Source: Cryptosporangium phraense (GTDB lineage Bacteria > Actinomycetota > Actinomycetes > Mycobacteriales > Cryptosporangiaceae). From it: DNA of 64,000 nt. Within the stretch, counting starts at the first letter, position 1. Each line of letters begins with the position of its first letter. Where the stretch lies: the NCBI RefSeq assembly GCF_006912135.1, contig NZ_VIRS01000007.1, forward strand, positions 124,001-188,000, in the 5' to 3' direction. A program made the position numbers and the translations under genes. Under the pieces are notes generated by a model. That model had not been told where the DNA came from. It searched no databases and worked only from the letters and a program-made list of their open reading frames with translations. Positions 1-64,000 of the stretch are shown one piece after another.

Positions 1-2081
<2,081 letters not shown>

Positions 2082-2086
2082 CCCAC

Positions 2087-2114
2087 CCGGCCCGGGGCAC
2101 CCGCCCCGGGCCGG
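2087..2114 (+). terminator. Intrinsic-type terminator hairpin after icd
   Basis: A perfect 12-bp inverted repeat (CCGGCCCGGGGC, 4-base loop, GCCCCGGGCCGG) starts 6 bases after the icd stop. It has no T-run, which is usual for high-GC actinobacterial terminators. It separates icd from the downstream thioesterase gene. Confidence 0.7.
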
Positions 2115-2185
2115 CCCGGCGCACCGGCCAGTGTGCCCGGTCACACCCCGCACGCCCCGATCGACGGTCGTGTATCTGTCGATCC

Positions 2186-3049
2186 ATGGACGTCACCTTC
2201 GCCGAGCTGGTCGACCTCAAACCCGCCGACGACGGCACCTTCCTGGCCCTCCCGGCCGACCGCTCCTCCGGCCCCCGCATCTTCGGCGGGCAGCTCGTCG
2301 GCCAGGCCCTGGCGGCCGCCGCGCGGACGGTCGCGGCCGAGCGTCCGCCGCATTCTCTGCACGGTCACTTCCTGCACGCGGGAACCCCGGACGAGCCCAT
2401 CGAGTACCGGGTCACCTCGCTGCGCGACGGCCGCGCGCAGAGCGTGCGGCAGGTGCTGGCCGTGCAGGACGATCCGCTGTTCCTGCTGACCGCGTCGTTC
2501 GCGGTGCGGCCCAGCGGAGGGGTCCTCGAGCACCAGGTGCCGCAGGCACCGCCGATCGACCCGGACGCGGTTCCGACGCTCGAGGAGACGTTCGCCGCGT
2601 CCGAGCCCGGGTTCCGCGAGTGGTTCACCGGCCACATCCTCCCGAAGCCGATCGACTTCCGGTTCGTCGAGCGTCCGGCGCGCGACTACGTGCTGACCGG
2701 CGACGCCGGTCCGCTGGGCCAGGAGCTGCTGGTGCGCGTCCGCGACGACCTCGCCGACGACCCGGCGACGCACGCGAGCGGGCTGGCGTACTTCTCCGAC
2801 ATGTTCCTGCTGTCCAGCGCCCTGCACCCGCACCGGGCGATGATCGGCAAACCGGGCCTGCGGGTCGCCAGCCTCGACCACGCGGTCTGGTTCCACGGCG
2901 AGGCCCGCACCGACGAGTGGCTGCGCTACCGGATGACGTCGGACTGGGCCGGTGAGGGCCGCGGCCTGTGCCGGGGCGAGATCTTCGACGCCCGCGGCCG
3001 GTTGATCGCGACCGTCGTCCAGGAGGGGCTGATAAAACCGAGCGCGTGA
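2186..3049 (+). CDS. tesB: Acyl-CoA thioesterase II (TesB-like)
   Basis: Hydrolyses acyl-CoA to free fatty acid and CoA in the cytosol. The 287-residue protein matches the usual TesB length and double-hotdog layout. The N-terminal hotdog carries RIFGGQLVGQAL and SLHGHFLHAGTPDEPIEY; the C-terminal half carries YFSDMFLL (catalytic Asp region), ASLDHAVWFH and a terminal VVQEGLI containing the Gln of the Asp-Thr-Gln triad. The ATG gives the family-typical N-terminus. The stop overlaps the GTG start of the next gene (GTGA), so the two are translationally coupled although no functional link is obvious. Chain-length preference cannot be read from the sequence. Confidence 0.93.
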   Translation: MDVTFAELVDLKPADDGTFLALPADRSSGPRIFGGQLVGQALAAAARTVAAERPPHSLHGHFLHAGTPDEPIEYRVTSLRDGRAQSVRQVLAVQDDPLFLLTASFAVRPSGGVLEHQVPQAPPIDPDAVPTLEETFAASEPGFREWFTGHILPKPIDFRFVERPARDYVLTGDAGPLGQELLVRVRDDLADDPATHASGLAYFSDMFLLSSALHPHRAMIGKPGLRVASLDHAVWFHGEARTDEWLRYRMTSDWAGEGRGLCRGEIFDARGRLIATVVQEGLIKPSA

Positions 3050-4185
3050 AACGCGTGCTGCTCCCCCTCGGCGCGGCGGTCGTCGCGTTCGCCCTGACGC
3101 TCGTCGTGCTGAAGCTGTTCGTGTTCGACGAGCCGGGCGTCCCGGGCATCGAGAGCGTGCGGGAGGTCGGCGCGCTCACCCAGCACCCGCTGGTCAACGG
3201 GCGCGACAACGGGCAGAGCACCCGCTACGGCGACCGGTCGATCTGGGTGTTCGGCGACACGGTCGTGCGCGACCCGTGGCGGTTCCTGTCCAGCACCGGG
3301 GCCGCGACCACCGACCTGAAGGCCTCCGACGGCATCGCGATCACCACGACCGACGTCTTCGGCGACGACGGGAGCGCCCCGACCGACCTGATCCCGCTCA
3401 CCCCGGCCGAGAAGGCGTTCGTCGCGGCCCACGCCACGGGGAACTGCGCGCCCTACTGCGGGGTCCTGTTCGGACTGTGGCCGGGCGCGATCGTCGCCGA
3501 CCCGGCGCGCCACCGGGTGCTGGTGTTCTACGCCAAGCTCTGCCGCCGCGGGCCGGACGGTTCGCGCTGCTCCGGGCCGCTCGGCCACGGCCTCGGCACC
3601 GGGATCGCGGCGATCGACATGAGGACGAAGAAGGTCACCCGGCTGACCGCCACCGGCGTTGCGCCGGTCCAGAGCGTCGAGGGACCCGACCCGACGCTGT
3701 TCTTCCCGGCCGCGACCACGTACACCGCGTCGGCGACGCTGGTCGGCGACGACCTGTACGTCTACGGCGACTGCCTGACCCGCTGCCACGTGGCCCGCGT
3801 GCCCGCGTCCGCGGTCACCGACCGCTCCCGGTGGCGGTTCTGGTCCGGTCCGGACGACTGGTCCGCCGACGAGTCCGACGCCGCCACGAATCTGGACGCC
3901 GGCTCAGCCGGCAACAGCATCATCCACGTGCCCGCGCTGGACGCCTGGCTCAACGTGTACCTGCCCCGGCTGAGCAACACGCTGACCGGGCAGATCGGCG
4001 AGTCACCGGTCGGGCCGTGGTCGCGGCCGTTCCGGATCGCCGAGACCGACAGCGCGGGCGGCGGGGTGAACTACGCCGGTTTCGCGCATCCCGAGTACGC
4101 CGAGAAGAACGGGCTCGTCCAGTACTTCAGCTACTACCAGGAGCGGACCTACCAGCAGCGGATCATCCGGGTGGAGTTCAGCTGA
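3046..4185 (+). CDS. Membrane-anchored exported protein, DUF4185-like beta-propeller
   Basis: 379 residues from a GTG that overlaps the tesB stop. Residues about 6-24 form a hydrophobic segment (LPLGAAVVAFALTLVVLKLF), so the rest is probably outside the membrane. The body has repeated features of the DUF4185 family: RSIWVFGDTVVR, an early GQSTRYGD, and a late GVNYAGFAHPEY followed by QYFSYYQ. Several Cys pairs (NCAPYCG, LCRRG..SRCSG, GDCLTRCH) suggest disulphides outside the cell. Some DUF4185 relatives are linked to arabinan or galactan cleavage, but no catalytic residue is assigned here. Its last 8 bases overlap the convergent DUF6924 gene. Confidence 0.62.
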   Translation: MKRVLLPLGAAVVAFALTLVVLKLFVFDEPGVPGIESVREVGALTQHPLVNGRDNGQSTRYGDRSIWVFGDTVVRDPWRFLSSTGAATTDLKASDGIAITTTDVFGDDGSAPTDLIPLTPAEKAFVAAHATGNCAPYCGVLFGLWPGAIVADPARHRVLVFYAKLCRRGPDGSRCSGPLGHGLGTGIAAIDMRTKKVTRLTATGVAPVQSVEGPDPTLFFPAATTYTASATLVGDDLYVYGDCLTRCHVARVPASAVTDRSRWRFWSGPDDWSADESDAATNLDAGSAGNSIIHVPALDAWLNVYLPRLSNTLTGQIGESPVGPWSRPFRIAETDSAGGGVNYAGFAHPEYAEKNGLVQYFSYYQERTYQQRIIRVEFS

Positions 4186-4582
4186 GCGCCCTCAGGATGC
4201 CGTCCTCGTCGGCCGCGTCGGCCAGCTCGCCGAACCCGCGGTTCCCCAGCTCCAGGCTGCTCTGGACGTCGGGCAGCGCGGCCGGGACGACCCGGAAGGC
4301 CCGCCCCGGGTCCTCGTCCAGGTCGACGACCAGGACCGGCCGCTCCGGGCTGGCCAGCGTCACCGTGTCGGCCAGGAACGCGAACGTCCGCTCCGGGTCG
4401 GCGCCGAGCTGGCCCTCCAGGTCCTCGGGCGTCGTCCCGTCGAACGACGGGTCGCTGACGACCCGCAGCTCGGTGTCGGAGTCCACACCCCCGTCGACCA
4501 GGGACAGCAACGCGTCCCAGGCAGCGGGATCGGTGTAGTCGACCCGGATCAGCAGCGTCTTGTCCACAGGGAGTGCAGCCAC
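4178..4582 (-). CDS. DUF6924 domain protein
   Basis: A 134-residue cytosolic protein of unknown function. It begins with the family-like LPVDKTLLIRVDYTDPAAW and contains VLVVDLDEDPGRAFRVVP and a short C-terminal ELADAADEDGILRAL. The GTG at 4582 is preferred because it puts the conserved LLIR(T/V)D(F/Y) block about a dozen residues from the N-terminus; a GTG four codons upstream is possible, and longer starts would run into the divergent aldo/keto reductase promoter. No signal peptide or membrane segment is visible. DUF6924 proteins are small accessory proteins in actinobacteria with no established role. Confidence 0.72.
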   Translation of the reverse strand: MAALPVDKTLLIRVDYTDPAAWDALLSLVDGGVDSDTELRVVSDPSFDGTTPEDLEGQLGADPERTFAFLADTVTLASPERPVLVVDLDEDPGRAFRVVPAALPDVQSSLELGNRGFGELADAADEDGILRALS

Positions 4583-4650
4583 GCGGCCACCGTACACAGG
4601 TCCGCGCGCGGCCTTGCGTTCGAGCGCGCTCGAAGACCTACGGTGGCCGC

Positions 4651-5619
4651 ATGGACACACGGACGCTGTGGAGCGACGGCCCGGCCGTCGGCGCGATCGG
4701 GCTCGGCTGCATGGGCATGAGCTGGGCCTACGGCACCGACCCGAACTCCGACGACCCGGCCGCGGTGATCGGCCGCGCGGTCACGCTCGGGATGACGCTG
4801 ATCGACACCTCCGACGTCTACGGCCCGTTCACGAACGAGGAGCTGGTCGGCAAGGCGCTGGCCGGGCGGCGCGACGAGGTGACGCTGGCCACCAAGGGCG
4901 GCCTGCTCGCGAACTTCCACGACGACGGCACCCCCGACCCGACGCGGATCCCGTACCCGGACGGCCGCCCGGAGCACATGCGCGAGGCCATCGACGGGTC
5001 GCTGCGCCGGCTGGCGGTCGAGCACATCGACCTCTACTACCTGCACCGTCCCGACCCGAAGATCCCGGTCGAGGAGAGCATCGGCGTGCTGGCCGACGCG
5101 GTGCGGGCGGGCAAGATCCGGGCCATCGGGGTGTCGGAGTTCAGCGTCGAGCAGCTCGACCGGGCCCAGGCCGTGCACCCGATCAGCGCGGTCCAGTCGG
5201 AGGCGTCGCTCTGGACCCGCGACCACCTGAGCACCACGCTGCCCTGGTGCGAGGCCCACGGCGCCGGGTTCGTGCCGTTCTCCCCGCTCGGTCGCGGGTT
5301 CCTGACCGGGGCCTACCGCGCGGCCGCGTTCGCACCCGACGACTTCCGGGCCCGCAACCCGCGGTTCCGGCCCGAGAACGCCACCGCGAACCTGGCCATC
5401 GTCGACGCGGTCGAGGCGATCGCCGCGACCTACGACGCCACCGCGGCCCAGGTGGCGCTGGCCTGGGTGCTGGCCCAGGGCGAGCACGTCGTCCCGATCC
5501 CCGGCACCCGGCGCGTCGCCCGGCTGGAGGAGAACGCGGGCGCCGCCGGCCTGACGCTCTCCCCCGCCGACCTGGCCGCGCTGGACGCGCTGCCCGCCCC
5601 GGCCGGCGCCCGTTACTGA
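4651..5619 (+). CDS. Aldo/keto reductase
   Basis: NADPH-dependent reductase or dehydrogenase of the AKR (beta/alpha)8 family, 322 residues, cytosolic. The tetrad is complete: Asp52 and Tyr57 (IDTSDVYG), Lys82 (LATKGG) and His132 (YYLHRPD). The C-terminal NADP-binding stretch is VPIPGTRRVARLEENAGAA. The overall pattern (GLGCMGMSW, FVPFSPLGRGFLTG) is that of the AKR13-like group often called pyridoxal or general stress reductases. It stands alone; the ATG is only 68 bases from the divergent DUF6924 start. Substrate unknown. Confidence 0.92.
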   Translation: MDTRTLWSDGPAVGAIGLGCMGMSWAYGTDPNSDDPAAVIGRAVTLGMTLIDTSDVYGPFTNEELVGKALAGRRDEVTLATKGGLLANFHDDGTPDPTRIPYPDGRPEHMREAIDGSLRRLAVEHIDLYYLHRPDPKIPVEESIGVLADAVRAGKIRAIGVSEFSVEQLDRAQAVHPISAVQSEASLWTRDHLSTTLPWCEAHGAGFVPFSPLGRGFLTGAYRAAAFAPDDFRARNPRFRPENATANLAIVDAVEAIAATYDATAAQVALAWVLAQGEHVVPIPGTRRVARLEENAGAAGLTLSPADLAALDALPAPAGARY

Positions 5620-5718
5620 CGGTGATCGACCTGGATTAAAAGCATCTGAAGCAGAGACGTAACACCCGTTTCATGCGTCACGGTGGGTGCGCAATCAGGT
5701 GCCCACATTGGAGGACTC

Positions 5719-6309
5719 ATGTCACGAAAGGGTGGACGGCGCGTACCGCGCGCCGCGCTCGCCCTCGCCGGGGCGGCCGCCCTGGCGCTCGGCGTCGCGC
5801 CCGGAACCGCGCAGGCCAGCCAGGCCAGCCCGGGCGGGCACAGCCACGGCCCCCAGTTCACGCTGCCGGCCGGGGCCCCGTCGCCCGGTGCCGGTTTCCG
5901 CATCCAGGCCGCGTACAAGGTCGTACGCGGAACCCAGACCTACACCTGCGCGGCCGACGGCACCTGGGGCACCGCCGGCTCGACCCCGGAGGCCCAGCTC
6001 GCGCAGTACGGCGGGTACGGCCGGATCCACCACTACGCGGGCCCGCGCTGGACGTCGCTGCGCGACGGCTCGACGCTGCTCGGCACCGTGGTGGCCGACG
6101 CGACCCAGCAGAAGCCCCCGAGCATCCCGTGGCTGCTGCTGACCACCGCGGTCGAGAAGGGCTCGAAGTGGTCCGACCTCGGCCGGGTCACGAACATCAG
6201 CCGGGTGAACACCACCGGCGGCGCGCGCCCGACCGGGGCCTGCACCCCGGGCCAGACGCAGGCCGTGCCCTACGGCGCGGACTACGTGTTCTGGGTGCCC
6301 ACCGCCTGA
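5719..6309 (+). CDS. Exported DUF3455-like protein
   Basis: 196 residues beginning at an ATG preceded by a good GGAGGA site. An N-terminal signal peptide is clear: Arg-rich n-region (RKGGRRVPR), hydrophobic core (ALALAGAAALALGVAPG) and an AQA-S type cleavage zone near residue 33. The mature part has IQAAYKVVRGTQTYTC, TWTSLRDGSTLLGTVVAD-type sequence and a C-terminal YGADYVFWVP, the pattern of DUF3455 proteins in bacteria and fungi. No enzymatic residues are known for the family. The gene ends 12 bases before the left arm of the nhaA leader hairpin, so that hairpin could also end this transcript. Confidence 0.7.
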   Translation: MSRKGGRRVPRAALALAGAAALALGVAPGTAQASQASPGGHSHGPQFTLPAGAPSPGAGFRIQAAYKVVRGTQTYTCAADGTWGTAGSTPEAQLAQYGGYGRIHHYAGPRWTSLRDGSTLLGTVVADATQQKPPSIPWLLLTTAVEKGSKWSDLGRVTNISRVNTTGGARPTGACTPGQTQAVPYGADYVFWVPTA

Positions 6310-6321
6310 TCGCGTAACATC

Positions 6322-6382
6322 CCTCCTGGTGTGCCGGGAAGCCTGGTCGGCGACGTCCGACCCGACCCCGCACACCAGGAGG
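6322..6382 (+). promoter_or_regulatory. Leader hairpin sequestering the nhaA ribosome-binding site
   Basis: A perfect 13-bp inverted repeat: left arm CCTCCTGGTGTGC (6322-6334), right arm GCACACCAGGAGG (6370-6382). The right arm is the Shine-Dalgarno sequence itself, ending 4 bases before the nhaA ATG at 6387. Inside, GGG (6336-6338) can pair with CCC (6366-6368), and GGTCGG/CCGACC (6345-6350/6357-6362) forms a nested hairpin with a 6-base loop. Such a fold would block initiation unless opened. It may be a cis-regulatory RNA (ion, pH or temperature response) or double as terminator for the upstream gene. A TAACAT box at 6315-6320 could be a -10 element, which would put the transcript start inside the left arm and weaken the fold. 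Confidence 0.65.
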
Positions 6383-6386
6383 CCCG

Positions 6387-7658
6387 ATGGCCTGTCTACT
6401 CGCCCGGGGAACCTGGCCCGAGGCCCGTCGCGTCGCCGACGTCCTGCGCCGCGAAACGATTGGCGGCGCGCTCCTGCTGCTCGCCGCGATCGCGGCTCTC
6501 GTCCTCGCGAACACACCGGCGTCGGGCCTCTACGAGAGCGTCCGCGACAGCCACTTCGGCGTCGGGAGTCTCCACCTCGACTTGACGGTCGGCCAGTGGG
6601 CGTCCGACGGTCTGCTGGCGATCTTCTTCTTCGTCGCCGGGCTCGAACTCAAGCGCGAGTTCGTCGCCGGCGACCTCCGCGATCCGCGCCGGGCCGCGCT
6701 CCCGATCGCCGCCGCCGCCGGCGGTGTCGCCACCCCCGCGCTGCTCTACGTCGCGGTCGGGCTGAGCCGGGGCGGCCCGCTGGCCGGGTGGGCGATCCCC
6801 ACCGCCACCGACATCGCGTTCGCGCTGGCCGTGCTCGCGGTCATCGGCAGCCACCTGCCCGCCGCGCTGCGCACATTCCTGCTCACGCTGGCCGTCGTCG
6901 ACGACCTGCTGGCGATCGTCATCATCGCGGTCTTCTACACCGACCGCCTGCACCCGCTCCCGCTCGCCGGAGCCCTGGTGGCGGTCGGGCTGTTCGCGGT
7001 GCTGGTGCAGCGGCGGATCCGTTCGTGGTGGCTGCTGCTGCCGCTCGCGGTCACGGCTTGGGCGCTGGTGCACGCCTCCGGCGTCCACGCCACGGTGGCC
7101 GGCGTCCTGCTCGGCTTCACCGTGCCGGTCCTCCGGCGGGCGCCGGGCGACGGACCCGGGCTGGCCGAGCACTTCGAGCACCGGTTCCGGCCGCTCTCGG
7201 CCGGGGTCGCGGTGCCGGTCTTCGCGTTCTTCGCCGCCGGGGTCCCGATCGGCGGTCTCGACGGGCTGGGCGCCGCGCTCGCCGACCCGGTGGCGATCGG
7301 GATCGTCGCCGGGCTGGTCGCCGGCAAGACGCTCGGGATCAGCGTCACGACCTGGGCCGTCGCCCGGTTCACCCGAGCCACGCTGGACGAGGGCCTGGCC
7401 TGGATCGACGTGATCGGGCTGGCCGTGCTGGGCGGGCTCGGGTTCACGGTCTCGCTGCTCATCGGCGAGCTCGCGTTCGGCGGCGGCAGCGCCACCGGCG
7501 ACCACGTCAAGGTCGCGGTACTGACCGGGTCGCTGGTGGCCGCGGCCCTGGCCACCGTGATCCTGCGGCTGCGCGACCGTCGCTACCGGCAGGCGCACGA
7601 GGCCGATTCCGCCGACGCGAACGACGACGGCGTCCCCGACGTCTACCAGGGTCTGTAA
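6387..7658 (+). CDS. nhaA: Na+/H+ antiporter NhaA
   Basis: Electrogenic Na+(Li+)/H+ exchange across the cytoplasmic membrane for sodium and alkaline-pH homeostasis. 423 residues with about 11-12 membrane segments. Diagnostic motifs are [23 protein letters not shown] with Asp142 (E. coli Asp133) and [13 protein letters not shown] with the ion-binding pair Asp172-Asp173 (E. coli Asp163-164), then [16 protein letters not shown]. The C-terminal tail ([22 protein letters not shown]) is acidic and cytosolic. The ATG has an AGGAGG site that lies wholly inside the right arm of the upstream hairpin, so translation is probably conditional. The SDR gene begins 34 bases downstream. Confidence 0.96.
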
Positions 7659-7692
7659 TACTTCGCTAAACGTCGAAGGATCTGGGGCGGCG

Positions 7693-8463
7693 ATGCACAT
7701 AGATCTCAGCGGACGGCGGGCGCTGATCACCGGCGCCGGGCAAGGCGTCGGGAAGGGCATCGCCCTGGCCTTCGCCGAGGCCGGGGCGGAGGTACTGGTC
7801 AACGATCTGCGCGCGGAGCGCGCGCAGGAGGTCGCGGACGAGATCGCCGCGGCCGGGGGCGCCGCGGCCGGCGTGCCGTTCGACGTCACCGACTACGACG
7901 CGGTGACCGCGGCGGTCAGCGACGGCGGGCCGGTCGACGTGCTGGTGAACAACGCCGGGAACGCCGGTCGCGAGGGCTTCGGCACCCTGGGCCGGTTCGT
8001 CGACAGCGGGCCCGCCGACTGGGAGCCGTTCCTGCGGGTGAACCTGTACGGGGTGCTGCACTGCGCCCGGGCGGTGCTGCCCGGGATGATCGACCGGGGC
8101 TGGGGCCGGGTGGTCACGATCAGCTCGGACTCCGGCCGCACCGGCGAGGCGAACCTGGCCGCGTACAGCGCGTCGAAGGCCGGGGCGGCCGGCCTGACCC
8201 GGGCCCTCGCGGTCGAGTGCGGACGGTACGGCGTCACGGTCAACACGATCGCGCTCGGCACGATGCGGACACCCGCGACCGAGGCGCTCTGGTCCGACCC
8301 GGACGACCCCCGGGCGCGGGCCCTGCTCCGGCGGTACGCGGTGCGGCGCCCGGGCCGGCCCGAGGACGCGGCCGCGCTGGCGGTGTTCCTGGCCGGGCCG
8401 CAGGCGTCCTGGATCACCGGTCAGACGTATCCGGTCAACGGCGGGATATCGTTCGCCCAGTGA
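7693..8463 (+). CDS. SDR family oxidoreductase (FabG-like)
   Basis: Classical short-chain dehydrogenase, 256 residues, cytosolic, NAD(P)-dependent. The Rossmann motif is TGAGQGVGKG (residues 13-22), followed by LVNNAGNAG; the catalytic set is Ser145, Tyr158 and Lys162 (YSASK). The C-terminal part has NTIALGTMRTP and the usual WITGQTYPVNGG. Sequence alone cannot tell 3-oxoacyl-ACP reductase from a secondary alcohol dehydrogenase. Its stop overlaps the GTG of the following acetyltransferase (GTGA), so the pair is coupled. Confidence 0.92.
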   Translation: MHIDLSGRRALITGAGQGVGKGIALAFAEAGAEVLVNDLRAERAQEVADEIAAAGGAAAGVPFDVTDYDAVTAAVSDGGPVDVLVNNAGNAGREGFGTLGRFVDSGPADWEPFLRVNLYGVLHCARAVLPGMIDRGWGRVVTISSDSGRTGEANLAAYSASKAGAAGLTRALAVECGRYGVTVNTIALGTMRTPATEALWSDPDDPRARALLRRYAVRRPGRPEDAAALAVFLAGPQASWITGQTYPVNGGISFAQ

Positions 8464-8966
8464 TCATCCCCGCCGTTCCCGGAGACGCCGCCGAGCTGGC
8501 CGCCCTCGTCAACGAGGTCTACGCGGAGGCCGAGGAGGGCCTGTGGCCGCCGGGGACGCCCCGCACGTCGGTGGACGAGGTCGCGTCGCTGATCACCGCC
8601 GGGCAGCTGCTGGTCGCGCTGGCCGGCGGCGAGATCGCCGGCGTGGTCCGCGTCCAACTGCTCGACGACCGCACCGGTGAGTTCGGGATGCTGGCCGCCT
8701 CGCGGAAGCACCGCGGGACGGGCGTGGGCCGGGAGCTCGTCGCGGCCGCCGAGGAGTGGGCCCGCGACGCGGGCCGGACCACCATGCAGCTGGAGATCCT
8801 GGTCCCGCACGAGTGGGCCCACCCGTCGAAGGAGTTCCTGCGGGCCTGGTACGGACGGCTGGGCTACCGGCACGAGCGGAACGAGCCGCTCGAACTCACG
8901 TACCCGCACCTGGCGCCGCTGCTGGCGACGCCGTGCGACCTGACGGTCTGGTTCAAGCCGCTCTAA
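8460..8966 (+). CDS. GNAT family N-acetyltransferase
   Basis: 168 residues from a GTG embedded in the stop of the SDR gene. GCN5 fold elements are visible: beta-strands LLVALAGGEIAGVVRVQLL and TGEFGMLAA, then the acetyl-CoA pyrophosphate loop RKHRGTGVGRELV (R/Q-x-x-G-x-G/A), and WYGRLGYRHERN at the C-terminal beta-bulge. It probably acetylates a small amine or protein; the acceptor is unknown. The last 4 bases overlap the stop of the convergent LURP-one gene. Confidence 0.88.
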   Translation: MIIPAVPGDAAELAALVNEVYAEAEEGLWPPGTPRTSVDEVASLITAGQLLVALAGGEIAGVVRVQLLDDRTGEFGMLAASRKHRGTGVGRELVAAAEEWARDAGRTTMQLEILVPHEWAHPSKEFLRAWYGRLGYRHERNEPLELTYPHLAPLLATPCDLTVWFKPL

Positions 8967-9457
8967 TCGTCGTCCTTCTCGGCCTTGCGGCTCATCGCGA
9001 GCTCGAGGGCGACCACGCCGGCCAGGATGAGCAGGTCGTCCTGGCCGGCCAGGACGTTCACCGCGTACGTGTCGCGGATCCGGAACCAGCGCTTCGAGAC
9101 CACCGCGATGCCCTGGCCGCCACGCTCGATCACGAACTCGCGGTCGATCAGGTTGCCGGTCATCTCCAGGTCGTCCGGCCCGGGGACGTCGATCGTGAAC
9201 TTCTCCCGGAACGGCGTGAACAGCTTCTTCTTCACCTCGGCGGCCTTCTCGCCGCCGATCCGGATCTCATAGGTCGGGCGCAGCGACACCAGGTGCCGGT
9301 GCACCGACGCGACCTCGTTGCCCTGGAGATCCTCGATGACCGTGCGGTTGCGCAGGCTGAGGACCTTGCCGTCGACGTGCAGGACCTTGTTGCCGTGTTC
9401 GTCGGTGATGTCGTAGTCGTCACCGATGTCGAAGAACCGCTCCTTGATCAGGTACAT
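8963..9457 (-). CDS. LURP-one-related family protein
   Basis: 164-residue cytosolic protein of the tubby-like/LURP-one (phospholipid scramblase-like) fold. It begins MYLIKERFFDIGDDYDITDEHGN and continues VLHVDGKVLSLRNRTVIEDL, typical of bacterial LURP-one proteins, with the central helix sequence near the C-terminus (LLILAGVVALELAM). Function in bacteria is unknown. The start is 2 bases after the TetR stop (9460), so it is in an operon with, and probably under control of, that regulator. Confidence 0.82.
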   Translation of the reverse strand: MYLIKERFFDIGDDYDITDEHGNKVLHVDGKVLSLRNRTVIEDLQGNEVASVHRHLVSLRPTYEIRIGGEKAAEVKKKLFTPFREKFTIDVPGPDDLEMTGNLIDREFVIERGGQGIAVVSKRWFRIRDTYAVNVLAGQDDLLILAGVVALELAMSRKAEKDDD

Positions 9458-9459
9458 GC

Positions 9460-10011
9460 CTACAGTGTCCTCGGGCGCGCCAGGACCCCGGCCATCACCA
9501 GGTCGAGCATGCGGGTGGCCTGGGCCTCGCCGCCGGTCTCCGGGTCGATCCGCCAGAGGAACGAGATCAGCAGCAGGAAGTCGCCGTCGTCGACGTCCGG
9601 GCGCAGCTCGCCGGTGGCCGCGCCGGCGTCGAGCAGCGTCCGGATCGCGCCGGTCACCAGCCGGTAGGCCTCGGCCTCGACGCTGTCGGTGGTGACCGCG
9701 TGGATCACCTCGGCGACGCCGTACTTCAGCTGCCCGTAGCGGGCGACGCGGTCGAGCCACCGGCGCAGCGCCTCCAGCGGCGGGTGGTCGTCGAGGAGGG
9801 CCGGGGCGAGCGCGGCCAGGGCCTCGATCTCGGCCCGGTAGACCTCGAGGACGAGCGCCTCGCGGGTCGGGAAGTGCCGGTACAGGGTTCCGGGGCCGAC
9901 TCCGGCGCGCTTCGCGATCTCGTTCAGCGACGTGTCGCCGGCCGACGCGAACGCCTCCCGAGCCACGTCGACGATCCGCTGCCGATTCTCCCGCGCGTCC
10001 GCCCGGACCAC
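9460..10011 (-). CDS. TetR family transcriptional regulator
   Basis: 183 residues. N-terminal TetR HTH is clear: ADARENRQRIVDVAREAFA, then SLNEIAKRAGVGPGTLYRHFPTREALVLEVYR. The C-terminal ligand domain (residues 60-183) resembles the SbtR-type C-domain (LRRWLDRVARYGQLKYG). A GTG start at 10011 is chosen because a GGGGGAGG purine run sits just upstream and there is no ATG in frame. A perfect 14-bp palindrome lies 18 bases before the start, suggesting autoregulation. First gene of a TetR/LURP-one operon divergent from the ankyrin gene. Confidence 0.9.
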   Translation of the reverse strand: MVRADARENRQRIVDVAREAFASAGDTSLNEIAKRAGVGPGTLYRHFPTREALVLEVYRAEIEALAALAPALLDDHPPLEALRRWLDRVARYGQLKYGVAEVIHAVTTDSVEAEAYRLVTGAIRTLLDAGAATGELRPDVDDGDFLLLISFLWRIDPETGGEAQATRMLDLVMAGVLARPRTL

Positions 10012-10028
10012 ACGCCCTCCCCCATAAC

Positions 10029-10042
10029 CGGAGATATCTCCG
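10029..10042. promoter_or_regulatory. Palindromic candidate operator of the TetR regulator
   Basis: CGGAGATATCTCCG is a perfect 14-bp palindrome in the 195-bp divergent region, 18 bases upstream of the TetR start. Size, symmetry and position fit a TetR homodimer site that represses its own operon. Control of the divergent ankyrin gene is possible but its start is 165 bases away. Confidence 0.6.
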
Positions 10043-10206
10043 CCTAGACTACCGGAGCCGGGACGCGTTAGCGTGGGGGTGGCGCGTGGGGCGCCTCCGG
10101 TCCGCGGGAAGGGCTCAGCCCACCCGAGCAGCACCCTTTCTCTGCCGTAGGCCTCCTTTCGAGCCCGGTGACGCGGACCGCGGGCGCACCCGAGAGGAGG
10201 TCGGCG

Positions 10207-11655
10207 ATGCCGACCGTCACGCTTCCGATGAACCCCGGGCTCGACCACCTGCGCAAACTCGCCCGACGCCTGCAGCGCGCGGTCCGCGCCCGCGAGCCCC
10301 GGGGCCTCGACCTCGTCGCGACCCACCACCCCGACGGCGCCCCCGCCGACCCGGCCACGTTCAAGCTCTCGGCCGCCCAACTCGTCGTCGCCCGCGCGCA
10401 CGGGTTCCGGTCCTGGCCCGCGGTCGTGCGCTACTTCGCGGTCGTCGACGCCCACCGCTGGGACCCGGCCGACGTCCCGGCCGACGAGCCCGTCGCCCAC
10501 CGGTTCCTCCGCCTCGCCTGCCTCACCTACAGCGCCGAGGACGACCCGGCCCGCTGGGCCGCGGCCGCCGCGCTGCGTCCCGAGCTCCCGGACGACGACG
10601 TCTGGGCCGCGGCCGCCGCGAACGACCGGGCGACGGTCGCCCGCCGGCTGCGCGGCGACCCCACGCTCGCGACGCGCCCCGGCGGCCCGTACGGCTGGCG
10701 CCCGCTGTTCTACCTCGCCTACAGCCGGGTCTCTCCGGCCGACGACGCCCCGGGCATCGCCGAGCTCCTCCTCGGCCACGGCGCCGACCCGAACGAGGGT
10801 TACCTCTGGCACGGCCTGCCGACGCCGTTCACCGTGCTCACCGGCGTCTTCGGCGAGGGCGAGCAGGGCGCCGCCCACCAGCCGCGTCATCCGCACAGCT
10901 CCGCGCTGGCCCGGCTGCTGCTCGACGCCGGCGCCGACCCGAACGACGCCCAGACGCTCTACAACCGCCAGTTCCGCTCCGACGACGACTTCCTCGAGAT
11001 CCTGTTCGACGCCGGCCTCGGCACCGGCGACGGCGGCCCCTGGCACCGCCGGCTCACCGACGCCACCGACACCCCGGCCGAGATGCTCCGCAGGCTGCTG
11101 CTGTGGGCCGTCGTCCACGGGCAGGCCGCCCGGGTGGACCTGCTGCTGCGTTCCGGCGTCGACCCCGGCTTCCGCGACCGCGACGGACGCACCCCGGCCG
11201 AGCTGGCCCTGCGCAACGGCTACCCGGAGCTCGCCGAGCGGCTCGGGGGCGTCCCGGACGCCGACCCGGTCACCCGCTGGGTCGGGGCCGCCCTGGCCGC
11301 GGACCCGTCCACTCTGGACGAACTGGAGGCGGCCGACCCGGGCCTGCGCGCACGCGTGCGTGAGCAGCTCCCCGGGCTGGTCGTCTGGGCCACGGCCAGC
11401 CGGGGCGCCCCGGCCCTGGAAACGTTGCTGGCCCGGGGTTTCGACGTCGACGCCCGCGGCCGCGCCGACGGCCCCACCCCGATGGAGTGGGAGACCGCCC
11501 TGCACGCGGCCGCGGGCGAGAACCGCACCGACCTGATCGCGCTGCTGCTGGCCCGGGGCGCCGACCCGACGATCCGCGACGCCCGCTTCGACGGCACCCC
11601 GCTGGACTGGGCCACCCACTTCCATCACGCCGAAGCGATCGAGCTCCTGCGCTGA
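10207..11655 (+). CDS. Ankyrin repeat domain protein
   Basis: 482-residue soluble protein starting at an ATG with a strong GAGAGGAGG site 5 bases upstream. The N-terminus (PMNPGLDHLRKLARRLQRAVR, LSAAQLVVARAHGFRSWPAV) is a conserved leader seen in bacterial ankyrin proteins. Degenerate ankyrin repeats follow: GIAELLLGHGADPNEG, ALARLLLDAGADPNDA, LLLRSGVDPGFRDRDGRTPAELALRNG, LETLLARGFDVDARG, and a good C-terminal pair TALHAAAGENRTDLIALLLA and TPLDWATHFHHAEAIELL. Probably a protein-protein scaffold; partner unknown. It is transcribed alone. Confidence 0.85.
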   Translation: MPTVTLPMNPGLDHLRKLARRLQRAVRAREPRGLDLVATHHPDGAPADPATFKLSAAQLVVARAHGFRSWPAVVRYFAVVDAHRWDPADVPADEPVAHRFLRLACLTYSAEDDPARWAAAAALRPELPDDDVWAAAAANDRATVARRLRGDPTLATRPGGPYGWRPLFYLAYSRVSPADDAPGIAELLLGHGADPNEGYLWHGLPTPFTVLTGVFGEGEQGAAHQPRHPHSSALARLLLDAGADPNDAQTLYNRQFRSDDDFLEILFDAGLGTGDGGPWHRRLTDATDTPAEMLRRLLLWAVVHGQAARVDLLLRSGVDPGFRDRDGRTPAELALRNGYPELAERLGGVPDADPVTRWVGAALAADPSTLDELEAADPGLRARVREQLPGLVVWATASRGAPALETLLARGFDVDARGRADGPTPMEWETALHAAAGENRTDLIALLLARGADPTIRDARFDGTPLDWATHFHHAEAIELLR

Positions 11656-11658
11656 CGC

Positions 11659-12075
11659 TCAGCCCCAGCCGAGCACCACCACACCCAGCGCGGCCAGCGC
11701 GAGCAGCAGCGCCACCGACAACCCGAGCGCGAACCGCCGCAGCTTCTCGATCGTCGCGCTGTTCTCGGTCGCCTGCGACCGCAGATCGTCCAGCGACAGC
11801 GTCGCGATGTCGATCCGCTCCCGCAGCTGATCGGTGCCCGACGCCGTCGTCCGCACCAGGTCGCCGACCTGCGACGAGAGCCGCAAGCGATCGGCCCGGT
11901 CGTCGCCGAGCAGCTCGTCGAGCGTCCGCAGCCGCACGTCGAGGGCGGCGATCGTCTCGCGCAGCTCGGCGCCGAACGGCGCCAGCGTCGGCTCGACCGC
12001 GCGTTTCGTGATGTCGGTGACCGCGTCGCTGAGCAGCGTCACCGTCTCTTGATGAACGTCCCGGGTAGTGGTCAA
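11659..12075 (-). CDS. Coiled-coil protein with C-terminal membrane anchor
   Basis: 138 residues, no recognised family. Residues 5-105 are rich in heptad-like Leu/Val/Ile with charged residues (LRETIAALDVRLRTLDELL, LRSQATENSATIEKLRRF) and should form a long helix or coiled coil; residues about 115-137 (ALGLSVALLLALAALGVVVLGW) are a tail anchor. The start is a TTG whose TTGA overlaps the stop of the upstream GTPase gene, so translation is coupled and the two probably form a membrane complex. The C-terminus ends 3 bases from the convergent ankyrin gene. Confidence 0.68.
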   Translation of the reverse strand: MTTTRDVHQETVTLLSDAVTDITKRAVEPTLAPFGAELRETIAALDVRLRTLDELLGDDRADRLRLSSQVGDLVRTTASGTDQLRERIDIATLSLDDLRSQATENSATIEKLRRFALGLSVALLLALAALGVVVLGWG

Positions 12076-15059
12076 CTGTCCCCTCCGCTACATGTCCGGC
12101 CAACGGCGTCCAGGCGCTTGAGCCAGAGCGACGCGCGGTCGCGTCCCTCGCCGGCGATCGCGCCCTCGTGCGGCACGGCCCGGTCGCCGGCCGCGGCGAC
12201 CTCCGCACCCAGTTCGTCCGCGAGACGGCCCAGCTCGGCGTCGAGCCGTCCCAGGAACTCCTCGACGGTCGCGGCGACGGCCCGGCGTCCCCGTTCCCGC
12301 GCGGCCGGCCACTCGGTGCCGACGAGCAGCCAGGCCTCGTCCGGCGCGGACCGCCAGCGCCGCGGATCGACCAGCGCCCGCCACCCGCCCGGGCTCTCGG
12401 CCGGAGCGAGGACGGGAACGGCCACCGCGAACGGCGTCCCGTCCGGAACCGGCTCCGGGACCCGCAGCGTCCCGCGCGGGATCCGCACCGACAGCTCCCG
12501 GCCGACCGCCGCGCACGCCTCGGCCAGCACCATCCCGGCCCGGTGGTTCAGGTCCTCGAGCCGCGCGGCCAGCCGCTCCCGGGCCGCGGGCGTCCCCCGC
12601 CGCTCCCCGAACACCACCTCGTCGACCGGCCGGACCGCGTCGGCCACGACCGCGTCCACCCGGTCGCGCAGCCCGGGCTCACCCCAGGCGGCCGTGCGCA
12701 GCGCGGCCCGGACCTCGGCCAGCGTCGAGACGTCGGCCCGCAGCCCGTCGGCGCGCGCGGCCCGGCCCCGCTCCCCCTCGGCGACCCGCTCCACCCGCCG
12801 GCCGTGCCGCTCCGCGACCTCGGACACCACCGCGTGCGCCCGGTCGATCCAGGCCGCCAGCGCGGCCTGCTGGGCGCTGAGGACCGCCCGCCGCAGGTCG
12901 TCGGCGAAGGCCCGGAACTCGTCGTTGCGGTCCGCGACCACCTCGGTGAAGTAGATCGGCGGGCGCGCCGCGCCCGGCGCGGTCAGCCCGCGCGCGACCG
13001 CCTCACGGATCCGGTCCGCGTGCGACCCCACCAGCCCCTTCTTCGTGAGGACGACGTAGACGCGCGCGTCCGTGCGGCTGTTGCGGAGAAACGCGAGGTT
13101 CGCCTCGTCCTCCCGCGACGCCGGCTTCGTCCCGTCGATGCAGTACACGACGACGCTCGGCCGCCCGTCGCGGACCGCGCGCTGGACGTCGGCCCGGTGG
13201 TGGACCAGCGGCGCGTCGGTGCCGGGCGTGTCGACGATCGTGACGTGCTCCAGCAGCGGGCACGGCTCGCCGAGCTCGAGCGTGCCGATCCGGACCGCGA
13301 GCGACGGATCCCGGGCCAGTTCCTCGAGGGCCCGGTCGCGGCCGGCCGGGCCGGGCCAGCGGTCCGGCGTGCTCGCGAACGCGCGCACGGTCACCTCGGC
13401 CGGCACCGACGGGTCGATGATGCGGGGCCGGTCCGGGCTCGGCGCCAGGTACGCGTGCCGGTGCGGGGACCCGCTGAAGTCGAGCATCGCCCACAGCCGG
13501 GCCAGCGCGGCCGGTCCGTCGATCCCGGCCGGCGTCGGCGTCAGCGGCCGGAACTCCGCGTCGCGGGCCGCGACCGCGCGGTCGCGCAACCACCGTTCGA
13601 TCGCCCGGACGTTCTCGACGTGGACGCGGACCTGGTGCGGTTCGGCGCCCGGGGAGAGCAGCCGCAGCGTGACGTCGTCGCGCCAGGTGACGCCGACGCT
13701 CGGCGTGGACGCGTGGCGCAGGCGGGTCACCGCGGACGTCGAGGCGTGCGCCGCGACCGGCAGCACCGGGGCCCCGATCAGCGCGTTGATCAGCGCGGAC
13801 TTGCCGGCCGAGGCGGGTCCGAGCACGACCACCTCGGGCCGCTCCACCAGCACCCCGCCGCGGATGCCGGCCAGCGCCTCCCGCTCGGCCCCGGTGGCGC
13901 CGAGCCCGGCGTCGGCCAGCGCGTTGTCGAGCAGCGCGACCAGGTCGTCCCGGGTCCGCGAGTAGTGCGAGCCGAACGGCACCCCGCCGGTGTCCACCTC
14001 GGGCGGTGGCTCGACGACGTCGGCCTGGGCGTCGTAGGCCTCGGCCAGCGCGGCCGCGTCCTGTTCCACCGCGGCGCGCAGCGCCGGGGCCGAGCCGACC
14101 TCGGACGCGAGCCGGGCCACCTGGGCCAGCCGGTCGTCGAGGTCGATCACCGCCGGACCGTCGCGCTCGACGGCCAGCAGGTCGGCCAGCACGTGCAGCG
14201 ACCCGATCCAATCCGGATGCCGGGCCATCACCGCCATCGTCCGGCGGCGCGCGTACTCCGCGCCGACGGTCTCCCGGCTGCGCGCCGCGGCCGCGCTCAA
14301 CGTCGACGCCCAGCGCTCCGGCAGCGTGTGCGCGCGCAGCGCGGCGACGCACCGGCGCAGCAGGTCCAGCTCGGGGCCGGGCGCCCCGAGCCGCGAGGTC
14401 ACCAGCGGGACCACCACGCCCGGCGCGGCGACCTCGCCGATTCCGGCCGGCCCGCCCGCCGCCTCGGACGCCCGCCGGTTCTCGACCAGCACCGACGGTA
14501 CGTGACGCAGCGCCTCCAGGGCCTGCACGTCCAGTTCGGTCACGCCCCGCCGCGGCAGCACGTACAGGACCCCGACGCCTTCCCGGCGGGCCTCGTCGAG
14601 CGACGGATCCGACCCGTCGACGAGCCCCGGCGTGTCGACGATCCCCAGCCCCCAGGAGTCGAGCACCCGGGCCGGCGCGGCCACCCGGACCCGGCGCAGG
14701 TCGGCCCGCGACCCGAAGTCGGCGAAGTCGCACGGCACCTGCTCCCAGGCGTCGCCGACCGCGAGCCACAGCGTGGGCACCGGCCCGTACACCCACTCGA
14801 CCGGAACCCCGATCCCCCGCCCCGGACGCGGGGCCAGCCCCGGGAACGTGGCCGCCACGTCGGCGAGGATGCGCGCGGCCAGTACGGTCTTTCCGGAGTC
14901 CACCGGTCCCACCAGCACCAGCGTGAACTCCGGCACGGTGCCCAGCCGGATCCGCTGGCCGGTGCGGTCGGCGGCGTCGTACGCGGCGCGGACCGCGGCG
15001 GGCAGCAACGCGATCGCGGCCGGGTCGGGGTCGGGAGCGACGGTGGAGGGGGCGGTCAC
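12072..15059 (-). CDS. Tandem-GTPase dynamin-like protein
   Basis: 995 residues with two GTPase modules. Module 1: P-loop GPVDSGKT (51-58) and G3 DTPGLVDG (about 140). Module 2: P-loop GPASAGKS (about 414-421), G3 DTPGTDAPL (about 608) and G4 LTKKG (about 672), followed by a long helical region that could be a dynamin stalk. No membrane segment is evident, so membrane attachment may come from the coupled tail-anchored gene downstream. Bacterial dynamins often occur as adjacent pairs; here both G domains are in one chain. The GTG at 15059 is chosen because a TTG 20 codons upstream would overlap the divergent PAP2 start. Likely roles are membrane remodelling or stress repair. Confidence 0.8.
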   Translation of the reverse strand: MTAPSTVAPDPDPAAIALLPAAVRAAYDAADRTGQRIRLGTVPEFTLVLVGPVDSGKTVLAARILADVAATFPGLAPRPGRGIGVPVEWVYGPVPTLWLAVGDAWEQVPCDFADFGSRADLRRVRVAAPARVLDSWGLGIVDTPGLVDGSDPSLDEARREGVGVLYVLPRRGVTELDVQALEALRHVPSVLVENRRASEAAGGPAGIGEVAAPGVVVPLVTSRLGAPGPELDLLRRCVAALRAHTLPERWASTLSAAAARSRETVGAEYARRRTMAVMARHPDWIGSLHVLADLLAVERDGPAVIDLDDRLAQVARLASEVGSAPALRAAVEQDAAALAEAYDAQADVVEPPPEVDTGGVPFGSHYSRTRDDLVALLDNALADAGLGATGAEREALAGIRGGVLVERPEVVVLGPASAGKSALINALIGAPVLPVAAHASTSAVTRLRHASTPSVGVTWRDDVTLRLLSPGAEPHQVRVHVENVRAIERWLRDRAVAARDAEFRPLTPTPAGIDGPAALARLWAMLDFSGSPHRHAYLAPSPDRPRIIDPSVPAEVTVRAFASTPDRWPGPAGRDRALEELARDPSLAVRIGTLELGEPCPLLEHVTIVDTPGTDAPLVHHRADVQRAVRDGRPSVVVYCIDGTKPASREDEANLAFLRNSRTDARVYVVLTKKGLVGSHADRIREAVARGLTAPGAARPPIYFTEVVADRNDEFRAFADDLRRAVLSAQQAALAAWIDRAHAVVSEVAERHGRRVERVAEGERGRAARADGLRADVSTLAEVRAALRTAAWGEPGLRDRVDAVVADAVRPVDEVVFGERRGTPAARERLAARLEDLNHRAGMVLAEACAAVGRELSVRIPRGTLRVPEPVPDGTPFAVAVPVLAPAESPGGWRALVDPRRWRSAPDEAWLLVGTEWPAARERGRRAVAATVEEFLGRLDAELGRLADELGAEVAAAGDRAVPHEGAIAGEGRDRASLWLKRLDAVGRTCSGGDS

Positions 15060-15081
15060 GACTGGCGAGTGTAGAGCAGGT

Positions 15082-15834
15082 ATGACCGATATACGGGCAA
15101 TTGGACGGTTTGTGCTCAATCAGCCGCACACCACGCTCTCCTGGAAACGGGAGCTCGCGTTGGTCATCGCATTTCTCGTTCCGTACGACCTGATCCGCCT
15201 GGCCGCGGCGAACGACCGGGACGTCGGCGTCCGGCACGCCCGCGACGTCCTCGGGCTCGAGCACCACCTCGGCCTCGACGTCGAGAGAGCGCTGAACCAC
15301 GCGCTGGCCGCGCACCACGCGCTCGAGGCCGCGGCCGGGTTCTGGTACGCCGGGCTGCACTACCTGGTGACGCCGGCCGTGCTGATCCTGCTGTACCGGC
15401 GGGCGCCCGAGCGCTACCAGCGGGCCCGGCTGGCGCTGATGGCCGCGACCGCGGTCGCGCTCGGCGGATATCTGCTGTTCCCGACCGCGCCGCCGCGGTT
15501 CCTGCCCGGGTACGTCGACACGATGGTCGCGACCGCCGACGTCGGCTGGTGGACGACCAACGCGTCGGCCGGGCTCAACGAGCTGGCCGCGATGCCGTCG
15601 ATGCACGTCGGCTGGGCGCTGTGGTGCGCGCTGGTGCTGAGCGGCCTGGCCCGGCGACCGTTACTGAAGGCGCTCGCGTTCGCCTATCCGGCGATCACGA
15701 CGCTGGTCGTCGTCGCGACCGCGAACCACTGGGTGCTCGACGCCGTCGCCGGCGCCGCGCTGGTGCTCGGGGCGTGGCGCGCGCTCACGCCACACCCCGA
15801 GAGGCAGCCGGTCTACGTGGCGATGTCCGGATAG
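15082..15834 (+). CDS. PAP2 superfamily membrane phosphatase/inositolphosphotransferase-like
   Basis: 250-residue polytopic membrane protein with about six helices. PAP2 motifs: LFPTAPPRFLPGY (replacing the strict C1 motif, as in the Aur1/Ipt-like subgroup), AMPSMHVGWALW (C2, catalytic His) and ATANHWVLDAVAGA (C3, His and Asp). Such proteins transfer or hydrolyse lipid phosphates on the outer face of the membrane; actinobacterial members of this subgroup are candidates for phosphoinositol or polyprenyl-phosphate chemistry. ATG 15082 lies 22 bases from the divergent GTPase start. The last 22 bases overlap the convergent ligA-like gene. Confidence 0.85.
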   Translation: MTDIRAIGRFVLNQPHTTLSWKRELALVIAFLVPYDLIRLAAANDRDVGVRHARDVLGLEHHLGLDVERALNHALAAHHALEAAAGFWYAGLHYLVTPAVLILLYRRAPERYQRARLALMAATAVALGGYLLFPTAPPRFLPGYVDTMVATADVGWWTTNASAGLNELAAMPSMHVGWALWCALVLSGLARRPLLKALAFAYPAITTLVVVATANHWVLDAVAGAALVLGAWRALTPHPERQPVYVAMSG

Positions 15835-16172
15835 GGCAGCGAGATGTGCGCCATCCGCTCGGCGTAGGCCTTCACGTACCCGAGCGGCTCGTGGTCGTGC
15901 TCGAACATCGCGATGAACAGCGTCAGCGTGAGGAACGGGTGCGCGCCCAGCTCGAACAGCGTGACGTGGTCCTGAGCGACGAGCGCGTCGCGCTCCTCGT
16001 CCTCGAACGCCAGCCAGGTCGACTTCTCCTGGGTGACGCAGTTGAGGATCTCGTTGGCCTTCTCGGTCTCCCACCAGGCCACCGTGCCGGCCGGGTCGTC
16101 CCGGTAGCGCTGCACGAGGTCGGGGTCGCGGTCGACCGTGTAGAGGAACTTGTTCACCAGGTACTTGCTCAC
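15813..16172 (-). CDS. ligA: Class III extradiol dioxygenase alpha subunit (LigA-like)
   Basis: 119 residues similar to the small LigA subunit of protocatechuate 4,5-dioxygenase. It contains KYLVNKFLYTVDRDPDLVQRY, WWETEKANEILNCV and ALVAQDHVTLFELGAHPFLTL, the helical fold that caps the LigB active site. The GTG start overlaps the LigB stop (GTGA). It is last in the CaiB-lyase-LigB-LigA operon. Family: LigAB cleaves protocatechuate or gallate next to the diol; which aromatic is used here cannot be told. Confidence 0.85.
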   Translation of the reverse strand: MSKYLVNKFLYTVDRDPDLVQRYRDDPAGTVAWWETEKANEILNCVTQEKSTWLAFEDEERDALVAQDHVTLFELGAHPFLTLTLFIAMFEHDHEPLGYVKAYAERMAHISLPYPDIAT

Positions 16173-17035
16173 AGCGACGACGCCCCCTTCGGATACCAGG
16201 TGAAGTAGGCCTCCATCGTGTGGAACAGGTCGACGGTCTCGGTGTAGTCGGCCTTGGCGCCCTCGCCGGCCACGCCCATCATCAGCATGAAGTCCATGAA
16301 CCCGTGGGTGGCGTTGCCCGGCTTGTGCAGGCTCTCCAGCGTCACCTCGGCCAGGCAGCCCTCGATGTCGCCGGACGCGATCCACTCGACCGCCTTGCGG
16401 TCGAACTCCGGGTCCGGCCCGGTGGGGCCGAACTGGCGCGGGCCGCCGAGCTCCAGGCTCAGGTGACCGGTGCCGATCACCGCGACGCGCTGGTTGCCGG
16501 GCATCGACTCGACCAGCTCCCGGATCGTCTTCCCGAGCTGGACGAACCGCTTCGGCTGGGGCAGCGGCGGCGCGAAGATGTTCGTGTAGATCGGGACGAT
16601 CGGCAGGTCGGCCTGCGGGCGCAGCGTGATGATCGGGCAGGTCACGCTGTGGTCGATCCGCAGCTCGTTGCTGAACGCCAGGTCGAAGCCCGCGTCCAGG
16701 CCCTCACGCAGGATGTGCTGGCTGAACGCCTCGTCACCGGCCAGGCGCATCCGGGGCAGCCCGAACTCGCGTTCCTCGTTGTACCAGTTCGCGTCGTAGA
16801 CCGGCGCCTTGCCGACCAGGAACTGGGGCATGTTGTCCAGCCACAGCTGGTGGAAGTGGTCGGACCCGACCATCACCAGCACGTCCGGCCGCGCCCGGGT
16901 GAGCGTCTCGCGGAAGTTCTCGATCTTGCTGATCCACTCCGCGGCGAACGGCGGCCGTTCCTCTTCCGGGGCCGTGCTCGTCTTGTAGTAGAAGGGGTGG
17001 TGAGTGGACGCGATCACCGCGACCAATTCAGCCAT
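16169..17035 (-). CDS. ligB: Class III extradiol ring-cleavage dioxygenase catalytic subunit (LigB-like)
   Basis: 288-residue Fe(II) dioxygenase that opens a catecholic ring by extradiol cleavage. Likely iron ligands are His12 (ASTHHPFYY) and His60 (GSDHFHQLW), with a Glu in the C-terminal LFHTMEAYFTWYP; the catalytic base is the His of VIGTGHLSLELG. Positions agree with His12/His61/Glu242 and His195 of Sphingobium LigB. The ATG at 17035 is preferred over an in-frame GTG two codons earlier because GGAGG sits 5 bases before the ATG. The first 8 bases overlap the upstream lyase gene, so the operon is tightly coupled. Confidence 0.9.
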   Translation of the reverse strand: MAELVAVIASTHHPFYYKTSTAPEEERPPFAAEWISKIENFRETLTRARPDVLVMVGSDHFHQLWLDNMPQFLVGKAPVYDANWYNEEREFGLPRMRLAGDEAFSQHILREGLDAGFDLAFSNELRIDHSVTCPIITLRPQADLPIVPIYTNIFAPPLPQPKRFVQLGKTIRELVESMPGNQRVAVIGTGHLSLELGGPRQFGPTGPDPEFDRKAVEWIASGDIEGCLAEVTLESLHKPGNATHGFMDFMLMMGVAGEGAKADYTETVDLFHTMEAYFTWYPKGASSL

Positions 17036-17864
17036 GGGCACCTCCGTACGGGTCTGGGGCGACGGACCGATTATTGAGGTCCACGGACAGGAAGATGTCG
17101 TTGGCCACCGGGTGACGGAGCTCCTCGGCCAGCTGTCCGATCAGGCCGGCCGTGCGGGCCAGGAGCGCGAAGCCGCGCAGCAGCTCCAGCGGCAGGCCCA
17201 GGTCGGCCAGGGCGGCCCCGCACACCCCGGCGCCGTTCAGCGGCAGCGTCCTCCCGAGGATCTCCGGGTGCACGCGGCCGATGGCCGCGAACAGGGAGAG
17301 GTGGGGGCCGTAGAGCCCTTCCTCGGTGGCGATCGCGAACAGGCGGCGGGTCCGCGGGTCGCCGTCCTTGTGCACGTGGTGCCCGAGGCCGGGCACGAAC
17401 TTCTTCTCCGCGCGTCGCGCGGCCACGACCTCCCGGGCCACCGCGTCCCAGCCCGCGTCGTCGGTCGGTCGAGCTTCCAGGCCTACGACGACGTCGTGGA
17501 GGAAGCGTCCGCAGTCCTCGGTGACGCCCAGGAAGCGCGAGCCGCCCCCGAGCAGCCCGGCCGCGAGCGCACCCTGCACCGAGTCCGGGGCGCTCAGGTA
17601 CGTCAGCCGGGTGACGATCGCGGTCGGCGTGAAGCCGTGGTCGGCCAGGGCGGCCAGCACGGCCTCGAACACGCGGGTCTCGCCCGGCGTCGGGCGGCGC
17701 TGGGTGGCCAGCCAGAACGCCAGCTCGCCGAAGCCGACCTTGCCCATCACGTCGTCGGCCAGCGACTGCCCGAGCAGCGTGATCTCGTGCCTGCTCGACG
17801 CGCCCAGCGCGGTCGGGTAGACCGGCCGGTCGATCTGCTCGCGGTCGTCCCCGGCGTCAGCCAC
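17028..17864 (-). CDS. Citrate synthase-family citryl-CoA lyase-like protein
   Basis: 278 residues, shorter than citrate synthase (about 430) and close to the citryl-CoA lyase-type subgroup. Visible motifs: VYPTALGASSRHEITLLGQ, VTRLTYLSAPDSVQGALAAG, KKFVPGLGHHVHKDGDPRT (family His region) and a C-terminal GLIGQLAEELRHPVANDI. The family performs retro-Claisen cleavage of a 3-hydroxy-3-carboxyacyl-CoA to acetyl-CoA plus a 2-oxo acid. Lying between a CoA-transferase and LigB, it may split the CoA ester of a ring-fission product such as 4-carboxy-4-hydroxy-2-oxoadipate (inference). GTG start overlaps the CaiB stop by 8 bases. Confidence 0.8.
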   Translation of the reverse strand: MADAGDDREQIDRPVYPTALGASSRHEITLLGQSLADDVMGKVGFGELAFWLATQRRPTPGETRVFEAVLAALADHGFTPTAIVTRLTYLSAPDSVQGALAAGLLGGGSRFLGVTEDCGRFLHDVVVGLEARPTDDAGWDAVAREVVAARRAEKKFVPGLGHHVHKDGDPRTRRLFAIATEEGLYGPHLSLFAAIGRVHPEILGRTLPLNGAGVCGAALADLGLPLELLRGFALLARTAGLIGQLAEELRHPVANDIFLSVDLNNRSVAPDPYGGAHG

Positions 17865-19101
17865 GGTCCGCCTCCGTCCCGGTCGTCGCGTCGGCTCCGT
17901 CGGCTCCGTCGGCTCCGTCGGCTCCGTCGGCTTCGTCGGCTTCGTCGGAGGTGGACGCGGCCGGCAGCGGCGCGTCGCCGGCCAGCCAGCGGCGGACCTC
18001 GTCGCCGTGCTGGTCGAGCGCCGGCGGCGCCGAGCGGTAGCTCGGCGGTGTGGCCGAGAACCCGATCGGGTTCCGCACCGTCGGCACGCCCCCGATCTCC
18101 ACGACCGGCGCGAGCCCCAGACGCTCGGCCAGTTCGACGCCACCCCGCACGGTGTTGATCGGACCGCACGGCAGCCCGGCCTCGGTGAGGATCCCGAACC
18201 AGTCCTGGGCGCTCTTCGTCGACAGCGCCTCGAGCAGCAGCGGACGCAGCTCCTCGCGGTTGTCGTTGCGCTTGCCGATCGTGTCGAACCGCTCGTCGTC
18301 GGCCCACTCCGGGTGGCCGAGAACCTCGGCCAGCTTCCGGAACTGCCCGTTGTTGCCGGCCACCACGATCAGCTCGCCGTCGCCGGTCTCCAGCGGCTCG
18401 TACGGGAACAGGCTCAGGTGCGCGTTGCCCATCCGGTTCGGCACCACTCCCCCGGCGACGTAGGCCGAGGTCTGGTTGACCAACGTGGACAGCGCGGTCG
18501 AGAGCAGGTTCGTCTCGACGTGCTGGCCCTCGCCGGTGGCGTCGCGGTGGTGCAGGGCGGCCAGGATGCCGATCACCGAGTGCAGGCCGGTCATCACGTC
18601 GAACACCGAGATCCCGGCCCGGAACGGGGGGCCGTCCGGCGAGCCGGTCAGGCTCATCAGCCCGGACATGCCCTGCACGAGCAGGTCGTAGCCGGGCAGC
18701 TTCGCCCCGCCCTCGGCGCCGAAGCCGCTGATCGAGCAGTAGATCGTGTCGGCCCGGCGTGCGCGCACCGACGGGTAGTCGAGGCCGAACCGGGCCAGGC
18801 CGCCGGGCTTGAAGTTCTGGATGAACACGTCGGCCCGGGCCGACAGCGCGTGCGCCACGGCCAGGTCGTCGGCGTCCTTCAGGTCCAGCGCGATCGACCG
18901 CTTGTTGCGGTTGACGGCCAGGTAGTACGTGCCGACGCCGTCGCGCACCGGCGGGACCCAGCCCCGGGTGTCGTCGCCGGCCGGGCCCTCGACCTTGACC
19001 ACCTCGGCGCCCAGGTCGGCGAGCAGCATCGTCGCGTACGGCCCGGCGAGGACGCGGGAGAAGTCCGCGACCACGATTCCGGACAACGGGCCTTCAGACA
19101 C
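17857..19101 (-). CDS. CaiB/BaiF (family III) CoA-transferase
   Basis: 414 residues. Family signature at the N-terminus (LSGIVVADFSRVLAGPYATMLLADLGAEVVKVE), CoA-binding DDTRGW, NRNKRSIALDLK, and GYDLLVQGMSGLMSLTG; the catalytic Asp is expected in the FIQNFKPG-to-SISGFG region. It moves CoA between carboxylic acids. First gene of the ring-cleavage operon behind the IclR gene. The start is the GTG with AGGAG 8 bases upstream. The C-terminus ends in a low-complexity DEADEADGADGADGADGADA tail coded by a 9-bp tandem repeat, absent from the family core and probably a neutral expansion. Confidence 0.9.
   Translation of the reverse strand: MSEGPLSGIVVADFSRVLAGPYATMLLADLGAEVVKVEGPAGDDTRGWVPPVRDGVGTYYLAVNRNKRSIALDLKDADDLAVAHALSARADVFIQNFKPGGLARFGLDYPSVRARRADTIYCSISGFGAEGGAKLPGYDLLVQGMSGLMSLTGSPDGPPFRAGISVFDVMTGLHSVIGILAALHHRDATGEGQHVETNLLSTALSTLVNQTSAYVAGGVVPNRMGNAHLSLFPYEPLETGDGELIVVAGNNGQFRKLAEVLGHPEWADDERFDTIGKRNDNREELRPLLLEALSTKSAQDWFGILTEAGLPCGPINTVRGGVELAERLGLAPVVEIGGVPTVRNPIGFSATPPSYRSAPPALDQHGDEVRRWLAGDAPLPAASTSDEADEADGADGADGADGADATTGTEADRG
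17889..17949 (-). repeat. 9-bp coding minisatellite in the CoA-transferase tail
   Basis: About 6.8 head-to-tail copies of CGTCGGCTC (plus strand), the last two with a C-to-T change. The period is a multiple of three, so it adds Asp-Gly-Ala or Asp-Glu-Ala triplets without a frameshift. Copy number is likely to vary between strains. Confidence 0.9.
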
Positions 19102-19124
19102 GCGAACCACTCCTGACCGCTCTA

Positions 19125-19138
19125 CGGACACCTGTCCG
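19125..19138. promoter_or_regulatory. Candidate IclR operator before the CoA-transferase operon
   Basis: CGGACA-CC-TGTCCG, a perfect 6-bp inverted repeat 24 bases upstream of the CaiB start and within the 64-bp gap after the IclR gene. It shares TGTCCGC with a second inverted repeat before the IclR gene itself, which suggests both are bound by that regulator. Confidence 0.5.
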
Positions 19139-19165
19139 CCACTGTTCCCGCCGGTTCCGGCAGTG

Positions 19166-19984
19166 TCAAGAAACCTCGGCGTCCCGTTCGATCTCGACGT
19201 GCGGCCGCGACTGCCAGAGCGCCCACTCGGCACTCACATCGCCCGCGGTGCGCAACAGCTTCGGAAGATGCTCGTCGAGAAGCGTCTCCAGCGACGTCTC
19301 GGCCGCGTGCACGGTCACGTTCATCGCCGCCCGGACCCGCCCGGAGCCGTCCCGGACCGGTGCGGCCACCGACCGGACGCCCGGCGCGAGCTCCTCGTCG
19401 GCCAGGGCCCAGCCGCGGGCCCGGACCTCGGTCAGCTCGGCGGTGAGCGTGGCCCGGTCGCGACCGATGTAGGGCGGCAGACCCGACCGGCTCGGCTCGG
19501 CCAGCACCCGGTCGACGTCGGCCGGCTCCAGGCCGGCCAGCAGCACCTTGCCCTGCGACGTCTGGGCGGCCGGGAACCGGGTGCCGATGTCGACCCGCAG
19601 CGTGATGATCTTCGGCACCGAGACCCGGGCCACGTAGACGATGTCGGACCCGTCGAGCTGGGCCATCGACGACGACTCGCCGGTGGCCGTGACCAGGCGT
19701 TCCAGGTGCGGGCGGGCGATGTCCCAGAGCCCCTGCGCGCTGATGTAGGCCAGGCCGAGCGAGAGCACCTTGGGGGTCAGCGCGAACCCCCCGCCGGCCG
19801 CGCGGACGTAGCCCATCTCCTCGAGCGTGAGCAGCAGCCGCCGGGCGGTGGGCCGGGCCAGGCCGGTGGCCGACGCGACCTCGCTCAGCGACATCACCGG
19901 CCGGCGGGCGTCGAAGGCGGCCAGCACGTCCAGCCCGCGGGCCAGCGCCTCGACGAAGTCCGGACCGGTGCCGCGATTTGCCAT
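19166..19984 (-). CDS. IclR family transcriptional regulator (PcaR/PobR-like)
   Basis: 272 residues with N-terminal winged HTH (FVEALARGLDVLAAFD, MSLSEVASATGLARPTARRLLLTLEEMGYV) and the C-terminal IclR effector domain (LSLGLAYISAQGLWDIARPHLERL, FPAAQTSQGKVLLAG, GVRSVAAPVRDGSGRV). The layout is that of PcaR/PobR/PcaU regulators that sense aromatic intermediates, matching the ring-cleavage operon 64 bases downstream on the same strand. Inverted repeats containing GTCCGC lie before both this gene and that operon. Activator or repressor mode cannot be told. Confidence 0.92.
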   Translation of the reverse strand: MANRGTGPDFVEALARGLDVLAAFDARRPVMSLSEVASATGLARPTARRLLLTLEEMGYVRAAGGGFALTPKVLSLGLAYISAQGLWDIARPHLERLVTATGESSSMAQLDGSDIVYVARVSVPKIITLRVDIGTRFPAAQTSQGKVLLAGLEPADVDRVLAEPSRSGLPPYIGRDRATLTAELTEVRARGWALADEELAPGVRSVAAPVRDGSGRVRAAMNVTVHAAETSLETLLDEHLPKLLRTAGDVSAEWALWQSRPHVEIERDAEVS

Positions 19985-20001
19985 GAATTGAACGTACCAG
20001 T

Positions 20002-20016
20002 GTCCGCTCTGCGGAC
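20002..20016. promoter_or_regulatory. Candidate IclR autoregulatory operator
   Basis: GTCCGC-TCT-GCGGAC, a perfect 6-bp inverted repeat 17 bases upstream of the IclR ATG, in the 37-bp gap between it and the kinase stop. Compare the CGGACA/TGTCCG repeat at 19125-19138. Confidence 0.5.
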
Positions 20017-20021
20017 GGAAG

Positions 20022-21239
20022 TCATCTCTGCAGGGAGCCGACCACCGCGCCCGCGCCGATGCTCAGCGCGGCCAGCACCGCCAGCCCGGCCAGCAGCAGG
20101 AGCAACGTCCGCCGGCTCGGTCCCTCGTCCGCATGGGAGGCCCAGACGTCGATCCGGCGTCGGACCTCGGAGGTGGACAGCAACTCCGACGGGCCCGACG
20201 GGTACCGCGGGCCGTCCTCGGCCTCGGGGGCCGCGTGGCGGCCGGTCCCCGCGGGCGCGGACCGGCCGGAGCCGGGCGCGGAGCCGCGGTCGGCGCGGCG
20301 GGGGCGGCGCTCGGTGCGGCTCGCGACCGTCACGTCGGTGCGCCCGGCCCGGGCGACCGCGGTCGCGGCCTGGCGCACCTCCTCCTCCACCCGCAGCGGG
20401 ACCTCGGCCCGCATCAGCCAGCCGGGGCCGAGCTCGGCCGTCGCCGCGGACGCGAGCGCGACCGCGAACTCCTGGGCCGACGGGGTCCGCGCGGCCACGT
20501 CGCGCCGTAGGGCGCGGCCGACGACCTCGGCGAACCGGGGTGGCATCCCGACCGGGATCGGCGCCGAGTCGTGCAGTTGCCGGTGCAGCATCTCGGCGAT
20601 CGGGACGCCCTCCGGGAACGGCGGCCGCCCGGAAAGCAGGTGGTAGGCGACGCCGCCGAGCGCGTAGACGTCGGAGGCCGGCCGGACCGGCTGGCCGAGG
20701 ATCTGCTCGGGAGCCGCGTACCCGGGCGTGCCGACCAGCGAGCCGCTGGTCACGACGCTGCCCTCGTAGATCTTGGCCAGGCCGAAGTCGGTGACCTTGG
20801 CCGCGCCGTCCTCGGCGAACAGCACGTTGTCGGGCTTCACGTCACGGTGGATGATCCCGCGGGCGTGCGCCGCGTGCAGCGCGTCGGCGACCGCGAGCGT
20901 GATCGCGCACGCGGTCTCCGGCCGGACGGGGGCGTCCAGCCGGTCGCTGAGCGTGCCGCCCGGGCAGTGCTCCAGCACGAGCAGGCAGAGGCCCTCGTGG
21001 TCGGCGTAGTCGTGCACCCGGACCACGTGCGGGTGGTCGAACGCGGCCATGACCTGGGCCTCGGCCAGGAAGCGGCGCTCGACCGCGGGCTCGGGCGTGG
21101 TCAGGACCTTGATCGCGACCCTGCGGCCCAGCGACCGGTGCCGCCCCTCCAGCACCAGGCCGAAGCCGCCGCTGCCGAACTGCCGCCCCACCTCGTACGA
21201 CGGTAAAGCGGCAGCGATCTTCTCCCGGTCCACGAGCAT
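20022..21239 (-). CDS. Serine/threonine protein kinase (PknB-like)
   Basis: 405-residue Hanks-type kinase. Catalytic domain residues 14-265: glycine loop GSGGFG, Lys in RRVAIKVL, HRDVKPDN, DFGLAK and GTPGYAAPEQ, all intact. A Pro/Arg-rich linker follows (about 300-350), then one membrane segment at the extreme C-terminus (LLLLLAGLAVLAALSIGAGAVVG) with almost nothing outside, so it probably has no extracellular sensor. The N-terminal MLVDREKIAAALPSYEVG is nearly the same as the WD40 kinase at 41.9 kb (MIIDRQQLVAALPQYEIG), marking paralogues. It is divergent from an MMPL transporter, a possible substrate or co-regulated partner. Confidence 0.93.
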   Translation of the reverse strand: MLVDREKIAAALPSYEVGRQFGSGGFGLVLEGRHRSLGRRVAIKVLTTPEPAVERRFLAEAQVMAAFDHPHVVRVHDYADHEGLCLLVLEHCPGGTLSDRLDAPVRPETACAITLAVADALHAAHARGIIHRDVKPDNVLFAEDGAAKVTDFGLAKIYEGSVVTSGSLVGTPGYAAPEQILGQPVRPASDVYALGGVAYHLLSGRPPFPEGVPIAEMLHRQLHDSAPIPVGMPPRFAEVVGRALRRDVAARTPSAQEFAVALASAATAELGPGWLMRAEVPLRVEEEVRQAATAVARAGRTDVTVASRTERRPRRADRGSAPGSGRSAPAGTGRHAAPEAEDGPRYPSGPSELLSTSEVRRRIDVWASHADEGPSRRTLLLLLAGLAVLAALSIGAGAVVGSLQR

Positions 21240-21288
21240 TCGCTACCTGTAGCACACGGAAATAATCCTGTCGCACGCCGATGGTTCA

Positions 21289-23625
21289 ATGCTCTGCGTG
21301 ACCGTCTTGGAGCAAGCCGAGACCTCTTCGCCGCCGCGTCCGCGCCGCGGCTGGCCGTTCGCCGCGATCATCGCGGTCGGCGTCCTCGTGTTCCTGGTCG
21401 GTGGGGCCGGTGGCTCCTACCAGGGCAAACTGTCCGAAGTCCAGAAGAACGACAACGCCTCCTACCTGCCGGCGTCGGCCGAGTCCACGAAGGCCGGGAA
21501 CGAGTCGGCGAAGTTCACGCCGATCGAGAACCTGCCCGGCTTCGTCGTCTTCCACCGCGACGGCGGCCTGCGGGCCGCCGACCGCACCGCGATCGCCTCC
21601 GTCGCGACGAAGGCCCGCACCCTGCCCGGGGTGGACGTCTCCGGAGTCACGCCACCGCAGTACTCCGCCGACGGCGCGACGGCCGCGCTCTACGTGCCGC
21701 TGGTCGCGTCGAAGAACGGCACGGCGCTCAACGGCGACCAGCTGCTCGACCACGAGAAGCGGGTGCTGTCCACCGCGCGCGACGCCGCCCCCCACGGTCT
21801 GGCCGTCCACTCGGCCGGCCCGGGTGGCCTGCTGATCGCGTTCATCGACGCGTTCTCCGGCCTCGACAGCACGCTGCTGCTCACCGCGGTCGTCGTGATC
21901 TTCCTGATCCTGCTGCTGGTCTACCGGTCGATCGTGCTGCCGTTCCTGCCGCTGATCTCGGCCGGGCTCGCGCTCGGGCTCTCGTCGCTGGTGATCTACT
22001 ACCTGGCCGACGCCGGGACGCTGACGCTCACCGGGCAGAGCCAGGGCATCCTCTCGGTGCTGGTGCTCGGGGCGGGCACCGACTACGCGCTGCTGCTGAT
22101 CGCCCGGTACCGCGAGGAGCTGCACGAGTACCCGCCGGTCGACGCGATGGTCGCGGCCTGGAAGGCGTCGCTGCCGGCGATCGCCGCGTCGGCCGCGACG
22201 GTCACGATCGGCCTGCTCTGCCTGAGCTTCTCCGAGCTCAACTCGAACAAGAGCCTCGGTCCGGTGTCGGCGATCGGCATCGTCTGCACGCTGATCGTGA
22301 TGACGACGTTCCTGCCGCTGGCGCTCGTCCTGGTGCCGAAGCTGTGGTTCTGGCCGATCCCGCAGCTGCTGGCCTACGTGGTGCCGCGGCTGCGCCGGGC
22401 CCGGCCCGCGGGCGCCCGGGGCATCTTCTGGACGCTCGGCGGGTCCTGGGTGTTCTGGCCGCGCATCCCGCAGCGCGACCACCAGAGCGACATCGCGTCG
22501 CACGGGCTCTGGGGCCGGGTCTCCCGGTTCGTCGGGGCCCACCACCGGGCGGCCTGGGCCGGCGCGGTCGTCGTCCTGCTGATCTGCCTGCTCGGGCTCA
22601 CCGCGCTGAAGACCGACGGGCTCACGACGTCCGAGGGCTTCACGTCGAAGCCGGACGCCGTGGTCGGCCAGGAGCTGTACGACGCGAACTTCGACAAGGG
22701 GGCCGGTGCGCCCGCGGTGATCGTCGCGAACGCCGGGTCGGCCGACGCGGTGATCGCGGCCGCCAGCAAGGTCGACGGCGTGTCCCGCGAGCCGGGGGCG
22801 GTCTGCGTCCAGCCCGACTACGCGAAGCTGGCCGAGGCGGCCAAGTCAGCCCCGGCGGCCCCGGCCCAGCCCTCCGACGGCGCGGCCGCCGGGTGCGTCC
22901 CGCCGCAGCTGCAGGTGGCCCCGATCGACGGCCGCACGGTGATCGACGCGACGCTGTCCGACTCCTACGACTCCCCGGCCGCCTACGAGACCGTCAAGCG
23001 GCTGCGCACCGCCGTGCACGCGGTCCCGGGTGCGAACGCCCAGGTGGGCGGCGCGTCGGCGGCGAACCTCGACGTGTCGACCGCGTCCGTGCACGACCGC
23101 AACCTGATCATCCCGATCGTGCTGCTGGTCATCTTCGTCATCCTGGCCGGGCTGTTCCGGGCCCTGATCGCGCCGCTGCTGCTGATCGCCACCGTCGTGC
23201 TCTCGTTCACGGCGACGCTCGGCGTCTGCGGGTTCGCGTTCGAGCACGTCTTCGGGTTCGCCGGGGCCGACCAGTCGTTCCCGCTGTTCGCGTTCGTGTT
23301 CCTGGTCGCGCTCGGCATCGACTACAACATCTTCCTGATGACCCGGGTCCGCGAGGAGGCGCTGCAGTTCGGCACCCGCGAGGGCGTGCTGCGCGGGCTC
23401 GCGGTCACCGGCGGCGTCATCACGTCCGCCGGTGTCGTGCTGGCCGCGACGTTCGTCGTGCTCGGGGTGCTGCCGCTGGTGTTCCTGGCCGAGGTCGGGT
23501 TCGCGGTGGCGTTCGGCGTCCTGCTCGACACGATCCTGGTGCGCAGCGTCCTGGTGCCGGCGTTGGCCCACGACATCGGCCGGTTCATCTGGTGGCCGTC
23601 GAAGCTGTCGCGGGCCGAGCCGTGA
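21289..23625 (+). CDS. MMPL family RND transporter
   Basis: 778-residue membrane exporter with two halves of one plus five helices each. Helix 1 is at residues 22-42, followed by an external domain and a helix cluster holding GILSVLVLGAGTDYALLLIARYREEL; the second half repeats this (FPLFAFVFLVALGIDYNIFLMTRVREEA). The GTDYALL and GIDYNIF aspartate-tyrosine pairs are the proton-relay positions of MMPL proteins. Substrates in the family are lipids, siderophores or antibiotics; none is indicated here. Start may be ATG 21289 or GTG 21298; no Shine-Dalgarno is visible and the leader is short. Confidence 0.9.
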   Translation: MLCVTVLEQAETSSPPRPRRGWPFAAIIAVGVLVFLVGGAGGSYQGKLSEVQKNDNASYLPASAESTKAGNESAKFTPIENLPGFVVFHRDGGLRAADRTAIASVATKARTLPGVDVSGVTPPQYSADGATAALYVPLVASKNGTALNGDQLLDHEKRVLSTARDAAPHGLAVHSAGPGGLLIAFIDAFSGLDSTLLLTAVVVIFLILLLVYRSIVLPFLPLISAGLALGLSSLVIYYLADAGTLTLTGQSQGILSVLVLGAGTDYALLLIARYREELHEYPPVDAMVAAWKASLPAIAASAATVTIGLLCLSFSELNSNKSLGPVSAIGIVCTLIVMTTFLPLALVLVPKLWFWPIPQLLAYVVPRLRRARPAGARGIFWTLGGSWVFWPRIPQRDHQSDIASHGLWGRVSRFVGAHHRAAWAGAVVVLLICLLGLTALKTDGLTTSEGFTSKPDAVVGQELYDANFDKGAGAPAVIVANAGSADAVIAAASKVDGVSREPGAVCVQPDYAKLAEAAKSAPAAPAQPSDGAAAGCVPPQLQVAPIDGRTVIDATLSDSYDSPAAYETVKRLRTAVHAVPGANAQVGGASAANLDVSTASVHDRNLIIPIVLLVIFVILAGLFRALIAPLLLIATVVLSFTATLGVCGFAFEHVFGFAGADQSFPLFAFVFLVALGIDYNIFLMTRVREEALQFGTREGVLRGLAVTGGVITSAGVVLAATFVVLGVLPLVFLAEVGFAVAFGVLLDTILVRSVLVPALAHDIGRFIWWPSKLSRAEP

Positions 23626-23634
23626 GCCGGGGGG

Positions 23635-24918
23635 CTACCGGCCGGGGGGCTGGTCCTCCCAGCCGGCGCTGACGCCGAGGTCGTACGTCGTGTAGGCCCG
23701 GTCGTCGGTGCGGTGCACCTCGACGCCCAGCGGGGCGCCGGTCTTCGCGTCGATCAGGTACCAGGACTCGGTGCCCTTCCCGAACGGGAGCACGATCGTC
23801 TCGGCCGGCCGCCCCTTCGCGTCGCGGACCTCACCGGCCGACGACGCGCCGGGCAACCCGGCCAGGATCTCGAGCAGCGCCGACCGCACGGCCGGGCTCA
23901 CCGGCAGCGAGGCCGCGCGGAAGATCATCGCGAACATCGACGACGGATCGTTCGGGATCGCCTCCTTGGCCAGCAGCGCCTTCAGCGCGGCCGGTTCGGT
24001 CGGCAGCGAGTCCAGCCGGTCGTACCGGATGCCCGCGTGCGGCAGCGCGAGGGGCGTCGAAGGCTGCTCGACGACGCTCACCCGGCCCGGCTTCGTGTCG
24101 TACTCGAACGGCACGGTCGGGCTGTTCGGGTCGTTGGGATCCGTCGGCACCCGCTGCCCGGTGCCGTAGCGTGACGGCGACCCGAGGCTCCTGATGATCG
24201 CCGCGTCGGCCGGGCTCGCCGGCACCGCGCCGAGCTCCTGGTAGACGTAGAAGCCGGGCACGTCGGTGCGCCGGGAGTTCCAGAACTCCTCGCGGAAGCG
24301 CACCAGCACGTCGAACTGCTTGCCTTTCATCGACGCGCGCTCGACGTGCGCGCCCTCCCGGCGGTCGGCCCAGTAGCGTCCGCCGGTGGCCGGGGGTGCG
24401 GACTGACGGGCGCTGACCTCGGCCGCGGCCAGCAGGATCGTCCGCGGGCTCGGCACCGCGCCGCCGGACGGCGGGCTCGCGGCCAGCGTGACCGGCCCGG
24501 CGACCGGAGTCGCGTGGTCGGGCGCGGTGCGCGGCACGCTCACGACGAGCACCGTCACCGCCGCCGCGGTGGCCACCGCCGTCGCGACCCACGGCGTCAG
24601 CCCACGGTTTGCCGACTTTCCGGGGTCTCCGGAGCCCCCGGAGACCCCGACAAGTCGCCGGTCCACCCCCGGCGGCCGGTCGCCCGGGTATCCCCCGCCC
24701 ACCCCGAGCCCGGCACCCGCAACCCCGTCCGCGGCCGTGGGGCCGGCCGGAGCGGTGTCCGACTCCACAGCGGTGGGCGAGGCGGCGGCCAGCGGGCCGG
24801 CGGCCGGCGCGGTCGCGCGGGCCAGGATGGCGGCGACCTCGGCGTCGGTGTCGGTCGGCGGGCGGTCGAGGCGCGCGGGGCGGGCGTCGGTGAGCAGCCG
24901 CAGGGTGTCCCGGGTCAT
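23635..24918 (-). CDS. CU044_5270 family membrane protein (probable sigma-factor partner)
   Basis: 427 residues: cytosolic N-terminus (MTRDTLRLLTDARPARLDRP), low-complexity linker, one membrane helix at about 108-128 (WVATAVATAAAVTVLVVSV), then a large external domain. The external part has the family pattern (RTILLAAAEVSARQ near the helix, GRYWADRREG, EEFWNSRRTDVPGFYVYQELG, ALLEILAGLPG, GTESWYLIDAKTGAPLG). The ATG overlaps the stop of the ECF sigma gene (ATGA). Such genes regularly follow ECF sigma genes and are assumed to be membrane anti-sigma or sensor proteins. A perfect 12-bp inverted repeat (24621-24649) lies in the linker coding region. Confidence 0.8.
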   Translation of the reverse strand: MTRDTLRLLTDARPARLDRPPTDTDAEVAAILARATAPAAGPLAAASPTAVESDTAPAGPTAADGVAGAGLGVGGGYPGDRPPGVDRRLVGVSGGSGDPGKSANRGLTPWVATAVATAAAVTVLVVSVPRTAPDHATPVAGPVTLAASPPSGGAVPSPRTILLAAAEVSARQSAPPATGGRYWADRREGAHVERASMKGKQFDVLVRFREEFWNSRRTDVPGFYVYQELGAVPASPADAAIIRSLGSPSRYGTGQRVPTDPNDPNSPTVPFEYDTKPGRVSVVEQPSTPLALPHAGIRYDRLDSLPTEPAALKALLAKEAIPNDPSSMFAMIFRAASLPVSPAVRSALLEILAGLPGASSAGEVRDAKGRPAETIVLPFGKGTESWYLIDAKTGAPLGVEVHRTDDRAYTTYDLGVSAGWEDQPPGR

Positions 24919-25628
24919 GAGCGGGTCTCCGTTCGAGAAGGCGTCGACGGACGAGAAGGCGGTTCCGCCGGAGACGGCCGCGAGGGGGACGGCCGGGAGG
25001 GAGACGGCCCTGCGGCAGCCGGCCCGGTGCGGGACCGCCCGGTGGGAGAGGACCCCACCGGAGACGGTTCCGCGGGAGGCAGCCCCGCACGAGGCGGTTC
25101 CGTAAGAGACGACCGCGGCGCGGCGGGCGGTTCGTCCGCCTGACGCACCGCCTGTTCCAGGCGCCGCCGGGCCCGATGCAACCGGACGAAGAACGTACTG
25201 GTCGAGCACCCCACGACCCGCGCCGCATCCGCCGCCGACAACCCGTGCCACGCCACCAGCGTCAGCAGCTCCCGGTCGTCCTCGGACAGCGCCGCGAGCG
25301 CCGCGAGCAGCCCGGCCCGCTCCGCGACCTCGTCCTCCGCCGACCCGGTCACCCAGGCCCGCAGCTCCTCGGCGACCGACCGCTGCCGTACCTCGTCCCG
25401 GAACCGCTCGCGCAGCACGTTGCGCGCCGTCGCCAGCAGCCACGGCACCGGGCCGGGCCCGGGCCCCGGACCGGCCGCGGGCACGACGTCCAGCCGCCGC
25501 CAGGCGACCAGAAACGTCTCCGCGACGACCTCCTCGGCCAGCCCGCGCCCACCGCGGGAGACCGCGTACGCGTAGACGCGCGCGGAGTGCTCGCGGTAGA
25601 GCGCGGTGAACCGCTCGGCCTCAGCCAT
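24915..25628 (-). CDS. ECF-family RNA polymerase sigma factor
   Basis: 237 residues. Region 2: FTALYREHSARVYAYAVSRGG and AEEVVAETFLVAWRRL; region 4: LAALSEDDRELLTLVAWHGLSAADAARVVGCSTSTFFVRLHRARRRLE, the HTH for the -35 element. It is followed by about 60 extra residues rich in Pro, Ser and Arg (PSPSRPSPSRPSPAEPPSRP) not normal for ECF factors of 170-190 residues. The last codons overlap the CU044_5270 gene. Start is the ATG at 25628; an in-frame GTG six codons earlier is equally possible and neither has a Shine-Dalgarno, so the mRNA may be leaderless. Confidence 0.88.
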   Translation of the reverse strand: MAEAERFTALYREHSARVYAYAVSRGGRGLAEEVVAETFLVAWRRLDVVPAAGPGPGPGPVPWLLATARNVLRERFRDEVRQRSVAEELRAWVTGSAEDEVAERAGLLAALAALSEDDRELLTLVAWHGLSAADAARVVGCSTSTFFVRLHRARRRLEQAVRQADEPPAAPRSSLTEPPRAGLPPAEPSPVGSSPTGRSRTGPAAAGPSPSRPSPSRPSPAEPPSRPSTPSRTETRS

Positions 25629-25708
25629 GGGGGTATCCGTCCACACCGGGTAGTGCGCGTCCCGGCCCGATTCTTACCGCCTGTGCACCACCTGAGAAAT
25701 CGATACGC

Positions 25709-27163
25709 GTGACGTCGAACCACGTGACGAAGAACCGCGTCTGGGTGAGCGAAGCCGTGTTCGAAACGGCGCATGACATCCGGCGGAGGCAGCAAGTGCG
25801 CAGAAAGTGGACCATCGGGCTGGTCGTCGGGGCGGCGGCCGTGGCGATCACCGGCACCACGCTGGTCGGCGTGTCCGCCGCCAGCGACAAGACGGCCCAA
25901 TCCCCCGGCACCATCGTGTGCCCGGACGTCCGCGCCGCGCTCCCGGCCGTGCCGGACCGCGCCGCCGACGAGGTGAACCGCAACCTCACGCTGCTCCAGA
26001 CGCAGATCGACGAGGCCACCAAGCGCCTCGCGAGCTCGGCGGGGCAGGGCGGCAAGGACTTCGTCCAGAACGCGATCCTCGGTCCGCTGGCCGACAAGCG
26101 GAAGGCCACGATCGACCGGATCGCGATCGCGATCGGCCGCGTGACGCCACCCACGCCCGACCTCGACGCGAAGAACCTCGCCACCTGCCAGGTCCAGCAA
26201 GCCGCCGCCACCAGCACGGCCGCCGCCCAGTCGACCGCCTCGGCCGGAGCCTCCCCCAGCGGCCACCAGCACACCCAGACCGGCCCGGTCCCGGCCGACT
26301 TCATCTCGATCCGCAAGGTCCCGGTCACCCGCAACACCGTGGCCCGGACGACCCGCCGCGGCTCGGCCGGGGTGTTCACCGCCCGCTGCGGCAACAACGA
26401 GAACGGGCACTTCAACTCCGACAACGTCGTCGTCGCGCCCGGCGTCGGCAACGGGGCGCATCACCTGCACGACTACGTCGGCAACAAGACGACGTCGTTC
26501 CGATCGACGGACGCGAGCCTGGCCCGCGGCGGAACCACCTGCCGGGACCGCGGGGACCGGTCCAGCTACTACTGGCCGGTCGTCCGGGACATCACCAAGA
26601 AGAAGAACCAGAAGCGCGTCCCGGGCGAGCTGAAGGAGGACCTCAACGTCGGCAAGGTGCTCCGCCCGACGGTGAAGATCACCTACACCGGCAACCCGTT
26701 CTCGAAGGTCGTGCCGATGCCCCGGTTCCTGCGGGTGCTCACCGGGGACGCCAAGGCCTTCACGAACGGCGGCGCCAACGCGCACGCGAAATTCACCTGC
26801 ACCGGCTTCACGAACCGCATCTCCACCGACAAGTACACGCTGTGCCCGAACGGCCGCGGGTTCACCCGGGTCGCCGAGTTCCCGAGCTGCTGGGACGGCA
26901 AGAACACCGACAGCGCGAACCACCGCACCCACGTCGTGTTCCCGGACGCCCGGGGCAAGTGCCCCACCGGCACGAAAGCGATCCCGAAGCTGACGATCAC
27001 GCTCACCTACGACGTGCCGACCGGCCCGTCGTTCGCGATCGACGGCTTCCCCGAGCAGCTGCACAAGCCGATCGACGAGCACAACGACTTCATCAACGTG
27101 ATGTCGAACTCGTCGATGCGGTTCGTGGCCGACTGCATCAACCGCGGCCGCCGCTGCTCGTGA
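25709..27163 (+). CDS. Exported DUF1996 domain protein
   Basis: 484 residues with an N-terminal hydrophobic segment at about 34-54 (WTIGLVVGAAAVAITGTTLVG) that acts as signal or anchor. Residues 60-185 are a helical, Ala/Thr-rich region; the DUF1996 domain covers about 210-480: FTARCGNNENGHFNSDNVVVAPG, HHLHDYVGN, SYYWPVV, and FPSCWDGKNTDSANHRTHV with conserved His/Cys residues, ending in DFINVM. DUF1996 is best known from fungal secreted proteins and has no known activity. Several GTG starts within the first 15 codons are possible. A strong bidirectional terminator follows. Confidence 0.8.
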   Translation: MTSNHVTKNRVWVSEAVFETAHDIRRRQQVRRKWTIGLVVGAAAVAITGTTLVGVSAASDKTAQSPGTIVCPDVRAALPAVPDRAADEVNRNLTLLQTQIDEATKRLASSAGQGGKDFVQNAILGPLADKRKATIDRIAIAIGRVTPPTPDLDAKNLATCQVQQAAATSTAAAQSTASAGASPSGHQHTQTGPVPADFISIRKVPVTRNTVARTTRRGSAGVFTARCGNNENGHFNSDNVVVAPGVGNGAHHLHDYVGNKTTSFRSTDASLARGGTTCRDRGDRSSYYWPVVRDITKKKNQKRVPGELKEDLNVGKVLRPTVKITYTGNPFSKVVPMPRFLRVLTGDAKAFTNGGANAHAKFTCTGFTNRISTDKYTLCPNGRGFTRVAEFPSCWDGKNTDSANHRTHVVFPDARGKCPTGTKAIPKLTITLTYDVPTGPSFAIDGFPEQLHKPIDEHNDFINVMSNSSMRFVADCINRGRRCS

Positions 27164-27172
27164 TTTGCCGGG

Positions 27173-27208
27173 AAATCGGCCTCTCCCGAGCCCGGGAGAG
27201 GCCGATTT
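27173..27208. terminator. Bidirectional terminator hairpin
   Basis: A perfect 16-bp inverted repeat (AAATCGGCCTCTCCCG, loop AGCC, CGGGAGAGGCCGATTT) between the convergent DUF1996 and VWA genes. The A-rich foot on one side and T-rich foot on the other give a short U-run in both directions. It is the clearest terminator of the window. Confidence 0.9.
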
Positions 27209-27236
27209 ACCGTCAATCCGCGAAGTCCCGCCCGCG

Positions 27237-28322
27237 TCAGACCCGTTCCCGCGGACGGTTCCACCACAGGGACAGCGCCACGCCGGAGAACACCAGCACC
27301 GCGCCGACCAGCACGAACCACACCGTGATCTCGACCTTCTTCTTCTGCAGGCCGATCTGGCTGGGCAGATCCCCGAGCACGTCGGCCAGCTGATCCGCGT
27401 CCTCGGCCTTGAAGTAGCGGCCGCCGGTCAGGTCCGCGACCGACTTCAGCGCCGCCTCGTCGATCTGCTGCACCCGGCGGCCGCCCCCGCGCGGCCCGCC
27501 GCCCCAGGTCCCGCCCCAGTTCCCTCCGGTCGCGTCCCCGCTGATCTGGTCGGCGGTGCACACCATCGGCGCGGGCTCGGTCGTCCCGAACCCGATCGTG
27601 TAGACCCGCACCCGGCGGGCCGCGGCCTGCTCGGCCGCGGTCACCGGGTCGACGCCCTGCGTGTTCGAGCCGTCGGTCAGGACGACGATCGTGTCCGGCT
27701 CGTAGTCCCCCGGCGGCGCCTGGCCGTCCTGCGGGGTCGGCGCCGCGCCGGACAGGTCGATCCCGCTCGCCATCACGTCCGGGTTGATCTCGGCGATCGC
27801 GTCGATCGCGGTGAGGATCGCCTGCCCGATCGCGGTGCCCCGGGCGGTCTTCAGCCCGTCGATCGCGCCGAGCAGCGCGTCCTGGTCGGTGGTCGGCGCG
27901 ACCAGCAGGCCGGCGATGCCGGAGAACGCGACCAGCCCGATCTTCGTCCCGTTGTCCTGCGAGCGGATGAACTTCCGGGCCGCCTCGCTGGCCACCGCCA
28001 GCCGGTTCGGGTCGATGTCGGTGCTGCACATCGAGCCCGACACGTCGATCGCCAGCAGGATCGACGAGTCGTTCGTCGGCACCTGCACCGACGCCTCCGG
28101 GCGGGTCAGCCCGGCGGCCAGCGGTAACAGTCCGATCAGGAACAGCAGCACCGGGATCCGCCGCCGCCACGCCGACCGCCCGGGCAGCGCGGCCCGGATC
28201 AGCGCCACCGACGACACCTGGAGCGCCGTGCGCCGCCGGCGCCGGTTGAACCACCACCGGGCGACCAGGAGCAGCGGCACGGCCAGCAGCGCGAGCAACG
28301 CCCACGGCCAGTGCAGCGACAT
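27237..28322 (-). CDS. VWA domain membrane protein (BatA-like)
   Basis: 361 residues, last gene of the protease-MoxR-DUF58-VWA-VWA operon. Two N-terminal helices (residues 5-22 and 53-72) resemble BatA proteins; a von Willebrand A domain spans about 85-320 with an intact MIDAS motif DVSGSM and later Thr and Asp (GTAIGQ, VVLTDGSNTQG). A final helix (VWFVLVGAVLVFSGVALSLWW) is followed by a basic tail. VWA proteins bind metal-dependent ligands and work with MoxR ATPases in maturing other proteins. A Gly/Trp-rich insert (GGNWGGTWGGGPRGGGRR) near residue 265 is unusual. The start overlaps the preceding stop by one base (TGATG). Confidence 0.9.
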   Translation of the reverse strand: MSLHWPWALLALLAVPLLLVARWWFNRRRRRTALQVSSVALIRAALPGRSAWRRRIPVLLFLIGLLPLAAGLTRPEASVQVPTNDSSILLAIDVSGSMCSTDIDPNRLAVASEAARKFIRSQDNGTKIGLVAFSGIAGLLVAPTTDQDALLGAIDGLKTARGTAIGQAILTAIDAIAEINPDVMASGIDLSGAAPTPQDGQAPPGDYEPDTIVVLTDGSNTQGVDPVTAAEQAAARRVRVYTIGFGTTEPAPMVCTADQISGDATGGNWGGTWGGGPRGGGRRVQQIDEAALKSVADLTGGRYFKAEDADQLADVLGDLPSQIGLQKKKVEITVWFVLVGAVLVFSGVALSLWWNRPRERV

Positions 28323-29287
28323 CAGACGATCCTTCCGTGCCAGCGGCTCATCAGCAGCGCACCCACCACGAGCAGCACCAGCGCGGCCCCGGCGAACGGG
28401 GCGGTGAGCTCCAGCGGTTCCCGCTTGCTGGTCAGCCGCAGATCGATGGACCGGGTCGAGTCGGCCAGCCCGTCGGCGTCGTCGGCCTTCAGGTACTTCC
28501 CGCCGGTGGCCTGCGCGATCGTCGTCAGCTGCTGCGAGTTCAGGGCGGTGGCCAACTGGTACCCGTCGACCTCGACCGTCGTCCCGCCCGCGGTCCCCAC
28601 TCCGACGGTCTGGATCCGGACACCGGCGGCGGCGGCCAGCGCGGTGGCGGACGAGACGTCCGTGCCCCCGTTCTCCTCACCGTCCGAGAACAGCACGATC
28701 GACGCCGACGGCCAATACCCCAGGTCGTCGCCGACCGGAGCGGACGGGTCCGCGGGCAGGCTGACCGGCTTCCCGGTGATCGACGACAGCGACGCCAGGA
28801 TCGCCTGGCCCAGCGAGGTGCCGCCGGTGCCGCCGACCCGGTTGATCGCGGCCAGCGCCAGGTCGTGGTCGTCGGTCGGTCTCTGGGTCTGCAGCGCCTG
28901 ATCGCCGAAGACGACGACGCCGATGTCCACGCTCGACGGCTGGTTCTCGACGAACGCGGTCGCGGCCTTCCGGGCCGCGGCCAGCCGGCTCGGCTTGAGG
29001 TCGGTGGCCTGCATGCTGTTCGACGCGTCGAAGACCAGGATCACCGTGCCGGCAACCCGCGGAACCGTCACCTCGGCCGACGGGCGGGCCAGCCCGACCA
29101 GCAGCAGCGGCAACGCGGCCAGCAGCAGCACGTAGGGCAGGTGACGGCGCAGCCGCCCGCCCCCCGGGGAGAGCCCGGCCGCCGCCAGCGCGGCGGTCCG
29201 CTGCCGGGCGAGCACCACGTACCCCACGACCGCCGCGACGGTCACGACAAGAGCGATCCCCAGCACGACCGGATAGTCCACGTTCAC
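28322..29287 (-). CDS. VWA domain membrane protein (BatB-like)
   Basis: 321 residues from a GTG overlapping the DUF58 stop. Helices at about 7-26 and 50-66, a VWA domain with MIDAS DASNSM (first Ser replaced so that it reads D-x-S-x-S with Asn between), GGTSLGQ and LFSDGEENGG, and a C-terminal helix (FAGAALVLLVVGALLM). It is the paralogue of the next gene; the pair corresponds to BatA/BatB of Bacteroides-type operons and may form a membrane complex. Domain order and operon place are the main grounds for the function. Confidence 0.9.
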   Translation of the reverse strand: MNVDYPVVLGIALVVTVAAVVGYVVLARQRTAALAAAGLSPGGGRLRRHLPYVLLLAALPLLLVGLARPSAEVTVPRVAGTVILVFDASNSMQATDLKPSRLAAARKAATAFVENQPSSVDIGVVVFGDQALQTQRPTDDHDLALAAINRVGGTGGTSLGQAILASLSSITGKPVSLPADPSAPVGDDLGYWPSASIVLFSDGEENGGTDVSSATALAAAAGVRIQTVGVGTAGGTTVEVDGYQLATALNSQQLTTIAQATGGKYLKADDADGLADSTRSIDLRLTSKREPLELTAPFAGAALVLLVVGALLMSRWHGRIV

Positions 29288-30159
29288 CGGCGCCTCCGCG
29301 ATTCCCGCACCAGCCGCACCAGCGACTCCAGGACGTCCACGTCGGTGCTGATCCGGTGCTCGGTCACCGCGGCCTTCCGCATCCCGGCCGAGATTCCGTC
29401 CTCCCGGTCGGAGAACTGCGCCTGAAGGCGCTTGCGCAGCAGCGGATCACTGGTGTCGACCAGGACCTGCTCGCCGGTCTCCGCGTCCTCCACCAGGATC
29501 ACTCCGACGTCCGGCAGCGCGAACTCCACCGGGTCGACGATCCGCAGCACGACGACCTCGTGCCGGTGCGAGAGCGCGGTGAGCGGGCGGTCCCAGCCCG
29601 GATCCCCGATGAAGTCCGAGACGACGAACACCAGGCTGCGCCGCTGCGAGGTCGTGGACGCGGCCAGCCGGAGCATCCCGGCCAGGTCCGTGACCGCCCC
29701 CCGGGACCCGGCGCGCTCGGCGGAGAGCTCCCGGGCCAGCCGCAGCACCTGGTTCCGCCCGGTCCGCGGCGGCACCACCGACGACGACGCGTTGTCGTAC
29801 AGGATCGCGCCGACCCGGTTGCCGCCCTGGGCCAGCAGCCGGGCCAGCGCCACGGTCAGCGCCGTCCCGACCGGGTACTTCCCGCTCCCGAACCGCATCG
29901 ACGCCGACCGGTCGACGACCATCCACGCGGTCAGCTCGCGGTCCTCGGTGTACTGGCGGACGTAGGGCTCGTCCAGGCGCGCGGTGACGTTCCAGTCGAT
30001 GTGCCGGACGTCGTCGTCCGGGGTGTACTGACGCAGGTCGGTGAAGTCGATGCCCGCGCCGCGCCACACCGTGCGGTACGCGCCCTGCAGCCGCCCGTCG
30101 ACCCGGCGGCGCAGCTGCCACTCGAGCCGCCGGAGCAACCGGTCGGGGGCGCTGGTCAT
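29284..30159 (-). CDS. DUF58 domain protein
   Basis: 291 residues, soluble, with the DUF58 core GAYRTVWRGAGIDFTDLRQYTPDDDVRHIDWNVTAR (described here by its key parts: GIDF, DDDVR, IDWN) followed by a VWA-like fold containing MVVDRSASMRFG and VVSDFIGDPGW. In MoxR operons DUF58 proteins act with the ATPase and VWA proteins, but the molecular task is unknown. The ATG overlaps the MoxR stop (ATGA) and the stop overlaps the next GTG, so synthesis is stoichiometric. Confidence 0.92.
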   Translation of the reverse strand: MTSAPDRLLRRLEWQLRRRVDGRLQGAYRTVWRGAGIDFTDLRQYTPDDDVRHIDWNVTARLDEPYVRQYTEDRELTAWMVVDRSASMRFGSGKYPVGTALTVALARLLAQGGNRVGAILYDNASSSVVPPRTGRNQVLRLARELSAERAGSRGAVTDLAGMLRLAASTTSQRRSLVFVVSDFIGDPGWDRPLTALSHRHEVVVLRIVDPVEFALPDVGVILVEDAETGEQVLVDTSDPLLRKRLQAQFSDREDGISAGMRKAAVTEHRISTDVDVLESLVRLVRESRRRR

Positions 30160-31151
30160 TGCTTCGCCGGCTCCGGCACCCGCAGCGAGGAGAGGATCTT
30201 GCCCAGGACGTCGTCGGCCGTCACGTCGTCGGACAGGGCCTCGTAGGAGAGCACCAGCCGGTGCCGCAACACGTCGAGAGCGAGGTCGGTGAGGTCCTCC
30301 GGGACCGCGTAGTCGCGGCCGCGCAGGTAGGCCAGCGCCCGCGCGCCGAGCACCAGGCTGATCGACGCCCGCGGGCTGGCCCCGAACGTGACGTACTTCG
30401 CCAGGTCGGAGAGGCCGACCGAGGCGGGGTTGCGGGACGCGGCCGCGACCTGCACCGCGTACTCGATCAACCCCGGGTCGACGTAGACCCGGTCGGCCTC
30501 GCGCTGCATCGCGACCAGCCGCTCGGGGTCGATGATCTCCTGGATCGCCGGGGTGCCGGCCAGGGCCCGCTCGACGACGACGAACTCCTCGGCCGCGCTC
30601 GGGTAGCCGACCAGGACCTTCATCATGAACCGGTCGACCTGGGCCTCGGGCAGCGGATACGTGCCCTCGGACTCGATCGGGTTCTGCGTCGCCATGACCA
30701 GGAACGGCTCCGGGACCCGGTGGGTCTCCCGGCCGATCGTCACCTGGTGTTCCTGCATGACCTCGAGCAGCGCGCTCTGCACCTTGGCCGGTGCGCGGTT
30801 GATCTCGTCGGCCAGCAGCAGGTTCGTGAACACCGGGCCGAGCGAGACCTGGAACTCGCCGGTCGGCTGGTGGTAGACGCGGGTGCCGAGGATGTCGGCC
30901 GGCACCAGGTCGGGGGTGAACTGCACCCGGTGGAACTGGCCGCCGATCGCTTCCGCGAGCGACTTCACCGCGAGCGTCTTGGCCAGCCCGGGGACGCCTT
31001 CGACGAGGACGTGCCCGCGGGCCAGCAGCGCGACGAGCAACCGCTCGAGCAGGACGTCCTGGCCGACGATCGTCTTCTTGACCTCGTAGACGACCTGCTC
31101 GGCCGGTCCGGCCCCGCTCGGCGCGGCCGAGCCGTTCCACTGCGTACTCAT
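30156..31151 (-). CDS. MoxR family AAA+ ATPase
   Basis: 331 residues. Walker A is GVPGLAKT (following HVLVEG), Walker B LLADEINRAP, sensor 1 MATQNPIESEG, and the arginine-finger/sensor 2 region GASPRASISLVLGARALA. This is the MRP subfamily usual in actinobacteria. MoxR ATPases act as chaperones assembling or activating VWA-linked complexes, using ATP. Start ATG 31151 has GAGAGGGG at good spacing. It lies 10 bases after the serine protease gene and leads the DUF58-VWA-VWA genes. Confidence 0.94.
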   Translation of the reverse strand: MSTQWNGSAAPSGAGPAEQVVYEVKKTIVGQDVLLERLLVALLARGHVLVEGVPGLAKTLAVKSLAEAIGGQFHRVQFTPDLVPADILGTRVYHQPTGEFQVSLGPVFTNLLLADEINRAPAKVQSALLEVMQEHQVTIGRETHRVPEPFLVMATQNPIESEGTYPLPEAQVDRFMMKVLVGYPSAAEEFVVVERALAGTPAIQEIIDPERLVAMQREADRVYVDPGLIEYAVQVAAASRNPASVGLSDLAKYVTFGASPRASISLVLGARALAYLRGRDYAVPEDLTDLALDVLRHRLVLSYEALSDDVTADDVLGKILSSLRVPEPAKQ

Positions 31152-31161
31152 CGAGCCCCTC

Positions 31162-31974
31162 TCATAACGGCGGCACCCGGCCGTCGCCCTCACCGGCGCC
31201 GACCGCCGCGCCGATCGGCACGGCGAAGCCCACGCCGATGAACGTGCCGGCGTTGGTCGGGTTCACGAGCGCGACGACGATGCCGATGACCTGGCCGCCG
31301 TCGTTGATCAGCGGCCCGCCGGAGCTCCCCGGGTTGACGGCCGCGTCGAACTGGATCAGCCCGCGCAGCGGCGCGGCGCCGGCCCGGGGGACGTTCCGAT
31401 TCAGGCCCGACACGACCCCGCTGGTCGTCGTATCGGCCAGGCCGAGCGGGTTGCCGATCGCGACGACCTGGTCGCCGACCGCCGGACCGCCGCCGAGCGT
31501 CGCCGGCACGGTCGGGTCGGGCAGCGTCTCGGGGACGAGCGTCGCGATGTCCATCGCCTTCGACCCGGCCCCGACCGTGGCCGCCGACCGCGTCCCGTCG
31601 GCGAACGTCAGCGTGATCTTGCTGGCGCCCTCGACGACGTGGAACGCGGTCAGCACGGTGCCGTCACCGTTCGCGATGACGCCGGTGCCCAGCGCGGTGC
31701 CGGACCGGGCGCGTCCGCTGTGGTCGACGTCCGACGAACCCCCGGTGGCCTGGATCAATACGACCGAGGGGACGACGGCCTGGTACACCTGCGCGACGGT
31801 CAGCGGACCCGACGGGGACGGCGACGGGGAGGGCGCGGCGGCCGGGGCGGGATCGTCCGGCCCGCCGCGGACCACGACGACCGCGGTGAGCACCAGGGCC
31901 CATAAGACGGCGGCCCCGAGGAGCACCCGTCGTCCCCACGGACGCCGGCGCGGCACCTCGGTCTGCTCCGTCAC
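31162..31974 (-). CDS. S1C (HtrA/DegP-like) trypsin-type serine protease, membrane-anchored, no PDZ
   Basis: 270 residues. A single N-terminal helix (residues 16-35) and a Pro/Ser linker precede a chymotrypsin-fold domain with a complete triad: His112 (LTAFHVVEG), Asp142 (AMDIATLV) and Ser218 (NPGSSGGPL). No PDZ domain follows; the chain ends soon after FIGVGFAVPIGAAVG. The active site faces the outside of the membrane. It is the first gene of the MoxR operon, an arrangement suggesting proteolysis is part of that system. GTG start without Shine-Dalgarno; a TACGAT -10 box 6 bases upstream suggests a leaderless transcript. Confidence 0.9.
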   Translation of the reverse strand: MTEQTEVPRRRPWGRRVLLGAAVLWALVLTAVVVVRGGPDDPAPAAAPSPSPSPSGPLTVAQVYQAVVPSVVLIQATGGSSDVDHSGRARSGTALGTGVIANGDGTVLTAFHVVEGASKITLTFADGTRSAATVGAGSKAMDIATLVPETLPDPTVPATLGGGPAVGDQVVAIGNPLGLADTTTSGVVSGLNRNVPRAGAAPLRGLIQFDAAVNPGSSGGPLINDGGQVIGIVVALVNPTNAGTFIGVGFAVPIGAAVGAGEGDGRVPPL

Positions 31975-31980
31975 CTGCCG

Positions 31981-32005
31981 ATCGTAGGCAGAGTTCGGTG
32001 AACTC
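31981..32005 (-). promoter_or_regulatory. Candidate leaderless promoter with operator-like repeat for the protease-MoxR operon
   Basis: On the minus strand TACGAT (31981-31986) fits the actinobacterial -10 consensus TANNNT and ends 6 bases before the protease GTG, so transcription would begin at the start codon. Just upstream, GAGTTC-NNN-GAACTC (31991-32005) is a perfect 6-bp inverted repeat between the -10 and where a -35 would be, a typical repressor position. No good -35 hexamer is seen. Confidence 0.45.
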
Positions 32006-32033
32006 TCATCTTTTCCGGCCCTAGGAGATGGCT

Positions 32034-32072
32034 GTGCGGACGGCCAGATTTCACTCAGGGTGCCGTCCGCAC
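32034..32072 (-). terminator. Hairpin after the KstD-like gene
   Basis: Perfect 11-bp inverted repeat GTGCGGACGGC / GCCGTCCGCAC with a 17-base loop, 13 bases past the stop of the flavoprotein gene and before the protease promoter. Probable terminator without U-run; the long loop makes it less certain. Confidence 0.5.
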
Positions 32073-32084
32073 CACCGGTACGCC

Positions 32085-33776
32085 TCAGACTCCGGCAGCG
32101 TGCCGGGCCGCCAGATACCCGAACGTCATCGTGTTCGAGATGCTCGCTCCGGCCCCCAGGTAGTAGCGGCCCATCACGGTCGCGGCCATGTTCCCGGTGA
32201 CGTAGAGCCCGGGGATCGGCGCGTCGGCCTCGTCCAGCGCCCGCCCGTGCTCGTCGGTGATCACGCCGCCGATCGTCCCGACGTCACCGGGGTAGATCTG
32301 GGTCGCGTAGTACGGCGGGGTGTCGACCGGCCCGACCGACGGGTTCGGCTTGCTGCCCGGGTCGCCCAGCGCCTTGTTGTACTGCGAGCGCCCGCGCCCG
32401 AAGTCCGGGTCCTCGCCCTGCACCGCGTGGACGTTGAATCGGCCCACGGTGGCGACCAGCGCGTCGGCGTCCACGCCGAGCTGCGCGGCCAGGTCCGGCA
32501 GCGTCGCCGACCGCTTGATCCACCCGCTGGTGACCAGCTCCTCGGGCATCCGGCCGGGTAACACCGACGCGAACCGGCGCAGCGTCGGCAGGCCCCGGGC
32601 CCACGCGTACCGCTTGCGGAACGTGTCGTCGAAGATCAGCCAGCACGGCACGCCGTCATGGGCGTACATCGCCTTGCCGACCTCGAGGTAGGAGTTCGAC
32701 TCGTTGACGAACCGCTTTCCCTCGGCGTTGACGAAGATCGCGTGCGGGTACTGCCGGCCGAGCGCGACCGCGGTCCCGGCCAGCTCCATCCGCGGGTTGG
32801 GCAGCCAGACCGCGTCGTCCATGTAGTCGGTCTTGGCGCCGACCGCGATCGCGGCCGCGAGCACCTCGCCGGTGTTGCCGGCGTTGGCCATCGTCCACTG
32901 GCCGTCGTTGGGCTGGGTGTCGGCGCTGTACTTCCGGCGCATCTCCGGGTTGCGCTCGAACCCGCCCGCGGCGAGCAGCACGCCGTGGGTGCCCCGCACC
33001 ACCACCGGTTCGCCGCCGCGGTCCGCCTCCACGCCGACGATCCGGCCGCCCTCGACCACCAGGCCGGACACCCCGGCGTTCAGCCAGATCGGCACGCCGG
33101 CCTCGACCAGGATCTTCGTCAGCTGGCCGACCAACGACATCCCGTTCGTGAACAGGTCTTGCCCGCGCCACCTGGACACGTACGTGCGCGCGCCGACCCG
33201 CACGGTCGTGCGCAGCGAGCGGAACGAGCGGGTCCAGGTGGGCAGGCTGCGGACCTCGTTGGTCTTGACCGCCAGCCCCATCCCCTTGGCCATGCCGGGG
33301 ATGATCTTCGCGTGCCACTCGCCGAGCCGGCGCCCGTCCCACGGGACGCCCTCGATCGAGCGGCCGCGGTCGCTGCCGCCCTTCCGGTCGCTGTAGTAGT
33401 CCGAGTAGCCCTCGCAGCGGACGAACTCGACGCCCCGACGCTCGAGGAACGCGACCATCTCCGGGCCCTGGCGCAGGAACGCCTCCCGCCGGGCCAGCGA
33501 CGATCCCTGGTCGGGCTCGCCGACCACCGCGTCGAAGTAGGCCAGCCCGTCCTCGTACGAGTCCGGCACCCGGTCGCGGCGCATCAGCGGGTTGTCCGGC
33601 ATCCAGACGACGCCGCCGGACATCCCGGTCGACCCGCCGACGTACGGCTGCTTCTCCAGGATCACCGGCTTCAGCCCGGCCTCGTGGGCGGCCAGCGCGG
33701 CGACCAGGCCGCCTCCGCCGCTGCCGACGATCACGAAGTCGAACGATTCGTCCCGCTGCTCTGCCACGGCCCTCAT
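32085..33776 (-). CDS. FAD-dependent dehydrogenase of the 3-ketosteroid Delta1-dehydrogenase family
   Basis: 563 residues, close to the usual KstD length. N-terminal FAD motif FVIVGSGGGGLVAALAAHEAG, then GGSTGMSGGVVWMPDNPLM, NGMSLVGQL, LLAAGGFERNPEMR, GKRFVNESNSY, YPGDVGTIGGVITDEHGRAL and TGNMAATVMGRYYLGAGASI, all in KstD order. The family inserts a 1,2 double bond in ring A of 3-oxosteroids. No other steroid gene is near, so the true substrate may differ. Start could be ATG 33776 or the GTG three codons later, which has a better-spaced AAGGGG. It is divergent from the iol-like operon. Confidence 0.85.
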   Translation of the reverse strand: MRAVAEQRDESFDFVIVGSGGGGLVAALAAHEAGLKPVILEKQPYVGGSTGMSGGVVWMPDNPLMRRDRVPDSYEDGLAYFDAVVGEPDQGSSLARREAFLRQGPEMVAFLERRGVEFVRCEGYSDYYSDRKGGSDRGRSIEGVPWDGRRLGEWHAKIIPGMAKGMGLAVKTNEVRSLPTWTRSFRSLRTTVRVGARTYVSRWRGQDLFTNGMSLVGQLTKILVEAGVPIWLNAGVSGLVVEGGRIVGVEADRGGEPVVVRGTHGVLLAAGGFERNPEMRRKYSADTQPNDGQWTMANAGNTGEVLAAAIAVGAKTDYMDDAVWLPNPRMELAGTAVALGRQYPHAIFVNAEGKRFVNESNSYLEVGKAMYAHDGVPCWLIFDDTFRKRYAWARGLPTLRRFASVLPGRMPEELVTSGWIKRSATLPDLAAQLGVDADALVATVGRFNVHAVQGEDPDFGRGRSQYNKALGDPGSKPNPSVGPVDTPPYYATQIYPGDVGTIGGVITDEHGRALDEADAPIPGLYVTGNMAATVMGRYYLGAGASISNTMTFGYLAARHAAGV

Positions 33777-33926
33777 CCCCTTCGATGGGCGGATCGTACG
33801 AAGTTTAGAGAAGGATCTATGTGAGGGTGCGCGGAACAAACATTTGGTCTCGCCAGGAGCTCTTTCGCGGCACTAGGTTCGGATGTCAGTATGTCCATAC
33901 AAGGTCGCGCTCGATGAGGAGACCCG

Positions 33927-34808
33927 ATGACCACTCCGTCGTCCCCCCGCATCGCCGGCGCCCCGATCTCCTGGGGCGTGAGCGAGGTCCCGGGCTGGGG
34001 CTTCCAGTTCTCTCCGGAGCACGTCCTGGACGACATGCGGACGGTCGGCCTCACCGCGACCGAGTTCGGCCCGGTCGGCTTCCTGCCGGACGACGGCGCG
34101 GAGCGCCGCGCCTGCCTGGCCCGGTACGGCCTCTCGGCCGTCGGCGGATTCCTCCCGGTGCTCCTGCACGACGCCGGTTCCGACCCGCTTCCCGAGGCGG
34201 ACGCCTATCTCGACGGCGCCCTGGCGGCCGGCGGACGCGTCCTCGTGCTGGCCGCGAGCACCGGCGTCGACGGGTACAACGCGCGCCCGGTCCTGGACGA
34301 CGCGCAGTGGGCCACGCTGCTGGGCAACCTCGACCGGCTGGCCGCCCGGGCGGCCGAGCGGGGTGCCCTGGCCGTGCTCCACCCGCACATGGGGACGATG
34401 GTCGAGAACGCCGACGACGTGAGCCGAGTTCTCGACGGCTCGGTCGTCCAGCTCTGCATCGACACCGGCCACCTGGTCGCGGCCGGCGCCGACCCGGTCG
34501 CGATCACCGCCGGGGCCCCCGGCCGGGTCGGGCACGTCCACCTCAAGGACGTCGACGCCGGGCTGGCGGCTCGCGTCCGCTCCGGGGAGCTGGCGTTCTC
34601 GGCCGCGGTGGCGGCCGGGCTGTTCCGCGTCCTGGGCACCGGCTCGGTCGACGTCGGGGCGATGATCGCGACGCTCGAAGGGGCCGGATACCGGGGCTGG
34701 TACGTCCTCGAGCAGGACCTGAAGCTGGAGCACGGCGCCCCGGACGCGCCCGGCCCGCTCACCGACGTCCAGGCCGCGTACGAGTTCGTGCGCAAGGCGC
34801 TCGGGTGA
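33927..34808 (+). CDS. iolE: Sugar phosphate isomerase/epimerase, inosose dehydratase-like (IolE family)
   Basis: 293-residue TIM-barrel protein. The start APISWGVSEVPGWGFQF is the IolE signature, and the barrel has conserved metal and substrate residues in TEFGPVGFLP, LHPHMGTMVE, CIDTGHLVAAG and VGHVHLKDVD, ending WYVLEQDLK. IolE dehydrates scyllo-inosose in myo-inositol catabolism. ATG 33927 is preceded by GAGGAG. First gene of a three-gene operon with 4-base overlaps. Upstream lies ATGTCAGTATGTCCAT (33890s), a short direct repeat that could be an operator. Other iol genes (B, C, D, A) are not in the window. Confidence 0.85.
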   Translation: MTTPSSPRIAGAPISWGVSEVPGWGFQFSPEHVLDDMRTVGLTATEFGPVGFLPDDGAERRACLARYGLSAVGGFLPVLLHDAGSDPLPEADAYLDGALAAGGRVLVLAASTGVDGYNARPVLDDAQWATLLGNLDRLAARAAERGALAVLHPHMGTMVENADDVSRVLDGSVVQLCIDTGHLVAAGADPVAITAGAPGRVGHVHLKDVDAGLAARVRSGELAFSAAVAAGLFRVLGTGSVDVGAMIATLEGAGYRGWYVLEQDLKLEHGAPDAPGPLTDVQAAYEFVRKALG

Positions 34809-35716
34809 GCCCGTCCGCCGGCCCGCGGGTCACGGCCGACGACGTCCGCCGGATCGTCCGGCTGCGGCTGACCGAACCGGACCGGATCGCCGCGCTGTTC
34901 GCGGCCCGCGAGCGTCCGCGAGGGCCGCTCGGGGACGGCGGACGGCTGTTGATGATCGCGGCCGACCACCCGGCCCGCGGTGCGCTCGCGGCCGGCGGGA
35001 ACGCGGCCGCGATGGGCGACCGGGCCGTCCTGCTCGACCGGATCGTCCGGGCGCTGGCCCGGCCCGGCGTCAACGGGTTCCTCGGCACCGCCGACGTCAT
35101 CGAGGACCTGCTGGTGCTCGGCGCGCTCGAGGGCAAGGTCGTGCTCGGGTCGATGAACCGCGGCGGGCTGGCCGGCAGCGTGTTCGAGGTCGACGACCGG
35201 TTCACCGGCTACGACGCGGCCGGGATCGCCGCCGCCGGGCTCGAGGGCGGCAAGATGCTGCTGCGCATCGACCCGGACGACCCGGCGACCGTGCGCACGC
35301 TCGAGAGCAGCGCGACCGCGGTCCGCGAGCTCGCCTACCGGCGGCTGGTCGCGATGGTGGAGCCGTTCCTGGCCCGCCGCACGGACGGGCGGCTCGTCAA
35401 CGACCTGTCCACCGAGGCCGTGGTGCGGTCGGCGGTGATCGCCGCCGGGCTCGGCTCCACGTCGGCCTACACCTGGCTGAAGCTGCCGGTCACCGACGAC
35501 ATGGAGCCGGTGCTGGCCGCGACCACGCTGCCGGTGCTGCTGCTCGGCGGCGAGGTCGGCGCCGATCAGCAGGCCCAGTTCGCGACCTGGGCGAAGGCGC
35601 TGGCCGACCCGGCGGTCGTCGGGATGGCCGTGGGCCGGTCGCTGCTGTTCCCGCCGGACGGAGACGTCGAGGCGGCCGTCGACGCGACCGCGGACATGCT
35701 GGAGGTACGGCAGTGA
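34805..35716 (+). CDS. Cgl0159-type (beta/alpha)8 aldolase-like protein
   Basis: 303 residues of the DeoC/LacD-like superfamily. Motifs are LLMIAADHPARG, FLGTADVIEDLLVLGALEGK, LGSMNRGGLAGSVFEVDDRF, GGKMLLRID, AYTWLKLPV (probable Schiff-base Lys) and LLLGGEVGADQ. Related genes sit in inositol clusters of Corynebacterium and other actinobacteria and are thought to be aldolases or isomerases in inositol catabolism. The GTG overlaps the IolE stop. Role inferred from family and context only. Confidence 0.75.
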   Translation: MSPSAGPRVTADDVRRIVRLRLTEPDRIAALFAARERPRGPLGDGGRLLMIAADHPARGALAAGGNAAAMGDRAVLLDRIVRALARPGVNGFLGTADVIEDLLVLGALEGKVVLGSMNRGGLAGSVFEVDDRFTGYDAAGIAAAGLEGGKMLLRIDPDDPATVRTLESSATAVRELAYRRLVAMVEPFLARRTDGRLVNDLSTEAVVRSAVIAAGLGSTSAYTWLKLPVTDDMEPVLAATTLPVLLLGGEVGADQQAQFATWAKALADPAVVGMAVGRSLLFPPDGDVEAAVDATADMLEVRQ

Positions 35717-36696
35717 CGTTACGAGTAGGCCTGATCGGCGCCGGAGCCATGGGCGCCGGGCACGCGACCACGCTCGCGACCGGCGTCCCGGCCGCCCGGG
35801 TCGTCGCCGTGCACGACCCCGACGCCGGCCGCGCCGAGGCGGTGGCCGGCCCGCTGGGCGCCCGCCCGGCCGCGACCCCGGGCGAGCTGATCGCCGACGC
35901 CGACGCGGTGATCGTCGCGTCGCCGGACTTCACCCACGCCGACCTGGTGCTCGCCTGCCTGGCCGCCGGGAGGCCGGTGCTGTGCGAGAAGCCGCTGGCC
36001 GAGACCGCGGCCGACGCGCGCAAGATCGTCGAGGCCGAGCAGGCCGGCGGGCGGCGGCTGGTGCAGGTCGGGTTCATGCGCCGGTACGACCCGGGGTACC
36101 TCGCGCTGAAGGCCGTGCTGGCGGCCGGGGTGGCCGGTGAGCCGCTGATCGTGCACAACGTCCACCGGAACCCGGTCAACCACACCAGCGTCAGCGACGC
36201 CGGCATCGTCACCGGGTCGATGATCCACGAGCTCGACGTCGTGCCCTGGCTGCTCGACACCGAGGTGACGTCGATCCGGATCGAGTCGCCCCGGCTCACC
36301 GGGGTCAAGGACCCGCAGCTGGCCTGGCTGCGCCTGGCGAGCGGGGCGATGGCCACGATCGAGGTGTTCGTCAACGCCGGCTACGGCTACGACGTCCGCT
36401 GCGAGGTCGTCGGGTCCCGGGGCACGGCCCAGCTGCCGGCCCGGCCGGGCGTGGTCACGTCGGTGGACGGCGCGACCGGCACGCCGGTGGGCCGCGACTT
36501 CGTCGCCCACTTCACCGACGCCTACCGGGCCGAGCTGACCCGCTGGGCGGCGGCCGCGGCCGACGGCACCGCCGAGGGCCCGTCGGCCTGGGACGGTTAC
36601 GTCGCCAACGCGGTGGCCGAGGCCGGCATCGCGTCCCTGGCGTCGGGCACGACCCAGCCCGTCGCCCCCGGCGACCGCCCGGCGTTCTACCGCTAG
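35713..36696 (+). CDS. iolG: Gfo/Idh/MocA oxidoreductase, inositol 2-dehydrogenase-like (IolG family)
   Basis: 327 residues. N-terminal Rossmann fold RVGLIGAGAMGAGHA, conserved CEKPLAET (catalytic Lys) and the C-terminal substrate domain with GSMIHELDVVPWLL (Asp and His of the active site) and ATIEVFVNAGYGYDVRCEVVG. IolG oxidises myo-inositol to scyllo-inosose with NAD, which IolE then dehydrates; the order IolE-aldolase-IolG gives the first two inositol steps in reverse gene order. GTG overlaps the previous stop. The TAG overlaps the convergent glycosyltransferase stop. Confidence 0.87.
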   Translation: MTLRVGLIGAGAMGAGHATTLATGVPAARVVAVHDPDAGRAEAVAGPLGARPAATPGELIADADAVIVASPDFTHADLVLACLAAGRPVLCEKPLAETAADARKIVEAEQAGGRRLVQVGFMRRYDPGYLALKAVLAAGVAGEPLIVHNVHRNPVNHTSVSDAGIVTGSMIHELDVVPWLLDTEVTSIRIESPRLTGVKDPQLAWLRLASGAMATIEVFVNAGYGYDVRCEVVGSRGTAQLPARPGVVTSVDGATGTPVGRDFVAHFTDAYRAELTRWAAAAADGTAEGPSAWDGYVANAVAEAGIASLASGTTQPVAPGDRPAFYR

Positions 36697-37943
36697 CCCA
36701 CCAGCGACCGCAGGTTGGCCACGGTCCAGCGGCGGTCGAACAGCGTCGGGTCGCCGGCGTCCTCGGCGCGCAGGGCCTCGATCAGGCGGACGTAGGCGTC
36801 CAGGTCGAGCCCGCGCACGAAGCCGAGGACCTCGGCGGCCTCGCCGGTCGCCGGCGCGACCGCGGCGACGTAGGAGTCGTAGAGGTCGACGACCTGCTGC
36901 ACCATCGCGAGGTGCCGGGCCCCCGGGTCGACGCTCGGGAAGTTCGTCGCCGCGAAGTCCTCGGTGAACACGATCGGCTCGACCGCGAGCGCGCCGGCCC
37001 CGTACCGCTGGGCCAGGTGGATCAGCAGCTCGACGTCGAACGTCTCGTTGAACGACGACATCTCGCCGAGCACCGGGGCGAGCGCCTCGGCGTCGAACGC
37101 CTTGAACCCGGCCTGGGTGTCGAGCACCCGGGCCAGGTCGGGAATCAGCGTCGCCCGGACGAAGTGCCGGAACAGCACGATCAGCTTGTCGGGCTTGTCG
37201 CCGGTGCTGTGCGGCTCGACCGACGGCCCGTCCGGCTTGACCAGCACCGCGCCGTCCATTCCGTACCGCTGCCCGAGCGCGCCGGCCGCCCCGTCGAGAA
37301 TGGGTGCGGCCAGAGACCCCACCTGGGCCAGGTTCGAGGACAGGTCCGCGTCCGTGTAGAGAACGACGTGGCGGACGCCCTCCGGCGCGCCGTCACGGAC
37401 CGCGGTGGCCAGCGCGGCCAGGATCGAGCCGCCCTTGCGCGACTGGTTCGTCGACGTGAGCGCGTCGAAGGCCGGGCTGATCGGGAACTTCCCACCGATC
37501 AGGTCGGCCAGCCGGATCACCGCGACGTCGTCGTAGCCCTCGGCGGCGATGATCCCGGCCATCACGTCGGCGCTCGACGGCTCGTCCGGGCAGCCGTCGT
37601 CGCAGGCCAGGATGTTCCAGGTCACGCCGGGCAGACCGGCGGTGAGCCAGTCGAGCTGGCGCACCTTGGCCCGGACGAAGTCCTCGCCGTGCGGGTGCTC
37701 GGACCGCGGGACCATCCGTCCGGTCTCGCCGTACATCGCGAACACGACGGTCAGGTGCACCGGGGTCGCCGCCGCGGCCAGCCGGGCCCGCGAGCGGGCC
37801 GCGGCGGCGGCCTCGGCCGCGACGGCCGGGCCGTTCCCGTCCGTGGCGGTGCCGTCGGTGAGCAGGCGGGACGCGAGCGTGAGCACGGCCTCGTTCTGCT
37901 CCGAATCGGTCAGATCGCGAACCGCGGCGGAAGTCTGCTCCAT
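36693..37943 (-). CDS. GT-A-fold glycosyltransferase-like protein
   Basis: 416 residues. The core (about 60-290) looks like family 2 transferases: THLTVVFAMYGET-type first strand, WNILACDDGCPDEPS, a likely DxD site in LYTDADLSSN, and KLIVLFRHFVRATLIPDLARV with DTQAGFKAFDAEAL, which recalls dolichyl/polyprenyl-phosphate sugar transferases. No membrane helices are seen. Residues 350-416 are helical. Donor and acceptor unknown. The ATG has no Shine-Dalgarno; TACGAT lies 9 bases upstream, consistent with a very short or absent leader. Confidence 0.65.
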   Translation of the reverse strand: MEQTSAAVRDLTDSEQNEAVLTLASRLLTDGTATDGNGPAVAAEAAAAARSRARLAAAATPVHLTVVFAMYGETGRMVPRSEHPHGEDFVRAKVRQLDWLTAGLPGVTWNILACDDGCPDEPSSADVMAGIIAAEGYDDVAVIRLADLIGGKFPISPAFDALTSTNQSRKGGSILAALATAVRDGAPEGVRHVVLYTDADLSSNLAQVGSLAAPILDGAAGALGQRYGMDGAVLVKPDGPSVEPHSTGDKPDKLIVLFRHFVRATLIPDLARVLDTQAGFKAFDAEALAPVLGEMSSFNETFDVELLIHLAQRYGAGALAVEPIVFTEDFAATNFPSVDPGARHLAMVQQVVDLYDSYVAAVAPATGEAAEVLGFVRGLDLDAYVRLIEALRAEDAGDPTLFDRRWTVANLRSLVG

Positions 37944-38019
37944 AGGGCCAGGATCGTAGGGCCTGGGGTCGCTCCGAGTGTTCCCGGTGTGGCGCGTGAG
38001 GCGTTACACGGTGTTTCCC

Positions 38020-38025
38020 TAGGGT
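38020..38025 (+). promoter_or_regulatory. Candidate -10 box (leaderless) of the AI-2E family transporter
   Basis: TAGGGT matches TANNNT and ends 7 bases before the ATG at 38033, so the transcript would start at the start codon. No Shine-Dalgarno is present, in agreement. A -35 hexamer is not convincing. Confidence 0.4.
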
Positions 38026-38032
38026 GTGGAGC

Positions 38033-39145
38033 ATGCCCGGCATGCTCAGTCCGACCAAGACCCGCACCGCGCTCCGCACGTCGGCGCGCGCGAGCCTGGA
38101 CCTGCTGCTCGTCCTCCTGCTGGCCGCGGTCACGCTCTGGCTGCTGGGCAAGGCCTGGTCGATCGTCTGGCCGCTCGTCATCGCGCTGCTGCTGACGACG
38201 CTCACCTGGCCACCGACCCGGTTCCTGCGCAATCACGGCTGGAAGCCCGCGCTGGCGGCCTCGCTGGTCACGGTGGTGTTCCTGCTGCTCGGGATCGGCG
38301 TGATCGTGCTGATCGCGGTGCCGGTCGCCTCCGAGTCGCCGAAGCTGGCCACCGGGGTCGCGGACGGCATCCAGCGGCTGCGCGAGTGGGTGGCCGGTCC
38401 CCCGCTGAACATCGACGACAGCCAGGTCACGAACGCGCTGAACAGCGTCACGACCCGGATCAAGGACAGCGCGGGCACGATCGCGACCACCGCGGTCACC
38501 GGCGTGAGCACGGTGGTCAACGGGGTCGTCACGCTCGTGCTGGCGCTGTTCCTGATGTTCTTCTTCCTCAAGGACGGGCCGCGGTTCCTGCCCTGGCTGA
38601 CCCGCCAGCTGCCCGGGCGGTTCGCGACCGACGTGCCGGTGGTGGCCGCGCGCAGCTGGGCGACGCTCGGCGCGTTCGTCCGCTCGCAGGCGTTCGTCGG
38701 ACTGCTGGACGCGGTGTTCATCGGCATCGGGCTGTGGATCGTCGGGGTGCCGCTGGTGCTGCCGCTGGCCGTGCTGACGTTCGTCGCCGCGTTCGTGCCG
38801 ATCGTCGGGGCGCTGTTCGCCGGGTTCGTCGCGGTGCTGATCGCGCTCGTCTCGAACGGCTTCACCGACGCGCTGATCGTGCTGGCGATCATCGTCGTCG
38901 TGCAGCAGCTGGAGGGGAACGTCTTCCAGCCGATGGTGCAGAGCCGGGGCCTGGGCCTGCACGCGGCGGTCGTGCTGCTCGCGGTGACGCTGGGCGGCAG
39001 CCTGGCCGGCATCGTCGGCAGCCTGCTCGCGGTCCCGGTCGCCGCGGTGATCGGCGTCGTCTGGACCTACGTCCGCGACCAGCTCACCGACCCGGACCCT
39101 GAACCGATTCCCGACGTCGTTGAGCAGGCCGAACAACAAAGCTGA
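38033..39145 (+). CDS. AI-2E family (TqsA/PerM-like) transporter
   Basis: 370 residues, eight predicted helices. Pattern: paired helices at residues 25-70, a helical external segment (VADGIQRLREWV to TTRIKDSAG), then LALFLMFFFLKDGPRFLPWL, VGLLDAVFIGIGLWIVGVPL, FVPIVGALFAGFVAV and QQLEGNVFQPMVQSRGLGLH, the conserved PerM/TqsA block. Family members export signalling autoinducer-2 or act as Na+/H+ antiporters; for actinobacteria the substrate is not known. A GTG three codons upstream is an alternative start. Confidence 0.88.
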   Translation: MPGMLSPTKTRTALRTSARASLDLLLVLLLAAVTLWLLGKAWSIVWPLVIALLLTTLTWPPTRFLRNHGWKPALAASLVTVVFLLLGIGVIVLIAVPVASESPKLATGVADGIQRLREWVAGPPLNIDDSQVTNALNSVTTRIKDSAGTIATTAVTGVSTVVNGVVTLVLALFLMFFFLKDGPRFLPWLTRQLPGRFATDVPVVAARSWATLGAFVRSQAFVGLLDAVFIGIGLWIVGVPLVLPLAVLTFVAAFVPIVGALFAGFVAVLIALVSNGFTDALIVLAIIVVVQQLEGNVFQPMVQSRGLGLHAAVVLLAVTLGGSLAGIVGSLLAVPVAAVIGVVWTYVRDQLTDPDPEPIPDVVEQAEQQS

Positions 39146-39170
39146 CGCGATCTTGCTCATTTCCGGACAA

Positions 39171-39198
39171 TTGACATCATCCTATAAACGACTATAAC
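39171..39198 (+). promoter_or_regulatory. Near-consensus vegetative promoter
   Basis: TTGACA (39171-39176), 16-bp spacer, TATAAC (39193-39198), inside an AT-rich island that stands out from the flanking GC-rich DNA. Transcription would begin near 39205 and give a leader of about 49 bases with AAGGAG before the ATG of the exported protein. It is the best housekeeping-sigma promoter in the window. Confidence 0.85.
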
Positions 39199-39253
39199 GG
39201 GACAGCACCCCCCGCGGTAACGATGCCCGGGGCCTCCCCTGAAGGAGCCGTGC

Positions 39254-39784
39254 ATGTCCCACCCCCTCCGGCGGATCACCGCCGCTGCCGTGCTCGTGCT
39301 GGCCGCGGGCTCGACGTTCGTGCTGGCCCCGCCCGCCTACGCCGACACCGTCACCGTGAACTACTCCTGCGAGGTCCCGCTCACCGGCACCCTCACCGGG
39401 GACGTCGACGTCACGATCACCGCGCCGGCGACCGCGGCCGTCGGCGACACGGTCGAGGTCACCGTCCAGACCGGACCGGCGCCGTTCACCGCGCCGATCG
39501 ACCTGGAGGCGGGCTCGGTGACGCCGAGCATCGAGGTGACGGTCGGCGGGGCGCAGACCGGCAGCTTCACCGCCCAGGGCACGCCGAACACCGAGCCGAT
39601 CCCGGCGAACACGCCGATCACGCCGGCACCGATGACCGGGTCGCTGACGCTGACCGGCGCCGGTCAGGTCGACCTCTCGCCGGGCACGATCACCGCGACC
39701 GCGGTCACGGTCTTCGGCACGTTCGCGATCCCGTGCACGCCGACGTCGACGCCGCCGGTGGCCGCGTCGATCGCGGTCAGCTGA
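39254..39784 (+). CDS. Small exported protein, DUF6801-like
   Basis: 176 residues starting at an ATG with AAGGAG. Signal peptide residues 1-30 ends APPAYA-DT. The mature region is all-beta looking, Thr/Val/Pro-rich, with YSCEVPLTGTLTGDVDVTIT, two Cys (positions about 39 and 160) that may pair, and GQVDLSPGTITAT near the end. The arrangement resembles DUF6801 secreted proteins of actinomycetes, function unknown. Driven by a near-consensus promoter, so it is probably abundant. The 3' end overlaps the convergent kinase gene by 8 bases. Confidence 0.65.
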   Translation: MSHPLRRITAAAVLVLAAGSTFVLAPPAYADTVTVNYSCEVPLTGTLTGDVDVTITAPATAAVGDTVEVTVQTGPAPFTAPIDLEAGSVTPSIEVTVGGAQTGSFTAQGTPNTEPIPANTPITPAPMTGSLTLTGAGQVDLSPGTITATAVTVFGTFAIPCTPTSTPPVAASIAVS

Positions 39785-41888
39785 TCCGGTAGAGCCGCAC
39801 GGAGCCGTCGGAGGCGGCGATCACCACCCGGGTGCCGTCCGGGGTGAGGGCCGCCGCCACCGCCGGCGCGCTCAGGTGCAGGGTCAGCTCCTCCCCCACC
39901 TGCGCGCCGGTCGTGACGTCCCACCTCCGCACCGAGTTGCCGGCCACCGTGACCAGCCGGCGCGAGTCGCGGGTGAAGCCGAGCGCGAGGCTGTCGGTGA
40001 GGCCGGGCTCGATCGCCGCCCCGACCGGGTTCCCGGTCTTCGGGTCCCAGAGCCGCACGACGTTGTTCAGCCCGCCGGCCGCGAGCCGGTGGCCGTCCGG
40101 GCTGAACATCAGGCTGGTCGTGACCGCGCCCTTCGCGTTCGGCCGGTACGCGACCTGCTGGTGGCTGCCCCGGCTCCAGATCCGCACGCCGTCGTCGGCC
40201 GCGGTCGCGACCCGGTCGCGGGTCGGGGCGAACGCGATCGCGGCGATCGGGGACGTGTGGCCGCGCAGCGGCGGGTCCTCGGTCTCGGCGGTGATCGCGT
40301 TCCAGATCCGGACCGTACCGTCGGAGCCGCCGGCCGCCATCGTGCTGCCGTCGCCGTCGAACGCGACGGCCATCGTCTGCTCCGGGCCACCGGCCGCGGT
40401 GAACGCGCCGGCCTGCTGGCCGTTGGCCGGGTCCCACTGGCGGATCCAGCCGTCCTGGCCCCCGGTGAGGAGGAGGCCGCCGTCGCCGGCCAGGCCCGGG
40501 TCGGCCGAGGCCGCGAACGCGACGGCCCAGAACGCGTCGCCGGTGCCGCCGACCGTGACCTGGTGGGCGTCCCGGGGCTGCCAGATCTTGACCCCGCCGT
40601 CGGTGGCGACCCAGGCGACGCGGGACGCGTCCTCGTTGGTGGCCAGGACGCCGGCGATCGTCGAGTCGGCGTAGAACTGGCCGAGCAGGGTCGCGGTGGG
40701 GGGCGCGACGGTGCGCACCGGCGAGGCCGTGGGGGCGGCGGTCACGGTCGCGGACCCGTCCGGCCGGGCGACGACGAACACCACCCCGGCGACGAGCACG
40801 GCGAGCACCACCCCGAGCGCGACCAGCGCCGAGCGCTCCCGCCGCGCCACCGCCCGCCCGAACCGCGCAACACCCCCGGCGCCCCGCGCGGCGAACGCGC
40901 GCGCGCCCTCCCCGGACGGCGGCGCGTCCGGCTCAATCGGGGGCAACGGCGGCTGCTCGGCCAGGTAAATCGTTTTCGCGAACGGCGGGACCGGCGTGCG
41001 ATCGCGGTACAGCAACGCCCCGTCGATCCGCAGCGGCACCCCCGACCGGGCGATCCAGTCGTGCCCCAGGTCCTCGTCCGCGGCCTCCACCAGCGCCCGC
41101 GCGAAGTCCCGCGCGGTCTCCGGCCGATCGGCCGGATCCTTGGCCAGCAATCGCAGCACCAGCGCGGCCAGCGCCGGCGACACCCCGTCCGGCGGCCGGG
41201 GCGGCACCGACAGGTGGTGGTGCAGCAACCCCGGCATGTTCAGGTCGGCCGGGAACGGCGGGCGCCCGGTCAGCAGCTCGTAGAACGTCACCCCGAGCGC
41301 GTAGAGGTCGGTGCCGGGCCCGGTCCGGCCCCCGGAGATCTGCTCCGGCGCGATGTACCGGGGCGTCCCGACGATGTCGGCGCTGGCCGACGCGTCCGAC
41401 CCCGCGAACAGCTTCGCGATCCCGAAGTCCCCGACCTTCAGCAGCCCGTCCGCCGTGAACAGCAGGTTCGCCGGCTTGATGTCCCGGTGCACGACCCCCT
41501 GCCGGTGCGCGACGGCCAGCGCCTCGGCCACCGCCAGCATCCAGGCCGAGGCCGCCTCCGGCGTCACCCGGTCGCGAGCCCGGTCGATCAGCGTCCCGCC
41601 GCCGAGGTGCTCCATGACCAGCAGCAGCGTCCCGCCGTGCTCGGCGTACTCGTTCACCCGGACGATGTGCGGATGGTCGAGCGACGTCATCACGCGGGCC
41701 TCGGTGAGGAACCGCCGCGAGGCGGACGCGAGATCGGCCTCGGCGACCGCGAGCGCCTTCACCGCGTGCGTCGTACCCAACCGGCGGTGCCGTGCGGCCA
41801 CCACGAGCCCGTGCGCCCCACGCCCGATCACGTCGCCGATCTCGTACTGCGGTAGGGCCGCCACCAGCTGCTGCCGATCGATGATCAC
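39777..41888 (-). CDS. Serine/threonine kinase with external seven-blade WD40 propeller
   Basis: 703 residues. Kinase domain 14-270: GRGAHGLV, Lys in THAVKAL, HRDIKPAN, DFGIAK, GTPRYIAPEQ, all intact. A Pro-rich juxtamembrane segment leads to one helix at about 350-372 (LVALGVVLAVLVAGVVFVVA), so the C-terminal part is outside the cell. That part (about 395-703) has seven WD-type strands: VKIWQP, IRQWDP, VRIWNA, VRIWSR, VRLWDP, VRRWDV and VRLYRI, a full seven-blade propeller. Architecture parallels mycobacterial PknD, which has a different (NHL) propeller. GTG start; N-terminus matches the kinase at 21.2 kb. Confidence 0.92.
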   Translation of the reverse strand: MIIDRQQLVAALPQYEIGDVIGRGAHGLVVAARHRRLGTTHAVKALAVAEADLASASRRFLTEARVMTSLDHPHIVRVNEYAEHGGTLLLVMEHLGGGTLIDRARDRVTPEAASAWMLAVAEALAVAHRQGVVHRDIKPANLLFTADGLLKVGDFGIAKLFAGSDASASADIVGTPRYIAPEQISGGRTGPGTDLYALGVTFYELLTGRPPFPADLNMPGLLHHHLSVPPRPPDGVSPALAALVLRLLAKDPADRPETARDFARALVEAADEDLGHDWIARSGVPLRIDGALLYRDRTPVPPFAKTIYLAEQPPLPPIEPDAPPSGEGARAFAARGAGGVARFGRAVARRERSALVALGVVLAVLVAGVVFVVARPDGSATVTAAPTASPVRTVAPPTATLLGQFYADSTIAGVLATNEDASRVAWVATDGGVKIWQPRDAHQVTVGGTGDAFWAVAFAASADPGLAGDGGLLLTGGQDGWIRQWDPANGQQAGAFTAAGGPEQTMAVAFDGDGSTMAAGGSDGTVRIWNAITAETEDPPLRGHTSPIAAIAFAPTRDRVATAADDGVRIWSRGSHQQVAYRPNAKGAVTTSLMFSPDGHRLAAGGLNNVVRLWDPKTGNPVGAAIEPGLTDSLALGFTRDSRRLVTVAGNSVRRWDVTTGAQVGEELTLHLSAPAVAAALTPDGTRVVIAASDGSVRLYRIS

Positions 41889-42017
41889 CCGTTGTCCGCC
41901 CTACGCCGACCCTGCCCACCGAGCCGGCGGCTCGCGGCGACCCCGATTCTGCCGAACGGGGGCCAACCTCAGCAGCCAGCCCCGGCAACCGGTGTCTCTT
42001 CTCGACTCACAAGCGAC

Positions 42018-43535
42018 TCAGTAACTCCCCCGTAACACGTCGGCGGCCCGTTCGGCGAGCATCATCACCGTGCACATCGGATTCACCGAGGGCACGGTCG
42101 GGAACACCGAGGCGTCGGCGATCCGCAGCCCGGCGAGCCCGCGGACCCGCAGCGACGGATCCACGACGGCCAGCGGGTCGTCGGCCGCGCCCATCCGCGC
42201 GGTCCCGCACACGTGGTAGACGGTCTGGTGCGTCCGGCGCGCGATCGCCGACAGGTCCTCGTCGCTCCGCACGTCCGGGCCCGGGAACACCTCGCGCACG
42301 ACCCGCGACGCCATCGGCTCGGTCGCGGCGATCCGCCGGGCCATCCGCAGCCCGGCGACCAGCACCGCCTCGTCGTGGCCGCCGGGGTCGGTGAACGACC
42401 GGTAGTCCAGGCTCGGGGCCGCGTCCGGGTCCGCGCTGGTGATCCAGATCCGTCCGCGGCTCGCCGGTTTCGCCACGTTCGGCGAGAGCGACGTCGTGTG
42501 CGCGGGCAGGTCGTAGCCTTCCGCGGTCAGGTGCTCGGCCCAGGTCTCCACACCCATCAACATGACGACGTCCGGCCGCTCGCCGTTCTCGTCGATCCGG
42601 GCCAGGACCCCGGCGTCCCAGCCGCTGGCCATCTCCGGCGGCACCGGGTCCACGGTCTCCCAGACGACGAGCGCGTCCGCGTGGTCCTGCAGGTTCTCGC
42701 CGACGCCGGGCAGGTCGTGGACCAGCGGCACCCCGGCGTCGGCCAGCACGCCGGCCGGCCCGATCCCGGACAGCAGGAGCAGCCGGGGCGTATCGATCGC
42801 CCCGGCGCAGAGGATCACCTCCCGGTGCGCACGGAGCGTCACCGGTTCGCCGTGCTCGTCCAGGCCGCGCACACCGGTGGCTCGTCCCTCGTCCACCAGA
42901 ACTTTCGTGACCCGGGTGCGCAGCACCAGACGGAGGTTCGGCCGGTCGGGCCGGACCGGGTGCAGGTAGACGCGGGACGACGACGAGCGCGCGCCGGTCG
43001 CCGGGTCGTAGCCGACCTCGAAGAAGCCGGCTCCATCCACATAGGGCTCGGAGTTCCAGGACGACCGCTCGGGGACGTCGAGGGCCTTCGCCGCCGCGGT
43101 CACGATGTCGGCGAGCAGCGGGTTGCGGTCGGCCGGGGCGACCGGCGTGATCGGCGTCCGCAGGCGGTCGAAGTACGGGCCGAAGTCCTCCGGGCCCCAG
43201 CCGGACGCGCCGAGCGTCACCCATTCCCGCAGGTCAGCGTCTGGCGGACGCCAGGCGATCATCGTGTTGACGGTCGAGCACCCGCCGAGCAGACGCATCC
43301 GGGTCTGCCGGATGTCCGAGTTCCCGCGGGCCTGCGGGACGCTGCGGTAGTCGAGGTCGTACTCACTGCCGAACAGCTCCGGCCAGCGGCGCAGCGCGGT
43401 CGCCCGGGGCTCGTCCTCGTCGCTGGGCCCCCACTCGACGAGCGTGACCGTCACCGCCGGGTCCTCGGTCAGCCGCGCGGCGAGGATCGCCCCGGCGGTC
43501 CCCCCGCCGACGATGACGTAGTCCGACGAGGTCAC
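42018..43535 (-). CDS. GMC family FAD oxidoreductase (choline dehydrogenase-like)
   Basis: 505 residues. FAD-binding YVIVGGGTAGAILAARL at the N-terminus, GMC signature 1 around LLGGCSTVNTMIAWRPPDAD, signature 2 GAIDTPRLLLLSGIGP, and the active-site His in VYHVCGTARMGA with VPSVNPMCTVMMLAERAAD closing the FAD site. The family oxidises alcohols such as choline; the substrate is open. The GTG overlaps the AsnC stop (GTGA). It is divergent from the M24/ABC operon and probably oxidises an alcohol in the same pathway. Confidence 0.9.
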   Translation of the reverse strand: MTSSDYVIVGGGTAGAILAARLTEDPAVTVTLVEWGPSDEDEPRATALRRWPELFGSEYDLDYRSVPQARGNSDIRQTRMRLLGGCSTVNTMIAWRPPDADLREWVTLGASGWGPEDFGPYFDRLRTPITPVAPADRNPLLADIVTAAAKALDVPERSSWNSEPYVDGAGFFEVGYDPATGARSSSSRVYLHPVRPDRPNLRLVLRTRVTKVLVDEGRATGVRGLDEHGEPVTLRAHREVILCAGAIDTPRLLLLSGIGPAGVLADAGVPLVHDLPGVGENLQDHADALVVWETVDPVPPEMASGWDAGVLARIDENGERPDVVMLMGVETWAEHLTAEGYDLPAHTTSLSPNVAKPASRGRIWITSADPDAAPSLDYRSFTDPGGHDEAVLVAGLRMARRIAATEPMASRVVREVFPGPDVRSDEDLSAIARRTHQTVYHVCGTARMGAADDPLAVVDPSLRVRGLAGLRIADASVFPTVPSVNPMCTVMMLAERAADVLRGSY

Positions 43536-44038
43536 GAGCGGCCGACGTTCTTGCGGACGTCCCAGCCGTAGGCCATCTTCTCGATCGACAGGATCAGGAA
43601 CGACTCGGTGCGCACGACCCCGGGCACGCACTGAATACCCTCGGTGAGCAGGCTCGAGAAGTGCTTGGTGTCCCGGCACACGACCTCGACCAGCAGGTCG
43701 AACCGCCCGGCGACCGAGGCGACGTAACTGGCCTCGGGTAACAGCGCCAGCGTCGCCGACACCTCGGCGAGCCGCCCGGACTCCACCCCCACGCCCACCA
43801 TCGCCATCAGGTCGAACCCGACCTTCAGCGGGTCGGCGATCCCGACGATCTGCAGGATCCCCGACTTCTCCAGGCGCTGCACCCGGTACCGGACGACGCT
43901 CTCGCCGACGCCGAGGTCGGTGGCCAGGCTCGAGTACGAGCGCCGGCCGTCGTGCTGGAGCGCGGCCACGATCTCCCGGTCGATATCGTCCAGCACTTCG
44001 CCGGCACCGTTCGGGGCGACTTGCTTAATTCGTGGCAT
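43532..44038 (-). CDS. Lrp/AsnC family transcriptional regulator
   Basis: 168 residues: HTH (LDDIDREIVAALQHDGRRSYSSLATDLGVGESVVRYRVQRLEKSG), then the RAM effector domain (VGVGVESGRLAEVSATLALLPEASYVASVAGRFDLLVEVVC). ATG 44038 is chosen because GGAGG sits 4 bases upstream; an in-frame GTG directly before it is too near. Lrp proteins sense amino acids or related amines. It probably controls both itself plus the GMC gene and the divergent M24 operon through the 109-bp intergenic region. Ectoine-degradation clusters use a comparable regulator (DoeX), but that is only an analogy. Confidence 0.93.
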   Translation of the reverse strand: MPRIKQVAPNGAGEVLDDIDREIVAALQHDGRRSYSSLATDLGVGESVVRYRVQRLEKSGILQIVGIADPLKVGFDLMAMVGVGVESGRLAEVSATLALLPEASYVASVAGRFDLLVEVVCRDTKHFSSLLTEGIQCVPGVVRTESFLILSIEKMAYGWDVRKNVGRS

Positions 44039-44057
44039 CACGCCTCCGGGTTAGGGG

Positions 44058-44105
44058 TTTTCGCAAGACTAAACGTTGACAGTCGCTGAGTTCGCAAAAT
44101 AACGT
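44058..44105 (+). promoter_or_regulatory. Divergent promoter of the M24 operon with TTCGCAA direct repeats
   Basis: TTGACA (44076-44081), 18-bp spacer, TAACGT (44100-44105) reads toward the M24 gene. Two copies of TTCGCAA (44060-44066 and 44091-44097) are 31 bp apart, about three helical turns, one upstream of the -35 and one inside the spacer. This phasing suits an Lrp-type octamer that wraps DNA. Confidence 0.6.
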
Positions 44106-44147
44106 CCGCCCATCAGCGGATGCGGCGCGGAAGAAGGCGGTCAGCAC

Positions 44148-45404
44148 GTGGGCACCATCGACGTCAGCGCAGTCACACGGTTCCTCGCCGAGAGCGAGGC
44201 GACGCGGAACGCGGTCGACCCCGACATCCCGTTCTCCCGGGAGGAGTACGCGGCCCGGCTGACCAAGCTGCGCGCGGCGATGGCCGAGGACGGCATCCGG
44301 ACGCTGCTGCTGTTCTCGCCGGAAGCGATGTGCTGGCTGCACGGCCTCTCGCTGCGCTGGTACAAATCGGGCGCGCCCCGCCAGTGGCGGCCGCTGACCT
44401 GCTCGGCGGTGCACGTCGACTCGGACACGGTCATCCAGTTCGAGGGATACGAGCACCAGGAGATGATCCGGCGCACGTCGGTGGCGCAGGACGTCAGGTT
44501 ACTGCCCCGCTACGAGCGCGCCGGAATGCTCGACTTCATCGTCCGCAACCTGAAGGACGAGGGCTGGACGACCGGGACGGTCGGCGTCGAGAAGTACAGC
44601 TACGTCCCGAATCCCGCGGTGGCCGCCCAGGTCGACGCCGCACTCACGGCCGCCGGAGCCACGGTCGTCGACGCGAGCGACGCGATCCGGCGGGTGCGCA
44701 GGCTGAAGTCCCCGGCCGAGATCGCCTACATCGAGAAGGCGGCGGAGATCTGCGACGCGGGCCTGCTGCACCTGCGCGAGGTTCTGGCGCCGGGGATGAC
44801 CGAGCTCGAGGCCTGGGCCGAGATGGTGATCGGAATGGCCCGGGCCGGCGGCGAGCCGGCCGCGCTGCACGAGCTCGCGGTCGTGACCACACCGGCCGGC
44901 GGGCTCGGGCACGCGATCGCCGGGCGGCGCGTGCTGCGGGCCGGCGACTGGCTCGAGGTCGACCCCTGCGGCGTGTACAACCACTACCACGCGAACCGGA
45001 ACGCGTTCTATTACCTGGGTGAGCCGCCGGAGATCGCGGTCGAGCTGATGACGTTCCTCGGCGGCGCGTACGACGTCCTCACCGGCACCGCGAAGGTCGG
45101 GACGCCGGTGCGTGAGGTGGCCCGGGCGCTGCGCGAGTACTACCAGGACGCCGGGGTCTGGGAGCTGAACAGCCAGTACTGGGTCGGCGGCTACGAGCTC
45201 GGGATCAGCTTCCCGCCCGACTGGGTCGGCGAGTGGCTGTTCACGGTGAACTCCGACGAGGACCAGGGCGTCATCGAGGACGGCCTGGTGACGAACTACG
45301 AGAGCATCATCGGGCTCGGGCTGCTCGACACGATCGTCTACCAGACGTCGGGCACGCGGACGCTCTCGACGATCCCTTACGAGATCCTCAGCGTGCCGTG
45401 CTGA
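44148..45404 (+). CDS. M24-fold hydrolase, creatinase/ectoine-hydrolase-like, metal site lost
   Basis: 418 residues: N-terminal creatinase domain (1-180) and pita-bread domain (190-418). Compared with E. coli PepP, Asp272 (LEVDPCG) and the Glu of TNYES are kept, but the second Asp is Asn283 (HAN), the metal His is Tyr (GGYELGISF) and the last Glu is Thr. The catalytic His is kept as His255 (GLGHAIAG), 17 residues before Asp272, as in creatinase. ISFPPDW resembles ectoine hydrolase DoeA. A metal-free C-N hydrolase of an imported solute is the best guess. GTG start with GAAGAAGG 10 bases upstream; first gene of a seven-gene operon. Confidence 0.8.
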   Translation: MGTIDVSAVTRFLAESEATRNAVDPDIPFSREEYAARLTKLRAAMAEDGIRTLLLFSPEAMCWLHGLSLRWYKSGAPRQWRPLTCSAVHVDSDTVIQFEGYEHQEMIRRTSVAQDVRLLPRYERAGMLDFIVRNLKDEGWTTGTVGVEKYSYVPNPAVAAQVDAALTAAGATVVDASDAIRRVRRLKSPAEIAYIEKAAEICDAGLLHLREVLAPGMTELEAWAEMVIGMARAGGEPAALHELAVVTTPAGGLGHAIAGRRVLRAGDWLEVDPCGVYNHYHANRNAFYYLGEPPEIAVELMTFLGGAYDVLTGTAKVGTPVREVARALREYYQDAGVWELNSQYWVGGYELGISFPPDWVGEWLFTVNSDEDQGVIEDGLVTNYESIIGLGLLDTIVYQTSGTRTLSTIPYEILSVPC

Positions 45405-46504
45405 GTCCGGCCATCGAGCTCGTGGGCGTCGAGAAATCGTTCGGGAAGACCGACGCGGTGGCCGCCGTCCGGGGCGTCGACCTGACGATCGCCGACGGCG
45501 AGTTCTTCTCGCTGCTCGGGCCGTCGGGCTGCGGGAAGTCGACGACGCTGCGGATGATCGCCGGGTTCGAGGACCCGACCGCCGGGCAGATCCGCCTGCA
45601 CGGCGCCGACGTCACCGACGTGCCGCCGCACAAGCGGGACGTCAACATGGTCTTCCAGAACTACGCGCTGTTCCCGCACCTCAACGTGCGCGACAACATC
45701 GCGTTCGGGCTCCGTCGCAAGAAGGTACGGCGGGCCGAGCTCGACCGCCGGGTCGGCGAGATCATCGACGTCGTCCAGCTGACGGGGCGGGAGCGGCGGA
45801 TGCCGCGGGAGCTCTCCGGCGGGCAGCAGCAGCGGGTCGCGCTGGCCCGCGCGCTGGTCAACCGGCCCCGGGCGCTGCTGCTGGACGAGCCGCTCGGCGC
45901 GCTCGACCTGCAGCTGCGCCAGAACATGCAGATCGAGCTCAAGCGCATCCAGCGCGAGGTCGGGGTGACGTTCGTCTACGTCACCCACGACCAGTCCGAG
46001 GCGCTGACGATGTCCGACCGGGTCGCGGTGATGAACAACGGGCTGGTCGAGCAGTGCGCCGACCCGAAGTCGGTGTACGAGAGCCCGGACACGCCGTTCG
46101 TCGCGCAGTTCATCGGGACGTCGAACCTCTTCTCGGCGCCCTCGACGGCGCTGGCCGGTGACGAGCTCGTGCTCGACCTGAACGCCGACGAGCGGCTGCT
46201 GGTGCCGGCCCCGGCCGGTCACGCGGTCGGCTCTCCGGTGACGTTCACCGTGCGGCCGGAGAAGATCACGGTCCTCAAGGACGCGCCGGTCGTCGGGTCG
46301 CGGCTGCGCGGAACCGTCGAGGAGATCGTCTACCTCGGGGTCTCGACCAGCTATGTCGTGCGCACTGCCCTTCTCGAGAACGTCGTCGTGTTCGAGAAGA
46401 ACGGACCTGACTCCTCTCTCCTGAGCCGCGGTGACGCGGTCTGGCTGACCTGGCCCACCGAGAACGCCCACACGTTCAACCCCCCGGAGACCCGCCATGC
46501 GTAA
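45398..46504 (+). CDS. potA: ABC transporter ATPase (PotA-type, polyamine/opine family)
   Basis: 368 residues. Walker A GPSGCGKS, Q-loop VFQNYALFPH, signature LSGGQQQR, Walker B ALLLDEP and switch His VTHDQ are intact. The C-terminal TOBE domain (about 275-368) contains FTVRPEKI and LGVSTSYVV, as in spermidine/putrescine or iron importers. GTG 45398 overlaps the M24 gene by 7 bases. Energises uptake through the two permeases downstream. Confidence 0.93.
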   Translation: MLSPAIELVGVEKSFGKTDAVAAVRGVDLTIADGEFFSLLGPSGCGKSTTLRMIAGFEDPTAGQIRLHGADVTDVPPHKRDVNMVFQNYALFPHLNVRDNIAFGLRRKKVRRAELDRRVGEIIDVVQLTGRERRMPRELSGGQQQRVALARALVNRPRALLLDEPLGALDLQLRQNMQIELKRIQREVGVTFVYVTHDQSEALTMSDRVAVMNNGLVEQCADPKSVYESPDTPFVAQFIGTSNLFSAPSTALAGDELVLDLNADERLLVPAPAGHAVGSPVTFTVRPEKITVLKDAPVVGSRLRGTVEEIVYLGVSTSYVVRTALLENVVVFEKNGPDSSLLSRGDAVWLTWPTENAHTFNPPETRHA

Positions 46505-47636
46505 GACACTCAGACCCGGACCCACCGGTTTCATCGACCGCCGCGCGTTTCTCGGCGGCTCGCTCAGCCTGGCCGCGCTCGCCGCGCTGGCCGCTTGCGG
46601 CGACGACTCGTCGTCCTCGTCGACCAAGGCCGCTCCGGCCCTGAAGGCGGCCAAGGACGGCGACACGCTCAACCTCTACGCCTGGGACGGGTACTTCGCT
46701 CCCGAGGTCATCGACGGGTTCGAGAAGAAGTACGGGATCACGGTCAAGCAGACCGCGACTGCCTCGATGAACGACATGATCCAGAAGATCACCGCGAAGC
46801 AGCCGTTCGACATCGCGATCCAGAACTCGACGTTCCTGCAGCAGGTGACGTCGGTCGGGCTGCTGCACCAGATCAACCATGACGCCCTGACCAACTGGGG
46901 CGAGGTCATCGAGTACTTCAACGACCCGTACTTCGACCCGGGCGCGAAGTACTCGGTCGGCTACGCGATGGCCCCGGTCGGCCTGGCCTACCGGAAGAGC
47001 AAGTACACGAACCTGACGAAGTCCTGGAAGGACCTCTGGACCAACGTCGACACCGACCCGAAGCACGTCTACCTGATCGACGACTACCAGATCAGCCTGT
47101 CGGTCGCGCTGATGTACCTGGGCCTGGACGCCAACTCCGACAAGCAGGACGACCTCGATAAGGCCGTCGACGCGATCCGGAGCATCAAGGGCAAGCTCGG
47201 CGGCTTCAACTCGACGAACACCGTGCAGGCGCTCTCGTCCGGCCAGGCCACGCTGCTGCCGTCGTACACCGGCAACGTCTACACCGCGCTCAGCCAGGCC
47301 AAGGACGCCGCCGACCTGGACTTCCAGCTGTGCAAAGAGGGCCAGCTGTTCAACGACGACGTGATGACGATCCCGATCAACGCGCCGCACACCGGCAACG
47401 CGATGCTGTTCCTCGACTGGGTGCTGGCCCCGGAGCAGATGGCCGCGAACGTCAAGTACATCGGCTACCCGGTGCCCACCAAGACCGGCATGGCGACGTA
47501 CGACACGCTGGTCAAGGGGCACGACTTCCTCACGTTCGGCACGTCGCTGCTCAGCGACACGAAGGCCTGGCAGAAGGGCCTCACCGCCACCCAGCGGACG
47601 ATGTGGAACGCGGCCTGGCTGAAGGTCCAGGCCTGA
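46497..47636 (+). CDS. potD: PotD-like solute-binding lipoprotein
   Basis: 379 residues. The N-terminus combines a twin-arginine motif (DRRAFLGG) with a lipobox LAAC (Cys34), so it is likely a Tat-exported lipoprotein. The mature protein begins DTLNLYAWDGYFAPEVIDGFEKKYG, the family 1 (spermidine/putrescine) binding-protein start, with QKITAKQPFDIAIQNS and ends WNAAWLKVQA. Ligand residues cannot be assigned, so the substrate may be any cationic or betaine-like compound. It overlaps potA by 8 bases. Confidence 0.9.
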   Translation: MRKTLRPGPTGFIDRRAFLGGSLSLAALAALAACGDDSSSSSTKAAPALKAAKDGDTLNLYAWDGYFAPEVIDGFEKKYGITVKQTATASMNDMIQKITAKQPFDIAIQNSTFLQQVTSVGLLHQINHDALTNWGEVIEYFNDPYFDPGAKYSVGYAMAPVGLAYRKSKYTNLTKSWKDLWTNVDTDPKHVYLIDDYQISLSVALMYLGLDANSDKQDDLDKAVDAIRSIKGKLGGFNSTNTVQALSSGQATLLPSYTGNVYTALSQAKDAADLDFQLCKEGQLFNDDVMTIPINAPHTGNAMLFLDWVLAPEQMAANVKYIGYPVPTKTGMATYDTLVKGHDFLTFGTSLLSDTKAWQKGLTATQRTMWNAAWLKVQA

Positions 47637-47640
47637 TCCG

Positions 47641-48486
47641 GTGAAGCAGAAGACCCTCGCGCGGCTCTCGCTGCTGCCGGGGTCGGCCTGGCTGATCGCG
47701 CTGTTCGTCGCCCCGTTCGGGGTGGTGCTCGCCGTTTCCCTGGCGACGACGGACATCATCGGCCGGCCGATCTACGGCTGGCACACCGACGCGTACCGGC
47801 TGGTGGTCGACGGCGGGTTCCTCACCGTCTTCGCCCGCTCGCTCGGCTACGCGGCGGCGACGACCGCGATCTGCCTGGTGTTCGGGTACCTGGCCGCCTA
47901 CACCGTCGCCCGGTACGGCGGCCGGTACCGCAACGCGCTGCTGCTCCTGGTGCTGGTGCCGTGGTTCGTCGACTACCTGATCCGGATCTACTCGTGGATC
48001 CAGCTGGTCGGCAACGGCGGGGTGCTCTCGTCGGTGCTGGGACGCAACGCCGATCTGCTCGGGCACTCGTACACGGTGATCGGCGGGCTGGTCTACAACT
48101 TCCTGCCGTACATGATCCTGGCCCTGTACGTGTCGATCGACCAGCTCGACGCGTCGGTCATCGAGGCCGGCCGGGATCTGTACGGCGGGCCGGTGGCGAC
48201 GATGTTCCGGGTGACGATCCCGTGCACGCTGCCGGGCATCGGCTCCGGCTGCCTGCTGGTGTTCCTGCCGGCGATGGGCGACTTCGCGACGTCGCAGCTG
48301 CTCGGGTCACCGGACCAGTACATGATCGGCAACATCATTGCCGGGCAGGCCCAGACCGCGGGCGCGTTGCCGGTCGGGGCGGCGCTGACCGTGCTGCTGG
48401 TCGGGCTGCTGGCGCTGATCGCGCTGCTCGGGGCCGCGGTCTCGATCCCGTGGCGGCGGCGTCTGCTCGGGGGTGCCCGTGGCTGA
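47641..48486 (+). CDS. potB: ABC transporter permease (PotB-type)
   Basis: 281 residues with six helices. The inner-membrane-component signature EAGRDLYGGPVATMFRVTIPCTLPGI holds the EAA loop that docks the ATPase. WFVDYLIRIYSWIQLVGNGG is typical of PotB. GTG start 4 bases after the binding-protein stop. It pairs with the next permease. Confidence 0.92.
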   Translation: MKQKTLARLSLLPGSAWLIALFVAPFGVVLAVSLATTDIIGRPIYGWHTDAYRLVVDGGFLTVFARSLGYAAATTAICLVFGYLAAYTVARYGGRYRNALLLLVLVPWFVDYLIRIYSWIQLVGNGGVLSSVLGRNADLLGHSYTVIGGLVYNFLPYMILALYVSIDQLDASVIEAGRDLYGGPVATMFRVTIPCTLPGIGSGCLLVFLPAMGDFATSQLLGSPDQYMIGNIIAGQAQTAGALPVGAALTVLLVGLLALIALLGAAVSIPWRRRLLGGARG

Positions 48487-49324
48487 CGTCCTGACCCGGC
48501 CCGCGCCGGTCCCCCGGCGGCGCCGTCGGCGGTTTCCGGCCGGCAAGACCGCGCTGTGGGCGGTCACCGCGCTCGTCGGGGTCTTCCTGCTGCTGCCGAT
48601 CGCCGTCGTCGTGCTGTTCTCGTTCAACTCGAAGAAGTCGCTGAACTCGTTCGAGCAACCGAGCCTGCACTGGTACGCGGCCCTGTTCGACAACTCCGAC
48701 CTGCTCGCCTCGGTGCGGGTGAGCCTGGAGATCGCGGCGGTCACGTCGGTCGTCGCGACCGTGCTCGGCACGATCTTCGCGTTCGGCCTGGCCCGCTCGC
48801 GGACGCGATGGTCGCGACCGCCGCAGACCGTGCTGATCGCGACGCTGGTGACCCCGGAGATCGCGACCGCGGTCGCGCTGTTCCTGGTCTTCACCAGCGG
48901 CCTGCACTGGAACCTCTCCACGACGACCGTGATCCTCGGCCACATCACGTTCTCGCTGGTGTACGTGACGCTCGTCGTCCGGACCCGGCTGGCCGGCCTG
49001 CGGCCGGAGGTCGAGGAGGCGGCCAAGGACCTCGGCTGCACCGAGTGGCAGGCGATCCGGCTCGTCATGCTCCCCCAGCTCGCCCCGGCGATCGTCGGCG
49101 CGGCCCTGCTGGTGTTCGTGCTCTCGTTCGACGACTTCGTCACCTCGACGTTCACCACCGGGGCGGGCACCTCGCCGCTCCCGGTCTACATCTACGGCGC
49201 GATCAAGTTCGGGCTGTCCCCAGAGATCAATGCGGTGGGTTCGCTCATGCTCCTCGTCACCCTCGTTCTCGGCACGGCCGGGATCGTCCTCACCCGCGCC
49301 TCGTCGCGCCGGAGTCGCTCATGA
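48479..49324 (+). CDS. potC: ABC transporter permease (PotC-type)
   Basis: 281 residues, six helices after a basic N-terminus (RRRRRRF). EAA loop: EEAAKDLGCTEWQAIRLVMLPQLAP; then LSFDDFVTSTFTTGAGTSPLPVYIY, a PotC signature. Start is GTG 48479 with a G-rich run 5 bases upstream; GTG 48473 is an alternative two codons longer. Overlaps potB at the 5' end and the amidohydrolase at the 3' end (ATGA). Confidence 0.92.
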   Translation: MADVLTRPAPVPRRRRRRFPAGKTALWAVTALVGVFLLLPIAVVVLFSFNSKKSLNSFEQPSLHWYAALFDNSDLLASVRVSLEIAAVTSVVATVLGTIFAFGLARSRTRWSRPPQTVLIATLVTPEIATAVALFLVFTSGLHWNLSTTTVILGHITFSLVYVTLVVRTRLAGLRPEVEEAAKDLGCTEWQAIRLVMLPQLAPAIVGAALLVFVLSFDDFVTSTFTTGAGTSPLPVYIYGAIKFGLSPEINAVGSLMLLVTLVLGTAGIVLTRASSRRSRS

Positions 49325-50931
49325 CCACCCTTCTGGTCAACGGCCAGTTCTACCTGGATGACGGCGACGCGAACTGGGCGTCGGCCGTCGCCGTCACCGG
49401 AACCACGATCAGCGCGGTCGGGGACGCGGCGGTCGCCGGCTCGCACACCCGGGTCGTGGACCTCGACGGTGCGACCGTGCTGCCCGGGTTCGTCGACGCC
49501 CACGTGCACCCGATCATGGGCGGCGCCGAGCTGCTCGAGTGCGCGCTGGCCGACTACACCGAACGGTCGGAGTACCTCGCGGCGGTCGCCGCCTACGGGG
49601 GCAGCGGCTGGATCACCGGCGGGGGCTGGTCGATGACCGCGTTCCCCGGCGGCGTGCCGGACGCGGCCTCGCTGGACACCGTCACCGACGGCCGCCCGGC
49701 GTTCCTCTACAACCGGGACCACCACTCGGCCTGGGTGAACACCGCCGCGCTGCGGGCCGCGGGCATCGACGAGTCGACCCCCGATCCGGAGGGCGGCCGG
49801 ATCGAGCGGGACGCGTCCGGTGCGCCGACCGGCGCCTTGCACGAGTCGGCGATGGACCTGGTCACCCGTCTGCTGCCCGCGCCGGGGCCGTCGCACACGG
49901 TCGACGCCCTGCGGGCCGGGCTGCGGTACCTCAACTCGCTCGGCATCACCGGCTGGCAGGACGCGAAGGTGCGCGTCGACCCCGACGACATCTCCGCCTA
50001 CCTGGCGCTGCAGTCGGCCGGTGAGCTGACCGCGCGGGTGGTCGGGGCCTACTGGCTCGATCCGCAGCTGGACGTCTCGCAGGTCGACACGATCGTCGCG
50101 GCCCGGGCCGCGCTGCCGCCCGGCCTGTTCACGCTGGGCGCGGTCAAGATCATGCTCGACGGGGTGTGCGAGACCCACACCGCGTCGATGTCGTCGCCGT
50201 ACCTGGACGGGCACGGCCACTCGACCGGCAACACCGGGATCTCGTTCTTCGAGCGGGACATGCTCCTGGAGTGCGCCCGCCGGCTGGACCGGGCCGGGTT
50301 CCAGCTGCACTTCCACGCGGTCGGCGACGCCGCGGTGACCGAGGCGCTCGACGTCGTCGAGGCGATCGGGGCCCGGCACCGGCCGCACGTCGCGCACGTC
50401 CAGGTCGTGCACCCGCGGGACGTCCACCGGTTCCGGGCGCTGGGCGTCTCGGTGAACGCGCAGCCGCTCTGGGCCCGGCTGGAGCCGCAGATGACCGAGC
50501 TCACGCTGCCGTTCCTGGGGACTGAGCGCGGCGGCTGGCAGTACCCGTTCGGCGAGTTCGAGAACGCCGGGGCGACGCTCGCGTTCGGCAGCGACTGGCC
50601 CGTGTCGACGCCCGATCCGATCCGTCAGCTGCACGTGGCCGTCAACCGGACCCCGGTGCCGGACAAGACCCGGTGGACCCCGCAGGACGGTGCGTTCCTG
50701 CCCGATCAGCGGCTCTCGCTGCCGGTCGCGCTGCGCGCGTTCACCCGCGGCAGCGCCTGGATCAACCACCAGGAGGACGTCGCCGGAGCGATCGCCGTCG
50801 GTCGGTCCGCGGACTTCGCGATTCTCGACGCGAACCCGTTCGACCGTCCGCGTTCGGAGATCTGGCGGACGAAGGTCGTCGGGACGTGGTTCCGGGGACA
50901 GAGCGTGCACTCGACCGTCGGGGTGGCCTGA
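49321..50931 (+). CDS. YtcJ-type amidohydrolase (Amidohydro_3)
   Basis: 536 residues. N-terminal beta-sandwich (TLLVNGQFYLDDG), metal motif GFVDAHVHPIMGG, middle AVKIMLDGV, LHFHAVGDAAVTEAL, AHVQVVHP and the catalytic Asp in FGSDWPVSTPDP; C-terminal GRSADFAILDANPFD. Members hydrolyse amides, cyclic ureas or N-substituted amidines with a zinc centre. Inside the M24/Pot operon it likely acts after the M24 enzyme or on an alternative amide. The ATG overlaps potC by 4 bases. Confidence 0.9.
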   Translation: MTTLLVNGQFYLDDGDANWASAVAVTGTTISAVGDAAVAGSHTRVVDLDGATVLPGFVDAHVHPIMGGAELLECALADYTERSEYLAAVAAYGGSGWITGGGWSMTAFPGGVPDAASLDTVTDGRPAFLYNRDHHSAWVNTAALRAAGIDESTPDPEGGRIERDASGAPTGALHESAMDLVTRLLPAPGPSHTVDALRAGLRYLNSLGITGWQDAKVRVDPDDISAYLALQSAGELTARVVGAYWLDPQLDVSQVDTIVAARAALPPGLFTLGAVKIMLDGVCETHTASMSSPYLDGHGHSTGNTGISFFERDMLLECARRLDRAGFQLHFHAVGDAAVTEALDVVEAIGARHRPHVAHVQVVHPRDVHRFRALGVSVNAQPLWARLEPQMTELTLPFLGTERGGWQYPFGEFENAGATLAFGSDWPVSTPDPIRQLHVAVNRTPVPDKTRWTPQDGAFLPDQRLSLPVALRAFTRGSAWINHQEDVAGAIAVGRSADFAILDANPFDRPRSEIWRTKVVGTWFRGQSVHSTVGVA

Positions 50932-52350
50932 ATGGCGGGCGACCGGAGGGGCCGAGCGGGCGGCCACCGGGGCCGGGTGGGCGACCGCAGGGCGCACAAA
51001 GCCTGGCAGGACGCGTCGCACACGCCGTTCTGGCTGGACAACCCGGACCGGCCGGCCCCCCGGGCGGCGCTGGCCGGCGCGGACACCGCCGACCTGGCCG
51101 TCGTCGGGGCCGGGTTCGCCGGGCTCTGGACCGCGCTGCTGGCCAAGGAGCGCGACCCGGCCCGGGACGTCGTCGTGCTGGAGGGCGCGCGCGTCGGCTG
51201 GGCCGCGTCCGGACGCAACGGCGGGTTCTGCTCGGCCAGCCTCACCCACGGCCGCGAGAACGGCCTGCGTCACTTCCCGGACGAGATCGACGAGCTCACC
51301 GCGATGGGCCTGGAGAACCTCGACGAGATCGAGGCGGCGATCGCCCGGTACGGCATCGACTGCGGCTGGGAACGGAACGGGACGCTGTCGGTCGCGACCG
51401 AGCCGTGGCAGCTCGGCCCGCATTCCGGGGACGGCGTGCTGCTCGACCGGGACGGGGTCCGGGCCGAGATCGACTCGCCGCGCTACGTCGGCGGGGTCTG
51501 GGAGAAGCACGGTTCGGCCACGCTCGACCCGGCCGCCCTGGCCTGGGGTCTGGCCCGGGCCTGCGAGGCGGCCGGGGTGCGGATCTACGAGCGCTCGCCG
51601 GTCACCGGCCTGCACCGCCTGGCTGACGGGGTGCGCCTGACCACCGCCCGGGGTGTCGTGCGGGCCGGCCAGGTCGCGCTGGCCACGAACGCGTTCCCGG
51701 CCCTGCTTCGCCGGGTTCGGCTCTACACCGTGCCGGTCTACGACTACGTGCTGGTCACCGAGCCGCTCAGCGACGGCCAGCTCGCGGCGATCGGCTGGGC
51801 CAACCGGCAGGGTTTGTCGGAACGGGCCAACCAGTTCCACTACAGCCGCCTGACCCGCGACAACCGCATCCTCTGGGGCGGCTACGACGCGATCTACCAC
51901 TACGGCCGCGCGCTGCGCCGGTCGTACGACACCCGCCCGGAGACGTTCGACCGGCTCGCCGAGCAGTTCTTCGACACGTTCCCGCAGCTCGACGGGCTCC
52001 GCTTCACCCACGCCTGGGGCGGCGCGATCGACACCTGCACCCGGTTCTTCGCGCTCTACGGCACGGCCTGGGACCGGCGGGTCACGTACGCGCTGGGCTT
52101 CACCGGCCTGGGCGTCGCCGCAACCCGCTTCGCCGGCAACGTGATGCTCGACCTCCTCGACGATGCCGACACCGAGCGGACCCGGCTCGGCCTGGTGCGC
52201 CACAAACCGATCCCGTTCCCCCCGGAGCCGCTGGCCTACGCGGGCATCCAGGCGACCCGCGCGTCGCTGATCCGGGCCGACGAGACCGCCGGCCGCCGGA
52301 ACCTCTGGCTACGCTCCCTGGACCGCCTGGGCCTGGGCTTCGACAGCTGA
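50932..52350 (+). CDS. FAD-dependent amine oxidoreductase (DAO family, PuuB-like)
   Basis: 472 residues. After a basic N-terminal extension (about 20 residues, possibly over-called; GTG 50977 is another start) comes TPFWLDNPDRPAPR, then the FAD motif DLAVVGAGFAGLWTALLAKE, GWAASGRNGGFCSASLTHG and the C-terminal TYALGFTGLGVAATRFAG. This is the pattern of gamma-glutamylputrescine oxidase and sarcosine-type oxidases, which oxidise secondary amines. It abuts the amidohydrolase stop and ends the operon. The product amine of the M24 or amidohydrolase step is a plausible substrate. Confidence 0.9.
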   Translation: MAGDRRGRAGGHRGRVGDRRAHKAWQDASHTPFWLDNPDRPAPRAALAGADTADLAVVGAGFAGLWTALLAKERDPARDVVVLEGARVGWAASGRNGGFCSASLTHGRENGLRHFPDEIDELTAMGLENLDEIEAAIARYGIDCGWERNGTLSVATEPWQLGPHSGDGVLLDRDGVRAEIDSPRYVGGVWEKHGSATLDPAALAWGLARACEAAGVRIYERSPVTGLHRLADGVRLTTARGVVRAGQVALATNAFPALLRRVRLYTVPVYDYVLVTEPLSDGQLAAIGWANRQGLSERANQFHYSRLTRDNRILWGGYDAIYHYGRALRRSYDTRPETFDRLAEQFFDTFPQLDGLRFTHAWGGAIDTCTRFFALYGTAWDRRVTYALGFTGLGVAATRFAGNVMLDLLDDADTERTRLGLVRHKPIPFPPEPLAYAGIQATRASLIRADETAGRRNLWLRSLDRLGLGFDS

Positions 52351-52417
52351 CCCGCCACTCCGGACGGAGGGCCGAACCTCGTAGCGAGGCCCGAAGTCCC
52401 GGATCGCGGCGACGGGC

Positions 52418-53140
52418 TCAGCTTGCGAGGAGGGCCGTGAGCAGGTCGGGGCTCTCGAGCTGGGGCAGGTGGCCGGTCTTCGGCAGCAACTCGAACCGCG
52501 CGCCGGGGATCGCGTCGGCGTAGGCCCGGCCGTACTCCGGGGTGACGATCCGGTCGGAGTCACCCCACACCACCAGCGTCGGGCGGTCGATCGCCGCCAG
52601 CCGGTCCCGCAGCGTCGGGTCCTCCATCGGAGCGGCGTAGACCGCCAGCGCCTCGCGGTTACCGGCCAGCGCGGCCCGGGCCGCGGGCGGCAGGGCGTCC
52701 GGGTCGATGCGGAACGCGTCCGGATCGTAGTAGCTCAATTCCGCCACCTGCGGAAACGTCAGATTGAAGAAGTCGGCCACCGGCCGGCCGGGCACCTGCA
52801 GACCGACCGCGTCGACGAGGACCAGCCGGTCGACGCGGGGTGAGCGCCGCAGGCCGATCTCGGCGGCGATCCAGCCGCCGATCGAATTCCCGACGACCGT
52901 CACGCCGGTCAGGTCGAGCGCGTCGAGGAAGTCGACGTACACGTCGGCGAGCCCGCCGATCGTCGTCAGGTCGTCCGGGCGCGGGGTCCCGTCGAATCCC
53001 GGGTGGGTCGGGGTGATCACCCGGGCCGGCAGCTCGGCCGCGAGCCGCTCGGCGTACCCGGTCACCGAGAACGGCCCGGCTCCGCCGTGCAGCAGCAGGA
53101 TCGGGCGCCCGGCGCCCCGTTCGGTGTAGTGAGGAGTCAT
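52418..53140 (-). CDS. Alpha/beta hydrolase
   Basis: 240 residues. Oxyanion loop LLLHGGAGP, nucleophile Ser86 in VVGNSIGGW, Asp in VVWGDSDRIV and His in KTGHLPQLE make a complete triad. The mid-size cap region (FFNLTFPQVAELSYYDPD) is typical of C-C or ester hydrolases. The ATG (not a longer start) fits the divergent MarR promoter region; no Shine-Dalgarno is seen. Divergent from and probably repressed by the MarR protein. Substrate unknown. Confidence 0.9.
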   Translation of the reverse strand: MTPHYTERGAGRPILLLHGGAGPFSVTGYAERLAAELPARVITPTHPGFDGTPRPDDLTTIGGLADVYVDFLDALDLTGVTVVGNSIGGWIAAEIGLRRSPRVDRLVLVDAVGLQVPGRPVADFFNLTFPQVAELSYYDPDAFRIDPDALPPAARAALAGNREALAVYAAPMEDPTLRDRLAAIDRPTLVVWGDSDRIVTPEYGRAYADAIPGARFELLPKTGHLPQLESPDLLTALLAS

Positions 53141-53183
53141 ATCAGGGAGCTTAGATAAGCATGTTGATATAAGCAACCTGATA
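53140..53183. promoter_or_regulatory. Divergent MarR-controlled promoter region
   Basis: The 54-bp gap between the hydrolase and MarR starts is AT-rich. It has an outer 7-bp inverted repeat TATCAGG (53140-53146) / CCTGATA (53177-53183) and, inside, near-direct repeats TTAGATAAGCA and TTGATATAAGCA (53151-53161, 53165-53176). Such paired sites between divergent start codons are where MarR proteins normally bind. Confidence 0.55.
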
Positions 53184-53194
53184 CGCTGCCGACC

Positions 53195-53614
53195 ATGACT
53201 CGTTCGCTGGCCGAGATCGGACTGTCGGTGAAGCGGCTGCAGATGGCCCACCATCGCGCGGCCAACGTCGCGCTGGCGCCGCTGGGCCTCTCGATCGTGC
53301 AGTGGGACGCCCTGCGCCACCTGCGCCAGAACCCGGACGCGTCGCTGCACGACCTGGCCGTGCTGACGTTCCAGACCGATCAGTCGTTCGGCACGCTGGC
53401 CGCCCGCCTGATCGACCGCGGCCTGATCGAGCGCGTCCCCGGACCGGGCCGGGCGGTGAAGCACCGCTTGACCCCGCACGGCCTGGCCGTCCAGGAGGAG
53501 GGCCAGGCCGTGCTGAACGACGTGCTGGGCCGCACGTTCGGCGCGCTCGCCCCGGACGAGCTGGCCGCCTTCGACGGCCTGCTCACCCGGCTGCTCGCGA
53601 GCGCGTCCGGCTGA
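53195..53614 (+). CDS. MarR family transcriptional regulator
   Basis: 139 residues: helix 1-2 LSVKRLQMAHHRAANVALAPLGL, winged HTH (SLHDLAVLTFQTDQSFGTLAARLIDRGLIERVPGPGRAVKHRLT) and the C-terminal dimer helices. It probably senses a phenolic or lipophilic ligand and controls the divergent alpha/beta hydrolase and itself. The stop is 3 bases from the convergent MMPL stop. Confidence 0.92.
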   Translation: MTRSLAEIGLSVKRLQMAHHRAANVALAPLGLSIVQWDALRHLRQNPDASLHDLAVLTFQTDQSFGTLAARLIDRGLIERVPGPGRAVKHRLTPHGLAVQEEGQAVLNDVLGRTFGALAPDELAAFDGLLTRLLASASG

Positions 53615-53617
53615 CCC

Positions 53618-56149
53618 TCAGACCGAGACCGTCTCCCGCTCCGCGGGTTCCTGCTCGAGCTGCCGGTGCAGCTTCTCACCTTCGATGTCGACGTTCGGCA
53701 GCGCGCGATCCAGCCACCGCGGGAGCCACCAGGCCGCCCGCCCGAACAGCGAGATCACCGCGGGCACGATCGTCATCCGGACGACGAACGCGTCCACGGC
53801 GACGCCGAGCGCCAGCGCGAAGCCGACCGCCTTGATCGTCGCGTCGTCGATCAGCACGAAGCCGGCGAACACGCTGGTCATGATCAGCGCCGCGGCCGTG
53901 ACGACCCGGGCGCCGTGGCCCATGCCGGAGACGACCGCCTGTTGGGCGTCGGCGCCGTGGACGAAGTCCTCCCGCATGCGGGAGACCAGGAAGACCTCGT
54001 AGTCCATCGCCAGACCGAACAGGATGCCGATCAGGATGATCGGCAGGAAGCTCACCAGCGGGCCCGGCGTCTGCACGCCGACCAGCCCGGCCAGGTGGCC
54101 CTCCTGGAAGATCCAGACCGTGATGCCGAACGTCGTCCCGACCGTGAGCAGGAAGCCGAGCGCGGCCTTGAGCGGCACCAGGATCGACCGGAACACGAGC
54201 ATCAGCAGCAGGACCGACAGCCCGACGACCAGCGCGAGGTAGATCGGCAGCGCGTCGGACAGCCGCTCCGAGACGTCGATGCCGACGGCGGTCTGGCCGG
54301 TCAGCGAGACGTCGGCGTCGCGGATGCCGGCCACCTTGTCGCGCACGTCGTGCACCAGGGTCTCGGTGCTCGGCGCGGTCGGTCCGTCCTTCGGGATGAT
54401 CGCCAGCAGCGCGGTGCGCTTGTCCTGGCTGAAGTTCGGCGGGGTGATCGAGACCAGGTTCGGGGTGCCGGTCAGGCGCTGGGTCGCCTCCTGGACGGCG
54501 GCCGCGGTCTGCTGCGGCGAGTCGCTGGAGACGACCATCGCCAGGCGTCCGTTGGCGCCCTGACCGAAGCCCTCGGTGATCAGGTCGGCGGCCGCGCGCT
54601 CCGGGGTGCCCGGGGAGGCGTGGGTGGCGTCCGGGAGGGAGAGGCGCATGTTCGCGGCGGGCAGGGCCAGGAGGCCCAGGCCGAGGATGCCGACGATGAG
54701 GACCGGGATCCGGGCCTTGATGATCCAGCGGGCCCAGCGGAACCCGAAGGGTTCCTTGCCGCTGCCGAACAGCCCGCCGACGAGGGGCGCGTCGGCCGTC
54801 GCGGCTTCGGTTTCGCGGCCGGCCGAGGCGGCTACGGTCTCGCGGCCGGCCGAGGCGGCTACGGTCTCGCGGCCGGCCGCGGCGGCGCTGTGGCCGGCCG
54901 TGGGGGCGGCGTTGCGGTTGTTCGCGGCGGCGGGGGCGGCGTTGCGGCCGTTCGCGGCGGCGGCGGTGGGGTCGCCGATGGTGCTATCGGCGGCGGCGGG
55001 GTCGGCGGCGGCGGGGTCGGCGGCGGCGGGCGAGCCGGTCGGGAGCGGGGCCTCGTGCTTGCCCGGACCGGCGCTGTCGGACGCCGCCACCACGGACGAC
55101 GCGTGCTTGGGAGCGGCCCCGCGGGCGGCCGCGACCGCACGGCGCGCCTTCCGCGGGAGCACCCGCAGGCCGGCGAAGCCGAGCAACGCGGGCAGCAGCG
55201 TGATCGCGACCAGCACCGCGACCGCGACCGTCCCGGCCGCGGCCAGCCCCATCGCCGACAGGAACGGAATGTCGACGACCGTGAGCCCGGCCAGCGCGAT
55301 GATCACCGTGATCCCGGCGAACAACACCGCCGAACCCGCGGTGCCGACCGACCGCGCGGCCGACTCCTCCGGGTCGAGCCCCTCGGCCAGGTGCTGCCGG
55401 TGCCGCGAGGTGATGAACAGCGAGTAGTCGATGCCGACAGCCAGGCCGAGCATCAGCGCCAGGATCGGCGCCGTGCTGTTCAGCGAGATGACCCCGGACA
55501 GCGCGTACAGACCCGCCATCCCGGCCCCGACGCCGATCAGCGCGTTGAGCATCGTCATGCCCGCGGCGACCAGCGACCCGAACGTCACCAGCAGGACGAC
55601 CAGCGCCACCGCGACGCCGATCCCCTCCTGACCACCGATCTCCGGCGGCGACGTCATGACCTCGCCGCCGTGCTCCACCTGCAGGACGTCCCGCTGCGAC
55701 TCACCGGCCTGCTCGTAGGCCTCGCGCTGCGCGTCGGTGATGTCGTCGACCGGGTCGCGGAACTGGACCTGGATCAGCGCGTACCGCCCGTCGCGGGAGA
55801 GCGACTTCGCGATGAACGGGTCGACCGCCCCGAGGACGCCCGGCACCTGCGAGGCTTCCTGGACGACCTGCTTCACGGCGGCCGCCATGTTCGGATCGGC
55901 CAGCGTGTCCCCGTCCGGGGCCGCGACGACGATCGTCCCGGTGGCGCCGCTGGCCTCCGGGAACTCCTGTTTCAACGCGTCGAGGGCGCGCTGGGATTCG
56001 GTGCCCGGTAACTTGAAGTCGCTGGTCGTCGGGCCCTTGAAGGCCACTGCCGCGCTGCCGAGTGCGACCAGGAGTATCAGCCAGAGGATCACGACCAGCC
56101 GTCGGCGGCGGAACGAGCCGCGGCCGAGGCGGTAGAGCAGCGTTGCCAA
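53618..56149 (-). CDS. MMPL family RND exporter with repetitive central linker
   Basis: 843 residues. Two halves each with one plus five helices: ILALMLGLAVGIDYSLFITSRHRQHL in the first and IILIGILFGLAMDYEVFLVSRMRE in the second carry the Asp-Tyr proton relay. The linker between them (about 355-485) is an Ala/Pro/Asp-rich stretch coded by tandem repeats (AADPAAADPAAAD, AGRETVAAS units). The start is a TTG with AAGGA 6 bases upstream, giving the usual MATLLYRLGR N-terminus; no ATG is available. Palindromes 75-110 bases upstream suggest regulated expression. Substrate unknown; relatives export lipids and drugs. Confidence 0.92.
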   Translation of the reverse strand: MATLLYRLGRGSFRRRRLVVILWLILLVALGSAAVAFKGPTTSDFKLPGTESQRALDALKQEFPEASGATGTIVVAAPDGDTLADPNMAAAVKQVVQEASQVPGVLGAVDPFIAKSLSRDGRYALIQVQFRDPVDDITDAQREAYEQAGESQRDVLQVEHGGEVMTSPPEIGGQEGIGVAVALVVLLVTFGSLVAAGMTMLNALIGVGAGMAGLYALSGVISLNSTAPILALMLGLAVGIDYSLFITSRHRQHLAEGLDPEESAARSVGTAGSAVLFAGITVIIALAGLTVVDIPFLSAMGLAAAGTVAVAVLVAITLLPALLGFAGLRVLPRKARRAVAAARGAAPKHASSVVAASDSAGPGKHEAPLPTGSPAAADPAAADPAAADSTIGDPTAAAANGRNAAPAAANNRNAAPTAGHSAAAAGRETVAASAGRETVAASAGRETEAATADAPLVGGLFGSGKEPFGFRWARWIIKARIPVLIVGILGLGLLALPAANMRLSLPDATHASPGTPERAAADLITEGFGQGANGRLAMVVSSDSPQQTAAAVQEATQRLTGTPNLVSITPPNFSQDKRTALLAIIPKDGPTAPSTETLVHDVRDKVAGIRDADVSLTGQTAVGIDVSERLSDALPIYLALVVGLSVLLLMLVFRSILVPLKAALGFLLTVGTTFGITVWIFQEGHLAGLVGVQTPGPLVSFLPIILIGILFGLAMDYEVFLVSRMREDFVHGADAQQAVVSGMGHGARVVTAAALIMTSVFAGFVLIDDATIKAVGFALALGVAVDAFVVRMTIVPAVISLFGRAAWWLPRWLDRALPNVDIEGEKLHRQLEQEPAERETVSV
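54812..55030 (-). repeat. Coding minisatellites in the MMPL linker
   Basis: Three head-to-tail 27-bp units at 54812-54892 (two almost identical, the third diverged) encode a nine-residue AGRETVAAS-like repeat. They pass into shorter GCG/GGC-rich repeats up to about 55030 that encode NAAPAAANNR and AADP units. All periods are multiples of three, so the frame is kept. Confidence 0.85.
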
Positions 56150-56224
56150 TGTCTGTCCTTGTGCAGATGAGCATTGTGCGCGCTCGGGATCTCCGGACAC
56201 GCTCCCGTCCACCGCTCATCCTGC

Positions 56225-56259
56225 CTTGCCGATCGGCAAGCAGCTAGCCGGGCGGCTAG
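56225..56259. promoter_or_regulatory. Two tandem palindromes upstream of the MMPL exporter
   Basis: CTTGCCGATCGGCAAG (56225-56240) is a perfect 16-bp palindrome; CTAGCCG-GG-CGGCTAG (56244-56259) is a perfect 7-bp inverted repeat 3 bases further. They lie 76 to 110 bases upstream of the TTG start. Size and symmetry fit TetR or MarR dimer sites, but no such regulator gene adjoins on this side. Confidence 0.5.
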
Positions 56260-56812
56260 TGGGATGCCTTACAGCATTCAGTCTTTCGTTCCCGCCCCCG
56301 GCGCCCGCACCCGACCGCCCCGGCCCGCCCGGCCCCTGGCGGATCCGGGACCGCCGGGCCGAGTCCCGCGATCCGGAGCCGCCAGGCGGAGGCCGCCCGG
56401 CGGAGCCGGGCTCGCTGAGGCCGCGTGGCTCAGCCCAGCCCACGAAGGCCGCGTGGCTGAGGTCGGCCCGCTGAGGCCAGCGGGTTGGATCCCGCTGGGT
56501 GACGCAGGTCGGGGATGCCTGGCGGAGGCCGGCGGGCGCAGGCCGGGGGTGAGGCCTGAGGCCGGCTCGCTGAAGCTGGCGGGCTGGGGCCAGCCAGCAG
56601 AAGCAGACCGGCAACGGCCGGGTGCGGAGGCCGGCTTGCTGAGGTGGCACGCCGAGCAGGACACGTCTCGCTTCACCCAGCTTCACCCCGGGGATGGCAC
56701 GCCGGCGGTTGCACCCCGGCCGCGACAGCCCGCCCCCGGTGCCCCACTCACTGCGCCACCAGTCGCTCCAGCCCCAATCGCGGCCGCTCCCGGGCAGAAC
56801 CGGCCCCCGCGC
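56260..56812. other. Gene-free, repeat-rich GC stretch
   Basis: About 550 bases between the palindromes and the Scr1 regulator stop. I see no credible gene: frames on both strands are open only because stops are rare, and their translations are Pro/Ala/Ser/Gly low-complexity. A degenerate element close to CTCGCTGAGGCCG recurs (near 56411, 56468, 56525, 56567, 56629), and AGGCCGCGTGGCT is present exactly twice (56418-56430 and 56446-56458). Confidence 0.6.
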
Positions 56813-57694
56813 CTACTCGTCCAACGCCCGCAACGCCTCACGCAAGATGTCAGGAGTCCTCTGCGGCTGCTCCGCCTCGATGAACAACTGCGACACCATC
56901 GCCGAATAGAAGTCGATATCGTCCTGCTTATCCAGATACTGCGCGTTGATCAAATGCTCCAGATACACCACATCCGGCAGATCCTGGTCCGGAAACCGCA
57001 AAATGCTGAAAGCCCCACCAGCCGCCGTATGCCCCCCAGCCCCGAACGGGATCACCTGGAGCTGAACATTCGGCAGATCGGTCGCGGCCAGCAGCGCCTC
57101 GATCTGCTCGCGCAGCGCGGCCCGCCCACCGATCGGCCGGTGCAGCACCGCCTCGTCGATCACCGCCCAGAGCTTCGGCGGGTTCGGCCGGTGCAGGATC
57201 CGCGCCCGGGCGAGCCGCAGGTTCACCCGGCGCTCGATGTCGGCCGGCGGCGTCGACCCGTGAGCGAGCGTGATCACCGCCCGGGCGTAGTCGGCGGTCT
57301 GCAGCAGGCCCGGTGCGAACTGCACCTCGTACGTCCGGATCAGCTCGGCGGCCTGCTCCAGGTCGAGGTACTGCACGAACCACGGGGCGATGACGTCGCT
57401 GTACTCGTGCCACCAGCCGTGCGCGTTGGCCTCGCGCATCAGCGCGAGCAGGTCCTCGCGCTCCCGGCCGTCGATCTCGTAGAGGCTGAGCAGGTCGGTG
57501 ACGTCCCGCTCCTTGAAGCCGACGCGGCCGAGCTCGAGGCGGCTGATCTTCGACTCCGAGCTCCGGATCGCCTCACCGGCCTGGGCCCGGGTGAGACCGC
57601 GAGCCTCACGGAGCGCCCGCAGCCGAGCACCGAGCTGCAACCTGCGTGCAGTCGGGCCGCCTATTGGTACCGATGAGCTCACCGGCGCGAGCAT
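56813..57694 (-). CDS. Scr1-type helix-turn-helix regulator (XRE family)
   Basis: 293 residues. XRE HTH at about 20-75 (LGARLRALREARGLTRAQAGEAIRSSESKISRLELGRVGF) followed by the long Scr1/DUF5753 domain (AHGWWHEYSDVIAPWFVQYLDLEQAAELIRTYE, PGLLQTADYARAVI, LHRPIGG, LPNVQLQVIPFGAGGHTAAGGAFSILRF). These are abundant in Streptomyces and relatives, usually next to a small DUF397 gene; none is seen here. The divergent neighbour is a DUF574 methyltransferase. ATG 57694 gives the usual short N-terminal extension. Confidence 0.9.
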   Translation of the reverse strand: MLAPVSSSVPIGGPTARRLQLGARLRALREARGLTRAQAGEAIRSSESKISRLELGRVGFKERDVTDLLSLYEIDGREREDLLALMREANAHGWWHEYSDVIAPWFVQYLDLEQAAELIRTYEVQFAPGLLQTADYARAVITLAHGSTPPADIERRVNLRLARARILHRPNPPKLWAVIDEAVLHRPIGGRAALREQIEALLAATDLPNVQLQVIPFGAGGHTAAGGAFSILRFPDQDLPDVVYLEHLINAQYLDKQDDIDFYSAMVSQLFIEAEQPQRTPDILREALRALDE

Positions 57695-57798
57695 AGACCC
57701 CCGCCCAGGTAGGAACATCGTTCCCCCACTGTGGACAGCGGTGTTGCGTCCCGGTCCATAATCTCTGAAGAACGCACCGCGAAGCAGAAGGCGTCCTG

Positions 57799-58593
57799 AT
57801 GACCGAGGAACCGACCGACAGCAAGATCGACGTCAGCGTCCCGCAGTCCGCCCGCATCTGGAACTACTGGCTCGGCGGCAAGGACAACTTCGCGATCGAC
57901 CGGGCCGCCGGCGACGAGGTGCTGGCGAAGATCCCCGACATCGCGCTGGGCGCCCGCGGCGAGCGCGCGTTCCTCAAACGGGTCGTGCGCTACCTGGTGC
58001 GGGACGCCGGCATCACCCAGTTCCTCGACGTCGGCACCGGGCTGCCGACCGCCGACAACACGCACGAGGTCGCGCAGGCCCTCGACCCCCGCAGCCGGGT
58101 GGTCTACGTCGACAACGACCCGCTGGTCATGGTGCACGCCCGGGCGTTGCTGGTCAGCACCCCGGAGGGCGCCAGCGACTACGTCGAGGCCGACCTCCGC
58201 GACACGAAGGCGGTCCTCGCCGCGGCCCACGAGACCCTCGACTTCGGACGTCCGATCGGCCTGATGCTCCTCGGCGTCGTCAACCACCTGATGGACGACG
58301 ACGAGGCCCACGCCGCCGTCGCACGCCTGGTCGCCGCGCTGCCGCCGGGTAGCCACCTGGTGCTCACCCACTCCACCGCGGAGCTCCACGGGGAGCCGAT
58401 GCTGCAGGTCATGCGCGAGACGACCGAGCGCGGCGGTACCCCTATCCGGGCCCGCACCCGGGACGAGCTCACCCGGTTCTTCGACGGTACCGAGCTGCTC
58501 GAGCCGGGCGTCGTCACCTGTTCCCGCTGGCGCCCGGACGTCGACGGCGAGCCCGACGTCTACCTGTTCGGCGGCGTGGGCCGCATCGGTTGA
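57799..58593 (+). CDS. DUF574 SAM-dependent methyltransferase
   Basis: 264 residues. N-terminus VPQSARIWNYWLGGKDNFAIDRAAGD is the family hallmark, followed by the SAM motif TQFLDVGTGLPTADNTHEVAQ and VVYVDNDPLVMVHARALL, and LMLLGVVNHLMDDDEA. It is an actinomycete-specific family of uncharacterised methyltransferases, often beside Scr1 or DUF397 genes and regulatory loci. ATG with GAAGG 8 bases upstream. The next gene starts 4 bases after its stop, so the two are co-transcribed. Confidence 0.93.
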   Translation: MTEEPTDSKIDVSVPQSARIWNYWLGGKDNFAIDRAAGDEVLAKIPDIALGARGERAFLKRVVRYLVRDAGITQFLDVGTGLPTADNTHEVAQALDPRSRVVYVDNDPLVMVHARALLVSTPEGASDYVEADLRDTKAVLAAAHETLDFGRPIGLMLLGVVNHLMDDDEAHAAVARLVAALPPGSHLVLTHSTAELHGEPMLQVMRETTERGGTPIRARTRDELTRFFDGTELLEPGVVTCSRWRPDVDGEPDVYLFGGVGRIG

Positions 58594-58597
58594 GCCG

Positions 58598-59077
58598 ATG
58601 GCCCGACGTCGCGGTCGTCCGTCCGCGGGTGCGCGGACCGCGGCCGCAGTGCTTCTCGCCGCGGCCGGCTGCACCTCCGGACCTCAGCCCGTGCCGACGC
58701 CGACGGCCGTCGCGGACCGGTGCCCGCCCGACGCCCGGATCGACGGCCTGCAGCAGCGCACCGGGGCCGGCGACGGAGCGGCGCTGGCCGCGATGTTCTT
58801 CCCCACCGCTCCGGAGCTGCACGCGGGCACCGAGATCAAGATCGTCTGGCGGATGACCGGCCGGGGCGCGCTGACGATGTCGGCCACCGGCCCGGATCAG
58901 GGTCGCACCACCCCGGCCTGGGGCCCGGAACCGCACGGCGGCAGCAACTTCGACGCGCCGGGCGACGAGTGGGGCACCGGCTGGGTCTTCCCGACGCCCG
59001 GCTGCTGGACCGTCCACGCCCGCCGCACCGAGGGAACGGCCCGCCTCACCGTCCGGGTGGCGCCCCGCGCCCGGTGA
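58598..59077 (+). CDS. Putative lipoprotein
   Basis: 159 residues. A basic n-region (ARRRGRPSAGAR), hydrophobic core and lipobox AAGC (Cys25) mark a lipoprotein. The mature part has VADRCPPDARIDG, IKIVWRMTGRGALTMSATGPDG-like sequence and GCWTVHARRTEGTARLTVRV, an immunoglobulin-like strand with a second Cys. No known family recognised. It follows the DUF574 methyltransferase by 4 bases. Confidence 0.75.
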   Translation: MARRRGRPSAGARTAAAVLLAAAGCTSGPQPVPTPTAVADRCPPDARIDGLQQRTGAGDGAALAAMFFPTAPELHAGTEIKIVWRMTGRGALTMSATGPDQGRTTPAWGPEPHGGSNFDAPGDEWGTGWVFPTPGCWTVHARRTEGTARLTVRVAPRAR

Positions 59078-59122
59078 AAACTGTACTTGCGGGTCCATTT
59101 CTGCCGAGACACCGTCGCCCCT

Positions 59123-60205
59123 ATGAACGACTACTACCTGCTCGGCCGGTCCGGGCTCCGGGTCAGCCGGCTCGCGCTCGGCACGATGAACTTCGGCCTC
59201 GACGGGTTCCACGCCCCCTACGGCAAGACCGAGGACGAGTCCGCCGCGATCTTCCACCGCTACCTCGAGTCCGGCGGCAACTTCGTCGACACCGCCGACT
59301 TCTACACGGCCGGCGAGAGCGAACGGATCCTCGGCCGCCTGATCGCCAAGGCCGGCGTCCGCGACCGGATCGTCCTGACCAGCAAGTTCACCAACACCAC
59401 CGACCCGGGCAACCCCAACGCCGGCGGCAACGGACGCAAGCACCTCATCCGCGCGCTCGACGACACCCTGCGCCGCCTCGACACCGACTACCTCGACCTG
59501 TACCTGCTGCACACCTGGGACCGGATCACCCCGGCCGAGGAGGTCGTGCAGACCCTCGACGAGCTCGTCCGCAAGGGCACGATCCGCTACGCCGGGCTCT
59601 CGGACGTCCCGGCCTGGTACGCGGCCCGCGCCCAGAGCTACGCCGAGGCGCACGGGCTGGCCCCGATGGTCACCGTCCAGCTGCCGTACTCACTCGTCGA
59701 CCGGGGCATCGAGGCCGAGTTCCCGGCGATGGCCCAGTCGCTCGGGATGGGCCTCACCGCCTGGAGCCCGATCGGCGGCGGCCTCCTCACCGGCAAGTAC
59801 CGGCGCGGGGCCGATGGCGCCGAGGGCGAGGGCCGGTTCAGTACGTCCGCCGGCGCCCGGCCGGTGTCCGACCGGCAGTGGGCGGTCGTCGACGCGCTCC
59901 GGGACGTCGCCGCCGGCCTCGACCGGAGCATGGCCCAGGTGGCGGTCAACTGGGTCGCGACCCGACCGGCGGTGGCCTCGGTGATCGTCGGTGCGAGCAG
60001 CCCGGCGCAGCTCGATACGACGCTCGCCTCGCTCGACTTCGTCCTCCCGGACGACGCCCGGCAGCGCCTGGACGAGGCCGGCGCGCCCGATCACGGCGGC
60101 CCGTACGCGATGTTCACCCCGCGGTACCAGTCGTGGATCGTCAGCCCGGGTCTGAAGGTCGGCGACAAGCCCGCGAGCTACTCGCCGCCGACCCTCAACT
60201 ACTGA
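59123..60205 (+). CDS. Aldo/keto reductase
   Basis: 360 residues, longer than the copy at 4.7 kb and of another subgroup (YghZ/AKR12-14-like). Tetrad: Asp56 and Tyr61 (FVDTADFYTAGE), Lys88 (LTSKFT), His130 (LYLLHTWD). The cofactor-binding end is VIVGASSPAQLDTTLASL. An insertion (TNTTDPGNPNAGGNGRKH) after the Lys strand is typical of the subgroup. NADPH-linked carbonyl reduction; substrate unknown. Its last 7 bases overlap the convergent LivJ-like gene. Confidence 0.92.
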   Translation: MNDYYLLGRSGLRVSRLALGTMNFGLDGFHAPYGKTEDESAAIFHRYLESGGNFVDTADFYTAGESERILGRLIAKAGVRDRIVLTSKFTNTTDPGNPNAGGNGRKHLIRALDDTLRRLDTDYLDLYLLHTWDRITPAEEVVQTLDELVRKGTIRYAGLSDVPAWYAARAQSYAEAHGLAPMVTVQLPYSLVDRGIEAEFPAMAQSLGMGLTAWSPIGGGLLTGKYRRGADGAEGEGRFSTSAGARPVSDRQWAVVDALRDVAAGLDRSMAQVAVNWVATRPAVASVIVGASSPAQLDTTLASLDFVLPDDARQRLDEAGAPDHGGPYAMFTPRYQSWIVSPGLKVGDKPASYSPPTLNY

Positions 60206-61425
60206 CCCGCCAGTTCCTTGGCGAACTCGCCCTCGAAGGCGTCCTGGACGACCTCGGCCCCGCCCTTCACGTCGGCCGGGCGGAAGATGTAGCTCTGCGT
60301 GCTCGGCGACCGGTGCAGCGTGAACCCGTCGATCGGGACGATCAGCCCGTCCGTGTCGACGGACTTGAGCGCGTTGAACGCGTCCAGGACGCCCTGGCGG
60401 GTCAGGTCGCCCTTCTGGCAGGCCGCGTCCAGGACCTGGCGCATGATCTCGGAGATGCCGTAGCCGAGGATCACGCCCGCGCTCGGGTTCTTGGCGTCCG
60501 GATAGGTCTTCGTGTAGGCGTCGTAGACGTCCGGGTGCTTGTCGAACGTCGAGACCGGCGCGGCCACGTACAGGTGGGCCTTGAGCCAGGCGCCGCTCGG
60601 GCCCTGCAGCAGGGCCGGGGCGAACACCGGGTTGCTGCCGAGGATCGGGACGTCGAGCCCGAGGGCCTGCGCGGCGGCGGCGACCGACGCGGTCTGTCCC
60701 GGCGCCACCGTGAGCACGATCGCGTCGACGCCCCGCGCCTTGAACTGGCTCACCTGGGCACTCATGTCCTGGTCGGTGGCCTTGATCTGGGCCTCGACGA
60801 CCTTCAGGCCCTTCTTCTGGGCGACGAACTTCGTGCCGGCCAGGCCGGTCTCGCCGTACTCGCCCTCGAAGTAGATGTGGCCCACGGTGGCGCCCGGCTT
60901 GAGCAGGCCCTTCTTGAACAGGTAGTCGTAGCCGTTGGAGATCTCGACGTCGTAGGTCGCGCCCGGGACGCCGGTGCCCGGGATGTCGGTGAGCGACTCG
61001 CCCCAGGCCGACGGGAAGTTCACGATCTTGTCGTTCTCGTAGTCCTTGGCCAGCGCGGCGTTGATCGGGGAGCCGATCGTCTGCTGCATGGCCAGCACGT
61101 CGGACTTGATCGAGCTGTAGAGCTGGACGCCCTGCTGGGGGACGTACCCGGTGTCCTGGACGTCGAGCTTGACCGCGTATTTGTCGCAGACCTTGTGGCT
61201 CTTCCAGTAGAGCGAGTTCGCGTTCGTGATGTCCTTGCCGAGCGCGGCGAAGACGCCGGTCAGGTCGGTGAGGACGCCGAGCGTGATCGTATTCCCGGAG
61301 ACGCCGACGTCGGTGGAGACACCACCGTCGCCGGACCCGTTCCCGGCCTTGCTGCTGCAGGCCGCGGCGCCGAGGACGAGCGCGGTCACGGCCGCGGTGA
61401 CCCGGAGGAGGGCGGAGCGCTTCAT
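60199..61425 (-). CDS. Branched-chain amino acid-type substrate-binding lipoprotein (LivJ-like)
   Basis: 408 residues. Lipobox GAAAC (Cys23) followed by a Gly/Ser linker. The type I periplasmic fold begins ITLGVLTDLTGVFAALGKDITNANSLYW and has GATVGHIYFEGEYGETGL and VDAIVLTVAPGQTASVAAAAQALG. Last gene of the Liv-like set in this order (G-H-M-J). The cluster may take up branched amino acids, amides or aromatic acids; binding residues are not assigned. Confidence 0.9.
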   Translation of the reverse strand: MKRSALLRVTAAVTALVLGAAACSSKAGNGSGDGGVSTDVGVSGNTITLGVLTDLTGVFAALGKDITNANSLYWKSHKVCDKYAVKLDVQDTGYVPQQGVQLYSSIKSDVLAMQQTIGSPINAALAKDYENDKIVNFPSAWGESLTDIPGTGVPGATYDVEISNGYDYLFKKGLLKPGATVGHIYFEGEYGETGLAGTKFVAQKKGLKVVEAQIKATDQDMSAQVSQFKARGVDAIVLTVAPGQTASVAAAAQALGLDVPILGSNPVFAPALLQGPSGAWLKAHLYVAAPVSTFDKHPDVYDAYTKTYPDAKNPSAGVILGYGISEIMRQVLDAACQKGDLTRQGVLDAFNALKSVDTDGLIVPIDGFTLHRSPSTQSYIFRPADVKGGAEVVQDAFEGEFAKELAGQ

Positions 61426-62564
61426 CGGGCGGTACCCCCTTGCATAGGACTGTCGGCGGATTCGGTGCGGACGTCTGGATCGGTGCCGGCCGCCGGGACC
61501 TCCGGCGACGGCGCGCCGCGGGAGCGGGTCAGCCGCCCGGCCAGGCCGGCCAGCCCGGTGGGCTGGAACAGGACGACCAGGACGATGGCCAGGCCGTACA
61601 GGTACCGGGCGGCCTCACCGGCGGCCAGCCCGTCGCCGCCGGCGTCCGACACGAGCGGGAGCCCGTCGGCGTACCGCTGCAGCACCAGCGGCAACGCGGT
61701 CACGAACGCGGCCCCGGCGATCGCGCCGCCGAGCGATCCGAGCCCGCCGAGCACGATCATCGCCAGGTACTGGATCGACACGAACAACCCGAACGACTCC
61801 GGCGCGATGCTCCCGATCGACAGCGCGTACATCACGCCCGACAACCCGGCGTAGGCCGAGCTGAGCAGGAAGATCCCGGCCTTGTACCGCTGCACGTCGA
61901 CGCCCGCGACCGAGGCCGCCACCTCCGAGTCGCGCAGCGTCTGCAACGCGAACCCGGGACGGCTCCGCAGCAGGTTGCGCCCGAACAGATACGCGCCGAC
62001 CAGCAGCAACAACCCGAGGTACCAGAGCTTCTCGGCCTCCCGGAACGGGATCCCGAGCACGTTCAGCGCGGGCGTGTCGGAGAACGACAGCCCGAACACC
62101 GCGAAGTCCGGCACCGACCGCCCGTTGAATCCCCCGGTCACCGACGTCCAGCTGTTCAGCACGTGCTGCCCGATGAACACCAGCGCCAGCGACGCCACCC
62201 CGAGGTAGATCCCGCGCAGCCGCGCCGCGATCGGGCTGAACGCCAGCCCGGCCACCCCGGCCAGCGCCACCCCGACCACCAGGCCCAGCAGCGGCGGCCA
62301 GTGCAGCCCCGTCAGTTCCCCGGCCCGCACGGTGCTCCGCGAGTCGGTCACCACGGTGTACCCGATCGCCCCGACGGCCAGGAAGAACGAGTGCGCCAGC
62401 GACAGCTGCCCGGCCGTCCCGACCAGCAGCGTCAGCCCGAGCGCCCCGATCGCCGCGCCGAAGATCGCGAACCCGGTACGCAGCCAGAACTCGTCCACGT
62501 AGAACGGCAGGATCAGCAGGACCAGTAACCCGGCCGCGAGGAGGAGAGCCCGGGCCCTAGACAC
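61422..62564 (-). CDS. livM: Branched-chain ABC permease (LivM-like)
   Basis: 380 residues, about ten helices. Signature parts: GTAGQLSLAHSFFLAVGAIGY, ARLRGIYLGVASLALVFIGQHV, LRDSEVAASVAGVDVQRYKAGIFLLSSAYAG (ATPase docking loop) and GGLGSLGGAIAGAAFV. The GTG start overlaps LivH by 8 bases and the stop overlaps the LivJ start (4 bases). The C-terminal tail after the last helix is Pro/Asp-rich and cytosolic. Confidence 0.93.
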   Translation of the reverse strand: MSRARALLLAAGLLVLLILPFYVDEFWLRTGFAIFGAAIGALGLTLLVGTAGQLSLAHSFFLAVGAIGYTVVTDSRSTVRAGELTGLHWPPLLGLVVGVALAGVAGLAFSPIAARLRGIYLGVASLALVFIGQHVLNSWTSVTGGFNGRSVPDFAVFGLSFSDTPALNVLGIPFREAEKLWYLGLLLLVGAYLFGRNLLRSRPGFALQTLRDSEVAASVAGVDVQRYKAGIFLLSSAYAGLSGVMYALSIGSIAPESFGLFVSIQYLAMIVLGGLGSLGGAIAGAAFVTALPLVLQRYADGLPLVSDAGGDGLAAGEAARYLYGLAIVLVVLFQPTGLAGLAGRLTRSRGAPSPEVPAAGTDPDVRTESADSPMQGGTAR

Positions 62565-63447
62565 GGGACAGCTCCCGGGTGCCGAACAGCCCCGACGGCC
62601 GGACCAGCAGCACGACGATCATCACCAGGTACGGCACGACCGCGCCGAACCCGCGCCCGAGGAACAGCAGCTGGTCCTGGTACCCGGCCGCGAGCGCCTC
62701 GGCCACGCCGATCAGCAGGCCCCCGACCAGCGCGCCGCCGGTGGAGTCCAGACCGCCGAGGATCGCCGCCGGGATCGCGCCCAGCGCCACCCCGTACACG
62801 GCCGGGCTCACGCCCGGCGTCGGCGCGCCCACCAGGAACAGCGCCGCGACCGCGGCCAGCACCCCGGCGATCAGCCAGGCGATCAGCGAGACCCGCCCCT
62901 GCCGGATCCCCATCAGCGCGGCCGCCTCGCCGTCCTCGGCCGCCGCGCGCATCGCGACGCCCCAGTCCGACCAGGTGAACGCCACGAAGAACAGACTCAG
63001 GAGGACGACGGCCACCGCGATGGCCAGGGCCCGGTTCAAGCTGATTCCGACGTCACCGAGCCGCACCACTCTCGCGCCCCAGGGGTGCGGCACGTTGAGG
63101 ATGTCCGAGCCGATCCGGCGCACCATGTCGGTGAGCAGGATGATGTCGACGCCGATCGTCACGACCGCGAGGCTGATGTCGGCCGCCCCGCGCAGCCGGT
63201 TGATGATCAGCCGTTCGATCAGCACCGCGACCAGCCCGGTGGCCGCGATCCCGGCCAGCGTGCCGAGCCAGAACCCCAGCGGGTCGCAGAACCGGACGAT
63301 CGCGTACGCGCCGAGCAGCAGCAGCGAGCCGTGGGTGAAGCTGACGACGCCGCTGGCCTTGAAGATGATCACGAAACCCAGCGCGATCAGCCCGTACATC
63401 GTGCCGAGGGAGATCCCGTTGAGGACGAGCGAGAGGAACTGGCTCAT
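62557..63447 (-). CDS. livH: Branched-chain ABC permease (LivH-like)
   Basis: 296 residues, eight helices. Starts MSQFLSLVLNGISLGTMYGLIALGFVIIFKASGVVSFTHG, typical of LivH; docking loop is MRAAAEDGEAAALMGIRQGRVSLIAWLIAGVLA, and GALVGGLLIGVAEALAAGY closes the fold. The ATG overlaps the LivG stop by 4 bases. It forms the pore with LivM. Confidence 0.93.
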   Translation of the reverse strand: MSQFLSLVLNGISLGTMYGLIALGFVIIFKASGVVSFTHGSLLLLGAYAIVRFCDPLGFWLGTLAGIAATGLVAVLIERLIINRLRGAADISLAVVTIGVDIILLTDMVRRIGSDILNVPHPWGARVVRLGDVGISLNRALAIAVAVVLLSLFFVAFTWSDWGVAMRAAAEDGEAAALMGIRQGRVSLIAWLIAGVLAAVAALFLVGAPTPGVSPAVYGVALGAIPAAILGGLDSTGGALVGGLLIGVAEALAAGYQDQLLFLGRGFGAVVPYLVMIVVLLVRPSGLFGTRELSRV

Positions 63448-64000
63448 GTCCCTGCCCCCAGGTAGGCCTTGATGACGTCCGGATCGGACTGGACCTCCGC
63501 CGGGGTGCCGTCGGCGATACGCCGGCCGAAGTCGAGCACGGTGACCCGGTCGGCCAGCGACATCACCATCCCCATGTCGTGCTCGACCAGCACGATCGAG
63601 ATACCGAGCGCGGCCCGGATGTCACCGATCGTCTGGGCCATCCGGCGGGTCTCATCGGCGTTCATGCCCGCCACCGGTTCGTCGAGCAGCAGGATCTTCG
63701 GTTCGGTGCACAGCGCCCGGGCCGTCTCGACGCGTTTGCGGTCGCCGTAGGAGAGGCCCTCGACCGGGCGGTGGAGCTGGTCGCCGAGGTCGAGGAACTC
63801 GGCGATCTCGGCGACCCGGGCGGCGTGCCGCCGGTACTCCCGGGTGGCCGAGGGGAGCCGGAGACCGGCCGACACGAACCCGGTGCGGGTGAGGTGGTGG
63901 CGGCCGATCATCAGGTTGTCGGCGACCGACTGGCGGCCGGAGAGCGCGAGGTTCTGGAACGTCCGGGCCACGCCGACGCCGGCGATCCGGAACGGGCGCA
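63444..64000 (-). CDS. livG: Branched-chain ABC ATPase (LivG-like), N-terminus beyond the window
   Basis: About 185 codons of the C-terminal part of LivG. The frame remains open to the window edge (residues PFRIAGVGVARTFQNLALSG), so the Walker A part is missing. Seen are Q-loop FQNL, signature LSYGDRKRVE (the LivG variant of LSGGQ), Walker B ILLLDEP, VAGMNADE, switch His VLVEHDM and the end VIKAYLGAGT. A LivF partner would lie outside. Confidence 0.93.
   Translation of the reverse strand, partial: RPFRIAGVGVARTFQNLALSGRQSVADNLMIGRHHLTRTGFVSAGLRLPSATREYRRHAARVAEIAEFLDLGDQLHRPVEGLSYGDRKRVETARALCTEPKILLLDEPVAGMNADETRRMAQTIGDIRAALGISIVLVEHDMGMVMSLADRVTVLDFGRRIADGTPAEVQSDPDVIKAYLGAGT

What the first reader, a model, noticed from the sequence alone, without database searches (positions are those of the whole stretch)
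6322..6382. Perfect hairpin buries the nhaA ribosome-binding site
Two 13-base arms are exactly complementary, and the right arm is the AGGAGG of nhaA, 4 bases before its ATG. Nested pairing inside makes a long two-step stem. Established knowledge: nhaA-I and nhaA-II RNA motifs control such antiporter genes in other bacteria and respond to Li+ or Na+. This element has an anti-Shine-Dalgarno arm and may be a new ion, pH or thermal switch. A terminator for the preceding gene is the main alternative.
Basis: partly seen in the sequence, partly recalled or inferred. Interest (0 to 1): 0.72.

Follow-up and report, generated by a model that had tools for sequence, protein, structure and literature searches.

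The report
Conserved sodium-transport RNA leader in Actinobacteria
The reported hairpin is real but peculiar to this genome; inside it lies a nearly unchanging 24-letter element that many actinobacteria carry at the predicted start of messages for sodium-export and related ion-transport genes, probably an uncatalogued RNA switch that senses sodium or a linked ion.

Summary
The 13-base arms (6322-6334 / 6370-6382) exist and exceed chance, but burying the nhaA Shine-Dalgarno is not the conserved feature. In 246 related leaders, pairing between the left region and the SD region is no better than in shuffles, and the -10 box predicts transcription starting at about G6328, inside the left arm, so the anti-SD bases CCTCCT are probably not transcribed.

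What is conserved is GGNGNGCCGGGAAGNCUGGUCGGC (window 6328-6351). It lies upstream of 100 of 110 nhaA loci, and a 21-base pattern for it matches 261 of 394 genomes of the class (10 hits for the reversed pattern). It is near-invariant, sits at a fixed distance from a -10 box, and precedes NhaA, MrpA, CPA Na+/H+ exchangers, Na+/Ca2+ exchangers, P-type ATPases, a Na+/H+-pyrophosphatase and TrkH. Rfam 15 gave no matching family; nhaA-I, nhaA-II and Sodium (Na+-I) do not match.

Positions 5 and 25 are coupled as U·G or C·A (217 of 286) and avoid Watson-Crick pairs (14 observed, 114 expected), which points to RNA. Best reading: a new, compact cis-regulatory RNA class, probably a Na+-responsive riboswitch. 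The ligand and the ON/OFF step are inferred, not shown.

The parts
5683..6309 (+). Preceding gene, DUF3455 protein (ORF as listed; likely start ATG 5719)
   Evidence: ORF; PF11937 E 3e-20 for 5719-6306
6315..6320 (+). -10-like box TAACAT, predicted promoter of nhaA
   Evidence: sequence; TANNNT starts 12-15 nt before the element in 225 of 286 copies, with at most 5 hits at any other offset. The two-hexamer sigma-70 scan found nothing in 6150-6500
6322..6327 (+).
   Evidence: not conserved, probably not transcribed
6328..6353 (+). Conserved 26-nt element GGNGNGCCGGGAAGNCTGGTCGGCNN; predicted 5' end of the mRNA at or one base before G6328
   Evidence: model R1, 44.7 bits; only match reported in this genome at E<=0.1; alignment A1
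6332..6336 (+). P1 5' strand (positions 5-9; U5 forms the U.G wobble with G25)
   Evidence: coupling of positions 5 and 25
6348..6352 (+). P1 3' strand (positions 21-25)
6345..6350 (+). P2 5' strand GGTCGG, overlaps the P1 3' strand, so P1 and P2 exclude each other
6357..6362 (+). P2 3' strand CCGACC (second copy CCGACC at 6362-6367)
6370..6376 (+). GCACACC, pairs with 6328-6334; inner part of the reported hairpin, kept only in part of the genus
6377..6382 (+). Shine-Dalgarno AGGAGG of nhaA
6387..7658 (+). nhaA, Na+/H+ antiporter
   Evidence: PF06965 E 1e-127

Best explanation
6328-6353 is the 5'-terminal core of a compact cis-regulatory RNA class found across the actinobacterial phylum, which most likely senses Na+ (or Li+ or H+ linked to it) and adjusts genes that move Na+ out of the cell. 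Shown: near-invariant 24-nt sequence, fixed distance from a -10-like box, association with Na+/cation transport genes, non-Watson-Crick coupling of positions 5 and 25, and downstream sequence able to pair with positions 16-24 more often than in shuffles. Inferred: it acts as RNA. It folds as P1 (5-9 with 21-25, closed by U.G or C.A, loop 10-20) when the ion is bound, and as the mutually exclusive P2 (18-23 or 24 with CCGACC-like leader sequence) when not. The switch acts on translation (no terminator-like site in the window leader) and turns the gene ON at high Na+. My split: acts as RNA about 0.85; direct ion riboswitch about 0.6; Na+ as the ligand, given a riboswitch, about 0.7.
For: 100 of 110 nhaA loci carry it within 300 nt upstream: 93 exact, 5 with one edit, 2 with two. 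A 21-base pattern matches 261 of 394 class genomes at <=1 mismatch, with 10 reversed-pattern hits by my count of the table, and 99 of 396 phylum genomes against 3, of which 63 of 358 lie outside the class by my count. Genes behind 41 exact copies in 40 stretches fetched outside the class: 17 NhaA, 9 MrpA, 2 P-type cation ATPase, 1 membrane pyrophosphatase, 1 Na+/Ca2+ exchanger, 1 CitMHS/NhaD-like, 2 CBS, 2 NfeD, 2 CRP-type regulators, 1 STAS, 1 DUF2254, 2 unassigned (members not scanned are placed by similarity cluster). Pos 5/25: U.G 121, C.A 96, Watson-Crick 14 of 286 against 114 expected. On a 169-tip NhaA tree 26 branches change both positions, 19 of them exact C.A/U.G swaps; length-weighted random placement gives mean 12.1, max 21 of 5000; seven other column pairs lie nearer expectation. 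Helix of >=8 pairs with 16-24: 54 of 238 leaders against 17.4 in shuffles. -10 box at 12-15 nt in 225 of 286.
Against: Ordinary covariation is absent: five of the six P1 pairs hardly vary, and on standard pairs the helix scores below its shuffles (89.4% vs 90.6% paired; covariation 0.018 vs 0.038), in part because C.A is not counted as a pair. P1 is almost never formed in free folds of the leaders (mean probability 0.002), so it needs ligand or tertiary contacts; other hairpins of the isolated 26-mer are as stable or more so. The SD is slightly more open than in shuffles (0.416 vs 0.379), so no expression platform is demonstrated. The P2 enrichment is inflated by relatedness among nhaA leaders. 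Some associated genes are not Na+ genes (STAS, CBS, CRP-type regulators, DUF2254, hydrolases, TrkH). Nothing was measured: no 5' end, no ion response.
Confidence: 0.58

Rival explanations
1. A DNA operator: a repressor or activator protein binds the 24 bp at +1 to +24 of these promoters and controls a sodium regulon.
For: Fixed position relative to the -10 box, a shared gene set with several copies in some genomes, and partial GCCG/CGGC symmetry.
Against: The inner sequence is not palindromic. T5..A25 and C5..G25, which would make the site symmetric, are depleted (13 of 286), while T..G and C..A, natural as RNA wobbles, dominate. P2-complementary leader sequence is enriched. Near-complete invariance across many families is unusual for an operator (general knowledge).
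Confidence: 0.15
2. An RNA element read by an RNA-binding protein rather than a direct ion sensor.
For: Same sequence evidence as the riboswitch; a very short, near-invariant core suits protein recognition; P1 is not stable on its own.
Against: No candidate protein was sought; the gene set resembles that of Li+ and Na+ riboswitches (PMC9646797, PMC9337991).
Confidence: 0.15
3. One reading: a long hairpin hides the nhaA SD and acts as an ion, pH or thermal switch in this species.
For: With the left arm transcribed, the SD is fully paired (unpaired probability 0.00-0.03). Part of the inner stem (5-6 bp) recurs in 2 of 3 same-genus nhaA leaders.
Against: Arms not conserved in 246 leaders; the predicted start at 6327-6328 leaves out CCTCCT.
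Confidence: 0.05
4. A leaderless upstream ORF: GTGYGCCGGGAAGNCTGGTCGGC read as M-[RCS]-R-E-[VAD]-W-S, a leader peptide.
For: GTG lies next to the predicted start, and the frame stays open through the element; the shortest ORFs seen are 8 codons (output partly cut).
Against: Position 3 is T in only 236 of 286, so GTG is lost in 50. The variable sites are the first base of codon 2 and the second base of codon 5, not third positions. Frame to nhaA is not kept (39/36/25).
Confidence: 0.04
5. An intrinsic terminator of the preceding DUF3455 gene.
For: G+C-rich hairpin just after its stop codon.
Against: No T run, 0 terminator-like sites; the element precedes many different genes.
Confidence: 0.02

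Closest known systems
Li+-I riboswitch (nhaA-I motif, RF03057)
   Same: Precedes nhaA; PMC9646797 speculates that most control ribosome access; shares the word UGGUCGG.
   Different: 55-position two-hairpin consensus; no match to 6200-6500 at E<=10; a shared word of 7 or more arises in 22% of shuffles. Found in 1 of 100 genomes of the phylum sample.
Li+-II riboswitch (nhaA-II motif, RF03038)
   Same: Precedes nhaA.
   Different: 84-position model, no match at E<=10; 0 of 100 genomes, but its control genomes were silent too.
Na+-I riboswitch (DUF1646 motif; Rfam 'Sodium' RF03071) and Na+-II (variant nhaA-I)
   Same: Gene set of Na+ transport; Na+-I activates expression at high Na+ (PMC9337991, passages seen).
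   Different: Sodium model: no match at E<=10; 0 of 41 genomes, control rings in Lactococcus lactis. Na+-II has no model of its own tested here beyond nhaA-I.
dauA, nqrA-II and other motifs of the 50-genome survey (PMC11109978, passages seen)
   Same: Candidate actinobacterial or sodium-linked leader RNAs.
   Different: dauA is a three-stem junction in Streptomyces with 57 representatives; nqrA-II is in Pasteurellaceae with four stem-loops. Not compared by sequence here.

Membership tests
Li+-I riboswitch (nhaA-I, RF03057) | Match to the covariance model | tested here: not met
   cmscan of 6200-6500 up to E 10 lists only three miRNA families; none at gathering in the window
Li+-I riboswitch (nhaA-I, RF03057) | Li+-selective response | not testable with these tools
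   needs in-line probing or reporters
Li+-II riboswitch (nhaA-II, RF03038) | Match to the covariance model | tested here: not met
Na+-I riboswitch (RF03071, 'Sodium') | Match to the covariance model | tested here: not met
   no match in G000
Riboswitch (as a kind) | 5' leader position, conserved across distant lineages, linked to a coherent set of genes | tested here: met
   the 5' position itself is predicted from the -10 box, not mapped
Riboswitch (as a kind) | Conserved secondary structure with covariation | tested here: inconclusive
   No standard covariation; one non-Watson-Crick coupled pair, 19 concerted swaps on the tree
Riboswitch (as a kind) | Expression platform | tested here: inconclusive
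   P2 complementarity enriched; SD not more hidden than in shuffles; loop-SD pairing not convincing
Riboswitch (as a kind) | Direct ligand binding | not testable with these tools
   no assay
SD-sequestering RNA thermometer or switch hairpin | Anti-SD arm within the transcript and conserved in relatives | tested here: not met
   not conserved in 246 leaders; predicted start inside the arm
Intrinsic terminator | G+C hairpin followed by a T run | tested here: not met
   0 found in 6150-6500

The most novel reading that the evidence does not exclude
A further, phylum-wide alkali-ion riboswitch class: a Na+ aptamer of only about 25 nt that starts at the first transcribed base and controls much of sodium export in actinobacteria (Nha, Mrp, CPA, Na+/Ca2+ exchange, ATPase, pyrophosphatase). 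Its strongly preferred U.G or C.A wobble at the base of P1 might, in the C.A+ form, couple the switch to pH.
Probability: 0.42. Interest if true: 0.92.

Novelty: new variant of a known kind. Interest (0 to 1): 0.8.

Why it matters
In the samples searched, the Rfam models of the Li+ and Na+ riboswitches are rare or unseen in this phylum (nhaA-II without a working control), so how these bacteria sense sodium is open. An element this short, this invariant and this widespread, in front of several unrelated kinds of sodium-export gene, would give the phylum a directly testable sodium (or pH/salt) sensor. It would extend the known alkali-ion riboswitches with a much smaller core, and offers a ready-made salt-responsive leader for actinobacterial genetics.

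Tried and rejected
SD-burying hairpin as the conserved feature: rejected. Leader peptide: rejected. Terminator: rejected. Rfam membership: none at gathering for the window; 15 nhaA loci gave two unrelated sRNA hits; 10 other loci gave a tRNA and a cobalamin riboswitch elsewhere; none relevant at E<=10 in 301 bases. Homology to nhaA-I through UGGUCGG: not significant.

A closing stem of positions 1-5 with RCACC near the SD: perfect complement in 25 of 254 copies, compensation test only marginal (p 0.06 nhaA, 0.04 all), though GGTGT-type complements were above shuffles in nhaA leaders (33 of 128 against 12.5); kept as a lineage detail. A loop-SD pseudoknot (CUGG with the SD): 70 of 156 against 48 of 161 control SDs, p 0.007, but the excess is mainly in CCGGAG; not believed. 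Viral scan: 2 exact 21-base hits, which do not have the GGNG start, taken as chance and dropped from the counts.

Literature: string search 0 papers; 'nhaA-III / nhaA motif / nhaA RNA motif / nhaA leader' 0; Na+/Li+ riboswitch names 10 papers, listing and start of abstracts; searches listed nothing that describes this element. Read: PMC9646797 (outline with abstract, section 5, found passages), PMC9337991, PMC11109978 and PMC8632094 (found passages only). Subscription papers and preprints are not held, so 'unpublished' is not proven.

Sampling notes: 254 and 298 are distinct 130-base stretches with <=1 mismatch; 286 are the exact ones without the two viral hits. L001-L110 were picked by NhaA similarity and include the window's own genome; L149-L246 come from genomes chosen because they have copies; so only L111-L140 and L249-L288 are used for gene shares. 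L249-L288 come from 29 of the 63 matching genomes outside the class, chosen from the list without regard to genes. Some loci are the same genome from two collections. The 238 and 246 sets keep exact copies with a script-chosen start codon 45-110 and 45-130 nt on.

Full report
OBSERVATION. The arms are exact: CCTCCTGGTGTGC 6322-6334 and GCACACCAGGAGG 6370-6382, with AGGAGG 4 bases before the nhaA ATG at 6387. The fold is better than shuffles (z -2.86). Perfect 13-base inverted repeats with short spacers occur at 5 places in the window (9 overlapping hits) against 0.43 hits per shuffled window. The gene is NhaA (PF06965). No Rfam family reaches its gathering score anywhere in the window; at E<=10 only three miRNA models appear at the site.

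RELATIVES. I fetched 110 nhaA loci: 30 from the window's own genome and 29 unnamed relatives, and 80 from named genomes (Kineosporia, Actinoplanes, Saccharothrix, Nocardioides, Cellulomonas, Geodermatophilus, Blastococcus, Pseudonocardia, Micromonospora, Nonomuraea, Nakamurella, Arthrobacter, a Patulibacter MAG and others). 100 of the 110 carry, within 300 nt upstream, GGTGNGCCGGGAAGNCTGGTCGGC with up to 5 edits allowed: 93 exactly, 5 with one edit and 2 with two; 10 do not, of which L052 has only 42 nt upstream. The window copy is 6328-6351. So the conserved object lies inside the reported hairpin, and only the inner half of the left arm belongs to it.

THE SD ARM IS NOT CONSERVED. Between the stretch from 10 nt before to 7 nt into the element and the SD region, the longest helix in 246 leaders is 2-6 bp in 239 and 7 bp or more in 7, against 7.8 at 7 bp or more expected from shuffles; the window alone reaches 13. 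Of the three same-genus nhaA leaders looked at, L002 and L003 keep 6 and 5 bp of GGTGTG/CACACC and L009 keeps none (sequences).

TRANSCRIPTION START. TANNNT starts 12-15 nt before the first G of the element in 225 of 286 exact copies, 144 hits being at one offset, 13 nt; no other offset tested has more than 5. Base composition of 176 copies shows the same peak. The window has TAACAT at 6315-6320, offset 13. By the usual spacing (general knowledge) transcription starts at 6327 or 6328. CCTCCT 6322-6327 would then not be in the RNA. With the left arm included the SD is fully paired; starting at 6328 it is only partly open and pairs with coding sequence instead. This is a prediction; no 5' end is mapped.

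DISTRIBUTION. The pattern GNGCCGGGAAGNCTGGTCGGC at <=1 mismatch matches 261 of 394 genomes of the class; the reversed pattern gives 10 hits in all by my count of the table. In the phylum sample it is 99 of 396 genomes, reversed 3; of these, 63 of 358 genomes outside the class have a match by my count. In the best-sampled genus (g64, unnamed), all 39 genomes have a copy by my reading of the rows. Two genomes have 9 copies at <=1 mismatch. Conservation is close to all-or-none: with model R1, 22 of 31 genomes (the window's and 30 relatives) have a copy at 40-46 bits; two matches lie at 30-35 bits, and then there is a drop to 24-27 bits. The window's genome has one match at E<=0.1; a second, more distant NhaA match in it, at G000:C1, has no copy detected near it. 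Phyla other than this one were not searched.

GENES. In L111-L140, the 30 loci returned first by the tool, the copies precede 22 NhaA, 3 Na+/H+ exchangers (PF00999), 2 ABC ATPases, 1 CBS protein, 1 CitMHS_2 and 1 permease-like protein without a Pfam match (the NhaA by similarity cluster). In 40 stretches fetched outside the class (29 of the 63 matching genomes, chosen without regard to genes), 41 exact copies precede 17 NhaA, 9 MrpA (all 9 scanned), 2 P-type cation ATPases, 1 membrane pyrophosphatase, 1 Na+/Ca2+ exchanger, 1 CitMHS/NhaD-like, 2 CBS, 2 NfeD, 2 CRP-type regulators, 1 STAS, 1 DUF2254 and 2 unassigned (4 of the 17 NhaA scanned with Pfam, the rest by similarity cluster; one CBS and one CRP-type also by similarity). 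That is 31 of 41 ion transporters. NCBIfam's best models are Na+/H+ antiporter subunit A for two MrpA tested and sodium-translocating pyrophosphatase for the partial pyrophosphatase, all below their cut-offs; a calcium/sodium antiporter model is passed by L081; a CPA1 Na+/H+ antiporter model is passed by L206. The two ATPases score best with Ca2+-type models, below cut-off, so their ion is open. Elsewhere among the fetched loci the element precedes TrkH (L177), TrkA-N (L064), an ion channel of PF00520 (L197) and a Na+/Ca2+ exchanger (L081). Hydrolases, DUF3040 and an acyltransferase occur too and do not fit a sodium theme.

RNA OR DNA. Five features bear on this. (i) Positions 5 and 25 are coupled: U.G 121, C.A 96, A.A 27, and Watson-Crick 14 of 286 against 113.8 expected; U.G plus C.A 217 against 112.9. 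U.G and C.A+ are isosteric wobbles (general knowledge); in DNA these combinations break the symmetry of the site. (ii) On an NhaA tree of 169 tips, position 5 changes 54 times, position 25 47 times, 26 on the same branch, 19 of these exact C.A/U.G swaps; random placement weighted by branch length gives mean 12.1 and maximum 21 in 5000; seven other column pairs lie nearer their expectation (the largest, 5 with 26, has 16 against 11.3). (iii) Leaders can pair with positions 16-24 more than shuffles: >=6 bp 180 of 238 against 116, >=8 bp 54 against 17; GGTCGG complement 57 of 128 nhaA leaders against 20.9, and 7 of 48 others against 2.1. Relatedness inflates this. (iv) Against: on standard pairs there is no covariation, since five of six P1 pairs hardly vary, and the scores lie below the shuffles. 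(v) Against: P1 is not populated in free folds (mean 0.002), other hairpins of the bare 26-mer are as good, and the SD is not more hidden than in shuffles. So RNA action is likely, the structure is a proposal, and the expression step is open.

MECHANISM PROPOSED. P1 (5-9/21-25) and P2 (18-23 or 24 with CCGACC-like sequence) share bases and exclude each other. The simplest switch is ion-stabilised P1 against default P2, acting on translation because the leaders are short (median 61 nt from element to script-chosen start in the nhaA cluster) and the window has no terminator-like site. ON at high Na+ is expected by analogy with Na+-I and Li+ riboswitches (PMC9337991, PMC9646797). Every step after 'conserved element' is inference.

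KNOWN SYSTEMS. nhaA-I, nhaA-II and Sodium models do not match. In samples of the phylum they are rare or unseen: 1 of 100, 0 of 100 (control genomes silent) and 0 of 41. The element's string is in no held paper, and the two genome surveys of leader RNAs show no nhaA motif in the passages found. The library lacks subscription papers and preprints.

VERDICT. Observation confirmed; hairpin mechanism not supported; a broader and more interesting conserved element found. Filed as an uncatalogued cis-regulatory RNA class, probably an ion riboswitch, not as a member of any tested family.

Noticed in passing
L040:4413-4669, L058:4399-4658: Rfam sRNA Ms_IGR-5 (RF02471) lies just downstream of nhaA in Geodermatophilus and Blastococcus.
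   Followed up: no
window 11451-11518, 27173-27208, 37767-37809, 53476-53513: Other perfect inverted repeats of 13 bases or more with short spacers.
   Followed up: no
G030:C3:4613307-4613452; G345:C38:27065-27297; G223:C1:3980303-3980747: Pairs of elements in divergent orientation about 100-400 bp apart, as if two promoters back to back each carry one.
   Followed up: no
L168 near 1400-1524, minus strand: An imperfect second copy (TGCCGGGAAGTCCGGTAGG) follows the first in the same nhaA leader, a possible tandem.
   Followed up: no
L086 and L109, upstream of nhaA: Two Aeromicrobium nhaA genes without the element have a different long inverted repeat (GACGTTT.../...AAACGTC) upstream.
   Followed up: no
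L289:1501-1555 minus: One genome of 100 in the phylum sample carries an nhaA-I (Li+-I) riboswitch match, 47.1 bits, above the gathering score.
   Followed up: partly
L252-L288: In other classes of the phylum the element also precedes MrpA, P-type ATPase and pyrophosphatase genes, and two NfeD and two CRP-type regulator genes.
   Followed up: partly
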